DNA of 64,000 bases from Manis javanica. Its lineage: Eukaryota; Chordata; Mammalia; Pholidota; Manidae. This document shows positions 1-64,000 of the stretch, one piece after another. The stretch spans positions 108,331,001 to 108,395,000 of the forward strand of contig NC_133161.1 of assembly GCF_040802235.1 (NCBI RefSeq), given 5' to 3'. The notes beneath the pieces are model-generated. The model ran no database searches. It was not told where the DNA came from and was given only the letters and a program-made list of their open reading frames with translations. Position numbers and translations under genes: made by a program. Positions within the stretch are counted from its first letter, which is position 1; each line of letters opens with the position of its first letter.

Positions 1-1426
1 CTCCATCTTTAATCCTCTCCTGTATTTATTCTGTCTTGTTAGCTCTTTAAGCATCTCTAAAACAGTTGTTTTAAAGCCTTTGCCTAATTCACCCAACATC
101 TGGTCTTTCTCAGGGACTGTATCTGTTCATTTTTATTCCTTGGTAAGGGCCACACCTTTCTGACTCTATTGTGATTTTGCTGAGAAGTGAACATTTGATT
201 CTTATCATGTAGTGACTGTAGAGACCAGATTCTCCCCCTTCCTCAGTGTTTGCATTTTTAAAAAAATAATTGTTGCTGGTGACCTTGTCCTGGAGATCAG
301 CATTCCGCATGAAGTTAAGAGTCTTAGCAGATCATTTCTGAGCCTGTACCTTTCCCTGGGCATGTGTAGTGACTGGCTAAATTCTCCTGTATTTGTGGTT
401 GCTTTTGAATGTCCTAGCAATGTATAAGATGTACAGCTCCAAAAAGGAGAAAAAATAAATCACATGCTTGCTCTTTAGATCTCTTGGAAGTCACTTTAGC
501 ACCAGGTGGCGGAGATTAGTTGGTCTGACTCTGATCCACACTGCTGAGATCAAGAGCAGCAATCAATGATCAGATCACTGATCCCTGCTTTTTAGGGGAT
601 GGGGACCTTATAGCCTTCCCGGGTTCTGTATGCTTTGTGCAAACTGCTCCTGGAATATGGGCATGGCTGCCTGCATCAGACCTGGGGGCTAGTCACCACC
701 ATGCTTACAGGATTGAAACTAACCACAAATGCTAGCCAGGCCTTTCTCTTCAAGCCCTTAGCAGACCCCAGATTTCCAAATAGTTGCATCAGACAGATTT
801 TGCCTATTGTGTGCAGTTGTGTCCACGTGGGGAGAGGGATTCCTGATGCTCCCTTCTCCATCTTCCCTGATGTCACTCTGAGGTTTTATGTGTTAGAACA
901 GAATAGGCTGTGAAGATGTCTGGCACATGGCCTTGAGGCTGTGCACACAGATGTTTACATGTGCACACACATGTGGACTGTGGTCACAAACCAGCTTGTT
1001 AGACTGTGGCTGTGCCAAACTAGGGATGATAGGAAGGGGTAAAAATATGTGTATGTGCATGTTTGTGTGTGTTACAGTGTGTTGATGTAGGGTAGAGTGT
1101 GTTACTCTGTGCTTGTACCCACCTGAATGTATTCTGTGCATGTAGTTGTGATTATATCTAGATTTGTGTACCTGGGAGCCAAGACCTTTGTGGATCCACC
1201 TCCGACAGTGTACCCCTTCAATGGAGCTATACATGTGTGAGCACATGCCTCTGTGAGCATGCACCTGTGTGAGCGTAAGCCTCCATGAGCCTGTATGTAT
1301 GTGTACCTGTGTGCATGTGTGTGTGCCTGTGTGTCCCTCTGTGAGAGTGTACATCTCTGAGCATGAGATGGAGTGAGCCCCTTGGTTATATCTGGTCCCG
1401 GCCTCACAGATTGTCCTCTGTTCTAG
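1..1426 (+). other. NPC1L1: NPC1L1 intron (5' end outside window)
   Basis: No exon is supported here. The stretch ends in a pyrimidine-rich acceptor and AG immediately before the first recognisable NPC1L1 exon at 1427. Apart from the TG-rich block at about 1040-1360 I see only unique-looking intronic DNA and possible old repeat debris. Short open frames in it have no recognisable protein similarity. Confidence 0.75.
1040..1360. repeat. TG-rich degenerate simple repeat
   Basis: A run dominated by imperfect TGTG, TGTGCATG and GTGAGCATG words, with CTGTGAGC and CTGTGTG units near its right end. It is a decayed microsatellite or minisatellite inside an NPC1L1 intron. The reverse-strand open frame rich in His and Thr is a by-product of the CA/TG composition and not a gene. 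Confidence 0.7.
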
Positions 1427-1617
1427 GACTCATACCTGCTGGACTATTTCATCTTTCTGAACCGTTACTTTGAGGTGGGGGCCCCAGTGTACTTTGTCAC
1501 CACTGGGGGCTACAACTTCTCCAGTGAGGTGGGTATGAATGCCATCTGCTCCAGTGCAGGCTGTGACAGCTTCTCTTTAACCCAGAAGATCCAGTATGCC
1601 ACCGAGTTCCCCGACCA
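1427..1617 (+). CDS. NPC1L1: NPC1L1 coding exon A of window
   Basis: The exon opens with DSYLLDYF and ends at TEFPD plus two bases of a Gln codon (ca|g), with donor GTGAGT. It encodes lumenal sequence with the motif NFSS (an N-glycosylation site) and paired Cys residues. Length 191 nt; the preceding AG is at 1425-1426. Confidence 0.95.
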
Positions 1618-4600
1618 GTGAGTAGCCTGGCCCACCCCTATCTGTGCCCACTGTCCCCCTCCAGTCTCTGATTCTTGCCTCCCTGTCTCCACCCTGTTGC
1701 TCCATATGTGCACTCAAGCCCCTCCTGAGCTGTGCCATGCTGAGCACAGGGCTGCTCCTGGGGATGGGGAAGGTGTGTCTGGGGAGACCCAGTGTGGGGG
1801 CTGGGCCATGGGATGGACCCACTGCCGGCTCACTCAGTCCTGCCCCTGACCTCCTCTTGCTGACCCCCAGGTCTTACCTGGCCATTCCTGCCTCCTCGTG
1901 GGTGGATGACTTCATTGACTGGCTGACCCCATCCTCCTGCTGCCGCTTATATGCCTTTGGTGCCAATAAAGACCAGTTCTGCCCCTCGACTGTCAGTGAG
2001 TATGGGGTCTCTGAGGGCTCACAGCTCAGCATAGCTTGGGGAAACTCAGGCAAGAGAATGGAGAGGACTGTCGAAGCTCCTTTAGCCTTCTCCACCCTCC
2101 TGCAGGGTCAGTAGTGCAGACTCCCAGCTGGACCACAGGGTATGCGTGCGCTCATGCACACCCTGCCCGCCCTGCCCGAGGTGTGCTCATGCTGAGCACA
2201 ATGGCTGCCCCTGGGTGGGTGAGGGAGCACATGGCTGCTCCCATGGGTGGGAACGGGGAGCACATGGCTATTCCAGGGGGTAGGGATGAGGATCACATGG
2301 CTGCTCCTGGCAGTGGGGGAATACACACCTGTTCCCAGGGGTTGGGGGGAGCACACGGCTGTTCCTGGGGAGGTGTGAGGGAGCCAGGAGAGAGAGCTGC
2401 TGCTGTGAGGGTGAAGCAGGAGGCTGTTTCTTCCCCACAGGCTGCCCTTCCTTACTGCCTACAGGTACAGCACTTAATCTGGGGACAAATCAAATCTCTC
2501 TGTGGTGGGGCAGGAGTGATGGGGCTGTGATAAGGATGGTCAGAAGCGGGCAGAGCTGGGCTGCCTGAGGGCTTCTCTGCTTGTAGACTCTGTGGCCTGC
2601 CTGAAGAACTGCATGAGCTTCACCTTGGGCCCTGTACGGCCATCAGTGCAGCAGTTCCACAAGTACCTGCCCTGGTTCCTCAACGACCCACCTAACATCA
2701 AATGTCCCAAAGGGTAGGCAGGGGGAGCGTCCACTGGGGATCACAGTGTGAGTGCCGATTGGCAGAGCTGGTGTGGGGCCTCTGGCAGCGCAGCCCTCAG
2801 CTAAGCCTTGTCTTGGCCTTCCCACAGGGGCCTGGCAGCATACAGCACCTCTGTGAACTTGGGCCCTGACGGCCAGATTTTAGGTAAGCAGAGCCACACC
2901 TGGAGGGGTGGATGAGGGCCAGTGCTCCAGGCCTGTGAGCCAAAGAGAGCAACTCTTAGTCTACCATCATCTCTCCTCCCTCCTTCTTGGGGGGACTTCT
3001 AACCACCCTGGTCTGTTCCCAGAGGTCTTGCTGCCCTGCCCCACATCTTTAGACTTCATCCTTGACCATCTGCCCCACCACCCTGCCATCAAGGTCAGCA
3101 TGACATTCATGGAATCTTCCAGGGTCGACACTGCACTTGGGAGCCACACACAGACCTTTCTCTAACACACACAGACCCACGTGGGTGTGGGCGGTGGAAG
3201 CTGGCAGAGTGAGAGACTTATCCTCAACCGAACGCCACCCTGGACCTCAGTTCTGTGACAGAACTGTCTCCCTTCTTCTGGTCCTTTCCTGTAGGAATAT
3301 GCTTGTTGGGAAAGCAATTAATTTTAAACCTCCAGCACATGTTTTGAAAACATACAGAGCAGAGTGTGGGCTCACGCCCTAGAGGTGGGTCCAGGACCTG
3401 GGTCTCACACAGGTTGGGACCTGCTGCAGTGTGCAGGGCTGGTGCATGACCAAAACTCAAGGTGCCTTGCTCCAAACTTAGTAAGAATTCCAAAATGGGC
3501 GGCGGCAGAGCCCTGGCCCAGCTGGGTGCAATCCCTCGGGGACTGAAGTCCTGGGAATGGGCTCTGACCGTTGCCCTTCCTCTCTGGGCCCTGGCTGGTC
3601 CAGCCTCACGGTTCATGGCTTACCACAAGCCCCTGAAGAACTCGCAGGATTACACGGAGGCTCTGCGAGCAGCTCGTGCGCTGGCAGCCAACATCACTGC
3701 TCACCTGCGGAAGGTGCCAGGCACTGACCCGGCCTTCAAGGTTTTCCCTTACACGTGAGGCCCTGGGTGGTGGGGCCACAGGGAGGTAGGCTGGGGAGGC
3801 CTGTGGGGTGAGGATGGGCTCTGGCCACAGTTGTTCCCGGCAGCTGGTGCCCTGGGCCTTTCTGAGATGGGTGCAGGAGGCTGGCAGTCCCGAGTGGTAA
3901 TGGCTTTCTGCGACCTGCAGGATCACCAATGTGTTTTACGAGCAGTACCTGACTGTGGCCCCTGAAGGCCTCTTTACGCTCAGCCTCTGCCTGGTGCCCA
4001 CCTTTGCCGTCTGCTACCTTCTCCTGGGCATGGACCTCCACTCTGGCCTCCTCAACCTGCTCTCCATCATCATGATCCTCGTGGACACAGTGGGCTTCAT
4101 GGCCCTGGGGGGTATCAGCTACAATGCCGTGTCCCTCATCAACCTGGTCACGGTAACCCACTTACGTGGGGCTCCAGGGCACTGGCCTCATCAGACCCTT
4201 CATGTTCCTCCTAGAGTCTGGGTGTCCTTTCCTCTTAGCTGAAGCTCCCCTCTGCCAACAGGCAGTGGGCATTTCTGTGGAGTTTGTGTCTCACATCACC
4301 CACTCCTTTGCCATCAGCACCAAGCCCACCCGACTAGAGAGGGCTACAGAGGCCACTGTCTCCATGGGCAGTGCGGTGAGTGGGTGGGCCACTGCATGCA
4401 GCCCTGAGCTGGTGCCCTGTGCCGGCCTGATTCACACCTCTGCCCCCCAGGTGTTTGCCGGTGTGGCCATGACGAACCTGCCTGGCATCCTCGTGCTGGG
4501 CCTAGCGAAGGCCCAGCTTATCCAGATCTTCTTCTTCCGCCTGAACCTCCTCATCACCGGGCTGGGCCTGCTTCACGGCTTGGTCTTCCTGCCAGTCATC

Positions 4601-6184
4601 CTCAGCTACCTGGGTGAGTGCCCAGCCCCTCCCACATGGCCAGACCAGGCCTGGTCTGTAAGTGCCTGGTTGCCTCTGGGGTTCATAGCCACAGGCACAG
4701 CCCGAGGAGGTGCATGGCCGTCCCAGGTCAGCTCCTGCTCAGACTGAGCACATGCTGCTTCTGGGTTTGGAAGCTGCAGCTTCTCTGTTAACATGTGCAA
4801 GCATCTTTCTTTGTCAGGAGATGCATCTCAAACATTCATGCTGCTGAACTCTTAATTGTGATCTTCAAGAAGTATGTCACAGTGAGGTGATGCTTGTGAG
4901 CACAGATGGGGACACACAAACATTTCAGAGTAACACTTGTCTCTCTGTCCTTGAGGCACTCTGAAATTTTCTTTTCTATTCCACTATTGATTTTTAAGAT
5001 GCTGGGGGTAGCCTCAGAATTGACTTCATGAGTTATTAATGGGTGGCGACTTGCTGTTTGGAGTTGTGTGGATTGACCATTACCCTGCAGCCAGCTCCCG
5101 GCTGCAGCACACTGCATTATTTCTGACTCTCTGCCTATGCCTCCAGCACTGTGATAACCAGCCTTGTGCCTCTGACCTCATCCTTCAGTATTTCCTGAGA
5201 CAAAGTCCAGTGGTTAGCGCACTCTGGAAAGTGGTGCCATCAAAGCCTCTCCCAGCAACAGCCCATTGCTGTTTCCTCACTGTTGACACCAAGACCCCAG
5301 GATGAGGTGTCGCCTCCTCTCAGGGTGGGCAGGCCGGGAGCAGGTCAATTCTGCTCCCCCCCAATAACAGTGGTGATTGTAGAGAAATGTTCTGGAAGGG
5401 TGTTTGTGCCCAGTGCGTGTACCTGCTCCTTTTCACACCCCTAGGGTGGGTGATTTTTCCATCTGCATTTCACAGATGAGGCAACTGAGCCTGTGCCAGG
5501 CTGAGCTGGTCTAATGTGTCAGGCTGGAGCCCACGCAGCTCTGGTGTCCCTGCTCATGTCCCCATAGTCTTGTAGGAACTTCCTAACCCTCTTGGAAGAG
5601 GGAGTATGTGTGTGTGGTGGTGGGTGGGATGGATGAGGGGATAAGGAGGAGCAGCTCCCCGAGGTTCTGTGTCAGGGAGGGAGAAGGAGCCCACAGGCCT
5701 GCCTCCTGTGCACGGCCAGGACCCAGTGCCCTGAGACCCCTCCCTGCCCTCCATTTGTCAACAGACTGAGGAGCCATGTCCTCAGCAAGGAGGGCATGTG
5801 CTGGATGTTAGCATGTGGTGCTCTAGGAAGGAAGAGGGTAGGCAGTGGCTGTGGGGCTGCTGGGCTTCCCTGCAAGAGCAGGTGGGGCCTGTTCTGGGAA
5901 GCAGATGGGGGAGGATAGCAGCTGAGCCGGCACTGGTGCCTTTGGGCCAGAGAGAACCTGTGCAGAGCAGTGACGAGGCACTGGCAGGGCTTGGTCCTTC
6001 TGTCTTTACCTCCCCCCGCTGGCTGCACGCCTTTCTTTCTGCAGGGCCCGATGTCAATGCAGCTCTAGTGCTGGAGCAGAAGTGGGAGGCGGAGGAGGTA
6101 GCAGTGGTGGCCAGAAGAGCCTCCTGCCCAAAGCGCCTGGCCCCCATGAGCTCAGCCAACCACTCACATCAATGGCAGTTTTGA
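1427..6184 (+). CDS. NPC1L1: NPC1L1, C-terminal nine coding exons (partial gene)
   Basis: NPC1-like intracellular cholesterol transporter 1, a polytopic protein of enterocyte and hepatocyte membranes that takes up sterol from gut lumen or bile and is internalised with it. Coding exons: 1427-1617, 1871-1995, 2587-2713, 2828-2883, 3604-3754, 3921-4152, 4262-4375, 4451-4613, 6045-6184 (1299 nt, 432 residues plus stop). Every internal junction is GT/AG and codon phase is kept throughout. The joined protein is closely similar to human NPC1L1 from the third lumenal domain to the C-terminus: a Cys-rich lumenal part (exons 1-5), then the last membrane helices (exons 6-8) and a cytosolic tail (exon 9). 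The N-terminal sterol-binding and sterol-sensing domains lie outside the window. Oddity: the tail is shifted in frame and about 20 residues shorter than in human, and QKR reads QKW. The paralogue NPC1 is excluded by residue-level match to NPC1L1. Confidence 0.95.
1871..1995 (+). CDS. NPC1L1: NPC1L1 coding exon B of window
   Basis: This exon completes the split Gln codon and reads SYLAIPASSWVDDF, then a Cys-Cys pair (SSCCRLY) and FCPSTV. Donor GTGAGT follows. Length 125 nt. It encodes a conserved part of the Cys-rich lumenal domain 3 shared with NPC1. Confidence 0.95.
1996..2586 (+). other. NPC1L1: NPC1L1 intron with minisatellite
   Basis: Intron between exons B and C. About 2150-2400 is a G-rich tandem array (listed separately); the rest is ordinary intronic DNA with a good acceptor (TTGTAG) before 2587. 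Confidence 0.85.
2195..2375 (+). repeat. Minisatellite with GAGCACATGGCTGCTCC-like units
   Basis: At least five imperfect units of roughly 32-42 bp, each holding a variant of CACATGGCTGCTCC followed by a GGGTGGG-like spacer (near 2200, 2227, 2263, 2297 and 2350). Units differ by several substitutions, so the array is not freshly expanded. It lies wholly within the intron. Confidence 0.75.
2587..2713 (+). CDS. NPC1L1: NPC1L1 coding exon C of window
   Basis: Encodes VACLKNCM through WFLNDPPNIKCPK, still in the Cys-rich lumenal domain. The split Gly codon (gg|g) at its 3' end is completed by the next exon. Length 127 nt; donor GTAGGC. Confidence 0.95.
2828..2883 (+). CDS. NPC1L1: NPC1L1 coding exon D of window
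   Basis: A short 56-nt exon reading GLAAYSTSVNLGPDGQIL, flanked by a CCCACAG acceptor and a GTAAGC donor. The split Ala codon is finished by the next exon at 3604. Confidence 0.93.
2884..3603 (+). other. NPC1L1: NPC1L1 intron
   Basis: Intron of 720 bp between exons D and E. I see no further exon, RNA gene or named repeat in it. Confidence 0.85.
3604..3754 (+). CDS. NPC1L1: NPC1L1 coding exon E of window
   Basis: Encodes SRFMAYHKPLKNSQDY through DPAFKVFPYT, the membrane-proximal end of the lumenal domain. Length 151 nt, split codons at both ends, donor GTGAGG. Confidence 0.95.
3921..4152 (+). CDS. NPC1L1: NPC1L1 coding exon F of window (membrane helices)
   Basis: Encodes ITNVFYEQYLT, then two hydrophobic segments: one around LFTLSLCLVPTFAV and a second around LLNLLSIIMILVDTVGFMAL. 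It ends in phase 0 at NLVT. These are membrane helices of the C-terminal transmembrane bundle. Length 232 nt; donor GTAACC. Confidence 0.95.
4262..4375 (+). CDS. NPC1L1: NPC1L1 coding exon G of window
   Basis: A 38-codon exon reading AVGISVEFVSHITHSFAIST through TVSMGSA. Both splice junctions are phase 0. The sequence is strongly conserved across the NPC1/Patched superfamily. Confidence 0.95.
4451..4613 (+). CDS. NPC1L1: NPC1L1 coding exon H of window (last helices)
   Basis: Reads VFAGVAMTNLPGILVLGLAK, then IQIFFFRLNLLITGLGLLHG and LVFLPVILSYL: the last two transmembrane helices. It ends after the first base of a Gly codon, with donor GTGAGT. Length 163 nt. Confidence 0.95.
4614..6044 (+). 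other. NPC1L1: NPC1L1 last intron
   Basis: A 1.43-kb intron ending in a pyrimidine-rich tract and GCAG before 6045. It contains a MIR-like fragment near 5440-5560; I see no exon inside it. Confidence 0.85.
5440..5560 (+). repeat. MIR SINE fragment
   Basis: The word TTTCACAGATGAGGCAACTGAG is diagnostic for the MIR core, and the following text fits the diverged MIR 3' half. Ends are approximate. Confidence 0.6.
6045..6184 (+). CDS. NPC1L1: NPC1L1 terminal coding exon, frameshifted tail
   Basis: Completes the Gly codon and reads PDVNAALVLEQKWEAEE, then ends NHSHQWQF and TGA (6182-6184). Human NPC1L1 has QKR where this has QKW, and continues through a YVNxxF motif to a longer tail (from memory). 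In the alternative frame the DNA near 6168-6184 reads INGSFEY, resembling the human VNHSFEG stretch, and stays open to a TAA near 6250. This suggests a net two-base loss between about 6155 and 6170 that shifted the frame and removed the last roughly 20-25 residues. The exon and its acceptor are clear; whether the shift is real or a sequencing error cannot be settled here. Confidence 0.88.
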
Positions 6185-7280
6185 GTACCCTGCTGGGAGC
6201 CACCATGCTGGCAGGGCTGGCTCCTGGTCTCACAGTGAGCAGGGGATCTAATGAGTCAAAGGCCCTGTCCAGGCTTAATGCCCTGACTCCAGGGGCCACT
6301 TGGGTTTCCCTGTGGGGTGACCCATCCTCCCACTGAGTGCCTGGGGTAGTTGCCAGGGAGTGGCCAAAACAGGCCACCCTCTGGCCAGCAGATGGCACTC
6401 ATAAGGACACAGGACTGTGAAGGATGTGGCCTGCAATTCATAGCTGTAACCTGTTCCTGATCTGTATCTTGAACTTGTCATGTGATCTCACATGAGTTTT
6501 TAAACTTTAATTCCATATGTGTGTATGTACACAACATGTGGTGTTATTGCAGTTTAAATGTTTCATAAATACTGTACTTGAAGTACTCTTTGACAATGAG
6601 GTTTTTTTCACACCACATGCATCTGAGACTCATTCGTGTTGGTAGAGATCTAGTCCAGCCACATGGTTTCATCCATCCCCCACCAGTGGCAATCAGATTG
6701 CTCCCAGTTGTTTTTCTACTACAGGCCTGTAATCACTTATCTGGAACCCCAAAATCCAAAGGCTCTGAAAATCTAATTTATCTTTTTTTCCTTTTTAAGT
6801 TTGGGACAAAGCCATTTGGTTGCAAAAACTGACCAAACAGGATGTATCTGTTTTACTCTATAAATATTAACACTCTTCATCCTGCTCAGTGTGAACAGTC
6901 ATGTTATTTCATGCATTGAGTGTGATTCTGGGTGGCTGTCCCAGGCCCCAATGGGTTCTAATATCTGAAGTAGTTGTAAACATCAAATAACCTTTCTAAA
7001 AAAATGTTCTAAATTCTGAAACTCACCCCACTTATGGAATTTTGGGTGCAGAACCTGACCTGCATGAACAAGCACATTTGCTTGTCTCCTTGTGTGTGGG
7101 AGAGCTGCCTGGAAGTGGTCCATTGTGGACGTCCTGGGTGCAGATGGTGGCCTCCCTGGAGCAGCTGCCCTCTCCATCCCCACTAGCACTGGATGACCAT
7201 CTCTACCTGTACAAATGTCAGTACCTGCATTTGGGGACAGGGGATATAATTATGGATGATTATCACTTAAAAAAATTTTT
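6185..7280 (+). other. NPC1L1 3' UTR and downstream DNA
   Basis: This must include the NPC1L1 3' UTR. I did not find a canonical AATAAA that I would assign as the polyadenylation signal. A stretch near 6720-6790 looks like an old interspersed repeat that I cannot name. Confidence 0.5.
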
Positions 7281-7284
7281 TTAA

Positions 7285-8420
7285 AAAGAAAACTTCATTG
7301 TACTGTAATTTGACTTACAGAAAAATTGCAAAGATAGTACAGAGTTCCTGCATGCCCCACACCCAGTCACCCTGTTAGCTTCTTGCATTAGTATGGCACA
7401 TTCATCAGCGTGCAGTGGATGAACCCATACTGGTGATTATTGCTAACTAATAACACTTTATTCAGATGTTCTTACTTCCTACCTAGTGGCCTTTTCTGTT
7501 CCAGGACCCCATCAGGAGAGTACATACTCAGTTATATCTACTTAGGCTCTTGGCTGCAGTTTGCCAGACTTTCCTTGTTTGATGACTTTGACAGTTTTGA
7601 GGACCCTCTAAAGGGGTTTGTCTGGTGTTTTTCTCCTGATTGAACTGGAGTGATGGCCTTTGGGGAGGGACACCAGAGGGAGAACACCATTCTCAGCACA
7701 TCATACCAAGGGTGCACGCTACAGCCCCAACTCTTCCCTGCTGATAGTTACCCTACCTGCCTAGCCGAGGTCTTGAAGCATTTCCTCTGTAGTTTCTGTT
7801 TCCCCCTTTCCATGCTGTGCTCTTTGAAGGAAGTCACTATGCACAACCCACACTTAAAGAGTAGGGAGTTGTCTTCCACCTCCAGTAGGGCGGAGTATTT
7901 ACATCAATTATTTGGAATTTTTCTGAACAGGAAGGATAGTCTATTCCCTCCACTTATTTATTTATGTGATATATATATGTGTATCAGTATGGGCTCATGG
8001 ACATTCATTTTGTACCTTGGGTTCTAATATTCTATTACTTTATTGTTTTGCTCAAATTGTCCCAGCTGTGGCCAGTGGGAGCTTTTTGAGTTGGCTCCTG
8101 TGTCCCTTTGTCATACTCCCATCATGGAGGATTTTTTCCTTTTCTAGCACTTCCTTACTTTCTGGCTCTACAAGACGGTCTGAGCGCACCTTCTAATGCA
8201 GTCATGGGACCTGCCATTGCTCCAAGGAGTCCTGGCCCTTCACTGGAAATGGGATCAGAAACCAGGGTCTGGGGCTTCATGCACATGTTGCTTTGGGGCC
8301 TCTCACCTGAGAGACCAGGGGAGTATATGTATGTATACTGACCAAGGTATGCATGCATTTCTATAAGTATCTCTGCACGAACCACCTTACTTATAAGGTT
8401 AAAACACAAGTTTGTGCTGA
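7285..8420. repeat. Ancient L1 (L1M class) 3' fragment
   Basis: Contains phrases typical of old mammalian L1 3' ends, such as ATTGCAAAGATAGTACAGAG near 7324, CCTTGTTTGATGACTTTGAC near 7573 and CCTGTGTCCCTTTGTCATAC near 8097. It is highly diverged and has no open frame. Family and ends are approximate. Confidence 0.6.
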
Positions 8421-9179
8421 TGCCTCGAGCTCTAATCCATTACCACAAGGATCGTTCTAGACTCCTTTGCTTATCTGTAACCTTTATTAATTGTTCGTAT
8501 GAGTACCTTCAGAAATGATAACCCAAATTGCCAGGTGAAACATTTAGAACAAGGAGTCTGAATGCAGCAACCTTTCACCTTTGGTCTTCCTGACACCATT
8601 AGTTCCCAAGTTTCTCAGGTCAGCATCTTTTTCTCCACCCTTCAGTGAGGCTGTCCATAAATTTGTAACAAATTATTTTGAAACATTCAGCATTCCACAC
8701 TGGTGTTACAAAATAATATGTGTAAAAGATTCAAAGTGCAGGCGACCAACGGATATGTGACAAGTTGACATTGTGTCAGATATTCTATACTGCAACTAAC
8801 CTTTAAGAACTTCCACCTGTCCAATTTTGGTGTGATTTCAAACAATGCACACGTGTATTTGCAAAGAGGATTAAGGTACTCCTCCCATTCCCGACAGCAC
8901 CTGTGCACAGCAGCTTTTTCATTGAGAGCACAGTGCAGTGTAGCGGACGGGGCAGGTTGAGTCCTGCTGGCTTTGATGAAGACGGACGTTAAAGATATGC
9001 AAATATACAAAACCACTCTTCTCACAAACTTGTTTTGAAGACCATTAGTTCCTTAAAAATGTTAACATGTAATGTGATTTTTACGGTTCATCAGAAGTAA
9101 ATACTTAAGAGGTTTTTCAGTTTTAATTTCTAACGTGGTAACTATTGATAAGCATGACATAAACAAGCTCCTCAGCGTC
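8421..9179 (+). other. Intergenic DNA upstream of NUDCD3 promoter
   Basis: Mostly AT-rich unique-looking DNA. The one notable element is a 79-bp segment (9008-9086) that recurs almost exactly in NUDCD3 intron 1. No gene is supported. Confidence 0.6.
9008..9086 (+). repeat. Duplicated segment A, copy 1 (79 bp)
   Basis: Matches 10530-10608 at 78 of 79 positions by eye (A at 9077 versus C at 10599), without indels, in the same orientation. Outside these limits the sequences diverge at once. It is not a repeat family I recognise. See copy 2. Confidence 0.9.
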
Positions 9180-9187
9180 TATAAAAA
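9180..9187 (+). promoter_or_regulatory. Possible TATA box at left edge of CpG island
   Basis: TATAAAAA immediately precedes the abrupt switch from AT-rich to CpG-rich DNA. Its distance from the NUDCD3 ATG (about 950 bp) makes it a doubtful NUDCD3 promoter element. It could serve an unannotated upstream transcript. Confidence 0.2.
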
Positions 9188-9673
9188 CGGGCCCTAAGAA
9201 CCAAGAGCCCCAGAACCGCCGCGCGGGACGCCCCTGGTTTCACGGCTGTCCCGCGGCTCGCCGTGGGCCACGGGCGCGCAGACGCCGGGCACGCCATGCC
9301 CTGGAAAGCACCCCTCGGTCGGCCGCCAGCCGGCTGCGCCCCCAACCTCACGCTTTCTTCCCGTTTGCAGACACCCGGTCCCCCGCGCTCCTCACCAGCG
9401 TCCCCAGGCCGCGACCGGGTCTGCGGGGAGTCTTCTCGCGCGCTCGAGGCCTTGACCTTTCCACGATTGCCCTTGGCCTACGCCGAAGCCGCGTGGATGC
9501 CCCGTGTACGCATTTGCGCAGTGCGCCGCATCGCAGGGTCGGGGCGCTCCGCTAGGCGTCTGCGTGTGCGCTTACGGCTCTCCTCCACGCCGTCCCCGCG
9601 CGTCCCTGCTGGCTGCTGCACACGGGACACCTCCCGCAGGCAGCTCGGGCCTGGAGACCACGTGATGGCGCCG

Positions 9674-9682
9674 GGCCGTGGG
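9674..9682 (+). repeat. 9-bp direct repeat left of 127-bp insert
   Basis: GGCCGTGGG occurs here and again at 9810-9818, bracketing the inserted copy of segment B. It looks like a target-site duplication. Confidence 0.75.
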
Positions 9683-9809
9683 ATCTCTCCATAGTTCTCT
9701 CGCACTTTTCCGATTTACAAAGGGCTCTCCTGCTGAAGTTGCAGGCTTGTAGGGTATTACTTCCTCTGTGCATGAAGAAAGAAAAGATTAGGTAAATTAG
9801 TTCAACCGT
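9683..9809 (+). repeat. Duplicated segment B, copy 1 (127 bp insert in promoter)
   Basis: Identical over all 127 bases to 11086-11212. The downstream copy spans the 5' junction of a L1 insertion (last 110 bp of pre-insertion DNA plus the first 17 bp of L1), so this upstream copy must be derived from the downstream one after that L1 arrived. It is AT-richer than the CpG island around it and is flanked by GGCCGTGGG on both sides. Confidence 0.9.
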
Positions 9810-9843
9810 GGCCGTGGGCAGACGCGCCCTTTCGCCCGTTTCC

Positions 9844-9855
9844 AACATGGCCGCC
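9844..9855 (+). promoter_or_regulatory. YY1-like site AACATGGCCGCC
   Basis: An exact match to the extended YY1 core (AANATGGCCGCC), common in CpG-island promoters, about 290 bp upstream of the NUDCD3 start codon. Confidence 0.5.
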
Positions 9856-10072
9856 AGGCGTCAGCAGCCTCGCCGCCCTGGGCCTGCTTGCGCCTAGGAG
9901 CCACTTCGGGGTTCGCGAGGGCTGCTTAGCGGGGCCGCCCCTGGAAGCCGGCGGGGCGGCACCCGCAACAAGGCCGCCCTAGCTCAGTCTTGCCCAGCCC
10001 GGCCGTGGGGCCGAAAGAACGCGGACCAGAAATTTTGCGGTACGCCTGTAGCGGGGCCATTACAGCCGTGCT

Positions 10073-10085
10073 CCGGAAGTGGCGG
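10073..10085 (+). promoter_or_regulatory. ETS/GABP-like site CCGGAAGTGGCGG
   Basis: CCGGAAGT is the ETS-family core, and the GGCGG suffix is typical of GABP/ELK sites close to housekeeping start sites. It lies 55-67 bp upstream of the NUDCD3 ATG, so it may mark the start-site region. Confidence 0.5.
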
Positions 10086-10139
10086 CGGACCGGCGTCCGG
10101 CCCTCCTGCAGTGAGGAGCCTCCCGCGGCCGGCGACGCC

Positions 10140-10331
10140 ATGGATCCCGGCGCGGCCGAGCTGTATGATCAGGCCCTACTGGGTATCCTGCAGCACGCGG
10201 GCAACGTCCAGGACTTCTTGCGTGTGCTCTTCGGCTTCCTCTACCGCAAGACCGACTTCTACCGCCTGCTGCGCCACCCGTCCGACCGCATGGGCTTCCC
10301 CCCGGGGGCCGCGCAGGCGCTTGTGCTGCAG
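10140..10331 (+). CDS. NUDCD3: NUDCD3 exon 1 coding part (residues 1-64)
   Basis: NudC domain-containing protein 3 (NudCL), an HSP90-associated co-chaperone that stabilises dynein intermediate chain. The ATG at 10140 has a strong Kozak context (GACGCCATGG). The exon encodes MDPGAAELYDQALLGIL through AQALVLQ and closes in phase 0 at a GTGACG donor. It matches the N-terminus of human NUDCD3 almost residue for residue (MDP in place of MEP). This part is the helical N-terminal domain; the CS/p23-like domain is encoded by exons beyond the window. The reading frame stays open upstream to about 9990 but without an ATG in that stretch, so I place the start at 10140. The gene continues at 45128 after a 34.8-kb intron. 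Confidence 0.97.
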
Positions 10332-10529
10332 GTGACGCGCGGCGGGTGGGGACCGGACCCCGGGCTGGGGGCGGCGGGTCCGGGACCCGCGCGAGTTCTC
10401 CTCGGCTCCTGGCCTTGGTGCCCCTCGGCGCGGCCGCGGGTAAGCCGAGACGCCGGCGGTTTTCGAGTTGCCAGAGGAGGTCCACGGTGCCAGGGGCTGC
10501 GGGTCAGAGAAGGAGAACTCTGCACGCCC

Positions 10530-10608
10530 CAAAACCACTCTTCTCACAAACTTGTTTTGAAGACCATTAGTTCCTTAAAAATGTTAACATGTAATGTGCT
10601 TTTTACGG
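10530..10608 (+). repeat. Duplicated segment A, copy 2 (79 bp)
   Basis: Same orientation and length as 9008-9086, one mismatch. It begins abruptly after the GC-rich tail of the CpG island. No target-site duplication is obvious at either copy, so the direction of copying is unknown. Confidence 0.9.
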
Positions 10609-11085
10609 CTCAAAAGCTGGATGCGACAGGGAGACTGTGTTGATGGAGGAGAGTGGCCCGTTCTTTTAATTGCAGCGTTTATTGAGTTTATATTTGAGCA
10701 TATTTTTGCACATCCCAGGTTACACTTACTGAGTACATAAACTTAACGTGTTCATTCAGTGACGTTGCCTGGGTACCTTGGAATGTGCTAAACAAGTCTT
10801 TCTGAATGTACTTTCAGCTGCTTCAGGCTTTGGAGATGCACTGGTAATGTGGACGGTTGAATAATGGTCTCTCTCCTCCTGACACTTCCAGTTAGGATGC
10901 TAAACGGTTACGGAGAGTTAAGCAAGGCCAGTCATATGACAGCACGTGGGAAGAAAAGGAATAGCTAATGGTGGTCTGGAAATCAAGGTTTTGTGGGGGA
11001 GGTGGGACTTCGATGGGATGGAAAGCAGGTTTCAGCCAAGTGTTGGACCTGTTTGTAGGAAGCTGAGGAGGTGGTGGGGCTGGTG
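10609..11085 (+). other. NUDCD3 intron 1, unique DNA
   Basis: Ordinary intronic sequence between duplicated segment A and segment B. No exon or recognised repeat. Confidence 0.7.
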
Positions 11086-11212
11086 ATCTCTCCATAGTTC
11101 TCTCGCACTTTTCCGATTTACAAAGGGCTCTCCTGCTGAAGTTGCAGGCTTGTAGGGTATTACTTCCTCTGTGCATGAAGAAAGAAAAGATTAGGTAAAT
11201 TAGTTCAACCGT
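11086..11212 (+). repeat. Duplicated segment B, copy 2 (source copy)
   Basis: Bases 11086-11195 are pre-L1 intron ending in the L1 target site AAGAAAAGATTAGG; 11196-11212 are the first bases of the L1 insertion. Identical to 9683-9809. Confidence 0.9.
11182..11195 (+). repeat. Target-site duplication of sense L1, left copy
   Basis: AAGAAAAGATTAGG here and at 20280-20293 flank the L1 whose halves are 11196-11557 and 19914-20279. A 14-bp duplication next to an A-rich tail is the expected L1 hallmark. Confidence 0.85.
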
Positions 11213-11557
11213 TGTGGAAAGCAGTATGGAGGTTCCTCAAAATGCTCAAAATAGAAATACCATTTGACCCAGGAATTCCACTTCTAGGAATTTACCCTAA
11301 GAATGCAGCACTCCAGTTTGAAAAAGACAAATGCACCCCTATGTTTATCGCTGCACTATTTACAATAGCCAAGATATGGAAGCAACTTAAATGTCCATCA
11401 GTAGATGAATGGATAAAGAAGATGTGGTACATATACACAATGGAATATTACTCAGCTATAAGAAAAAAACAGATCCTACCATTTGCAACAACATGGATGG
11501 AGCTAGAGGGTATTATGCTCAGTGAAATAAACCAGGCAGAGAAAGACAAGTACCAAA
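11196..11557 (+). mobile_element. 5'-truncated L1, left half (split by provirus 1)
   Basis: Sense-strand end of L1 ORF2. The translation carries IPLLGIYPKNAALQFEKDK and [20 protein letters not shown], the classic ORF2p C-terminal text. It is interrupted at TACCAAA by the LTR of provirus 1 and resumes at 19909-19914 with CCAAATGATTTCACTC. A dead fragment, truncated at both the 5' end and by the provirus. Confidence 0.93.
11553..11557 (+). repeat. Target-site duplication of provirus 1, left copy
   Basis: CCAAA here and at 19909-19913. The uninterrupted L1 relatives in this window read TACCAAATGATTTCAC-like text once, confirming a 5-bp duplication on integration. Confidence 0.85.
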
Positions 11558-11806
11558 TGAAAGGAAAGGAGCAACACACAGCAGCAATTCACTGGAGAAT
11601 TCCGCTTTATTAGGGAAAGGTGCTGGGTTATATAGGAAGGGGCATGAGGTGATTGTGGTGTTACTTCTACAGGGCTGGTGGCTATTGGCTAGGTGCTGGG
11701 ATTGGGAGGGGGGAGAGAGGTGATTGGGCTTCAGGTGGCGCCAGCAGGAACCGAGGACTCGGAAGAGAAGCAGGAGGTTCGCCATCATATGGGTGGGGGC
11801 CCTTCA
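11558..11806 (-). repeat. Provirus 1 3' LTR (249 bp)
   Basis: On the minus strand it begins TGAAGGGCCCCCAC and ends CCTTTCA, thus TG...CA. It is the same length as the other LTR, with 11 substitutions and no indel. It contains the same TATATA and AATAAA signals. Very short for a gamma-like LTR. Confidence 0.92.
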
Positions 11807-11823
11807 TTCTCCCCTTTCTCCTC
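11807..11823 (-). other. Provirus 1 polypurine tract
   Basis: Read on the minus strand, an uninterrupted purine run GAGGAGAAAGGGGAGAA lies directly against the 3' LTR, the plus-strand primer of reverse transcription. Confidence 0.85.
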
Positions 11824-12106
11824 TATGGGGTTGTGGACGTTGCTTTCTCTCTGGCTGCTTCCTGCAGAACGGGGGCGGAGAAGGGAGTGAGGGCTTGAGG
11901 ACTGGGAGGAAAGGGTTGATAGGACTCCCCAAAGTAAGGACGAGTAGATGTGGACTTCTTCAGGTTGGAAATCAATGAAGGTTACCTGTAACCATAGGTC
12001 GAGGACTTGTTGATTCCAATGGTGCCAGGAGGATACAGGTGCCAGAAGCCAGGTGTCTGCGGCCATTGTTTCCAGGAACAGTTTCCAGTGGAGAGATGGG
12101 TCCATC

Positions 12107-13795
12107 TCAGCGTGTGGTGAGGAGGTCACGTGAGGGTGGGGGATCTTCTGTGGCTAAAAGCTGGTAGTTCCTGAGTAAAAGCTGGTTGAAAGTTTGATTA
12201 GAGATTTTGACGACTTGGGATTTGATAAACTTTACTGTACAAGGTAAGAAGAGACAGGCGAGAAGAATGATTATTATAGGGCCTGCAATGGGCCACAGCC
12301 AGGTGAGGAAGGGGTTTGTTAGTATTGAAGAGAATGGGTTGGAATTGGAAGCAGAGTGGAGGCTGGAGGCAAGATGGGTGAGTTTGGTAATGTCAGTTTC
12401 TACAATGCCGGATTTGTTGATGTAATAGCAGCACTCTTCTCGAAGGAAGACGCAGTTGTCGCCCTTTTTGGCTGTAAGCAGATCTAAGGCCCGCCAGTTT
12501 TGAAGGGTGACCTTAGCTAGCGAAGTGACCTGTCTTTGGAGAGAGGCCAGGGAATCAGCAGTGGATGTCAGGGCCCCCTCAAGTTTGGTGTTGAGATCTC
12601 TAATTGCCCATAGAGAGTGACCCAAGGCTCCCCCTGAAAATCCTGCCCCAATGGCTGAGGTGGCTAGGGAAATACCGACCATAATGGGAAGGAAAGCAGC
12701 CCTTCTTGTGCGTAAGGGCAAAGGAGGTTGAAGCTCAAGGAATTCTGCCATGCCGTAAAGTGTAAGCTGTGGGATTAGGGTGACGAGAATGCAGGGTGTG
12801 TTGGAGTTGGGAGGCAGTGAGTTAAAAAGACTGCCATTACACCAAAAGAAGTGTCCTGGCTGCATAAAAGTCTTAGAGCCGGAGGTAGGGGGGTGGATAG
12901 AGAGACAGTGATGTGCGCTGGACGGGGGAGGGGTTGGGCCTACACAGTGGTGGATGGTGAGATTATCTGTGTATTCTGGTTCCCATAGGGGTATGTCTGC
13001 CAGGGGACGGAAGGGTTGTCCTTCTGCATGGAAGGAGTAGTTGGAAATATTAAGGGGCATGGTGGCCAGCAGTGGGTGCTGTAGTGATGCGCACAAGAAA
13101 CAATTGGCGGTGTTGAGGGTGTGGTTGAGAAAGATGGTGGTGTCTTGAATGAGCTGTAACCAAGAGTAGGAGCGGGGGTAAGAAGATGAAGAGGCGCCGT
13201 CAAGAGTTTGGACAATGACCTTTTCGGAATGTCCAATGTCTGATGCAACTTGAGAGATCTGGGAATGAGAGGGAACATACTCTCGAGAGATATGAAGGGT
13301 ACCATGGGGGGTCAAGGACCCCCCATAGTAAACTGAGGCTGTGACTCCGGTGGCCCATCGAGAGTTCCAGGAATCTGGGATTGATAAGGAGAATGAGCTG
13401 TTGGGATATTTTATGAAACGGTTGGAGGAGTAATACTGTGGGTACCGGGAGTTACCCATGTAGTGAATGATGCAAGACCTGTAGGGACATCCCCCGTAGG
13501 TGTCTGGCCATTGCCTGCAATAGGTTTGTTTTTGGTCATAGAGGAAGCAGAGGTAGGGAGAATAAATGTAGCTGCTAGTGAAAACTTGGGTGGAGGGAGG
13601 AAAGTGGAAGTATAAAGGCTCGGAGCAGCCTTTCAGAGGGCAGTCTGATATGGCAATGAAGGTAGTAACTTTTGTTTGATGCTGTGTGTAAGTCTGTCTG
13701 ACTTTGAATCGCCATACAAAGGAGGCTGGGGTGGCGGGGAAGACAATAGGAATGAGGGGAAAAAGCAAGAGAGCAGTAAAGAAGGAAAAAGTCAT
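12107..13795 (-). CDS. env: Provirus 1 envelope glycoprotein, intact ORF
   Basis: A 562-codon retroviral Env precursor without internal stop. Visible in order: a hydrophobic signal peptide (residues 1-25); a surface subunit with many Cys and several N-glycosylation motifs and the CXXC motif CFLC at 232-235; a furin-type cleavage motif RTRR at 362-365; a hydrophobic, Gly/Ala-rich fusion-peptide region after it; an LQN-starting immunosuppressive-like segment near 431; the CX6CC motif at 448-456; a membrane anchor near 497-518; and a cytosolic tail with a YQLL signal at 544. All landmarks expected of a covalently linked gamma-type Env are present. The start codon overlaps the pol stop by four bases. 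Gag and pol of the same provirus are broken, so an intact env is notable; it may be chance, given 4.4% LTR divergence, or retained function. Confidence 0.93.
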   Translation of the reverse strand: MTFSFFTALLLFPLIPIVFPATPASFVWRFKVRQTYTQHQTKVTTFIAISDCPLKGCSEPLYFHFPPSTQVFTSSYIYSPYLCFLYDQKQTYCRQWPDTYGGCPYRSCIIHYMGNSRYPQYYSSNRFIKYPNSSFSLSIPDSWNSRWATGVTASVYYGGSLTPHGTLHISREYVPSHSQISQVASDIGHSEKVIVQTLDGASSSSYPRSYSWLQLIQDTTIFLNHTLNTANCFLCASLQHPLLATMPLNISNYSFHAEGQPFRPLADIPLWEPEYTDNLTIHHCVGPTPPPSSAHHCLSIHPPTSGSKTFMQPGHFFWCNGSLFNSLPPNSNTPCILVTLIPQLTLYGMAEFLELQPPLPLRTRRAAFLPIMVGISLATSAIGAGFSGGALGHSLWAIRDLNTKLEGALTSTADSLASLQRQVTSLAKVTLQNWRALDLLTAKKGDNCVFLREECCYYINKSGIVETDITKLTHLASSLHSASNSNPFSSILTNPFLTWLWPIAGPIIIILLACLFLPCTVKFIKSQVVKISNQTFNQLLLRNYQLLATEDPPPSRDLLTTR

Positions 13796-16700
13796 GATTT
13801 GGGTATGGATGGCAAAGGGGGTGAATGGGAGATGTGGAGTTTCAAGGGATCAGAGGGATGAGGCGTGGTAGAGTAGACAGCGTCTTGGGCTATATCTGAA
13901 GGACTCTGGATTGTGACTGATGGGTCTTGGGTGTCCAGAGAAGGTGGGTCCTGGGTGTTTGGTTTCAACCTGGAGATATGAATCCAAGGGGTGACGGAGT
14001 TATCAGGCAGTAAGAGCTTGGTGGCCGAGGGGGTGCAGAGAATAACTGGGTGTGGGCCTTCCCATTTTGGGGTGAGAGAGGGCCGACCCTCTGGTGGCTT
14101 ATAAAACACTAGTTGGCCGGGCTGTAAGACAGGAGGATTTTGGGAGGCGGATGGATCAGGAAGAAGCCAATCCTGATATTTCCACAATTTGGTGCGGAGG
14201 AGAGAGAGTAGCAGAAGGGCCATATTGGGAGGAATCGGTCCTTTGTGGAAAGGGAGACCTGGGGGTAGAATTGGGCGGCCGTACATGATCTCAAAGGGCG
14301 ACAAGAAGGAAGGTTTCTTTGGGAGGGCTCAAATGCAGAGTAGAGCTAAGGGAAGTAAGCGAACCCAGTTTAGGTGTAGTTCTAGAGATAGTTTGGTCAG
14401 GATGTCTTTTAGAGTCCTATTGGCACTTTCTACTTTTCCTGAAGCTTGTGGTCGATAAGGACAATGTAAATGCCAGGGGAGCGAGAGCGACTTGGAGAGG
14501 TTCTGGATAATTTGGGCAGTGAACTCAGGGCTGTTATCTGATTGGAGGGAAGTGGGCATCCCGAACCTAGGAAAGATCTGGGTGAGGAGGATAGAGGTAA
14601 CTGCGGACGCTCATTTGTTAGTGGTGGGGAAAGCCTCGACCCATCCTGAAAATGTATCTACTAACACGAGTGGGTATCTGGTACGCTGTATGGGGGACAT
14701 GTTAGTGAAGTCTATTTGCCAATCTGTGGTGGGGACATTACCCCTTGCTTGATGAGCCGGGAAGGGTCTGGCCTTGTGGAGGGTATTAGGGTTAGTGCGT
14801 TGGCAAATGGTGCACCTGTGGGTGATTTGGTCAAGTAGGGTTTTGTCTTCAGGAGAGAGAGAAAAAAAGGATTGTAAAAAATGGGTTAAGGATTGGGGGC
14901 TAGGATGGAACAGATCATGTAAGAGGCGGAAGAGAGACACTCTGATCTGGAAACAGAGGGTGTCTTGTGATAAAGCTAAAACCGCAGGGGCAGACGGATC
15001 GCTGTCTGGTGCTTCTTTTGATAGGGCAATCGACCAGGCTATTCTGTCAGCTTTATTGTTACCTCTTGTAATGGGGGAGTCATCCTTTTGATGTGATTTG
15101 CAGTGGACTATGCCCAGTCGGTGTGGGAGTTGTGAAGCCTCTAGAAGTTTAGTAATTAAGGCTGAATTAGTGATGGAATTTCCTTTTGTGGTGAGGAGGC
15201 CTCGTTCTTTCCATACTGCCACGTGAGACAAGAGAATGTGGAATACGTATTTGAAGTCAGTGTATAGTGTGAGAGACGTGTCCCGGGCCAGAGTGCAAGC
15301 TCTGGTGGCTGCAATGAGTTCGGCCTGTTGATTGGTTGTACCAGGGGGTAGGGCTCGTGCCTCAATGATGTCTTCGAGGGAGACTACTGCATATCCTGCA
15401 TAGTGGGTGGCCTCATGTTTAAAGGAGGACCCATCAGTAAACCAGATGAGGTCAGAGTGTGAGAGGGCTCCTTCGGAGATCATGGAGTGGCATGGAAGGA
15501 AGTTGTGAAGGGCTTCCAGGCAATCATGCGAGGGAGTATGAGGAGAGTAGGGTAGAGGAAGAAGAGTGGCCGGATTCAGGGGCGGGCAGGGGAGGAAAGA
15601 AATGTCTGGATTTTGGAGGAAAGAGGACAGTAAGGTCAGGAGTCTGGAGGGAGGGAGAGTCTGTAAACTTTTGTAGGTTAAGAGATCTTTTAGGTGATGT
15701 GGGGACAGAATGGTAAGGGGCGCCCTGAATGTTAGTTTATGAGCTTCTTTCTGCAAGAGCTGTCCAGCGGATAATGCCCATAGGCAGGGGGCCCATCCCT
15801 GAACTGTGGGGTCTAATTGCTTGGAGAGATAAGCTACTGGGGCAAAGGATGGGCCATAATATTGGCCTAGGACTCCTAGAGCTTGACTGGACCTCTCATG
15901 AATGTATAATGAGAAGGGCTTTGACAAATCAGGAAGATGGAGAGCTGGGGCTTCCACAAGGGCTTGACGGAGCTTAATGAAGGAGTGTCGGGATGAGGAT
16001 GATCATGGTTCTTCAGGGGGGCCCTTGCTGAGGTCGTATAGGGTTCTTGCCAACAGAGAGAAGTTAGGGATCCACGCTCTAAAATACCCAGCCAGGCCTA
16101 GAAAGGAAAGGATTTCTGTCTTGGTTTTGGGAACGGGCAGGTCAGAGAGGAGTCGTTTTCTGTCTAAGGTAATGGACTTTCTTTGTTGAGACAGAAGGAA
16201 TCCAACGTAAGTGACAGAAGGGGAAGAGATTTGAGCTTTGACGGGGGATACCCGGTAACCTCTGGAAGCTAGAAGGTTAAGTAGGGAGGCAGTGTCAAGT
16301 TGAGACTGTTCCTACGAGGGACTGCAGAGTAGAAGATCGTCTACGTATTGTAATAAGGTGGACTCGGAGTGATCATGATGAAACTGTTTGAGGTCCTCAG
16401 CTAGGACCTGTCCAAAAATATGGGGACTATCTTGGAAGCTTGTGGCAAAACTGTCCAAGTGAGTTGTTCAGAATGTCTTGTGTATGGGTCCGTCCAGGTG
16501 AAGGCGAAAAAATCTTGGGAGGAGGGGTCCAGAGGGATAGAAAAAAAACGCGTCCTTGAGATCTAGGACTGAGAAGTGGGATGCCGAGGCAGGGATCTGT
16601 GATAAAAGGGTGTATGGATTTGGAACCAAGGGATGGATAGGGACAACGGCCATGTTGATAAGGCAAAGGTCTTGGACATGGCGGAAAGACCCGTTGGTTT

Positions 16701-17369
16701 TTTTAACAGCTAATATGGGGGTATTAAACGGGGAGTGAGTGGGTCTGAGGTAATTTTTGTTTAAGAGATCTTGAATGATGGGTTGGAGGCCTGTGAGGGC
16801 TGAAGTGGTTAGGGGGTATTGGGCCTGACAGATATACTGAGAGGTGTCACGTAATTTGATAGAGGCAGGAGGACATAGAGCCACGGAGGGGCTTGTAATG
16901 TCCCAAACTTTGGGATTTACAGGGTGTATGAGGGTGGAACTGGAGCTTTCATTGGGTAGAGGGGTGTCATCGGCTATGAGGGCCATCAGAAAGGGAGTAC
17001 TGGGGGCTGTGGGAGTGGATATAGTTATGGAAACGTGGAGGAGAGAAAGGATGTCCCATCCTAGTAAAGGGATGGGACACTGGGGCATAACCAGGAAGGA
17101 GTGGGAGAAAGGTATGGGATTGTCTTGGATTGTGCATAAAAGGGGGGGGGGCGGTTAATGGGAAAATCTGTTTACCTCCTACCCCGACTATACGAGTAAT
17201 GGCTGGCGTGGTAGGGCCCCTGTATTCTCACAAGACTGAGAAGGTGGCTCCTGTATCTAGGAGGAAGGAGATGGGGTGACCGTCTACTATTAAAGTAACC
17301 CTGGGCTCCTGTTTGTTGATGGAAATGGTCGGGTGAGAAGCCCCCGGGCCCCATCAATCTTCAGCCAGC
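13792..17369 (-). pseudogene. pol: Provirus 1 pro-pol, degraded
   Basis: Protease, reverse transcriptase, RNase H and integrase in order on the minus strand. Protease shows LLDTGA (DTG codons 17249-17257). RT shows [10 protein letters not shown] (YVDD codons 16336-16347), followed after a few codons by an in-frame TAG at 16312-16314. RNase H follows with FTDGSS near 15430. Integrase has the HHCC zinc motif (CTICQ near 14800), the catalytic-core text WQIDFTNM near 14700, SDNSPEF near 14530 and the Glu in KVESANR. A TGA at 14608-14610 and another stop near 14326 break integrase. The product cannot be made whole. It ends in a four-base overlap with env. Confidence 0.9.
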
Positions 17370-19063
17370 CCCACTATGGCGGGCTTAGGACGGGGGTTGT
17401 TCGTCCAGCCTCCCCTTTGTGTGGTTGGGCAATCAGACCCCCAGTGGCCCTTTTTGTGGCATCTGGGGCATGGGGTGATAGGAGATCTCGGGGAGGGGCA
17501 CGTCCTTGACCAATGTCCTTCTTTTCCGCACTTGAAACAAGCTCCTGGGGGGGGGGGGGCTTGTTTGTAGAGGGCCGCCTAGGTTGTGGTTTTATCAGCT
17601 GGGCCAACATTTGGAAATTGGCCTGATCAGCCTTTTGTTTATGGCATTCTTCCTCCTCCTCCCGGTTATGGAAAACTTTAAAGGCCACTGTTAGGATCTC
17701 AGTCTGTGGGGTAGTGGGGCCCTGTTCTAACTTTTTGAGTTTAGCTTTAATGTCGGGGTAGCTTTGAGCTAGGAAGTATGTCATAAGGACATATCTTCCA
17801 TCACGCGCTTCTGGGTCCAGGCTGGTATACTGTAATAGAGCTTGAGTGAGTCTGTCTAAGAACTCGGAGTTCTGTCTAAGTTACTCCCTCCTTTGAATTA
17901 TGTCTTGGAGCTTTTGAAAATTGACTACTTTACGAGCTGCCTTTTTCAGACCTGCTATTAAGCAGGAGGCGAAAATATCTCGAGAGCGGAGACCCACGGC
18001 GGTGCTATAATCCCAGTGTGGGTCTTGTTCGGGGACAGCGGTGGGGCCAGGGGGATAGGTGGGGTCAGTCCTGTGGGTTTCCGTAGCATGCATTTAGGCG
18101 AAGTCCCAAACTCGTCTACGCTCTTCAGGGAGGAGGGTACTGGCCAGGAGCATGAAAATGTCATGATATGTGAGGCTGTAAGACTGGAGGGTCCATTGAA
18201 ACTCCCTGATATATGTCGTGGGATCAGTGGAAAAGGAACCTAGGTGTTTCTCAAGTTGGGCTAAATCTCCTAAGGAGAAAGGGACGTGAACGCGCACGAT
18301 GCCTTTGGATCCTGATACCTCCCGGAGGAGGGCGATAATTTTGGGAGGCCCTCGGGACCAAGTCTGAGGGGGACTGAAGGGTTCTGGCTCAGTCTGTGGG
18401 GGGGGAAACAGGTGATGGGGGCAAAGACGCGATAATTTTGGGAGGTCCTCGGGACCGAGTCTGAGGGGGCAAAGATGGAGGAGGCTCCTGGGACTTGGGG
18501 GACTGAAAGGCTGAGGCTCAATCTGCGGGGGGGTGAGGTGGGGGAGGAGATGGTGGTGGAGGAAGGGGGAGGGGTTGTTGTAGGAGAAGAGTGGGAGGCG
18601 GCGGCGACGACGAAAGAGGGTGGAGGGGTTGTAGGAGGGGGGCGGCTGAAGGGGGAAGCCTGTATGGCGGAGGTTCGTCGGCTGGGTCAAAGGTAATCGA
18701 AGAGGGACTGGGAGTGTGTGGAGGGGAGGGAGACGGCTTGCAGGCTAGGAGAACTTGGGGCGGAGAACAGGTGGTGCAGAGGCTGGGATTTTGAGCTAGG
18801 AGGTGAAAAGCTTCGATATAGGGAATCTCCTTCCATTTTTTCAAGCGCTGGCAGTAGTTTAAGAGATTGCGAGTGATGTTAGTATCAAGAGTTCCCTCTG
18901 CGGGCCATTGGTTGTGATTGTCTAGGGGGTATGTCGGCCAATCTTGGGAGCAGTATTTTCAGAGAAGTCTTGGTTTTATATCAGGTGTCAGGGAGAGGGT
19001 AGTTAAATGCTTGAGCAGGCATTGAAGAGGTGAACTTTCAGGGAGGGATGAGGAGGCTCCCAT
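17370..19063 (-). pseudogene. gag: Provirus 1 gag, degraded
   Basis: The start codon at 19063 gives MGASSSLPE, a myristoylation-type N-terminus. A PPPY late-domain motif (DEPPPYRL) lies in the proline-rich middle near 18670. Capsid text such as VPFSLGDLAQLEKHLG (near 18280) and PEQDPHWDY is recognisable. Nucleocapsid holds two CCHC knuckles, CFKC...C (from 17539) and CPRC...C (from 17470). Breaks: TGA at 18959-18961, a TAA near 18094, a TAA near 17881, and a frameshift at a G run (17549-17558) that separates capsid from nucleocapsid. Two knuckles differ from the single one of MLV-type viruses and fit the HERV-H/F branch. Confidence 0.88.
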
Positions 19064-19640
19064 GGCTAAAGGACAGAGAAGGAGACAAACAGGGGAAGAC
19101 GAACGGAGATCCTCAGACTGGGAGCAGACCGCAGGGAGACAAAAGGTGTCCCTGATGATCCTTGGTGGTCTGCAGAAACTCATATACGAGTCGGAATTTC
19201 TTAGGAAATGTGGGTCGTCACCCAGAGTTCTCTAAGAAGGCAGAGTGCCGGAGTCATGAGGAACCTAGTACTAGGAATTTTCGGCGGAAGGAATTTTCGG
19301 CAGAAGGAATGGAAGGAGGAGGTGGGGAAGGGAGCATTCTCATCCAGAAAGGAGTCACCTCGTTTATGGCTGTTGGAGGAGGGGCCTGAGGGTCCGCCGC
19401 AGCCATGAAGGCCTAAGGCGGAGAGAGTTCCCTCCTCGTCCCCAAGCATCAGGGCCTTGCCAGACGATCATGGTCAATGGCGCTGCGATAGCTCGGGGAC
19501 GAGTGGCCCACTCCTGGGGAAAACTTACCCAAAGGCCAGAGAGGAGTGGTGAGTTTGATGAGCCAGCGCCGGAAAAAGAGGACAAGGGCAAGCTGCTGCT
19601 GGTGTTGGGGGAAGATGGGGCCCAGTTGGGGTGTCCCGTC

Positions 19641-19658
19641 TCCCGGGTTTCGGCACCA
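19641..19658 (-). other. Provirus 1 primer-binding site, tRNA-Phe
   Basis: Minus strand reads TGGTGCCGAAACCCGGGA, one base inside the 5' LTR. It is complementary to the 3' terminal 18 nt of mammalian tRNA-Phe including CCA, as I recall that tRNA. It differs from the tRNA-Pro and tRNA-His primers. Confidence 0.88.
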
Positions 19659-19659
19659 A

Positions 19660-19908
19660 TGAAAGGAAAGGAGCGACACACAGCAGCAATTCACCGGAGA
19701 ATTCCACTTTATTAGGGAAAGGTGCTGGGTTATATAGGAAGGGGCATGGGGTGATTGTGGTGTTACTTCTACGGGGCTGGTGGCTATTGGTTAGGTGCTG
19801 GGATTGGGAGGGGAGAGAGAGGTGATTGTGCTTCAGGTGGCTCCAGCGGGAACCGAGGACTCGGAAGAGAAGCAGGAGGTTCGCCATCTTATGGGTGGGG
19901 GCCCTTCA
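19660..19908 (-). repeat. Provirus 1 5' LTR (249 bp)
   Basis: On the minus strand TG...CA, with CCTATATAACCC (TATA box, 19730-19736) and AATAAA (19708-19713) about 20 bp apart, so the R region must be very short. CCAAT-like text (AACCAATAGCC) lies upstream of the TATA. 11 substitutions separate it from the 3' LTR. Confidence 0.92.
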
Positions 19909-20280
19909 CCAAATGATTTCACTCATATGTGGAGTATAAGAACAAAGGAAAACTGAAGGAACAAAATAGCAGCAGAATCACAGAACCCAAGAATGGAGTA
20001 ACAGTTACCAAAGGGAAAGGGACTGGGGAGGATGGCTGGGAAGGAATGGATAAGGTGGGGGGGAAGAAAGGGGCCCTTAAGAGGAGCATGTATAATGTGG
20101 GGGGTGGGGCACGGGGAGGGCTGTGCAATAGAGAAGACAAGTAGTGATTTTACAGCATCTTACTACGTTGATGGACAGTGACTGTGAAGGGGCATGTGGG
20201 TGGGACTTGGTGAAGGGGTAAGCCTAGTAAACATAATGTCCTTCATGTAATTATAGATTAATGATACCAAAATAAAAAAA
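19909..20280 (+). mobile_element. 5'-truncated L1, right half with A-rich tail
   Basis: Resumes ORF2/3' UTR text (TGATTTCACTCATATGTGGAG) right after the provirus target duplication and runs to ATGATACCAAAATAAAAAAA. The right target-site copy AAGAAAAGATTAGG overlaps the tail at 20280-20293. Confidence 0.9.
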
Positions 20281-20429
20281 AGAAAAGATTAGGGCATTTG
20301 AATAACTATCATACGTGGTTTGGTCCAATGAGGGTGGGGGTGGTACTCAGTGTCTGTGCCTAAGGCTAGTCCTCATCCTTCCGGTGCCCAGGTGCCATCC
20401 CAGTGATCAGAGAGGTGACAGTTGGTTTA

Positions 20430-20507
20430 CAGCAGGCCCTGTGGAAGTTTAATGCTTTCTTGAACATCCCTGTGAAATAGATAAGTCTCTTTAGATACAG
20501 GTGCCAG
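20430..20507. repeat. MIR-like fragment, left part
   Basis: Text before provirus 2 joins that after it (27092-27170) into a MIR-like sequence ending in ...TTAGGTGATTTGAGCAAAAT and ...CTGATTCCAG. Provirus 2 seems to have integrated into an old MIR. Ends are approximate. Confidence 0.5.
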
Positions 20508-20983
20508 TGTTGGGTCTGTGCAGTCAACTTCCAAATAACCGGGAGATGCGTGGATGCAAAAGCAAGAGCGTTTATTGGGTAGCCAGCATGCTGGGGTCTC
20601 ACACTCGCAGGTGGAGACCCCAAAGTACAAGTTCATTCTTCTTTTATACAGAGGAATGGGGTCGTGTGCAGAGCGGGCCGTGCACAGAGTGGGCCGTGTG
20701 CAGAAAGGGCCTAGATATGACCTGACCTTTACTGCAATTGGTCTCAACTTGTTTACCAACTATTTGGATTGGTTCCTTCTAGGTGGAGTGATACTCTTGA
20801 CTGCCGGGTGGGTGAGTTGTCTACTTTCTATTGGCTGGGAGCATCTGGCCAGCTTTGGTAACTGTATTGGTTAAATTTTTGTAACTCTTGTAACTTCTTC
20901 TTGATATGACCTGTCTCTTACAAAATGAAGTCACTTATAAAATGGAGTAGTTTATGTCAAGACTCTTTAGTCAGGACTTCTCA
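20508..20983 (-). repeat. Provirus 2 3' LTR (476 bp)
   Basis: On the minus strand it runs TGAGAAGTCC to GACCCAACA. It contains TATAAAA (near 20645) and AATAAA (near 20570). It is 25 bp longer than its partner, mainly from an extra GGGCCGTG-containing repeat near 20680-20710. Confidence 0.9.
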
Positions 20984-21334
20984 TTCCCCCCTTGAGTTTT
21001 GTTCTATTTCAAATCTTTGAAGTAATGGAATAGGGTCTTCCTTACTCAAGGGCCTGTACTGAGATCTAAGGACCATGAGTTGGATGGTGGAGATCCGTTT
21101 CTGTACAGATTTGAGGAGCGCATTGATAAGGCAGGGGCCACATGTAAGAGCCAATATCAGAAGTAAGAGGGGACCTGCTACTGCTGATAATAAAGTTGTT
21201 AGCCATGGGGACCAACAGAAAAGGCTTTCATACCAATTTTGGGTGGCTGCCCTATTTTTCTGCCTGTAAGTTCTGATGTAAGGCTTCTTGGACCTGAAAC
21301 AAAGCTTGTAGGGAGGAAAGAAACTTTTTATCAT
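20981..21334 (-). pseudogene. env: Provirus 2 env remnant (TM C-terminus only)
   Basis: The translation shows WYESLFCWSPWLTTLL followed by a hydrophobic anchor (VAGPLLLLILALTCGPC) and a tail with RISTIQLMVL, the C-terminal end of a gammaretroviral transmembrane subunit. The surface subunit, fusion peptide and CX6CC region are absent. The stop codon overlaps the first bases of the 3' LTR. Confidence 0.85.
20984..20993 (-). other. Provirus 2 polypurine tract
   Basis: AAGGGGGGAA on the minus strand directly abuts the 3' LTR. Confidence 0.75.
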
Positions 21335-21349
21335 TTTGTTTAGCTAACA

Positions 21350-24300
21350 GATTAGCTCACAAATTGAGAAGGATCGGGGGAGGCCTGCCAAACAGGACTT
21401 CAAACGGGGTCATGCCCAATCTATAGGGAGTGTTCCTGACCCTGAACAGAACAAAGGGGAGGAGAGTCACCCAGTCACCACTAGTTTTTAGGGCTAATTT
21501 GGTAAAAGTCTCCTTGATAGTCCGATTCATTCTTTCTACTTGACCTGAGCTCTGGGGATGATATGCACAATGTAACTTCCAGTTAGCCCCCAATATATGA
21601 CTTAGCCCTTGTGTTACCTGAGAAATGAAAGCTAGTCCATTGTCTGACCCAATAAAAGCAGGAAGGCCATACCTTGGAATAATGTCTTCCAGGAATTTCT
21701 TGGCAATTACTACAGCAGTTTCTCTTTTGGTTGGAAAGGCTTCTACCCATCCAGAAAAGATGTCTACAAATACTAGCAAATACTTGTAACCATATTTTCC
21801 TGGTTTGACCTCGGTAAAGTCTACTTCCCAATAGGCTCCAGGTCTTGTACCTCTTTCTCAGACCCCCTTTTTGGCTGTTCCTCCCTTCGTGTTGACCAAC
21901 TGGCAAACTTTACACCAAGAGACTACCTGATTGACTAATAATCGGAGGCCATGGACCCGGAGATAGGAGCTCCAGAGCAGTTCTGTCATTTTATGTTCTC
22001 CCAGGTGTGTGGCCTGATGAATGTGTGAGACTAGTTAGACAGCTAGGAGGGAGGGTAGAATATAGTCCCCTCTTGGGTCTCGGTACCATTGTTCATCTTT
22101 ATGAGCATAATGTGGTCCCCGCTTCTGGATCTCAGACAGGTCTTTCTGAGTGTACTCTGGTACTTCTGGTAAGGTGGGAGTAATAGCAGTTGGTGGGGGG
22201 TTTGGCTGCTACCAGGGCCTTGGGTGCCTCTGCTAGGGCAGCTTCCTCTGTGCCAAGTCTGCTCTATTATTTCCTTGGGCCACTTGCCCTATGCCTTTTT
22301 GGTGCCTGGGACAATGTGTGATAGCAATCACCTGGAGAAGCCAAATGGCCTGTAGCAAGTCTAGGATCTCTTGCTTGTTTTTGATATTTCTTCCCTCAGC
22401 TGTTAGCAGTCCTCTTTCTTTGTAAATGGCCCCCTGTACGTGGGCTGTGGCAAAGGCATACCTGCTGTCAGTATATATGTTTAGCCGCTTACCTTTTGCC
22501 AATTGAAGAGCCTTGGTGAGGGCTATCAGTTCTGCTTTCTGAGTTCCTATCAGTTTGCTGTCAGTTCCTGAGGGTAGGGGGATGCCCATACAACTTCCAT
22601 CTCTGTAGTCACTGCTGCTCCTGCATATCTTACCCCATCTTTGATGAAGCTGCTTCTGTCCGTGAACCAGGTAGTATCAGGATCCAACAAGGGAACATCT
22701 CCCAGATTGGGGCGTGTTCCCTGTAGGTGGCTGAGGATCTCCTCGCGCTCGTGTGAGGGCGAATCTAGATTTGGATTTGGATCCGGTAACAGGGTGGCTG
22801 GATTCAATGCTTTGCTAGCAGTAAAGCAGATACGAGGCAGATTAAGGAGCAGAGCTTGATAGTGGGTGACACGTGAATTTGACAGCCATCAGTCGGGAGG
22901 GCATTTTAAGACTCCCTCGATGGCATGGGGTGTTGTGACCACAAGAGTCTTACCCAGCGTCAACTTATCTGCATCTTTAACAAGATGTGCAGTGGCGGCT
23001 ATGATGCGGAAGCATGGTGGTCATCTACTGGCCACTGGGTCTAATTTATTTGATAGATAAGCCACTGGTCTCACCCAGGGGCCCAGCTTCTGGGTGAGAA
23101 CTCCTTTTGCCACTCCCCTCCGTTCGTCACATACAGGAGGAAGGGCTTGGAGACATCTGGGAGGGCTAGGGCTGGGGCCTGCAGGAGAGCCTCTGATTTT
23201 TGACAAGCTTCTTCCATCTCAGGCGTCCATGCAAAGGAAGGTTCCTGTCCTTGGGTGGCCTCATATAAGGGCTTAGCTAGTTCGGCGAAACTAGGAATCC
23301 AGAGGTGGCAGAATGCCGCTGTCCGCAAGAACTCTCTGATGGCCCGTCTACAGTCTGGCCTTGGTAGCTGGAAAATAGTCTCTTTTCTGGCCTGGGATAG
23401 CCATCAGCGTCCCCCCTTGAGTTTGTATCCCACGGAGGTGACTTCTTCTAAACAGAGTTGAGCTTTTTTAGCAGATCCTCGGTACCCTTGTTTTCCCAGT
23501 GTCATAAGTAAATCTTTAGTGGCCGCCTGACATTCTGTTTCTGTCCAGGAAGCTATTAATAAATCATCTACATATTGTAGCAGGCTCACCTCTGGGTTGA
23601 AACGCTGGTACTCACTCAGATCTTCATGGAGGGCCTCGTGGAAGATGTTTGGTGAGTTCTTGAATCCCTGAGGCAACCTGGTCCATGTTAGTTGACCATT
23701 CAATCCGTCTTCTGGATCTCTCCATTCAAAAGCAAACAGCGGTTGACTCAAGGCGGCTAGTGGTAAGCTGAAGAAAGCATCTTTTAGGTCTAGGACGGTG
23801 TATCCGACCCTGTCAGGTGGCAGAGAGCTCAGAAGTGTATAAGGGTTGGGGACTGTGGGGTGCTTGTCCTCAACCTGTTTATTAATTTCTCGCAAGTCCT
23901 GTACTGGACGGAAGTCATTTGTCCCTGGTTTCTTAACAGGCAGTAGAGGGGTGTTCCAAGGCGACTGGCATGGGACTAGAATTCCCGCCTGTTGCAGGCG
24001 TCAGGTATGAAGGGCAATGCTGACCTTTGCTTCTTGGGGTATTGGGTACTGCTGCACATGGACAGGGGTGGCAGTGGCCTTTAGTTGGACCACTATCGGT
24101 GCCCATTGCTTTGCCCATCCGATGCCTCCCGTCTCGGCCCATACTTCTGGGATCTCTTTTAGCCACTTATGGAGGAGCTCATAGTTGTCTTTTTTTTTTC
24201 TCGGGTTAGTGTAAAGTCTATTGTTCATCATTAAGTGATAAGAATGCTGACCAGGGCTCCGCTCCGGTTGTTTACGGAAACTGAGTCGCCCTCAGAGTGG

Positions 24301-24596
24301 ATGTGGGCTCCCACCTTGGATAGCAAATCTCTCCCCAGAAGTGGGTAGGGGCACTCAGGGATAAGCATGAATGAGTGGGATACCTGTCCCAATTTTAGGT
24401 ATATGGATCTTCAGGTAGTCCATGAATATCGGTTAGATCCTGTGGCTCCCCGTACCCAGGACTGTTTGGGAGAAAGGGGCCCTATGGGGTTCCTAAGGAT
24501 TGAATGTTCTCCAGTGTCAACCATAGAAGTCACTGGCTTCCCCCCCACATTCAGGGTTACCCAAGGCTCGGGGAGGGGGGCTGAACCCTGTCCCCC
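21350..24596 (-). pseudogene. pol: Provirus 2 pro-pol, degraded
   Basis: Protease with VDTGEHSI (DTG codons 24510-24518); RT with [10 protein letters not shown] (YVDD codons 23563-23574) inside a 163-codon open piece (23404-23895); RNase H pieces with WFTDRSS, where the usual FTDGSS Gly is Arg (near 22660), and YTDSRYAF (near 22470); integrase with CKVCQ (near 21910), [13 protein letters not shown] (near 21750), SDNGLAF and QVERMNRT. The order and residue text are those of the MLV group. Several frameshifts and stops separate the pieces. The integrase C-terminal domain is lost at the env deletion junction near 21355. Confidence 0.9.
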
Positions 24597-24599
24597 TCA
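24597..24599 (-). other. Gag-pol boundary stop codon (opal) of provirus 2
   Basis: The minus strand reads ...LDD, TGA, GGQG..., and the text after it leads in frame into protease. MLV-group viruses have a suppressible UAG at exactly this place followed by GGQG. Here the codon is TGA. Confidence 0.75.
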
Positions 24600-26167
24600 G
24601 TCATCTAAGCCTTCCATCTGGAGGACTGTGGGTTGTTCCCTGGCTTCTCTCTTGGAGCATTCATTTTTCCAGTGGCCTCTCTTTTTGCAGTAGGCACACT
24701 GGTCTCTCTGCAGCGGGTTCCGGCCCTTGGGGGAGGCTTTGGGATCTCTAGGGCCCCATTGTTCAGTCAGCCTTTTTTATTCTCAGTTCCGGGCAGGACC
24801 TTCCAACAAATTAGCCAACAAAATCTTAGCCAACCCATGGGTCTGTTGCTCTTCTGGGGTATCTCGGTTATTGAACACTTTCTCAGCCACTGCCAAAAGT
24901 TTGGCTAGCCTTTTTCCCTCAAAATCTTCTAATCTGTGTAACTTCCACCTGATGTCTGGGGCTGATTGATTGACAAAGGCCAAATTTACCGCGGACTGAT
25001 TTTCAGCATTTCTGTGTCCAGGGGAGTGTAGGTCCTGTAGGCTTCCAGCAGTCTCTCAAGGAAAGCTCCAGGAGGTTCTGTGGGCTCCTGTTTCACCTGA
25101 CTTACTTTAGACAAATTGGTGGGACGGCGTGCCGCCGCCCAGAGACCCCCCCATCAGAATCTGGTGGTAGACAGTGAGCCTTTCCTTACCTTCGTCCGTA
25201 TTGAAGTCCCAGTCGGGCCTACTTGAGGGAAATCTGATGTTTATAATATCTAAACCCGTGGTTGGTCTCCCATCGACCCCTGGGACTAGTTTCTGGGCTT
25301 CAGTCAGGACTCTCTCTCTCTCTCTTCAGTAGTGAAGAGAACCTGTAAAAGCTGATGGCAGTCATCCCAGGTGGGCTGGTGGATGAAAAGGACTGAATCC
25401 AACAAGTCTATAAATTTACTGGGTTTCTCAGAGAAGGGGGAGGGGTTTGCATTTTCCAATTATACAAGTCACTGGTAGAGAAAGGCCAATCAACTAAGAA
25501 CTTTGGGCCATCGGGGCCCAGTGGGCCCGCCACCTGCAAAGGTAGGGCCACTGTGGGATGTTCTCAGGAGCTCGTTGGTCTCGAGAGCGATTATGGGGAG
25601 GACTAGTTAACATGGGTGGGTCCTCCGGGTCAGGTTCCTCTTCCATAGGTAAGGTTCAGGAGGATTGTGGAGAGGAGCAGGTCCATATGGTGGTGGATGG
25701 GGAAAGGATGGATCTTCTGAAGAGGGGTCTGAAGGGGGAAGGACAGAATAAAGAGGTGCGGCTGAAGGAACCGAGGGATTGGAATTTGACTTGCAGGGTG
25801 CCTTAGAGGAGCTTGGAGCTTTAGAGGAGGCAGTGGCCACGAGGGTCACCTTTAAAGGCGGAAGAAGGGGAGCCAGTCATTTAGGTCGACTTTCCACTAG
25901 AGTCTGCCAAGTGGTGATGTAAGGAACCTGGTTGGGGTGCCCAGAGCATCCATATACAAGGTCCTTGACCCTGAAAATGGTGGGGAGGTCAAACGTGCCC
26001 TCCTTAGGCTACCCAACTCCGAACTTAGGCCATTTGTTCATGCAAAAGATAGAAAGCTTACCCTTTTTAACAGCAAGACCAAGATTTTTAGCCTGGGTTT
26101 GAAAGTCACTGAAGCGAGATACAAAAATAGACAGAGGAGAAGAGGGAATAGATTGCAACTGGCCCAT
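24600..26167 (-). pseudogene. gag: Provirus 2 gag, degraded
   Basis: The ATG at 26167 starts MGQLQSIPSSPLS, an MLV-type myristoylated matrix N-terminus. An in-frame TAG at 26009-26011 replaces what is Trp in the family. The p12-like part contains HPPPYG (25684-25696). Capsid C-terminal text AFVNQSAPDIRWKL and VFNNRDTPEE is plain at 24783-24983. One CCHC knuckle (CAYCKKRGHWKNEC, about 24655-24698) lies just before the LDD and stop boundary. Further frameshifts lie between 25000 and 25550. Confidence 0.88.
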
Positions 26168-26615
26168 GCCAAAGAGAAACAAGAAGACAAGACAGACAAA
26201 TATGAGTATACAAACAGAGAACACAATGTCAGGGCACCTTTTTCCAAAAAGAAACCAGACGAAGAGGGACAGCCTCTCCCGTAAAATGGCTCCATCACGC
26301 TCTCCAAAAAGAAATAGAAACCAGGTGTGAGAGGATGCCCTCTCCCGTAAAAGGGTTCCATCAGGGAGCGACCTCCCATCTCCCGCCAGACTGAAAAATA
26401 AAGTCCAAAAACAGAAGTGAGCGAGGGACGTCTCTGTGCTCACCAAGGTGCGGGGAAAAATAGTGCGTCCACCTAGTCCCTGGACTGCCAGATCAGGTTC
26501 CCGCCAATAAACAGCACAAATACAAGGACACATGGCACATAAACAGGCAATCAAACACTGCAGTCACACTCACACTTATCCGTACATTCCACACGGTCTC
26601 CGGTTATGGGAGCAC

Positions 26616-26633
26616 GATCCCAGACGAGCCCCC
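26616..26633 (-). other. Provirus 2 primer-binding site, tRNA-Pro type
   Basis: Minus strand TGGGGGCTCGTCTGGGAT three bases inside the 5' LTR; differs from the MLV primer site at one position. Confidence 0.88.
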
Positions 26634-26636
26634 AAA

Positions 26637-27087
26637 TGTTGGGTCTGTGCAATCAACCTCCAAATAACCCGGAGACGCATGGATGCAAAAGCAAGACCAT
26701 TTATTGGGTAGCCAGCATGCTGGGGTCTCACACTTGCAGGTGGAGACCCCAAAGTACAAGTTCATTCTTTTTTATACATGGAATGGGGTCATGTGCAGAG
26801 CGGGCTGTGCGCAGAATGGGCCTAGATATGACCTGACCTTTACTGCAATTGGTTTCAATTTGTTTACCAACTATTTGGATTGGTTCTTTCTAAGTGGAGT
26901 GATACTCTTAACTGCCAGGTGGGCGAGTTGTCTACATTCTATTGGCTGGGAGCATCTGGCCAGCTTTGGTAACTGTGTTGGTTAAATTTTTGTAACTCTT
27001 GTAACTTCTTGATGTGACCTGTCTCTTACAAAATGAACTCATAAAATGGAATAGCTTATGTCAAGACTCTTTAGTCAGGACTCCTCA
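26637..27087 (-). repeat. Provirus 2 5' LTR (451 bp)
   Basis: Partner of 20508-20983, bounded by TG...CA on the minus strand and followed on the plus strand by the CCAG target duplication. Confidence 0.9.
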
Positions 27088-27388
27088 CCAGGTTAGGTGA
27101 TTTGAGCAAAATCATAGAGCTGGAACTTAAAACTTCACTTTTCTGATTCCAGATCTTTCTGTTCTGTCAGTTAACCAGTTTCCTGAAAGGTGGGAACTTT
27201 GGTTGAAGGCGATTGCGGCTTGCGCAAAAGATGTTGCTGGGAAGGGAGCGTTGACTGGACCCAGTATGTGCTAATTATGTTAGGCCTTGTACATTCTGGG
27301 ATGTTATTTAGCCCTGACACCTGGAAGGTTGGTCTTTGCCCATTTTACAGAACTGATAGAGGTGATTCATGTATCTGGTTACACGGTA
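27088..27388 (+). other. NUDCD3 intron 1 between provirus 2 and chimeric L1
   Basis: Begins with the CCAG target copy and the right part of a MIR-like repeat to about 27170; the remainder is unremarkable intron. Confidence 0.6.
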
Positions 27389-27400
27389 TAATGTTCAGAC
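27389..27400 (+). repeat. Target-site duplication of chimeric L1, left copy
   Basis: TAATGTTCAGAC here and at 35582-35593, one on each side of the 8.18-kb L1-ERV chimera, with the oligo-T (poly(A) of the minus strand) directly inside the left copy. Confidence 0.93.
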
Positions 27401-27415
27401 TTTTTTTTTTTTTTT
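27401..27415 (-). other. Poly(A) tail of chimeric L1
   Basis: Fifteen T on the plus strand, between the target duplication and the ERV R-region end. Confidence 0.9.
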
Positions 27416-27735
27416 GAGAGAGCATCTCTCATATTTATTGATCAAATGGTTGTTAACAATAAAATTCAGTAAAGGGGAGTCAATGCTCAATGCACAATTA
27501 TTAATTCACCCCCAGCCTAATTCTCATCAGTCTCCAATCTTCTGAAGCATAACAAACAAGTTCTTACATGGTGAACAAATTCTTACATAGTGAATAAGTT
27601 CTTACATGCTGAACAGTACAAAGGCAGTCATCACAAAAACTTTCGGTTTTGATCACTCATTATGAACTATAAAAAATCAGGTCAAATATGAATATTTGTT
27701 TGATTTTTATACTTGATTTATATGTGAATCCCACA
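27416..27735 (-). repeat. Solo U3-R part of an ERV LTR at the L1 3' end
   Basis: Read on the minus strand, it starts TGTGGGATTCACATATAAAT directly after a polypurine tract and ends GAGAGATGCTCTCTC at the poly(A). AATAAA (27439-27434) lies 18 bases before the poly(A), the expected spacing for 3' cleavage. It thus ends at an R boundary with no U5. Internal short repeats TGTAAGAACTTGTT/TTCACCATG occur near 27565-27610. Confidence 0.8.
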
Positions 27736-27746
27736 TTTCTCCCTTT
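27736..27746 (-). other. Polypurine tract of the ERV tail
   Basis: AAAGGGAGAAA on the minus strand immediately before the TGTGGG LTR start; the usual arrangement at a retroviral 3' LTR. Confidence 0.75.
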
Positions 27747-28366
27747 ATTCTTATTATTATTTTTTTAAATAAAATGCTGAAGTGGTAGGTAGATGCAAGA
27801 TAAAGGTAGAAAACATAGTTTAGTGTTGTAAGAGAGCAAATGTAGATGATCAGGTGTGTGCCTGTAGACTATGTGTTAATCCAAGCTAGACAAGGGCAAT
27901 AAAACATCCACAGATGCAGAAGATTTCTCTCAAAACAGGGGGCGGTGAGGTTCTAAGCCTCACCTCTGCTGATTCCCAATTTCTCACCTGATGGCCCCCC
28001 TGTGACTGTGCCTGTCTTAGGTTGTTCCTCCCTTGAGAAATCTTACCCGTCTCTGGCTAACCAGTCATCTTCCGGGGCCATACAGGGAAATGTAAAGTTG
28101 GTAAGTGAGAGAGAAGCCATATTGTTTGAAAAGGTTAGCTTTTTACTTCTTTGCAGATTTATGCCCTGTGGCTTCTATGCCCAGCATTTGTCTTGAGGTA
28201 TTTTTACCACTTGGAGGAATTATGATACTCGGTAAATTCGATATGAGGCATGAATTCTATTTAAGGGTTGTAATTAGGAAGGAAGAAGAAAAGCTATAGA
28301 GGTAGCATATGAAAGAAAACATGGGAAGATTGATTATTTCTTTGACATATCTTCTTGTAGAGTAAC

Positions 28367-28842
28367 TTAAGCATGTATAGGTTTTAAACTACTAATTAAA
28401 TTGCACACACACATTAACATAATAGGAATACAGTTACATAACCAAAGCAAATCTATAATTACCAGCCATCTCCAATGAAGCCAAGAAAACCAGTTAGGCA
28501 CCCTAAGCATTTGTGGAAATTGGTCTATGATATAATGGATATTGTCCAACTGTACTTGAACAGTCTGGGAGAAATCAGACAAATTAAAACAACCCATTCC
28601 TGGGAACTATTCACATCCCATATGTTCTTTTAACAGTAGATAGTCTGTAGTTGTAAGATTTTGGAGGACTACAACTTGCACTTCTCCTAATTCTTGGTTG
28701 AGTTCCAACAGTATAGATCCAATCAAATTTGTCATTTTACTATATGCACAGGCCAGCTTAGATATCTCCTTCTTCATTCCAATGGCAAGTCCAGGAACCA
28801 GTGGGATGAATGCAGCTACAGCTGCAGCATCGCCTGGATCTT
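28367..28842 (-). pseudogene. env: Retroviral Env TM-subunit remnant in L1 3' tail
   Basis: The minus-strand frame has a hydrophobic Ala-rich stretch (AAAVAAFIPLVPGLAIG), a heptad-like region, an LQN...DYLLLKEHMGC segment resembling the immunosuppressive region, then one in-frame TAG, then FPGMGCFNLSD. Spacing fits a CX6CC motif whose seventh position after the first Cys is Gly in place of Cys (GGT for TGT). A membrane-anchor-like stretch WLVIIDLLWLCNCIPIMLM follows, and the frame ends at 28367. It resembles gamma-type TM subunits as carried by several class I and II ERVs. No surface subunit is present. Confidence 0.75.
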
Positions 28843-28928
28843 TGTTGAGGTTTTTTGATGATCATCTTCTGGTATGTCTCTTCCAGAGAGTGCTGATGTT
28901 GGAAGTTCTTCATATCATATCTTAGTTC

Positions 28929-29015
28929 ATTTTCTGGGTAGCCAAATTAGGCTTTGATCCTCTGTATAAACACAAACAGCCCCTTTGCCCACACTTTGAT
29001 ATGCCCTTTATACCA
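28929..29015 (-). pseudogene. Integrase C-terminal remnant in L1 3' tail
   Basis: Minus-strand text WYKGHIK and, after a frameshift, GKGAVCVY and IWLPRK resembles the C-terminal (WGRG...CV...WIP) region of betaretroviral integrases. Short and frameshifted, so the call is tentative. It lies just upstream of the Env remnant, as expected for pol before env with the surface subunit deleted. Confidence 0.5.
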
Positions 29016-29589
29016 TTGTGTAGAACTCATTAGAGGTCACCACACAGGAACTGCTTTTTTTTATTCATTAAGAGAAAGGAATATTATCAGAAAAGTGTAC
29101 ATCCATAGCCGATCATCTGACACCCTTTAAGTGATATAAATTAAGGATATTTAAAGCATGCATTAATCGTTCATTTACAGTTAGTTTTATCCTATCAGGG
29201 AGTAATCCCCCTTCTCTTTCTTTTTATTTATTTATTTATTTTTTAATTTTATATTTTTGTTATCTTTAATCTACACTTACATGAAGAATATTATGTTTAC
29301 TAGGCTCTCCCCTATACCAGGTCCCCCCTATAAACCCCTTTACAGTCACTGTCCATCAGCATAGCAAAATGTTGTAGAATCACTACTTGTCTTCTCTGTC
29401 TTGTACAGCCCTCCCCTTTCTCCCACCCCCCCGTATGCATGCTAATATTAATACCCCTCTTCTTCCCCCTCCTTATCCCTCCCTGCCCACTCATCCTCCC
29501 CAGTCCCTTTCCCTTTGGTACCTGTTAGTCCATTCTTGGGTTCTGTGATTCCACTGCTGCTTTGTTCCTTCAGTTTTTCCTTTGTTCTT

Positions 29590-32500
29590 ATACTCCACAG
29601 ATGAGTGAAATCATTTGGTATGTCTCTTTCTCCGCTTGGCTTATTTCACTGAGCATAATACCCTCCAGCTCCATCTATGTTGCTGCAAATGGTAGGATTT
29701 TCTCTCTTATGGCTGAGTAGTATTCCATTGTGTATATGTACCACATCTTCTTTATCCATTTATCTACCGATGGACATTTAGGTTGCTTCCAATTCTTGGC
29801 TATTGTAAATAGTGCTGCGATAAACATAGGGGTGCATCTGTCTTTCTCAAACTTGATTGCTGCGTTCTTAGGGTAAATTTCTAGGAGTGGAATTCCTGGG
29901 TCAAATGGTAAGTCTGTTTTGAGCATTTTGATGAACCTCCATACTGCTTTCCACAATGGTTGAACTAATTTACATTCCCACCAGCAGTGTAGGAGGGTTC
30001 CCCTTTCTCCACAGCCTCGCCAACATTTGATGTTGTTTGTCTTTTGGATGGCAGCCATCCTTACATGTGTGAGGTGATACCTCATTGTAGTTTTAATTTG
30101 CATTTCTCTGATAATTAGCGATGTGGAGCATCTTTTCATGTGTCTGTTAGCCATTTGCATCTCTTTTTTGGAGAACTGTCTGTTCAGTTCCTCTGCCCAC
30201 TTTTTAAATGGATTATTTGATTTTTGTTTGTTGAGGTGTGTGAGCTCTTTATATATTTGGGACGTCAAGCCTTTATTGGATCTGTCATTTACAAATATAT
30301 TCTCCCATACTGTCAGGTTCCTTTTTGTTCTATTGATGGTGTCTTTTGCTGTACAGAAGCTTTTCAGCTTAATATAGTCCCACTTGTTCATTTTTGCTGT
30401 TGTTTTCCTTGCCCAGGGAGATATGTTCAAGAAGAGGTCACTCATGTTTATGTCTAAGAGGTTTTTGCCTATGTTTTTTTCCACGAGTTTAATGGTTTCA
30501 TGACTTACATTCAGGTCTCTGATCCATTTTGAATTTACTTTTGTATATGGGGTTAGACAATGGTCCATTTTCATTCTCCTACATGTAGCTGTCCAGTTTT
30601 GCCAGCACCATCTGTTGAAGAGACTGTCATTTTGCCATTGTATGTCCATGGCTCCTTTATCAAATATTAATTGACCATATATGTTTGGGTTAATGTCTGG
30701 AGTCTCTAATCTGTTCCACTGGTCTGTGGCTCTGTTCTTGTGCCAGTACCAAATTGTCTTGATTACTATGGCTTTATAATAGAGCTTGAAATTGGGGAGT
30801 GAGATCTCCCCTACTTTATTCTTCTTTCTCAGGATTGCTTTGGCTGTTCGGGGTCTTTGGTGGTTCCATATGAACTTTTGAATTATTTGTTCCAGTTCAT
30901 TGAAGAATGTTGCTGGTAATTTGAGAGGGATTGCATCAAATCTGTATATTGCTTTGGGCAGGATGGCCATTTTGATGATACTGATTCTTCCCAGCCATGA
31001 GCATGGGATGAGTTTCCATTTATTAGTAACGTCTTTTATTTCTCTTAAGAGTGTCTTGTAGTTTTCAGCGTATAGGTCTTTCACTTCCTTGGTTAGGTTT
31101 ATTCCTAGGTATTTTATTCTTTTTGATGCTATTGTGAATAGAATTCTTTTCCTGATTTCTCTTTATATTAGTTCATTGTTAGTGTATAGGAAAGCTACGG
31201 ATTTCTGTGTGTTAATTTTGTATCCTGCAACTTTGCTGAATTCTGATATTAGTTATAGTAGTTTTGGAGTAGAGTCTTTAGAGTTTTCTATGTACAATAT
31301 CATGTCATCTACAAATAGTGACAGTTTGACTTCTTCTCTACCAGTCTGGATTCCTTGTATTTCTTTGTTTTGTCTGATTGCCATGGCTAGGACCTCCAGT
31401 ACTACACTGAATGACAGTGGGGAGAGTGGGCATCCCTGTCTTGTTCCCGATCTCAGAGGAAAAGCTTTCAGCCTCTTACTGTTCAGTATGATGTTAGCTG
31501 TGGGTTTATCATATATGGCCTTTATTATGTTGAGGTACTTCCCCTCTATGCCCATTTTGTTGAGAGTTTTTATCATGAATTGATGTTGAATTTTGTCAAA
31601 TGCTTTTTCAGCATCTATGGAGATGATCATGTGGTTTTTGTCTTTTTTTTTGTTGACATGGTGGATGATGTTGATGGATTTTCGAATGTTGTACCATCCT
31701 TGCATCCCTGGGATGAATCCCACTTGGTCATGCTGTACGATCCTTTTGATGTAGTTTTGAATTCAGTTTGCTAATATTTTATTGAGTATTTTTGCATCTA
31801 CATTCATCAGGGATATTGGTCTGTAATTTTCTTTTTTGGTGGGGTCTTTGCCTGGTTTTGGTATTAGGGTGATGTTGGCTTCATAGAATGAGTTTGGGAG
31901 TATTCCCTCCCTTCTATTTTTTGGAAAACTTTAAGGAGAATAGGTATTATGTGTTCTCTGTGTGTCTGATAAAATTCAGAGGTAAATCCGTCCGGCCCGG
32001 GTGCTTTGTTCTTGGGTAGTTTTTTGATTACCATTTCAATTTCTTTGCTCGTAAGTGGTTTGTTTAACTTTTGTGTTTCTTCCTTGGTCAATCTTGGAAG
32101 GTTGTATTTCTCTAGGAAGTTGTCCATTTCTTCCAGGTTTTCCAGCTTGTTGGCATATAGGTTTTCATAGTAGTCTTTAATAATTCTTTGTATTTCTGTG
32201 GAGTCTGTCAAGATTTTTCCATTCTCATTTCTGAATCTGTTGATTTGTGTTGATTCTCTTTTTCTCTTAATAAGTTTAGCTAGAGGCTTATCTATTTTGT
32301 TTATTTTCTCAAAGAACCAACTCTTGGTTTCATTGACTTTTTCTATTGTTTTATTCTTCTCAATTTTGTTTATTTCTTCTCTGATCTTTATTATGTCCCC
32401 CCTTCTGCTGACTTTAGGCCTCATTTGTTCTTCTTTTTCCAGTTTCGGTAATTGTGACTTTAGACTATTCATTTGGGATTGTTCTTCCTTCTTCACGTGT

Positions 32501-33403
32501 GCCTGGTTCGCTATATACTTTCCTCTTAAGACTGCTTTCGCTGCATCCCCAGAAGTTGGGGCTTTGTGTTGTTGTTGTCATTTGTTTCCATATATTCCTT
32601 GATCTCTATTTTAATTTGTTCATTGATCCATTGATTATTTAGGAGCATGTTGTTAAGCCTCCATGTGTTTGTGAGCCTTTTTGTTTTCTTTGTAGAATTT
32701 CTAATTTTATACCTTTGTGGTCTGAAAAGTTGGTTGGTAGAATGTAAAAATTTTGGAATTTACTGAGGCTCTTTTTGTGAGCTACTATGTTGTCTATTCT
32801 GGAGAATATTCCATGTGCACTTGAGAAGAATGTGTATCCTGTTGCTTTTGGATGTAGAGTTCTATAGATGTCTATTACATCCATCTGCTCTACTCTGTTG
32901 TTCAGTGCTTCTGTGTCCTTACTTATTTTCTGGCTGGTGTATCTATCCTTTGGGGTGGGTGGTATGTTGAAGTCTCCTAAAATGAATGCGTTGCAGTCTG
33001 TTTCCCCCTTTAGTTCTGTTAGTATTTGTTTCACAAATGCTTGTGCTCCTCTGTTGGGTGCATATATATTTAGAATGGTTATATCCTCTTGTTGGACTGA
33101 GCCCTTTATCCTTATGTAGTGTCCTTCTTTATCTCTTGTTACTTTCTTTGTTTTGAAGTCTATTTTGTCTGATATTAGTACTGCAGCCCCTGCTTTCTTC
33201 TCGCTGTTGTTTGCCTGAAATATGTTTTTCCATCCCTTGACTTTTAGTCTGTACATGTCTTTGGGTTTGAGGTGAGTTTCTTATAAGCAGCATATAGATG
33301 GGTCTTGCTTTTTTATCCATTCTATTACTCTGTGTCTTTTGATTGATGCATTAAGTCCATTTACATTTAGGGTTACTATTGAAAGATATGTACTTATTGC
33401 CAT
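29590..33403 (-). pseudogene. L1 ORF2 of the chimeric element, broken
   Basis: An ATG at 33403-33401 starts MAISTYLSIVTLNVNGLNAS, the typical endonuclease N-terminus. Endonuclease text includes LNIYAPN, ILGDFN and FSDHKGIKL (32640-33256). RT text includes [14 protein letters not shown] (near 32000), QGCPLSPL (near 31430) and FVDDMILY (near 31310), where most L1s read FADD. The C-terminal domain with the Cys-rich segment ends at a premature TAG near 29675 in place of the Trp seen in sister copies. At least three frameshifts or stops divide it. Confidence 0.9.
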
Positions 33404-33708
33404 TGCAGGCTTTAAATTCGTGGTTACCAAAGGTTCAAGGTTAGCCTCTTTAGTATCTTTCCGCCTAACTTAGCTTGCTTATTGAGCAGTTATATACACT
33501 GTCTGGTGATTCTTTTCTTCTCTCCCTTCTTATTCCTCCTCCTCCATTCTTCATATGTTGGGTGTTTTGTTCTGTGCTCTTTCTAGGAGTGCTCCCATCT
33601 AGAGCAGTCCCTGTAAGATGCCCTGTAGAGGTGGTTTGTGGGAAGCAATTCCCTCAGCTTTTGCTTGTCTGGGAATTGTTTAATCCCACCATCATATTTA
33701 AATGATAG

Positions 33709-34448
33709 TCATGCTGGATACAGTATCCTTGGTTCAAGGCCCTTCTGTTTCATTGCATTAAATATATCATGCCATTCTCTTCTGGCCTGTAGGGTTTCTG
33801 TCGAGAAGTCTGATGTTAGCCTGATGGGTTTTCCTTTAAAGGTGACCTTTTTCTCTCTAACTGCCTTTAAAACTCTTTCCTTGTCCTTGATCTTTGCCAT
33901 TTTAATTATTATCTGTGTTGGTGTTGTCCTCCTTGGATCCTTTCTGTTGGGGGTTCTTTGTATTTCCGTGGTCTGTTCGATTATTTCCTCCCCCAGTTTG
34001 GGGAAGTTTTCAGCAATTATTTCTTCCAAGGTACTTTCCATCCCTTTTCCTCTCTCCTTCTTCTGGTACCCCTTTAATACGGATATTGTTCCTTTTGGAT
34101 TGGTCACACAGTTCTCTTAATATTGTTTAATTCCTGGAGATCCTTTTATCTCTCTCTATGTCAGCTTCTATGCGTTCCTGTTCTCTGGTTTCAATTCCAT
34201 CAATGGCCTCTTGCATCTTATCCATTCTGCTCATAAATCCTTCCAGAGTTTGTTTCATTTCTGTAATCTCCTTTCTGGCATCTGTGATCTCCCTCCAGAC
34301 TTCATCCCTTAGCTCTTGCATATTTCTCTGCATCTCTGTCAGCATGTTTATGATTTTTATTTTGAATTCTTTGTCAGGAAGACTGGTTCGGTCTGTCTCT
34401 TTCTCTGGTGTCTGTGATCTTGGTTTGCCTGTAAGTTTGCCTTTTCAT
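33709..34448 (-). pseudogene. L1 ORF1 of the chimeric element, broken
   Basis: Starts MKRQTYRQTK near 34448. A coiled-coil section (MQRNMQELRDEVW, with heptads to about 34130) is followed by RRM and C-terminal domain text ending EWHDIFNAMKQK near 33740. A frameshift near 34370 and another near 34120 disrupt it. It encoded the trimeric RNA-binding ORF1p. Confidence 0.85.
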
Positions 34449-34805
34449 GGTGATAGCAATAGTTTGCAGAGCTGGGACTAGTGACGGCTGGAAGAAGTTC
34501 CCTTCTTGTTGGTTTGTGGCCTTCCTCTCCTGGGAGAATAGCGACCTCTAGTGGCTTGTGCTGGGTGGCTGCACACAGACAGGGCTTCTGCTTCCTGCCC
34601 GGCTGCTATGGAGTTTATCTCCGCTTTTGCTGTGGGCATGGCCTGGCTCGGGCTGCTGCTCCAAAGTGGTGGAGTTGCGTTGGAGGGGGAGTGGCCGGGA
34701 GGCTATTTATCTCCATAAGGGGCCTCCTTGCTCCATGCAGCCCAGGGGATAAGAGTGCCCAGAGATCCCCAGATTCCCTACCTCTGGACTAAGTGTCCCG
34801 CCCTG

Positions 34806-35256
34806 CCCTTTTAAGACTTCCAAAAATCACCCACCAAAACAAAACAATGACCACACACACGAAAAAAAAGCCACTCATTTTTCTTTATTCTCCAGCGCCA
34901 GCCTCGGGCCACTCACCAGACTTGCTGCCCAGTTTACCTAGTATTGGGGTCCGTATCCCTTTAAGACTTCCAAAAAGCGCTCGCCAAAACAAAACAACAA
35001 CAACAGCAAAAAAAATGGCCACTCGCTTTTCTTTTGTTCTCCAGCACTGGCCTCCAATACCTGCTCGCCGGTTTTGCTGCCCTGTTTCCCTAGTATTGGG
35101 GTCCCTGTCCCTTTAAGTCTTCCAAAAAGCACTCGCCACAACAACACAACAACAACAACAACAACAACAACAAGATGGCTGCTCGATTTTCTTTTGTCCT
35201 CCGGTGCTGGCCTCTGGTACCCGCTCACTGTTCTTGCTCCCCTGTTTCCCTAGTAT
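34806..35256 (-). repeat. Tandem ~151-bp units in the L1 5' UTR
   Basis: Three head-to-tail copies begin at plus positions 34806, 34957 and 35109 with CCCTTTAAGACTTCCAAAAA-like text, each followed by CAAAACAA or CAACAA runs, GGCCACTCG, TTCTCCAG, GCTGGCCTC and CCTAGTATTGGGGTCC. Spacing is 151 and 152 bp. The second young L1 (37662-43926) has only one such unit. They look like promoter monomers. Confidence 0.8.
35139..35172. repeat. (CAA)n microsatellite in L1 5' UTR
   Basis: An almost pure CAA run inside the third 5' UTR unit. Confidence 0.85.
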
Positions 35257-35581
35257 CCAGGGCCGTGTGCATGCACTGTGTCTGCGCTCTGGTCTGGATG
35301 GCTGGGTCTGGGTGTTCAGCAGTCCTGGGCTCCTTATCCCTCCCGCTCTGACTTCTCTCCTCCCGCTGGGAGCTGGGGGGAGGGGCGCTCGGGACCCGCT
35401 GGGCCGAGGTTTGTATCTTACCCCCTTTGCAAGGCGCTGGGTTCTCGTAGGTGTTGATGTGGAATGGATGTTGTCCTGTGTCCTCTGGTCTTTATTCTAG
35501 GAAGAGTTGTCTTTGTTCTATTTTCATAGATGTATGTGGTTTTGGGAGGAGATTTCCGCTGCTCTACTCATGCCGCCATCC

Positions 35582-35593
35582 TAATGTTCAGAC
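35582..35593 (+). repeat. Target-site duplication of chimeric L1, right copy
   Basis: TAATGTTCAGAC, identical to 27389-27400. Confidence 0.93.
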
Positions 35594-37395
35594 ACTCTTA
35601 CATGTTAAGAGTAAGAGTGCCTGGCTTAAGAAGGTGGGGTTGGGGAGCAGGGCAGAGGGAAGGGGAAGACACACCAAAGATGACCCAAGATTTCGTACTT
35701 GGGTGGCTGCAGCAACAGTAATGCATTAACTGAACTGTCACTTGAGGGGAAAGCTTGGATTTGGATTGCTGATGGAAGCCTGCCCACAGGCAGTTGGAAT
35801 CATGGCATGGGGTCCTGCCGGAGATGGAGGAAGCAGTGTGGTTTGAGGGAGGGAAAAGCCGAGGGTGGAGGACAGCCCTTTGGAGAATGATCCTAGTGCA
35901 AGATTGGTGGGAATTGGGGGCTGTGAGAGTGGTGGGGGTGCAGGCAGTGGGCAGGGCAGTGAGCTTCACAAAAATCCAGCAGGTTACAAGGCGTGCACTG
36001 TTTTCTGAAAGTGATTTGCAACCACCAGCATTCCTGCGGAATTTAAATCTTCTGACTTAAAAAATACCAGCATTTCCTGGTATTTCGGTTGGGTATATCA
36101 GGGTAGGTCCTAGGGAGCTGTTCTCATACCCCTGAGGCACCTGGCAGGATGCTTGCCCAGGTGCATGTGGTGTGGGGCAGGGGTTTTGTTGGAGGGTGCA
36201 CTTAGGGCCTGAGTCAGGTGGAGTGCGGTGTGGTCTACTGATCTCACCCCTTCAGGATGGCAGAGACGCACCCTGCAGTGGGCAGCTTGGAGTCTCTTCA
36301 GAGCACAGACAGAGAGAGTTGGATAGGAGTGTTGGGAGGCTCTGTTCTGGAATTCAGGTTTTTCACTCTTTGGGGTGTGGAATATTGGTGTAACAGAAAG
36401 CTTCTCAGACTCTACCACCCAATTCTAAGGGTCTGCACCACTTGGCCGCACAGTGAAGGCCCGGCCACACAATGAAGACCCCGTCATAGCAAAGGTACGT
36501 GAACCTCAAGTTCCCTCCATGAAGCATTAGGATGTCTGCAGGAAAAAGTCGTTTAGAATCTCACTTCACCCGTTTCAGGTTTTCAGGTTTTCAGGTGGCT
36601 TTGTTTAACCTGGGGTCTGCTTTGGGAAGCCTGCCTGGGGGTAGTTCCCCCAGGAGAATCAGGAAAGCCGGCTGTGCCTTCCTGCCATCGTTGAGTAGTC
36701 TTGGGAGGCTCGCTCTCCTGGGTCAGTTGTGCAGGCTGGTTGGCAGGGGGCGGTTAAAGCTGTCCCAGCTCCAAGAGCCTGGGATTCTGGAATGAGTGCT
36801 GAAGCAGCAAATGCCTGGAGTGGGACATGGGTGGCCATTGGGAGGCGGGTGCTGAGGCAGCGAGGCATGGGCGTGGGGCTCCGTGGGTCCCTGGGTAGCA
36901 GAGCACCTTGCCGTGGCCATTTTTGTGGAGTTAAGATTAAGGGGTAGGGGACAGGGGGCATCAGGAGGCTCTGACTCTGAGGGCTGGGGTCTGGTGTCTG
37001 GGCGTCAGTGTGGAGGAGTGCTTACACGTTCCCAGGTCCCCACGGAAGCAGGAGTGGGTCTGGTCGGATGTCTGGTTCTCAGCCTTAGGGTATTTGTGTG
37101 TCCCCTGCCCACACCTCCCATGGGTGTTGGGGCTTCCATGTAAGTGTGCTCTCGGTCACTAGAGGACCGCGGGCTACACACTTCACATCTGAGCTTAGTG
37201 CTTCCTCATTGAAAAGTTGTGCTATCTTCCTCACAGCATTTTCACACGGGCTCTGGGAGAATGAAGACATTTGACCGGGTTTGGTATGTCAGTACCATTT
37301 CTGTCTGTCTCCTGTTCAGTGCACCATTTCTGTCTGTCTCCTGTTCAGTGCACACGACTGCTTACTATTTATCTACATTCTAGCCCTTTGGAAAG
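35594..37395 (+). other. NUDCD3 intron 1, unique DNA
   Basis: About 1.8 kb without recognised exon or repeat. A local 29-30 bp tandem duplication (CCATTTCTGTCTGTCTCCTGTTCAGTGCA) occurs at 37290-37353. Open frames here look random. Confidence 0.6.
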
Positions 37396-37661
37396 TGATT
37401 CCTACCTACTTAAAATTTTTTATTTTATTGAGACTAATTTTTTAGAGCAGTTTTAGGTTTAAAACAAAATTGAGGGGAAGGTGCAGAGGTTTCCCATATA
37501 CTCCCTGCTCCCCCCAGAGCCTACTCCTTTATCAACACCCCCCACCCCAGAGGGTTGCGTTTGTTACAATTGATGGACCTACACTGGCACATCATAGTCA
37601 CTCAGACTCTTGTTCCAATTAATGGATCACTGTTAGTGTTGTCAAGATGTTAGTTACTTAC
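37395..37661. repeat. Ancient L1M fragment, left part
   Basis: Phrases AGAGCAGTTTTAGGTTTAAAAC, GAGGTTTCCCATATACTCCC and TTGTTACAATTGATGGACCTA are typical of old L1 3' ends. The sequence is resumed at 43930 beyond the younger L1. Confidence 0.65.
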
Positions 37662-37999
37662 TTTTTTTGTGTGTGTGGTATCATTGATATACAATCACAT
37701 GAGCAACATTGTGGTGACTACATCCCCCCATTATCAAGTCCCCAACACATACCCCATTACAGTCACTGTCCAGCAGCATAATAAGATGCTATAGAATCAC
37801 TACTTGTCTTCTCTGTGCTATACTTCCTTCCCTTTGTCACCCCTACATTACTTGTGCTAATCATAATGCGCCTTATACCCTTATCCCTCCCTTCCTACCC
37901 ACCCTCCCCAGTCCCTTTCCCTTTGGTAACTGTTAGTCCATTCTTGGGTTTTGTGAGTCTGCTGCTGTTTTGCCTCTTCAGTTTTGCTTGGTTGTTATA

Positions 38000-40900
38000 T
38001 TCCACATTTGATACTTGTCTTTCTCCACCTGGCTTATTTCACTGAGCGTAATACCCTCTAGCTCCATCCATCTTGTTGTAAATGATAGTATTTGTTTTCT
38101 TCTTACAGCTGAATAATAGTCCATTGTGTATATACACCACATCTTCTTTATCCATTCATGTACTGATGGACACTTAGGTTGCTTCCATTTCTTGACTACT
38201 GTAAATAGTGCTGTGATAAACATAGGGGTGCATATGTCTTTTTAATCTGGGATCCTGTATTCTTAGGGTAAATTCATAGGAGTGAAATGGTATTTCTATT
38301 TTGAGTTTTTTGAGGAACCTGCATACTGCTTTCCACAATGGTTGAACTAGTTTACATTTCCACCAACTGTAGGAGGGTTCCCCTTTCTCCACAACCTCGC
38401 CAACATTTGTTATTGTTTGTCTTTTGGATGGAGGTGATCTTTAGTGCTGTGAGGTGATACCTCATTGTGGTTTTAATTTGCATTTCTCCGATGACTAGTG
38501 ATGTGGAGCATCTTTTCATGTGTCTGTTGGCCATTTGCATTTCTTTGGAGAACTGTTCAGCTCCTCTACCCGTTTTTTAATTGGCTTGTTTGCTTTTTGT
38601 TTGTTGAGGTGTGTGAACTCTTTATATAATTTGGATGTCAACCCCTTATCAGATATGTCATTTATGAATATATTCTCCCATGCTGTAAGATATCCTTTGC
38701 TATACAGAATGGTGTCCTTTGCAGTATGGAGCATTTTAGTTTGATATAGTCCCACTTGTTCATTTTTGCTTTTGTTTCCCTTTCCCAGAGAGATATGTTC
38801 ATGAAGAAGTTGCTCATGTTTATGTCCAAGAGATTTTTGCCTGTTTTTTCCTAAGAGTTTTATGGTTTAATGACTTACATTCAGGTCTTTGATCCATTTC
38901 GAATTTACTTTTGTATATGGGGTTAGACAATGATCCAGTTTCATTCTCTTACATGTAGCTGTCCAGTTTTGCCAACACCAGCTGTTGAAGAGGCTGTCGT
39001 TTCCCCATTGTATATCCATGGCTCCTTTATCATATATTAATTGACCATATATGCTTGGGTTAATATGTGGACTCTCTAGTCTGTTCCATTGGTCTCTGGG
39101 TCTGTTCTTGTGCCAGTACCAAATTGTCATGATTACTGTAGCTTTGAAGTAGAGCATGAAGTTGGGGAATATAATCCCCCCAGCTTTATTCTTCCTTCTC
39201 AGGATTGCTTTGGCTATTCGGGGTCTTTTGTGGTTCCATATGAATTTAGAACTATTTGTTCCAATTCATTGAAGAATGCTGTAGGTATTTTGACAGGGAT
39301 TGCACTGAATCTGTAGATTGTTTTAGGCAGAATGGCCATTTTGACAATGTTAATTCTTTCTACTCAAGCGCATGGGATGAATTTCCATTTATTAGTGTCC
39401 TCTTTAATTTATCTCAACAGTGTCTTGTAGTTTTCAGGGTATAGGTCTTTCACTTCCTTGGTTAGGTTTATTCCTAGGTATTTTATTCTTTTTGATGTAA
39501 TTGTGAATGGAATTGTTTTCCTGAGTTCTCTTTCTGCTATTTCATCGTTAGTGAATAGGAATGCAATAGATTTCTGTGTATTAATTTTGTATCCTGCAAC
39601 TTTGCTGCATTCAGCTATTAGATCTAGTAGTTTTGGGGTGGATTCTTTAGGGTTTGTTATGTACAGTATTATGTCATCTGCAAACAGGGACAGTTTAACT
39701 TCTTCCTTGCCAATCTGGATGCCTTTTATTTCTTTGTGTTGTCTGATTGCCATGTTTAGGACCTCCAGAACTATGTTGAATAAAAGCAGGAAGAGTGGGC
39801 ATCCTTGTCTTGTTCCTGATCTTAATGGAAAAGCTTTCAGCTTCTTGCTGTTAAGTCTGATGTTGGCTGTGGGTCATGTATGGCCTTTATTATGTTGAGG
39901 TACTTGCTCTCTATACCCATTTTGTTGGGACTTTTTATCATGAAAGGGTGTTGAATTTTGTCAAATGCTTTTTCAGTATCTATGGAGATGATCGTGTGAC
40001 TTGTCCTTTTTTTATTGATATAGTGGATGATGTTGGTAGATTTTTGAATGTTGTACTGTCCTTGCATCCCTGGGATGAATCCCACTTGATCGTGATGTAT
40101 GATCCTCTTGGTGTATTTTTGAATTTGGTTTTCTAATACTTTGTTGAGTATTTTTGCATCTGTGTTCATCAGGGATATTGGTCTGTAGTTTTTTTGTTGT
40201 GTCTTTGCTTGGTTTTTGTATTAGAGTGATGCTGGCTTTAAGGAATGAGTTTGGAAGTATTTCCTCATATGCTACTTTTTGGAAAACTTTAAGGAGAATG
40301 GGTATTATGTCTTCTCTAAATGTCTGATAAAATTCAGCGGTGAATCCATCTGGTTCGGGAGCTTTGTTCTCAGGTAGTTTTTTGATTACCGATTCAATTT
40401 CATTGCTGGTAACTGGTCTGTTCAGATTTTCTGTTTCTTCCTTGGTCAGCCTTGGAAGGTTGTATTTTTCTAGAAACTTGTCCATTTCTTCTAGGTTATC
40501 CAGCTTGTTAGCACATAATTTTTCAAAGTATTCTCTAATAATTCTTTGTATTTCTGTGGTGTCCATAGTGATTTTTTCTTTCTCATTTCTGATTCTGTTT
40601 ATGTGTGTAGACTCTCTTTTTTTCTTGGTAAGTCTGGCTAGGGATTTATCATTTTGTTTGCTTTCTCAAAGAACCAGCTCTTGGTTTCATTAATTTTTCT
40701 ATTGTTTTATTCTTCTCAATTTTATTTATTTCATCTCTGATCTTTATTATGTCCCTCCTTCTACTGACTTTGGGGCTCATTTATTCTTCTTTTTTCTAGT
40801 TTCAATAATTGTGAATTTAGACTGTTCATTTGGGTTTGTTCTTCCTTCTTTAAATAGGTCTGGATTGCTGTATACTTTCCTCTTAGAACTGCCTTCGCTG

Positions 40901-41755
40901 TGTCCCACAGAAGTTGGGGCATTGGGGCATTGTGCTGTCATTGTCATTTGTCTCCAAATATTGCTTGATCTCTGTTTTAATTTGGTTATTGATCCATTGA
41001 TTATTTAGGAGCATGTTGTTAAGCCTCCATGTGTTTGTGAGCCTTTTTGTTTTCTTTGTACCGTTTATTTCTAGTTTCATATCTTTGTGATCTGAGAATT
41101 TCGGTCTTTTTGAATTTGCTGAGATTCTTTTTGTGGCCTAGTATGTGGTCTATTCTGGAAAATATTCCATGTGCACTTGAGAAGAATGTGTATCCTGCTG
41201 CTCTTGGGTGGAGTGTTCTATAGATGTCTGTTAGGTCCATGTTGTCTAATGTGTTGTTCAATGCCTCTATGTCCTTACTTATTTTCTGTCTGATTGATGA
41301 GTCCTTTGGAGTGACTGGTGTGTTTAGTGTCCTAAAATTAATGCATTGCATTCTATTCCCCCCATTAATTCTGTTAGTATTTGTTTCACATATATAGGTC
41401 CTCCTGTGTTGGGTACGTATTTATAATGGTTATATCGTCTTGTTGGACTGATCCCTTTATCATTATGTAATGTCCTTCTTTATCTCATGTTACTTTCTTA
41501 GTTTTGAAGTCTATTTTGTCTGATACGAGTACTGCAACACTTGCTTTTTTCTCCTTATTGTTTGCATGAAATGTCTTTTTCCATCCGTTCAGTTTCAGTC
41601 TGTGTGTGTCTTTGGGATTGAAGTGAGTCTCCTGTAGGCAGCATAAAGATGTGTCTTACTTTTTTACCCATTCTGTAACTCTGCGCCTTTTGATTTGTGC
41701 ATTTGGTACATTTACATTTAGAGTGATTATTGACAGATATGTACTTATTGCCATT
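38000..41755 (-). pseudogene. L1 ORF2 of second copy, broken
   Basis: Recognisable pieces: endonuclease text GYTFFSSAHGIFSRIDHILGHKK (in part, near 41150), RT text [20 protein letters not shown] (near 40330), [11 protein letters not shown] (near 39680) and the C-terminal MWCIYTMDYYSAVRRKQIL (near 38100). The RT motif is the canonical FADD. At least six separate open pieces show heavy frameshifting. Confidence 0.88.
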
Positions 41756-42205
41756 GCAGGCTTTGGATTTGCGGTTACCAAAGGTTCAAGGGCAGTTTCT
41801 TTACTATCTAGCAGTCTACCTTAACTCATTTATTACTCTATTATAAACACAGTGATGATTCTTTTTTCTCTCCCTTCTTTTTCTTCCTCCTCCAATGTTT
41901 ATATGTTAGGTGTCATAGTCTCTTTGTATATCCCTTGACTGACTTTGTGGGTAGCTTATTTAATTTTGCGTTTGGTTTGTATTTAGTTGGTCTGCTTCCT
42001 TTGCTGTGGTTTTATTTTCTCTGGTGACAGCTATTTAGTCTTAGGCACACTTCCAGCTAGAGCAGTCCCTTTAAAATATACTGTAGAGATGGTTGTTGAA
42101 GGTAAATTCCCTCAATTTTTTCTTATATGGGAATTGTTTAATCTCTCCTTCACATTTAAATGATAATTTTTCTAGACAGAGTATTGTTGGTTTGAGGCCA
42201 TTCTG

Positions 42206-42945
42206 TTACATTGCATTGAACATATCATGCCACTCCCTTCTGGCCTGTAAGCTTTCTGCTGAGAAGTCTGATGATAGCCTAATGGGTTTTCCTTTATAGG
42301 TGATCTTTTTTCTCTCTCTGGCTTCTTTTAATACTCTGTTCTTGTCTTTTATCTTTGCCATCTTAATTATTATATGTCTTGGTGTTATCCTCCTTGAGTC
42401 CCTTGCGTTGGGAGATCTGTGGACTTCCATGGCCTGAGAGACTATTTCCTTCCCCAGATTGGGGAAGGTTTCACCAATTATTTCTTCACTTTTTCTTTCT
42501 CTTCTTCTGGTACTCCTATAGTGCAAATATGTTCTGTTTGGATTGGTCACACAGTTTTCTTAATATTCTCTCATTCCTAGATCCTTTTTTCTCCCTCTGT
42601 GTCAGCTTCTCTCTATTCTTGTTAGACTCTGAGATCTAGTCCATTAACTGTCTCCTCCACCTCACCTAATTTGCTTTTAAATCCCTCCATTGTTTGGTTC
42701 ATTTCAGTTATCTCCTGAATTCATCCCTTAGCTCTTGAATGTTTTTCTGTAGCTCCAATAGCGTGCTTATGACTTTTATTTTGAATTCTTTTTCAGGAAG
42801 ATTGGTGATTTCAGTCTCACTGAACCCTCTTGCTGGTGTTTGAGGGATTTTGGATTGAACAACTTTCTTCTGCCTTTCCGTAGTCCTGGAGTGATGGGAG
42901 TGGTTGCCGGCGAGTGGCGCGGGGGTCAGCTGAGAGAACAAAGTC
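42206..42945 (-). pseudogene. L1 ORF1 of second copy, broken
   Basis: Contains ETEITNLPEKEFKIKVIS and coiled-coil text (near 42720-42830), then the RNA-binding part with KITYKGKPIRLSSDFSAESL (near 42270). Disrupted between 42550 and 42700. Confidence 0.82.
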
Positions 42946-43929
42946 CTTTCCTCCTTCCCAGTTGCTGTACCTGTCTCCGCTGTCTGTGCTGGTTAACCGC
43001 ATGCAGGGAGCAGCCTGTGGGTTATTCCCCTAAACTGCCATGGGCAGGTGGCCCTCAGTATGGCCTAGGGCGATAGCGGGGGTCACAGGCGAGTGGCTCG
43101 GGATCTTCCATGAGAACAATGCCCCATTCATGCCTCCCAGTCTCAGCGCCTGTGTCTGCTGTCTGTGCCGGTTAATCTTGTGCAGGGAGCAGCCTCTGAG
43201 TCTGGGCCAGTTAGCCATGGGCAGGGAGAATCCTCTGCATTAAGCTGTGTAGTTGCCATAGGCAAGGTTGCCCTCCTGCTGGTCTGCAGCAATGGTGGGA
43301 ACAGCCTGTTTGCGTGCAAGTGCCGGCCAGGGGGATGGAGCGGCAGGCTGCTTATCAAGATGAGGGGCCCTTTGTGGCTACGTTGCCAACCAGGGGGATA
43401 GGGCTCCTGAAGCTCCTGAGAGTTCCCAGCCTCCTGGGCTGAGTGTGCCAGGACAATTTTGTCCACCTGTTCCTTTTCCTAAACCTTTGCCCCTTTCAGT
43501 CTTTTAAAGCACCTGCTTTTCTTTTGTCCTAGGGCAGCCAGTTGTGGGAACCTGTTCGCAGTCTTAGTCTCAGACTTTGCTTTCAGCTACTCAAATCTTC
43601 AGAGCACCATGCAATGTGGGTCTGTGCTCCCGGTGTAGATTTCTAGGACTGGGTATTTATCCGTCCTGTGTTTCCACTAACCACCCCCAATCCCTGATTC
43701 TTTTCCTCCTGCTGGTGAGCTGGGGGTGGGGGTAGTGCTTGGGTCCCACCAGGTCACGGCTTTTTACTTTACCATTTTCTGTGAGATGTTGACTTCTCCC
43801 AGATATAGACTGGCTGGTGTACTGTTACTTCTGTTTACTCTTTTAGGAATAGTTGTATTTGCTGTATTTTAAAAATATATGTGGTTTGGGGAGGGATTTC
43901 CGCCACACTACTCATGTCGCCATCTTTTC

Positions 43930-44240
43930 TCCATAGTTTTTTTTTGGAGAATGTCAGAGGGTTGAAATCACCAGTCCGGAGCCTCATCAGATTGATTTCT
44001 TTCACTTAGTGGTGTCATTAAGGTTTCATAGCTTGAAAGTTTATTTTTTAAAATTTGCTGAGTAATATCCCATCATCTGGATAGGCCACAGTTTATCCAT
44101 TCTCCCACTGAAGGGCATTTAGGTTGCTTCCATGTTTTTGCAACAATAAATTGAGCTGCTATAAACTTACCTATGCAGGTTTCTGTGTGAACAAGTTTTC
44201 AATCTGCTGGGTGAACACCAAGGAGTGTGTAAGAGTCTGC
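43930..44240. repeat. Ancient L1M fragment, right part
   Basis: Continues the old L1 of 37395-37661 with CTCCATAG, GGAGAATGTCAGAG, TTGGTTGCTTCC-like and GCTGCTATAAACTTACC text. The pair dates the young L1 as the later arrival. Confidence 0.65.
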
Positions 44241-45127
44241 TTCTCCCACCTTCCTACCTCAGCTGCTGGAGGAACTTTGCTGATGCCCCACCTCTTGAGC
44301 TGGAACATTCCTTCCTGTGGAACCCAGAGCCCCTTCCTTCTAAGACACTTCCGTAGGTTTCTTCACTGGTGGTGTGCATTTGGCTCCCACTCAGTGACAT
44401 TGCAGGTGTTACTGAGGCCTCCTGTCAGAGTTGTCACACGTGGTCTGTCGTGGCCATGCCGCATGTAAGGTTACGTGCTTCCTGGAGTGATGCACAAAAA
44501 ATGCCGTATTTCGTGTGTACCTGTCAGGTGGAGAGCCTCATCACCTTTATGGGTGTGACTGTGTCCCAGAAAAAGATTAAGTGCTGAGTTTTGAGTTCTT
44601 AGAGGGTTGGAGGTATCATTTCAGCTTTTTGTGTTCTTGCATGTTGTAGCCACTTTGTGGCTGTTAGTGGAATAAAAATCCCAAATAAGACCCAAACCAG
44701 CCCCAGCCGTGCAATGTGGGAAGATGGCAGCATTCCAGTAGTCTGTTCGTATTTGTGGATTGTAATTCACCTGGATTCCCATCCTCCCTTCTGAGCCTCA
44801 GCACTGGTACCTCGAGAGCATGAAGGACCAGGACTGTGTTTTTTGCTTGTGAACAGGATTGTCTGGGAGCTGTAAAAACAATGACAGATGAGACCACTGA
44901 GTTAGGCATCCTTCATGTTCCAGGGCTGGGCTTAAGGGTACGTAAATGCTATGAGCCTGGCTTGTGAGGTTTCATTTGTGTGAAGTGCATTTCCATTTTG
45001 CTGATGGTAGTGTGTGCCAGCCTATTGCTTTTTCATTCTCTGCTGACCAGGTTTTACTTTTTTTCTACAGAATGGGTGTCCTGCACCAGGCAGGTGAACT
45101 CATCACTGGATTGCTGTTTGATTTTAG
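44241..45127 (+). other. NUDCD3: End of NUDCD3 intron 1
   Basis: Unique-looking intron with a pyrimidine-rich acceptor (GATTTTAG) at 45120-45127. No further exon seen. Confidence 0.7.
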
Positions 45128-45429
45128 GTATTCAAAACCTTTGATGAGATGGCCCGTCAGGATGATGAGAAGAGGAGAAAGGAACTGGAAGAGAAAGTCC
45201 GGAAGAAGGAGGAAAAGGAGGCCACCGCCGCTGCGGCCGAGCTGGAGCCAGTCCCAGCGCCAGTTCAGGAGGTGGAGATCGACTCCACCACAGACTCGGA
45301 CAGGCCTCGGGGGCCTCTGGGCCCACAGGGCACTGTGCAGGAGGCAGCCCGCAGCTCAGAGGAGGCAGAGCTGCCGGGAGCGCCAGCTGCTGTGCCTGAA
45401 GCCCCGAGGGGACCACTGGTTCTTCCTGG
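45128..45429 (+). CDS. NUDCD3: NUDCD3 exon 2 (residues 65-165)
   Basis: Begins VFKTFDEMARQDDEKRRKELE, in phase 0 with exon 1, and runs 302 nt to a GTAAGG donor with two bases of the next codon. The first part is a highly charged Lys/Glu-rich helix, likely coiled coil (DEKRRKELEEKVRKKEEKE); the second is an acidic, Pro/Ala-rich linker containing VQEVEIDSTTDSD, a strongly conserved segment in human NUDCD3. The linker is more diverged from human than exon 1, as expected for a disordered region. The CS domain exons follow outside the window. Confidence 0.95.
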
Positions 45430-48400
45430 GTAAGGATTTCCACTTTGCAGCCTTTTTTCCCTGGGCATCTGCTGGTTGGGTTTGCCCTCAAGTACTGTTC
45501 ATGTGGTGACGCACCAATTCTCAGCATTTATTTATCTCTTCGTGTCTGTAAACTGCATTGCGGCACTTTGGTTACATAGGATGGGACATCAAGTTGCTTT
45601 GGCCTTCTTTCTGCTTTGGAGGTGGAGTATTCATGTGTCTGCAGTCGCAGAGCTAGTTGAGAGCTAGAGCCAGAGCAGCACTGGGCTCCTGGTTATGCTG
45701 AGGGACCTACTGATCCTTGGGGGCTTTGCCTCAGGGTCTTGACTCTGTGTCTTTCCCTGTAGGAGCAGTGCTGGGACATCTATCTACAGCCCTTGGTCTG
45801 AGGTGCACCTGCAGAGGAGAGGCTGTCTGATCGGGGGCCTGTGGACCCAGAGTCCCCTTAAGACTGCCACTCTGTAAATGTGGCAGTGTGCCTTCCGTGC
45901 CTCATCTTCATGAAGGGAGACAGAGATGCTTGCAGGCTGCTTCAGTACTGTGAGCCAGAGGTCCTGCAGCTGAGACAGCCAGGGCTTGGCTCAAGCCGGG
46001 TGCTGTCCTGTGCTCGCTTTGTGGGACTCTGTTCCCTTGGGTTTCTCTCTGGGTGAGAAGAACTGCTCATCCCATGTGAGCTGAGACCGAGTCTGAGAGA
46101 TGGGACAGCTTGATGCCCTGGCCTCTGCTCCAGGAGAACTGGATCTCTCCCTCTGGAAGGACGGCTCCACCTCATCCCTTCTCTGTCTTAACTTCCCTTC
46201 TGCTCTTCCTTCTCCATGCACTCTCCCTCCCACCCACTGGGGGCGGCTTTGAATGGAGTTCCTGGTTGAGGAAACAACAGGAAAGTGGAGTAGGGGCAGG
46301 CCCTGCTTGTGAGGGCAGGCTTCCCTGAAGGGGAGGTTTATCCCTGGACAGCAACTTGTCCTGTTTCTGGAGACTTCCACATGGGTCCCCTCTGTCACGT
46401 AGGCCCATTCTTTGTTGTCAGACTCTTAATAGAACTCTGCTGCTGGTTCCGTTTCTTTGGTTGAACCCTGATGTACACAGGTATTCTCATGATTGAGCGC
46501 TGTGAGTAAAGCAGGCTTCAAATGAATAACAAATTTGGAAAACATAAGGTGCATGCAGCAAAAAAGCCTGGCATGAACTAGATTATTGACAGTGGCTTTC
46601 ACAATGTGGTGGGTACCAAGTGTTTTTATTGTCATCTTTGGCCCTGACTACGTTTTCCTAATATTTCTGCAGTGAGCATACATTTTGTTTTACTAACTTT
46701 TTTGTATTTTTGTAATTTCTGAAAGCTTTATTAGAAGAGGGGGTTTGTTTGATTTTGAGGAAGAGACTAGAATAGCTGCCTCATTGTCCCACAGAGACCC
46801 CATTATTTACTTCTGAACCAGTGGGTTGTGCTCTGGGTTATAGTTGGTTAGTTTCTGAGTCCACCACAGTGTTAGTGTGGAGAGGAGCCTCGGGCGCATT
46901 CTCGATGGCAGAGGCAAGTGGTGCATGACCAGCGCTTCTGAGAACTGGGGGTTTTGTGGCCTTGTGGTGTGACTGGCTTTCCATGAGCAGGACAGGAGGC
47001 TCGGTACGGACCGCGTTCTGTGGGGAGTGCTGTGGCTAGTCTGGCGGTAGAGTGTGAAAGCCTGCCTGTCCCCATTGCCCCTTGGGACACTCTTGTTAGT
47101 CCCAGGATCACTTATCCTGTAAACTGCAGACCTGGAATTCTTTTAACCAAGTCATTCAAGGAGGCTGCTCTTTAGGTCCTTGGCACCCTATCCAAACCAG
47201 GTACCTAGGATCCAGGTCTGCAACACTTCATTTCAAATAACTCCCGTTTGCTGCCGATTTGCTGGTGGTTCTGCCCCCTGTTTGGTAGTGGTGATGGCAG
47301 ACTCTCTTCTCTGAGTCTACAGAGAGTCACACACATTTGTTTAATTCAAACAAATTCAGCATAGAAATGGAATAATGGAATAAGGTAACAAAAATGTATG
47401 TATCTGTATTTTACATGTGTATTTTTAGAATAGGTTGTTTGTTGTATATGGGATGATTTGCCTAACAGGACAGGTCGCTGTTGTGGAGCAGTTCAGTGTT
47501 GACAGATGCAGAGCCAAAGGCCATTCCAGTGAGGATGCGGAGGCCCTGCAGCTCCAGTCTGGCTTCCTCTCTGGAGTCATCCCCTGCTCCCCCAGGTCCT
47601 GCCCACTGTGGGTCTGCCTACTGCCTAGTGGACCCACATTCACTTACATATAATGATATACAGATTGTGTACTGGTTTTGGGGTGACAGGCATTTGAGGG
47701 GATTCTAATTTCCCTGTCACCCTGACTTTGTCCTTGTTCCTGCTCTTCTGTCACTGTCAGGAGCAGAGATGCCCCTATGCCAGTGCTTCAAATGCCCTTG
47801 TATCCCTTAGAGGAGAGAGAGAATGTGGGCCCTCTGCCATCTCCTCGCCCTCATGAGGCAGCATTGGGAAGGTGCCTGTGGTCTGTGGAGCGTCAGAGTG
47901 AGTGGGTGCAGAGTCAAGGTGAGGCCAGTGTGGGCGCAGCTGCCGAGGGGCTCTGTGTTTACGTGGAGGCGGCCAGGACTGTAGGAGGACAGCGGGGCAC
48001 AGAACAAACTACCCCCGTCACATCACTGCCCCGGCCACTGTCAGGTGCTTCTCAGAGCTGCCCTCCCTGGGTTCTCTCTAGGGTGCCATCTGGGGTCTGG
48101 CTCTGCGTCGCTGCACTGGGTCCTGGAGTTCACCTCCTGATGGGCAGGTTCTGCTGTAGGTGACACCGTGGTGACTGCATTTGCTGGTGCTGGGATGTTC
48201 CTGAAAATGTACAAACAGCTGTGCCCCTTGGGCTTTTGTCTTTACAAATCACAAACAGAATTCTTCAGAAAGGAAGCGAGAGAAGAGTAGCACTAAGCTG
48301 TTGTCATGCCTAGAAACAATGCCTCTGCCCTAGGGGCCAGGCTGGATGAGAGCTGGCATCCCCGCTGTCCACCTTTAGTGGTGAAACCTGCCTGGGGTCT

Positions 48401-51400
48401 GCGCAGGCCCCTTCTACCCTGTGCAAGCAGAGCTGTGTAAAATGGGGTGAGGGCAAGCTGCCTGGGGAAGGACAGCATAGTTTGGAAGGGAGATGTTAGG
48501 TTCCTCATGGTGCCCTGGTGGATGCTTTGTCTCCCAGATGGTCCTCTGTTCAGCCACCCTGGCACTGTGCGGTTCCAGCGCAGGGCTGGGCCACTGCACC
48601 CCAGAGCCTAATGCACCCGGTCCCTCTATGCCCCTCCACAGGTCACTCTGCCTCCTGTGAGAGTGTGTTGTCCTCACCTGGTGGAGGCTGTCTTCCCCAT
48701 GGTTCAGATCAAGTATGTGCTGAATGTGCTCCTCAGCCTCTTCTCTGGTTCTGCTCACCTGCCTGGTGTCTCTGCCCTGGAGGTTCCTTGGGGGGCTGTC
48801 TGGAGAACAGGAAAGAGTGCTCTTGGCTGGGCTTCCCGTCTGTGTGCAGTCACACTGTCCGAGGGCTTGTCATACAGGCAGCTGTGTCTCAGTGGGTCCC
48901 AGCTCTCCAGAGCCTGGTGCAGGAGGCCCTTTGAGAGCGGCCTATGGACAGACCAGACACTACCCATACCCACCCTGTGGGCTGGGGCCGGGGATGGCTT
49001 GGGCTCATGGAGATACACACGTGCAGCCCCTCGTCAGCACTGCTTCCCCTTCCAAGACGTGAGCAGGCTGCCCGGTTCTCTCATGTACTCCATGTAGGCT
49101 GTTTGGGAAATGAAGATATGGGTACAAAGAAACAAGTGTCCAACACTCTGTTAGCTTTCTGGGATACTGTCTGCAGTGTTTTCTGTGCAAGTCCTTGTGT
49201 GTGACCACCCACCTGCACCGCACTCTGGACCCTCAGTGTCTGCTGCAGACTACTCCAGGAGATGGCCTAGTCCCTGTTGGCAGCTCAGCCCAGGGTGCTC
49301 GGGGACAGAATGCGAACTCCCATGGCATTTCCTAGGTTGCAGGGAAAGTAAATACAAAATATAAAGAATAAAAATTTTGGAAAACATAAACATTTTACAA
49401 AGGAAGGTATGGATAGTGGTTGCATTTAGGGAGAACGCACTTCCAATTACCCTTGTAATTTTCAGAAATGTTTGCCTTCAATCCAACTGCCAATTTGCTA
49501 CATCCAGTAACTGCCAGATTGTGGGAAACTCAGTGTCCAAACAACCTAATTTTTTTTTTTTTAACAAATACACTTTGAGAAAATAAAAGAAATTGAAGGT
49601 GAGCTACGAATGATGTGTTATTGGAAATTATAGATTTAAACTTTCACTAGCATATGAGAAAACTGGAAACTTAAATACTGGTTGAAATATTTACAGATGA
49701 AATGATGAGGTATTGACTTCAGAGTAACATGGGAGGGGAGACGTGTTGGGGTTGGCAGCGAGGATGTGGAGGTTCACTGCGTTCTTGTCTCCTTTCCTCA
49801 CCTTTTTATTTAAGTTCTAACTAATAGATTTTTGCAAGTGCATATATTTCCTTTTCAGTGGAAACAAACAAGTGAACATAGAAAGGTATGCTTCTTTGGT
49901 GTTAAAGAAAAATCCTGAAGCAGAAGCTGATTGTTCGCTTTGAAAAGTATCTTGCAGATCCTCCTGGTTATAGTTGCTTTCTCCCTAGCACAGCAGTGCA
50001 GACATCAGTGTCTAGGCCTCTGAGCCCTGCTTCCCTTCCTGGTGACTGGCCAGCTCTGTCTTGCAACTGCATTGAGGCACAATGCTCAACCACTGTACAT
50101 GTTGGTTTCTCCATCTGCACAGGGAAGCAGGTTGGGTTCTCACATCTGTGCAGTTGCAGGGGGAAGACTCCCAGGTGACTCACGCCTCTTCCCCCCTCTC
50201 ACATGCCCTCTGACACCCCTTACGCCCACGGCTAGGATGCCAGGTCACTCTCCGAGATGGCTTCAGAATCTGCCAGACTTAGACGCTGCTGTAAGATAAA
50301 ATAGGTCAGGCTCTTCTAAAAACAAAGCCTGTCAGCTGTAAATGAATCTCAAAATAAAAACAAAAACACAGTGGTTCTAGAGGGAAAAAGTACCTCTGAG
50401 GAATAACCTACATCAGGTCTTCCTGCCTTGTGCTATAAGTCAGATCCTCTGGAGGCCTCTTCTGCCTGTGATCCCTACAGAAGGGGCAGGTTCTGGGTGA
50501 GTGACCAGGAGGGTGGCACAGCAGCTGGCCAGGTGATGCTGGGCCTACACCCTGCAGCAGGCCACCTGGCTCAGCTGTGTGGAGAAGCTGGACACATCCT
50601 TGGGCCCTGTTTTCCGGTCGCTCTGCTCTGGGTGAGGTGATGGTGAGCCCTTGTCCCCAGTGCGCAGCACTCATCCACACGTGACATAATCCAGAATGGG
50701 GAGGATGCAAGAATGTCATATGCCCATACAGCCTCCAGTGGAGTGGGTGCCAGCACATGGTGTAGCGCTGTGAACGTTCTCGGTGCGCAGTGCCGTCCCT
50801 GGTGTGTAGTGAGGAGCAGGCCCAGACCCATGTGGAAGGTGAGCAGTGGAGTGGATTTGCCTGGGGAGGGCAGCCTGTGGCTGTCCTTGGCAGTCAACAG
50901 GGCTTTCTCCTGCAGATTCCTGGGCCTGCTTCTGGAGATCTGATTGGGCTGGTGGGTGTGGCCACATTGGGGTTTTCAGAAGCTTTCGGGGTGATTGACT
51001 GCAGCCTCTCTGTGTCCCACATGTGGGTGCAGCATCATTCATCCCCACTGAGTGTAATTACGTTCCTAATCTGCCGCCATCACAAATGGTGCCATGTGTG
51101 TCTCTTGGGAACATGTGTATGTATCTCTTGGATGAGTTCTCAGAACAGGAATTACTGGGTCAAACAGCATGGCATTAGTAATGTTGGTGGATATTGCTAA
51201 ATTGGCCCCAGAGAGACCATGCCATTTGGTCCCTGCTCTGCCAGGCTATCTGAGGTGGGTGCCTGGCCCATACCAGGTGCCCGCTGGAGCCCTAGCCCAG
51301 TTTTGGCTACTCTCACCTTTGCTTTATTTGGTTTTACTTGAAATGATGTTCCCTGTGACAGATATGGCTTTGTGTATGTTCAGGTGTGTTTTTGCTTTTT

Positions 51401-52590
51401 ATTTACTCACAAATATTTAGGGTTTTCTTCCTGGGACCTGTGGGAAGGGCAGGGGCAAGTCTGGGCCTGGCCCTCAATGAGTCCCTGTGCCCCGGGTGGT
51501 TCATCTGCCCACCCCCCCACCAGTGTCCCTGTCAGGCAAGCCTCCTGAAAGATTTCTGCCCTGCTGCTGCTGGCACTCCACAGTAATGGAGTGGGTAGGA
51601 CCAGCTGGACCCTAAAAACACTGGAGCATTTTCCAGGTGTCGCCAGGAAGCTGATAAGTAGGAGGAATGTCATGTCAGATGCTCATGTTCTCCCAGGTCC
51701 CCTGTCTTCCTCTTCTGAAGCGGTGTGCTGACCCCATGACCCTGGGGCCTGTGCTTCTGGCAGCAGGAGTGACAGCTGGCTTGTGACCACCCACCCCTTG
51801 CCCACTCTACTAGCTCTTAAATAACAGAACAGAGAGAAGACTGTTCTCTATCCCAAGGGAAACAATCCCTAGGCTCTGCAAAGAGAGCAGCAGACCAACT
51901 CCCAGAGCCCAGCGGCAGGCCTCAGTTGGGGTGTGGCCATCCCTGCAAGTGGGCAATGCACTTGTGTGGCCATGGAGCTGATCCGTGCTGACAGTGGTGT
52001 CAGGGCCAGGCCGATTTGTTTGGTGAGGACACTGGGAGGAGCACTGTTGTGAGGGTAGGGTGGCCATCCTGGCTTATGGGGAAGGGCTGGGGGTACCACC
52101 CAGGTCCTGGGTCCTCTTTATGCCTCCTCCAAGCCTGAAACTTCCTTTTTCCTTAAAAACTTTTCTTTTTACCAGTGTTTTGAAAAATGCTGCATGCAGA
52201 TATTTGAAAAGATGGCAGTAGTAGAAGGGATCCTGGCCACCACAGTGCCACTATTGGGAGAGGCTGTGAGGGCTGCTTCTACATGCCTCCACCTCCCCCT
52301 CTATCTGCACTACCTCCATGCCCCACCAGTCCTGAGCCTGCCTTTCCACTGCCAGGAGCTGAGTGTACTGCTCACCCAGTCCTCTCCACAGTGGCTCCCC
52401 TGGAGGCGTCCACGTTGGCCTGTGGGTGCGTGTTCTGCTGGGTGCCCTGTACAGGCACTCGGCATCTGCTCCATTGGCCTCATTCTCTGGAGGTCATACG
52501 AGAATGGGGATTGAACAGGCAATGGCATTTAAAAGTCCAAAAAACTTTTTCAGGAGGAACACCTAGTCATTGAGGGAAATTAGAAAGTGC
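45430..52590 (+). other. NUDCD3: NUDCD3 intron 2, first part
   Basis: No exon is supported. An old L1-like fragment is likely near 51030-51250 (text AACAGGAATTACTGGGTCAAA then GCTAAATTGGCC). Otherwise unique-looking intron with many random short frames and a T9-11 run near 49550. Confidence 0.6.
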
Positions 52591-52594
52591 AGTT

Positions 52595-53027
52595 CATATT
52601 GGAGACACTGCAGGTATGGGTCCAGACCATTGCAGTACAGCATACACCAGCAAAGCCAGTCAGGTGGTGTTTTGGTCTCCCAGTGCATACAGAAGTAATG
52701 TTTACACTATACAGTAGTCTATGGATCATGAGGTTATGTTTAATAAGACAGGCTGCCTACCTTAAAAATACTATATTGCTAAAAAATGCTAAGACCTGAG
52801 CTTTCCACCCAGTTGTAATCATTGATCATAAATAAGTACAATATACAATATATAGTATATAATTCCATTGTTATAATAATGAGAAAGTTTGAAATACTGT
52901 GAGAATCACCAAAACATGGCAGACACACAAAGTGAGTAAATGCTGTTGGGAAAATGGCGCCAGTAGACTTGGACAGTTTGTAAAAAACTCAGTGTCTGTG
53001 AAACATAATAGGAGATGTGTCTGTACA
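52595..53027. mobile_element. Tigger1-type DNA transposon, internally deleted
   Basis: The ends and flanking internal text match the Tigger1/pogo family as I know it: TGGGTCCAGACCATTGCAGTA, CCCAGTGCATACAGAAGTAATG, TTGCTAAAAAATGCTAA on the left; ATAATAATGAGAAAGTTTGAAAT, GCTGTTGGGAAAATGGCGCC and TTTGTAAAAAACTCA on the right. The transposase interior is missing, so it is a MITE-like remnant. Confidence 0.8.
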
Positions 53028-53990
53028 CTAAAAACAAACCAAGGGACTGGGAAGGGCCTCAGATGGTGTTAGCAGGCTGGTTTTGTGTGCAGAGATCCAT
53101 GCCTGGCTGGGCTCACCATGTGAGTCTCTCAGCCTGTCTGCTTTGTGTCTGTGCTCCTTCAAATTCTTCGAGTTGGTTGTCCAGAGTAAACAACACAGGT
53201 CACCTCCTGTGGCACTGTGCTCTTTGTATGGGAAGGTTAGTCCAGAGGCAGAAAGCAGGTGTGGGCTGCACCTGTGCCAGGACAGCAGGTGGTCAGAGTT
53301 GGGAGAGGCCTGGCGTCGCCAAATGCCAGTGCTAGGGAGTCTTCACAGTCCAAAGCCAAGGAATGGGAGGCTGCCCTCTGTAGACAGTGGTGGTTCATGG
53401 GATACCAAGGAATGAAGGGTGGTGCACAGGTGGGGTCCCCAGTCAAGGCGGGTGTTGTGGCCAGTGTCTGAGGTGTCTGCAGATGGTTCTGTGCCTTGTC
53501 CTGCCGCCCAGTGACCCTGGAATAGAGGCTGTGGAAGTACTAAATTAATTTCATCCAGAAAACATGTTTTTGAGATTTTCATTTTGTCTACACAAGTAAT
53601 AAAACACTCATTTGTAAATACAGACCTCGTGATGGCAGCGTGCTTTCGGAGGGAACTGCTCCCCTGGGTTCACCTGAGTTTTGCTTTTGAATTTACAAGT
53701 AAATAACGTTTAATTTAAGTGTCATTTTTTATCCTCTTCTAAGGTGGCAGATTCCTTTGAGTGGAGCCCAGCTCTGTCGGCCTCTTTTCCTGCAGGGCTG
53801 GGTTGCCCCCTTCTGAAGCTGGCTTTTTTTGGGCTTGGTGGAGCATGGTTGTGTGTCCGCTTTGCACTTGAGGTTTTTTTGAGTTAGCCTGAGCACTATC
53901 ACCCTCCACCCCAGGATCTGGGGTTTTGGGTGTCCTGGCGCTCTGAGCTCAGCGCCAGGCACAGGTCACAGGGCCCGTGTGTGTTGGAGA
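53028..53990 (+). other. NUDCD3 intron 2, unique DNA
   Basis: No recognised exon or repeat; GC content rises toward the CpG island that follows. Confidence 0.55.
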
Positions 53991-53999
53991 GGGGGCAGC

Positions 54000-54570
54000 A
54001 GGCGGACTGCTCTGCACTGCTGCCCTCACCACGCTGGCCCTCCGTGTTCCTGGAGGCCAGACCTTCCTGGCGCCTCCGCCCAGATCTGGGCCGCCGCTGA
54101 GAGGCACTCCGCAGCCCACTGCCCTTTACTGTCAGGCCTGCTCCTGCTTGGCCCGTCACAGCGTCTGGCTGCTCTCCGTGCCCGCCCCAACCTCCAGGGC
54201 CTCTTCCTCAGCTCCAGACCCCCGAGGCCCTGGGCCACCCTTCTCCAGCACCAGGCACTTTTTCCATCCGACTGGTGCGTGTGCTGCCATGAAGCTTTGG
54301 CCTGGGGCAACGGCTCGCCGCCTGCCCTGCCCTTGTCAGCCCGGTTTCTGAGGGAGGGCGAGGACACTCACACAAACGCCCGCGACCCCGGCCCAGGGGC
54401 ACCCGGCTTCAGCAAGCCGCACCCGCAAACCACTGCCGAGAACGGTGTCCCATGCAAGACGAGACCCGAGCGGCCCTGCGAGCGCCGCGCAGGTGGGCTC
54501 CCGCGGTCGGAGGGCTGACCCGCCGCACTGCGCCTGCGCAGGCTAGACTCGTGCTCGGCCAAGGGGCCAG
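54000..54570. promoter_or_regulatory. Intronic (orphan) CpG island
   Basis: A CpG-rich block within NUDCD3 intron 2, densest at 54340-54560. It contains TGCGCCTGCGCA (54531-54542), a palindrome-like NRF1-type site, and a potential splice donor (GCGCAG|GTGGGC at 54488-54493). No convincing coding exon is visible on either strand. It could be an alternative promoter, enhancer or a retained ancestral promoter. Confidence 0.5.
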
Positions 54571-54639
54571 GGGTCCGCCCCGGCACACGCTGCACGGAGT
54601 TTGCTGCGTCAGGGCCCGTTGCTGCATTCCTAATGAGAA

Positions 54640-54820
54640 TGCTCTTCTGCCTGTTTTCCTGTTAGGGTTTGTTACTTTCACTTGTTTTCAAGAGCTCTCT
54701 ATATTGGGGAAAGTAAACCTTAGTCTATAATACAAATATTTTCCCCAATTTATTTGTCTTCTGACTTTGCTCGTCATCGTTTTCCTCCAACAAAAGTGTT
54801 TTTAGTGTTTAAAATGTGTG
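54640..54820. repeat. Ancient L1 fragment
   Basis: Text such as TCAAGAGCTCTCTATATTGGGG, CAAATATTTTCCCCAATTTA and TTTGTCTTCTGACTTTGCTC is typical of old antisense L1 ORF2. Confidence 0.6.
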
Positions 54821-56100
54821 TTACACAGCCTATCAGCTGCCATCGGTGTCTGCGTTTCGGGTGGGTGCCACTGCTGCGCGCCCAGGATGTACCCGGGAGA
54901 AGGCTGAGGCCGCCGCGTCGGGGCCCTTCCTAAAAAAAGGCCCTGGGTGGTTTTTCCGCCCGCGAGTTTGACTGCGGGCAGTGGCCGACCATCATTTGTT
55001 TAAAACGTGAAAACCGCGTTTCCTCATGAACGGCCTTCCTGACCTGGCCAGACCGTGGTCCGCTTGTACAAGAGAGTTTGGGATGCTGGCCTTCACTTCA
55101 CGTGAGGGCTGCATCTGTCGTGAGTTTTCACAGGGTGACTGGCTTTTAGTAGTCTAGAATCAAGTTTACACACAGCTGTGTGCCTGGAAAATTACACGTG
55201 ATGACACCAGGCACAACTCGCTAGCTAGGGTTTCTTCTGCCTAGAGTGGAGCCCGCTTCCAGGCTCAGGTTCTGTAGACAGGCCAGACCGCCTGCCCTCT
55301 AGACGCGTGCGTGGCGGGTGTGGGCAGCCGCGAGGACCAGCAGCGGACGCCTGCCCTTCCAGGCCCCAAGCACTAAGCTGTCCCTGGCCAGCTGCCCATC
55401 AGGTGGGGCCTTCCTGTTCACGCACACTCGCCAAGGTGTGGAGACACGGACAGACAGGTGCATCTCCTCCCAGGACGACTGAAATGCTTCCTGGAAAGGT
55501 ATGTGGGCCTGTGATTCAGGCTGGCAGGCCAGCAGCAGCCAAGGGCACGTGCGTGAGCTACGGCACCTTCCTGAGATCTGGGCTTTTGAGGGATTGTTTT
55601 GAGATGGGCTGGGCTGGGGCCAGGTTAGTTCTGGGATCTGCTGCCTGGGGCCACCTAGGATATGTGATCGTGGAGGAGAATGACAATGCATTTCAAACAG
55701 GCTTTAAGAAAGCAAGAGTTTTTCCAGGAAAGGAAAACTAAAAGCCCTTAAAGCAAATTTGTAAGGAAGTTACAGACTGAGTGGTGGAGTTGTGTTTCAT
55801 GGGGTGTCTTGTGTTCATGAATTTCAGTGTGAATTGGAATTTGATCCTGCATAAACCACAACTGAAAAAAGTTTCATCATGACTGAAACTTTCAGTCTTT
55901 CTTTTCCCCCAAAGTTAAGCATGGGGCCCTTCCCACTGTCATCGCCACGCTGCACTGTGCTTCCCACGTTCTGTGACTTTGTTGGGTCATGTCCTGGGTG
56001 AGCCCCAGGCGTCATCAGTGGTGAAAGGATTTGTTTCTTACTGCATTTTTTCGTGGTCAGTCTGGTCCTGGTGGCAGCGAGTGTGACACTTATTGTTGGG
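54821..56100 (+). other. NUDCD3 intron 2, unique DNA
   Basis: Moderately CpG-rich to about 55000, then ordinary intron. No exon recognised. Confidence 0.55.
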
Positions 56101-57779
56101 TTTTTTTTAATTTTATTATTTTATTTTATCATTTTATTTGTGTGTGTGTGTATGTATGTATGTATCATTAATCTACAATTACATGAGGAACATTATGTTT
56201 ACTAGACTTCCCCCTTCACCAAGTCCCCCCCACATACCCCATTAGTCACTGTCCATCAGCATAGTAAGATGTTGTGGAATCACTACTTGTCTTCTCTGTG
56301 TTACCCAGCCCTCCCTGTGCCCCCCACTACATTATACATGCTAATTGTAATGCCCCCTTTCTTTTTCCCCTCTCTTATCCCTTCCCACCTGTCCTCCCCA
56401 GTCCCTTTCCCTTTGGTAACTGTTAGTCCATTCTTGGGTTCTGTGATTCTGCTGCTGTTTTGTTCCTTCAGTTTTTCTTTGTTCTTACACTCCACATATG
56501 AGTGAAATCATTTGATACTTGTCCTTTTCCGCCTGGCTTGTTTCACTGAGCATAATACCCTCTAGCTCCATCCATGTTGTTGCAAATGGTAGGATTTGTT
56601 TTCTTCTTATGGCTGAATAATATTCCATTGTGTATATGTACCACATCTTCTTTATCCATTCATCTACTGATGGACACTTAGGTTGCTTCCATCTCTTGGC
56701 TATTGTAAATAGTGCTGCAATAAACATAGGGGTGCATCTGTCTTTTTCAAACTGGGCTCCTGCATTCTTAGGGTAAACTCCTAGAAGTGGACTTCCTGGG
56801 TCAAATGGTATGCCTATTTTGAGCTTTTTGAGGACCCTCCATACTGCTTTCCACAATGATTGAACTAATTTACATTCCCACCAGTAGTGTAGGAGGGTTC
56901 CCCTTTCTCCACAACCTCACCAACATTTGTTGTTATTTGTCTTTTGGATGGTAGCAATCCTTACTGGTGTGAGGTGATATCTCATTGTGGTTTTAATTTG
57001 CGTTTCTCTGATGCCTAGCGATGTGGAGTATCTTTTCATGTGTCTGTTGGCCATCTGAATTTCTTCTTTGGAGAACTGTCTGTTCAGCTCCTCTGCCCAT
57101 TTTTTAATTGGATTGTTCACTTTTTGTTTGTTGAGGTGTATGAGCTCTTTATATATTTTGGATGTCAACCCTTTATCGGATCTGTCGTTTATGAATATAT
57201 TCTCCCATACTGTAGGATACCTTTTTGTTCTATTGATGGTGTTCTTTGCTGTACAGAAGCTTTTCAGCTTGATATAGTCCCACTTCTTCATTTTTGCTTC
57301 TGTTTCCCTTGCCCAGGGAGATATGTTCATGAAGAAGTCACTCATGTTTTTGTCCAACAGATTTTTGCCTATGTTTTTTTCTAAGACTTTTATGGTTTCA
57401 TGGCTTACATTCAGGTCTTTGATACATTTCAAATTTACTTTTGTGTATGGGGTTAGACAATGATCCAGTTCCATTCTCTTACATGTAACTGTCCAGTTTT
57501 GCCAGCACCATCTGTTGAAGAGACTGTCATTTCCCCATTGTATGTCCATGGCTCCTTTATCGTATATTAATTGACCATATATGTTTGGGATAATGTTTGG
57601 AGTCTCTATTCTGTTCCACTGGTCTGTGGCTCTGTTCTTGTGCCAGTACCAACTTGTCTTGATTACTGTGGCTTTGTAGTAGAGCTTGAAGTTGGGGAGT
57701 GAGATCCCCCCCACTTTGTTCTTCCTTCTCAGGTTTGCTTTGGCTGTTCGGGGTCTTTGGTGGTTCCATATGAATTTTT
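56101..57779 (-). mobile_element. 5'-truncated antisense L1 (young lineage)
   Basis: The 3' end is at a T-rich tail (56101-56140) followed by a (TG)n/(TATG)n run to about 56163. Minus-strand ORF2 text: [20 protein letters not shown] (near 57680), [17 protein letters not shown] (near 57470), [20 protein letters not shown] (near 56620). The element breaks off at 57779 in mid-ORF2. Open piece 56917-57714 is 265 codons, the least damaged ORF2 stretch here after the chimeric L1. Confidence 0.9.
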
Positions 57780-57789
57780 CGACTCATTA

Positions 57790-59650
57790 AATTTTGTGCG
57801 GGGATTTCACCACATTTATCTTGTCTTCAGTGATTTTCCTTATGTTGTTTTAGAAACTTTTTGTGTGTTTCCTTACTTGAGTTTTAGAAAATTTGGCGAG
57901 CAAATTATTCAAGAAAATTATTCTTGTTGAATTTTCTTCCAATTAAAAAAATTACATTTGCTATTACTTTATTAGGTCCTTTTAACATCAGGAAATATTT
58001 GACCCACATAACAGGTAAATTACAAATACATTATGTAAAAATTAACTTCCTTCTCATTCTGTAGCTAATGTCACATGGAGACTGTCCTTACACACCCTTC
58101 CCCACATTCACACAACACAGACACACACAGTTTTAAGAAATTGAGATATAATCCATATATCATAAGATACCCATTATCACATTTCGGTTAAGTATTTTTG
58201 TGCAGCCATCTCCATTATATAATTCCTGGACATGTTTGTCATCCTAGAAAGAACTTTGAACCCACCTGCAGCTACCTCACTCCCTCCAGGCCTCCCAGCC
58301 CCTGGCAACCACCAGGTGACTTTCTGTCTGTAGAGCTTTGCCAGTTGCGGCCTCTCATATAAATGGAGTCATGTGCTGTGTGAGTCTTGTGCCTGGCTTT
58401 GTCTGTGTTGCATCATTTGTGAGGAATTCATTGCTGAACAATGCTTCATTGTGTGGGTGTACCACGTTTTCTGTAGTCATCAGCTGGTGGACATTTGGGT
58501 TTTCTGTTATGAACTATGGTGCTATGACCATCAGTGTACAAGTTTCTGTGGACACATGTTCTCATGTCTCTCTCAGTTACATACATGGGAGTGTAATTGC
58601 TGGTCACATAGTAGCTGTGTTCCTCATTCTACCAGGCTGTTTCACCACACAGCTGCACCATTGCACTTCAGTACTTCTCCATGTCCTTGTCAGCACTTAC
58701 TATCTTTTTGATTATAGCCATCCTAGTGGCTTTGATTTGCATTTCTATTGACTAAAAATGTGTATTTTTTTTCCTGTGCTTATAGGCCATTTGTATATAT
58801 TCTTTGGAGAATGTCTATTCAACTCTTCACTCATTTTTAAATTGGGTTGTTTGTACTACTAGAGAGAAGACTTCCTTAGATAAGGGATTTGCAAGTATTT
58901 TCTCCTATTCTGTGGGTTATCTTTCTCTCTTGATGGTGTCTTTTGAAGCACAAAACTGTTTAATTTTGATGAAACCCAGTTTATCTAGTTTTTCCTTGGT
59001 TGCATATACTTATGGCATCATATTTAGAAATGACTGCCTGACCAAAGATCGCAAAGAGTTGCTCTTATATTTTTCTCTAAGTTTTAAAATTTTAGCTCTT
59101 GCATTCAGGTCTTTGATCCATTTTGAGCTAATTTTTATGGGTGGTGTGAAGTAGGGTTTATATCATTAGGTATTGTGTTGGTTGTAGGTCATACTTAGGA
59201 ATATTGCTATGGGAACAGTCTTTAAGTCCCCTAATCTGTGAACTTGAGGCCCCCTTCCATTTTACTTAGCTCTTCTTTAATTCTTTTCAACAAAGCTTTG
59301 TTGTTTTTGGTGGGTAAACTTTGCATTTTTGTTAAATTTATTTCTAAGCATTTTATTCATTTTGATGCTGTTATAAATGGAATTTAATTCCTTTTTCAGA
59401 TTGTTCATTGCTACTGTATAGATATACAGTTGGTTTTTGCATATTGATTTTGTGACCTGTAACTTTAAGTCACTTATTAACTAATAATTTTTAGTGGCTT
59501 CTTGAGGATTTTATAATGCAAGGTTGATATCTGCAAGTAGAGGTAGTTTTACTACTTCTGTCCAGCGTTTTATTTATTTCTTTTCTTGTGAAATTGCCCT
59601 GGTTAGTGCCTCTATACACAACTGAATAAAGTGGTGAGAGCAGATGCCCT
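57790..59650. repeat. Ancient L1M, antisense, fragments
   Basis: From about 58130 phrases such as AGAAATTGAGATATAATCCA, CCTGGCAACCACC, ATAAATGGAGTCATG, CACAGCTGCACCATTGCA and later CTTTGATCCATTTTGAGCTA follow the order of an antisense old L1. No open frame of note. 57790-58130 is AT-rich and unassigned. Confidence 0.65.
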
Positions 59651-60800
59651 TGCCTTGTTCCCTCAAGGGTGATATGAGCCTGGTCCTCACTCTTGCTTTA
59701 TTCCTGTTCCCGTTGAGAAAAGCCTTTAGTAACTTCCTAGTTTTCCTGGGATTAGGGGCTTCTTGGGATGTGGGACTTTCAGTTTCAGGGACAAATGGCT
59801 TTTCCAGGATGTGGGCTCCAGTGAGAACCCCAGTAAACTGGGGCAGCTGGTCACCGTGCCGTGTCCCAATATGTCTGTGTTACCATGTGTGTGCTTGATG
59901 GGCCGGCTGTGGAGCGTTTGGGCGGTGTGAGCCCTGTGTTGTCCTGTGGCTGGCATGTCCCTCTGAGGGCGTCAGAGGTCACTGATTCTTGCTTTTGGTG
60001 GGAGGCTTACTTCCCCATGTTCCTGTGTCCTGTCTGAGCACCAGGTCCCTGACTGCTGGGGGATGTTTAGCAGAGCATTGCGTTGCATGGGTCACCTGGG
60101 TCTGTGCTTGGGTGCGCTGCTGCTTGGAGCCCAAGGCCCTGCCGGGTCGCAGTTCCATGCACCCTCAGCCTGGGTCACACACACATGCTGTGGAAGCAGG
60201 AATGAGAGTCAGCAGAGGGACTTCTAACCATGACCCCATGCTTTTTGCTTTGGCCTGGCACCCTGTCTCCAGCATCCCTGAGCTTATCTTTCAGAGGAGC
60301 TGCCCTGGAGCTCTGTAGATCTTGCCTGTCTTTGGAGGCATTTCTCAGAGCCACGCTGTGTCCATACCAATGATCAGGTTCTGGGGTTGGACACAGAACG
60401 TCTGCACCTTTGAGCGTGTGGTGGTGCTCTGTGCTCTGGGCTGTGTGTGCCTCCGGTTTCCTTTAGTAACTGTCTTGGAGTCTACCCTGTTGTGTGTGAG
60501 TGGTTCTTACCGTGTGCTCATCCTTTTGTGTGTTGCTGGACACACAGGCTGTCTCTGTCTCTCGGCTGCTGGGCCATTGTGTGTGACCTCCATGGACAGG
60601 CTCACTCATCTCTTGTGGTGGCTGGGTTGTGGTCTGTGGCAGGCACCACAGTTACTTCCAAAGTGCCGTGCACTCCATCCCTACCCTCGGGACCAGCACT
60701 CGATGCTGCTGGGTCTTCAGTTTGTGACCTGGCTGTGGCGTGAGTGCCCTGTGCCCTGGTTGGTGTGAACAGCTCTGCTGAGCAGTAGTGTTGAGTAATT
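59651..60800 (+). other. NUDCD3 intron 2, unique DNA
   Basis: GC-richer intron with TG-rich words; no exon or RNA gene recognised. Confidence 0.55.
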
Positions 60801-60829
60801 AACTTCGTCTTTGGTGAAGTGTCTGCACC

Positions 60830-61255
60830 AAAATTTTGTCCATTCTTTAAATTGGGTTGTTTGCTTTTCTTATTACTGAGTTTTGAGAATTCTTTGTGTT
60901 CAGAATATGAGTACTCCACCAGATACATAATTTGCAAATATTTTCTCCCAGTCTTTAGATTGTCTCTTCATTCTCTGAACATTGTCTTTCAAGAATAGAG
61001 GTTCTTGATTCTGATGAGGTCCAATAGATCCATTTTTCTTTTATGGATCATGTTTTTGCAATCATATTTAAGAAGCCTTGTCTACTCTAAGGTCACAGAG
61101 ATTTTTCTCCTAGGAGCTTTGTAACACTGGGTCTCGCATTCAGGCCTGGGACCCATCTGAGGCTGTTCTGTAGCTGTGTATGGAGTGGCTTGAAGTTCAT
61201 CTTCGTAGGGAGATGTCCAGTTGCTCCAGCATCATTTGTTGAAAAGACTGCCCTG
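60830..61255. repeat. Ancient L1M fragment, antisense
   Basis: Text TTAAATTGGGTTGTTTGC, GCAAATATTTTCTCCCAG, and CATTTGTTGAAAAGACTGCCC marks an old antisense L1 ORF2 region. Confidence 0.65.
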
Positions 61256-64000
61256 TAGTCCCTGGCCCTGTGCCCTTCTTCTCCTCCCCCCTCACCCCCC
61301 CCCTGCCCTCTGCATGGGAAGCCTCGCCTGCACAACCCCAGGTGCACGCTGCCTCTGTTGTGGTGCAGGCACAGACCTCCCTCCATCCTAGTTCCCCATC
61401 CTTATCTTTGCTCTCCAAGCTGTTGCCAGTGCTTCGGGCTCGGTTCTGACTTTTCAGGCCACTGTGGCAGCTGTCCCGGTAGCTCTGCCAACTTGGTTCT
61501 GGGATACCCTTGGTCATCGCTGAGCTGGAGCTGGGCCTCTGGGTCAGGGCATGTCCGTGCAGGTACAGAGCAGAGCCAGCCAGCTCTCAGGCAAAATTGC
61601 AACATGGTGTTGCTTCTGGGCTCACCTGTGGTCCTGAGAGGACTCGAGGAGGCCAAAGCGGCCTTGGGACCTGCAGTGCTCAAAGGCCCAACATTTTTGT
61701 GAAGTAGTTGTGGAAAGAGTGCGTTGCATCTTGGGCGGCCTCTGCAGAGAAGGGGCACCAGCCTCTCTTGGTTGGGGCTGGAGCCATTGCCCTGGGTCTG
61801 ATGGAAGCTGCTGGACCCTCAGAGGCACTGCTTCTGTTCCTGTGATGTTAGGCACTAGCGCTGAGCTGCACAGACTCCTTCACCTCATCTCTGCCCCCAG
61901 GTCTGGCACTGGGATGGGCAGAAGTGTAGTGGGAGCGAGGGGCTCTCACAGGCATGTGGGGCTGGAATCTCTTGCGAGTGGACCAGCAACGGGGCTGTGA
62001 GGGGCAGGCCCTGAGTGTGGTCCTGCACTGTGGAAGCTGCACCCCAGCCCCTTCCTGCCAGGCCCGCCACCTTGCGGCCATGTCCTGATTGTTGTCCTCG
62101 GGGGAGTGTGGCCTTGATGGCTGACCCGACAGTGGCAGAGTGCCCGGCCCCTATCGACAGCCCTCCCACAAGGTCCTGTGTTGCTGCCCACGGCATGGAG
62201 GACAGGCCGTCTGGCTGTCCTGTGCTCTGGGAGGTAAGAGTGTGTCTGTGGAGCTCCTTACATGTGTCACCCTGGGCCTGTCTCTGGGAGCACTGAGTAT
62301 CTCCTTGTTGAAGGTTTGTTTAAGGCAGAATGTGTTGCTTCTCACCAGCCACCTGACTCAGCTGCAGGTGGGAAGGCTGCCTGTCGGATGCCTATCTGAC
62401 GTGGTTTCATTTGTGACTCTTCTGTAAGAGGAGAGATCTTTTGTCGGTCACAACACGGAACCCTCAGGTCTGCCTTGCCAGAAACTGGCTGCATTCCTGA
62501 GGAATCATGTGAGTCCTTTTTTTTTCCTGATTTTTGGACAGTTCAGGTAATTGTGTTTGACAGAGTGTCTGGCTCTGCTAGTGCGAAGGGTTACAGTAGG
62601 GACTTGCCAGTTTATATGTCAGTCCAGAGTGTTCCTCTGAAGCGCTTTTTAGGGAGGCAGTAAAGAAGGTGTTCATGCTGTGAGGGGACAGGCAGTGGAA
62701 ACAAAGCCGCACGGTCCAGGGGTATCACTGCAGCTTGGGCTCCAGGGTGGCCTTAGGCTGGGGCCTTACCCAGCCCGGCAGGAGGGTCTCAGTCCATTAA
62801 TGTGCAGATGAGCTGTCAGGGAAGCTGTCAATAGCAGGTGAGCACTGTCAACGGGATCAGCCTGTGGTGGGTGAGAGCAGAAAGTGCTGCCTGCAACCTG
62901 GATGTGGCAGGGGTGAGCCCTCCCATGGGTCCCTGGCACTGCTTGTTGCTGGGCTGTCCCTGTCCTCTTGGGCCGCAGTCTTTTTCAAGTTGAGCTTGTC
63001 AGGTGGTCTGGAAATAGCCACACTCTGACCAAGACCCCAGCTGTGTGCAGCGGAGTGTGGCTTGGCACACACTCAGGTCTTGTAAGCTGGGCTTAAACAT
63101 GCAGCCTTGTTTGTGAACTGAGGCTGGGTGCTCCGGATGCTAGCATTGCCCGAAGCTTAGCTTGTCCAGCCCTGGCTGTGTCTTTAGTGAGGGGTGAGGT
63201 CCCCCATTGCACTGACGATTCAGGACAGCTCATCCGTGGCTCTACACTAGGTCTTGGCCCAACAGGCATTTTGATTCCAGAGTCCATGTGCTTGAGCACT
63301 GAATTACTCCGCCACATCTCTCATCCGGGATCCTGCAGAGACAGTCCTTGGCCTGATGAATTGTCTGCATGCCCCTTTGCCAGGCCTTTCCATTCTCACT
63401 CGGAGATTTACTGCCTCTCAGTGTTGAGGCAGTTCAGAGCTGCCGTCCCCCATCCCGATGCCACGTGTGTAGTGTTTGTGTGGTGCTCAGCTGCCCCACT
63501 AGGTGTCTAGGATGCAGCTGCCACTATGCATGAGGACGCATATGCACGCAAACACAGCAGCAGTCCTCCTCCCTTCAAAAACCACCAACATCCAGAAACA
63601 GTGGAGCATACCTGCAGACAGCAGGGGAGGGCAGGGCAGAGCAGGCAACCAAGTCAGGAGGAATCCTGGGCCAGTGAGTGCTGTGCCCCCAGGGGAAGGA
63701 GGAGGGAGGGACTGTCTGTGTAGCTGGGCTGCAGGCCCCTGGTTGTCATGCTGATTAAGTGGGGTCTGTCCTATAGAAAATGGGGCAGCCAGTCAGGCTT
63801 ATTGGAAGGTAAACAGGCAGCAGACACTGGACAGGTGGGGAGCAGGAAGGGCACCCCCTAATGGCCATGCATCAGAGTGTGTGGATGGTGCAGAATTAGC
63901 GCTGTTCCCTGGAGCTTACAGGGTGCAGTGTAGTGTAGAGGAGGGGCTGGCCCACAAGACTGACTCAGCACACAGGGCGTGAGGCAGGGGGGGTAGTGAG
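61256..64000 (+). other. NUDCD3: NUDCD3 intron 2, right end of window
   Basis: No coding exon with family similarity and no named repeat seen. The next NUDCD3 exon lies outside the window. Confidence 0.55.

Follow-up and report, generated by a model that had tools for sequence, protein, structure and literature searches.

A probable amplified L1 subfamily whose 3' end derives from an endogenous retrovirus

How does an L1 come to share one pair of target-site duplications (TSDs) with the 3' end of a retrovirus, and is such an arrangement the accident of one copy or the property of a lineage? The question is raised by a chimera on the minus strand at 27389-35593 of the 64,000-nucleotide stretch of Manis javanica DNA analysed here (the window), in which an L1 and 1.8 kb of retroviral 3' sequence are bracketed by 12-bp target duplications. 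We conclude, with a probability of about 0.9, that the window copy belongs to an L1 subfamily that has amplified and that terminates in the 3' end of an endogenous retrovirus (ERV).

Read in the sense direction, the chimera consists of L1 5'UTR, ORF1, ORF2, L1 3'UTR (terminating in GATAAC), A-rich linker, ERV tail and poly(A) (Table 1). The flanking sequence TAATGTTCAGAC is an exact 12-bp repeat at 27389-27400 and 35582-35593 with no further occurrence on either strand of the window, and the target site reads AGAC/AC, unlike the T-run/AA kind. Both ORFs are fragmented into pieces, in which Pfam searches retrieve the LINE-1 domain set of ORF1 RBD (L1 ORF1 RBD-like, 2.1e-23), endonuclease (Exo_endo_phos, 1.7e-12) and reverse transcriptase (RVT_1, 5e-26). 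We call the window copy near-full-length because the nine fetched full-length copies with clear TSDs extend 11-16 nt further 5'. A preliminary description of the locus, made from its sequence, had correctly placed the 12-bp duplications around L1 and ERV together and the AATAAA 18 bases before a 15-nt poly(A); its designation of the L1 as full-length is to be corrected for the missing 11-16 nt and the broken ORFs.

Table 1. Features of the chimera, in window positions.
Feature	Position	Strand	Remarks
Target-site duplication, poly(A) side	27389..27400	.	exact 12-bp repeat, 2 occurrences in window
Poly(A), 15 nt (15 T on forward strand)	27401..27415	-	
ERV tail, 1,804 nt	27416..29219	-	
ERV LTR U3-R, 320 nt, stopping at R/U5 boundary	27416..27735	-	U3 start TGTGGGA as in L044, L045
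AATAAA signal, 18 nt ahead of poly(A)	27434..27439	-	
env TM remnant, two pieces (28610-28861, 28370-28606), same frame, one stop between	28370..28861	-	
Internal join: 930 nt of related ERV (L048/L045) missing from tail	28816..28842	-	
ERV stretch upstream of internal join, beginning at L1 junction	28843..29219	-	78% match to L048
A-rich linker, 39 nt, old L1 poly(A), variable among copies	29220..29258	-	
Near-full-length L1, ORFs broken	29259..35581	-	Pfam L1 domains, ORF pieces, sister-copy alignment
L1 5'UTR tandem units, about 150 nt each	34807..35268	-	
Target-site duplication, 5' side	35582..35593	.	exact 12-bp repeat

The junction between L1 and ERV was used as a query over the window's own genome. 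Among 1,218 first-look candidates, all 40 that were scored cover both the L1 and the ERV side, and 20 of the 39 loci other than the window were fetched at 10 kb (L009-L028). Every fetched copy ends at the R end, with alignments starting at 27401-27407, that is within 7 nt; at the other extremity, 13 extend as far as the L1 5' end (internal gaps occur in some), and 7 are 5'-truncated, at different L1 positions. Own TSDs (score 11 or more) are carried by 14 of the 21 copies including the window, compared to 7/420 in swapped-flank controls; the 14 include L013, whose duplication is mostly T, and the seven copies with no clear TSD are L011, L016, L019, L021, L024, L027 and L028. T-run/AA, the L1 target-site consensus, is found in 7 of the 13 sister copies with a clear TSD (7/14 when the differing window copy is included). 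A poly(A), TSDs of their own and truncated 5' ends, the hallmarks of LINE-1 insertion, are seen across the family, and the scored matches of the junction and L1 3'UTR queries together amount to at least 78 distinct loci, counting that of the window. Sense open frames in the 21 loci reach 722 aa at most, so an intact ORF2 (about 1,270 aa) is absent from this sample.

The preliminary description had offered two options, a one-off 3' transduction or a lineage with a lasting 3' module, and had expected a junction search of the same genome to find, in the latter case, many copies with a common junction and independent target duplications. This is what was found. The anatomy of one copy, taken alone, would be compatible with an L1 that copied its flanking ERV a single time, the window copy being that product; we give this option practically no credence, as it is already refuted by the 40/40 junction matches and by at least 78 distinct junction loci with other flanks and independent TSDs. 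The lineage proved the right option, given 20/20 ends, 14/21 TSDs and the 39/39 relatives described below. Spread by segmental duplication instead of retrotransposition has a similarly negligible probability: two neighbouring sites (C19:17116705 and C19:17127821; L080 and L081, identical over 110 nt) do look locally duplicated, but the copies have own TSDs (14/21), differing 5' truncations and about 5% mutual divergence, and their differing flanks refute duplication for the family as a whole. We also rejected the tail as an independent insertion, the observation named beforehand as fatal to a chimeric element: no TSD of the tail's own is seen, the duplications enclose L1 and tail jointly, and the same junction recurs.

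Some copies are themselves sites of insertion or change. At L022 (4959-6046), a truncated tail copy lies within another chimeric L1, with L1 sequence 31764-31783 on both sides, and L038 is likewise a tail copy inside an L1. The inner A-run is of variable length in L009-L028 and L049-L087, where GAAA- and TAAA-type microsatellites have grown.

In a tail-blind test, the L1 3'UTR alone (29262-29560) served as query and 40 of 3,474 candidates were scored. The short flanks fetched for the 39 other scored matches contain, without exception, an A-rich linker followed by the ERV tail (39/39). Such retention indicates that the inner A-run is rarely used as an end in this sample. Searches over the junction found only three database proteins; each begins with MIT and then lysines or arginines, the sequence expected from translation of an L1 end ATGATAAC and an A-run. 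The ATGATAAC variant is present in 5 of the 39 loci (L057, L069, L070, L072 and L083). L1s with no tail do exist: in the window and the 20 fetched loci, the tail is absent at 6 of 27 L1 3' ends, the other 21 belonging to copies picked for having it. Three of the six are in the window, at 20265, 37680 and 56164. One older L1 with no tail (37650-43924, minus strand) matches the chimera's L1 at about 83% in the 3' part, and a simple search found no TSD of 8 or more around it. A tree was built from the L1 3'UTRs of the window copy, 19 of the 20 fetched copies (L015 was too short) and 5 of the 6 tail-less L1s, a short fragment being omitted. The 20 chimeric sequences form one clade (100/99) against the 5 tail-less L1s, in a comparison that is small and biased, the chimeras having been chosen for resembling the window. 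The tree's terminal branches measure about 0.03 and its forks are weakly resolved.

These branches bear on whether the tail matters to its carrier. It could be a neutral passenger on a successful founder L1, the inner A-run being a poor end and the tail conferring no benefit. Short branches and weak forks resemble a burst from few sources, and the env in the tail is broken and common to copies in that broken state; on the other side stands the tail's presence in 39/39 nearest L1 relatives scored, which speaks for retention and not for benefit. We regard the passenger explanation as tentative, a little below an even chance.

The tail itself is the 3' end of an ERV, and the best evidence for this comes from whole-genome relatives with complete LTRs. 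A pattern search over the whole genome returned seven places where the R end is followed by no A-run. Four of them (L041, L042, L043 and L046) represent copies of the tail; L041 has no visible poly(A), and in the other three the A-rich end is altered. The other three (L044, L045 and L047) have common sequence beyond the R end, and L044 and L045 have complete LTRs, TGTGGGA...CCAACA. The 407-nt L044 is a genuine solo LTR of the family that lies inside an L1 and is flanked by the 5-bp repeats GAGGG; L045 keeps matching the tail, at 80% identity, across the env region. The window U3 begins at 27735, and the tail stops where U5 starts in both LTRs, which confirms against U5-bearing relatives the R boundary first deduced from the window. 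A provirus or solo LTR has U5, TG...CA ends and a 4-6 bp TSD; the tail instead ends at R plus poly(A), and a 12-bp TSD surrounds L1 and tail together.

Protein comparisons make for a weak, putative assignment of part of the tail to env. Pfam gave no match in five tail pieces, env pieces included, and one env piece weakly matched the ASLV fusion TM (E 0.13). With the same piece, 41 of 42 protein-database candidates are relatives at E <= 0.01; their contigs measure 502-2,022 nt and would be host DNA in metagenomes. Env and junction fragments of the chimera family occur as predicted proteins in metagenome-derived databases (P0001-P0046), probably as host DNA. Some of the 41 relatives have LQNRATIDYLL and CC motifs and others the altered LQNLTTTDYLL and GC; the two forms perhaps correspond to ERV and L1-borne copies, respectively. 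Viral, prokaryote, phage and plasmid collections yielded no relatives (53 and 10 pattern matches were unsupported by tblastn), and Rfam gave no match at gathering threshold.

A separate ERV lies only about 300 nt from the chimera (20508-27087, minus strand). Its two LTRs share 89% identity; it also has CCAG repeats of 4 bp, an env piece of the TLV_coat type and a broken pol. It was considered as the source of the tail and rejected: there is no nucleotide match, and the single env pair compared gave no meaningful protein match (E 19).

L048, just upstream of L045, represents a relative of the ERV site: it aligns with the tail at 78% from the first tail base (window 29219) onward and shows no L1 match at the point corresponding to the chimera junction. 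There it reads TTATT/AAAACGAAAAGGGGG, i.e. TT/AAAA, the L1 endonuclease consensus. The tail and this L1-free ERV relative share only about 78-80% identity, and the relative is not the founder locus. Between the L048 and L045 matches, 930 nt are absent from the tail at 28816-28842 (locus coordinates). All 21 copies align straight over this join, which fits one founder. There was presumably a single capture event. As to the cause of the gap, the GT...AG expected of splicing is not visible by eye at the join in the one relative; the gap may be due to deletion, to splicing or to an insertion in that relative.

The extent of the family can be gauged from its tail end. The sequence AATAAATATGAGAGATGCCCTCTCAAAAAAAA, comprising R end and poly(A), has 7,876 + 7,908 = 15,784 exact occurrences genome-wide (reversed control 0), which are tail ends and not proven L1-ERV fusions; the window's own tail end differs by one base and hence falls outside this count. 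Mean pairwise divergence is 5.4% in the ERV part (21 copies) and 5.9% in the L1 part (17 copies), and the two sets of distances are correlated (Mantel r 0.66, with 1 of 2,000 permutations as high). Half of the pairwise distance is about 2.7%, which at a substitution rate near 2e-9 per site per year suggests an expansion roughly 10-15 million years ago, in a sample that favours window-like copies.

A query with the tail end (40 scored of 3,907 candidates, with 12 loci cut, one being the window) bears on whether the tail has, besides its L1-borne spread, also amplified alone as a SINE-R-like non-autonomous element. Five of the 12 loci continue to the limit of the stretch cut or past 29216, and 6 stop within the tail, 3 of these 6 with clear TSDs (controls 0/30), as such an element would. 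Against this, the six 5' ends all differ (28058, 28090, 28171, 28240, 28404 and 28447), as in ordinary 5' truncation, and have no common start. We consider independent amplification of the tail unlikely.

The best reading remains an L1 lineage that retains a 3' module made up of an LTR terminator and a remnant of env. A common junction, a common R/U5 end, independent TSDs, truncations in the L1 as well as in the tail and an L1-free ERV relative are observed. We propose that a founding L1 integrated in sense orientation at a TT/AAAA site of an ERV, upstream of env TM. The L1 transcript would have run past its own A-rich end to be cut and polyadenylated at the R/U5 boundary of the ERV LTR, and the L1 machinery would have inserted this read-through RNA at a new site. 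Descendants would repeat the cycle, each with the old A-run, the internally shortened env and U3-R. The preliminary description had proposed the same route, L1 read-through to a retroviral LTR poly(A) signal in one RNA, and it fits the tests made; that read-through and use of the LTR signal recur in each round is our inference from sequence comparison. A stronger form, in which the LTR terminator replaced the weak 3' end of an autonomous L1 lineage, read-through of the A-run became near-obligate and the module aids RNA 3' processing or stability in what would be a dominant young L1 family, we place at even odds; the tail would then be of benefit to the L1.

The family indicates that an L1 lineage can acquire a 3' transduction as a durable component and offers a natural experiment on the 3'-end needs of an L1. 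By implication, env remnants, U3 and thousands of LTR poly(A) signals have been dispersed by L1 and not by retroviral replication, and ERV copy counts and LTR annotation in the host genome could be misled. No such family was described among the literature matches listed, which covered open-licence PMC with narrow terms.

Known systems share parts of this design. The SINE-R of SVA consists specifically of env and LTR. SINE-R is described as derived from HERV-K (PMC7353768). Like the chimera, the SVA SINE-R of hominoid primates is an ERV-derived 3' module with a poly(A) end and the L1 machinery as carrier. SVA, however, is non-autonomous and has Alu-like and VNTR parts, whereas the module here derives from another ERV and is fused to L1 itself; an SVA has hexamer, Alu-like and VNTR parts and lacks L1 coding sequence, and the chimera is an L1 that carries L1 ORFs. 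The two resemble each other in how they work, and the chimera is not itself an SVA. L1-mobilised processed ERV copies of the HERV-W type also end at R with a poly(A) and have L1-type TSDs, but they start within the ERV, whereas the chimera starts in the L1 5'UTR. In L1 3' transduction, read-through moves the sequence 3' of the L1 together with it to a new locus, where one TSD encloses both, and transduced flanks mark small lineages. The window copy has this arrangement, L1 and non-L1 flank lying in one TSD with the flank's poly(A) after its own signal; here, in contrast, the flank supplies an LTR poly(A) signal and is the standard 3' end in 39/39 nearest relatives. The process is L1 3' transduction, and what is unusual is that a transduced retroviral terminator seems to have become the usual 3' end throughout a large subfamily of L1.
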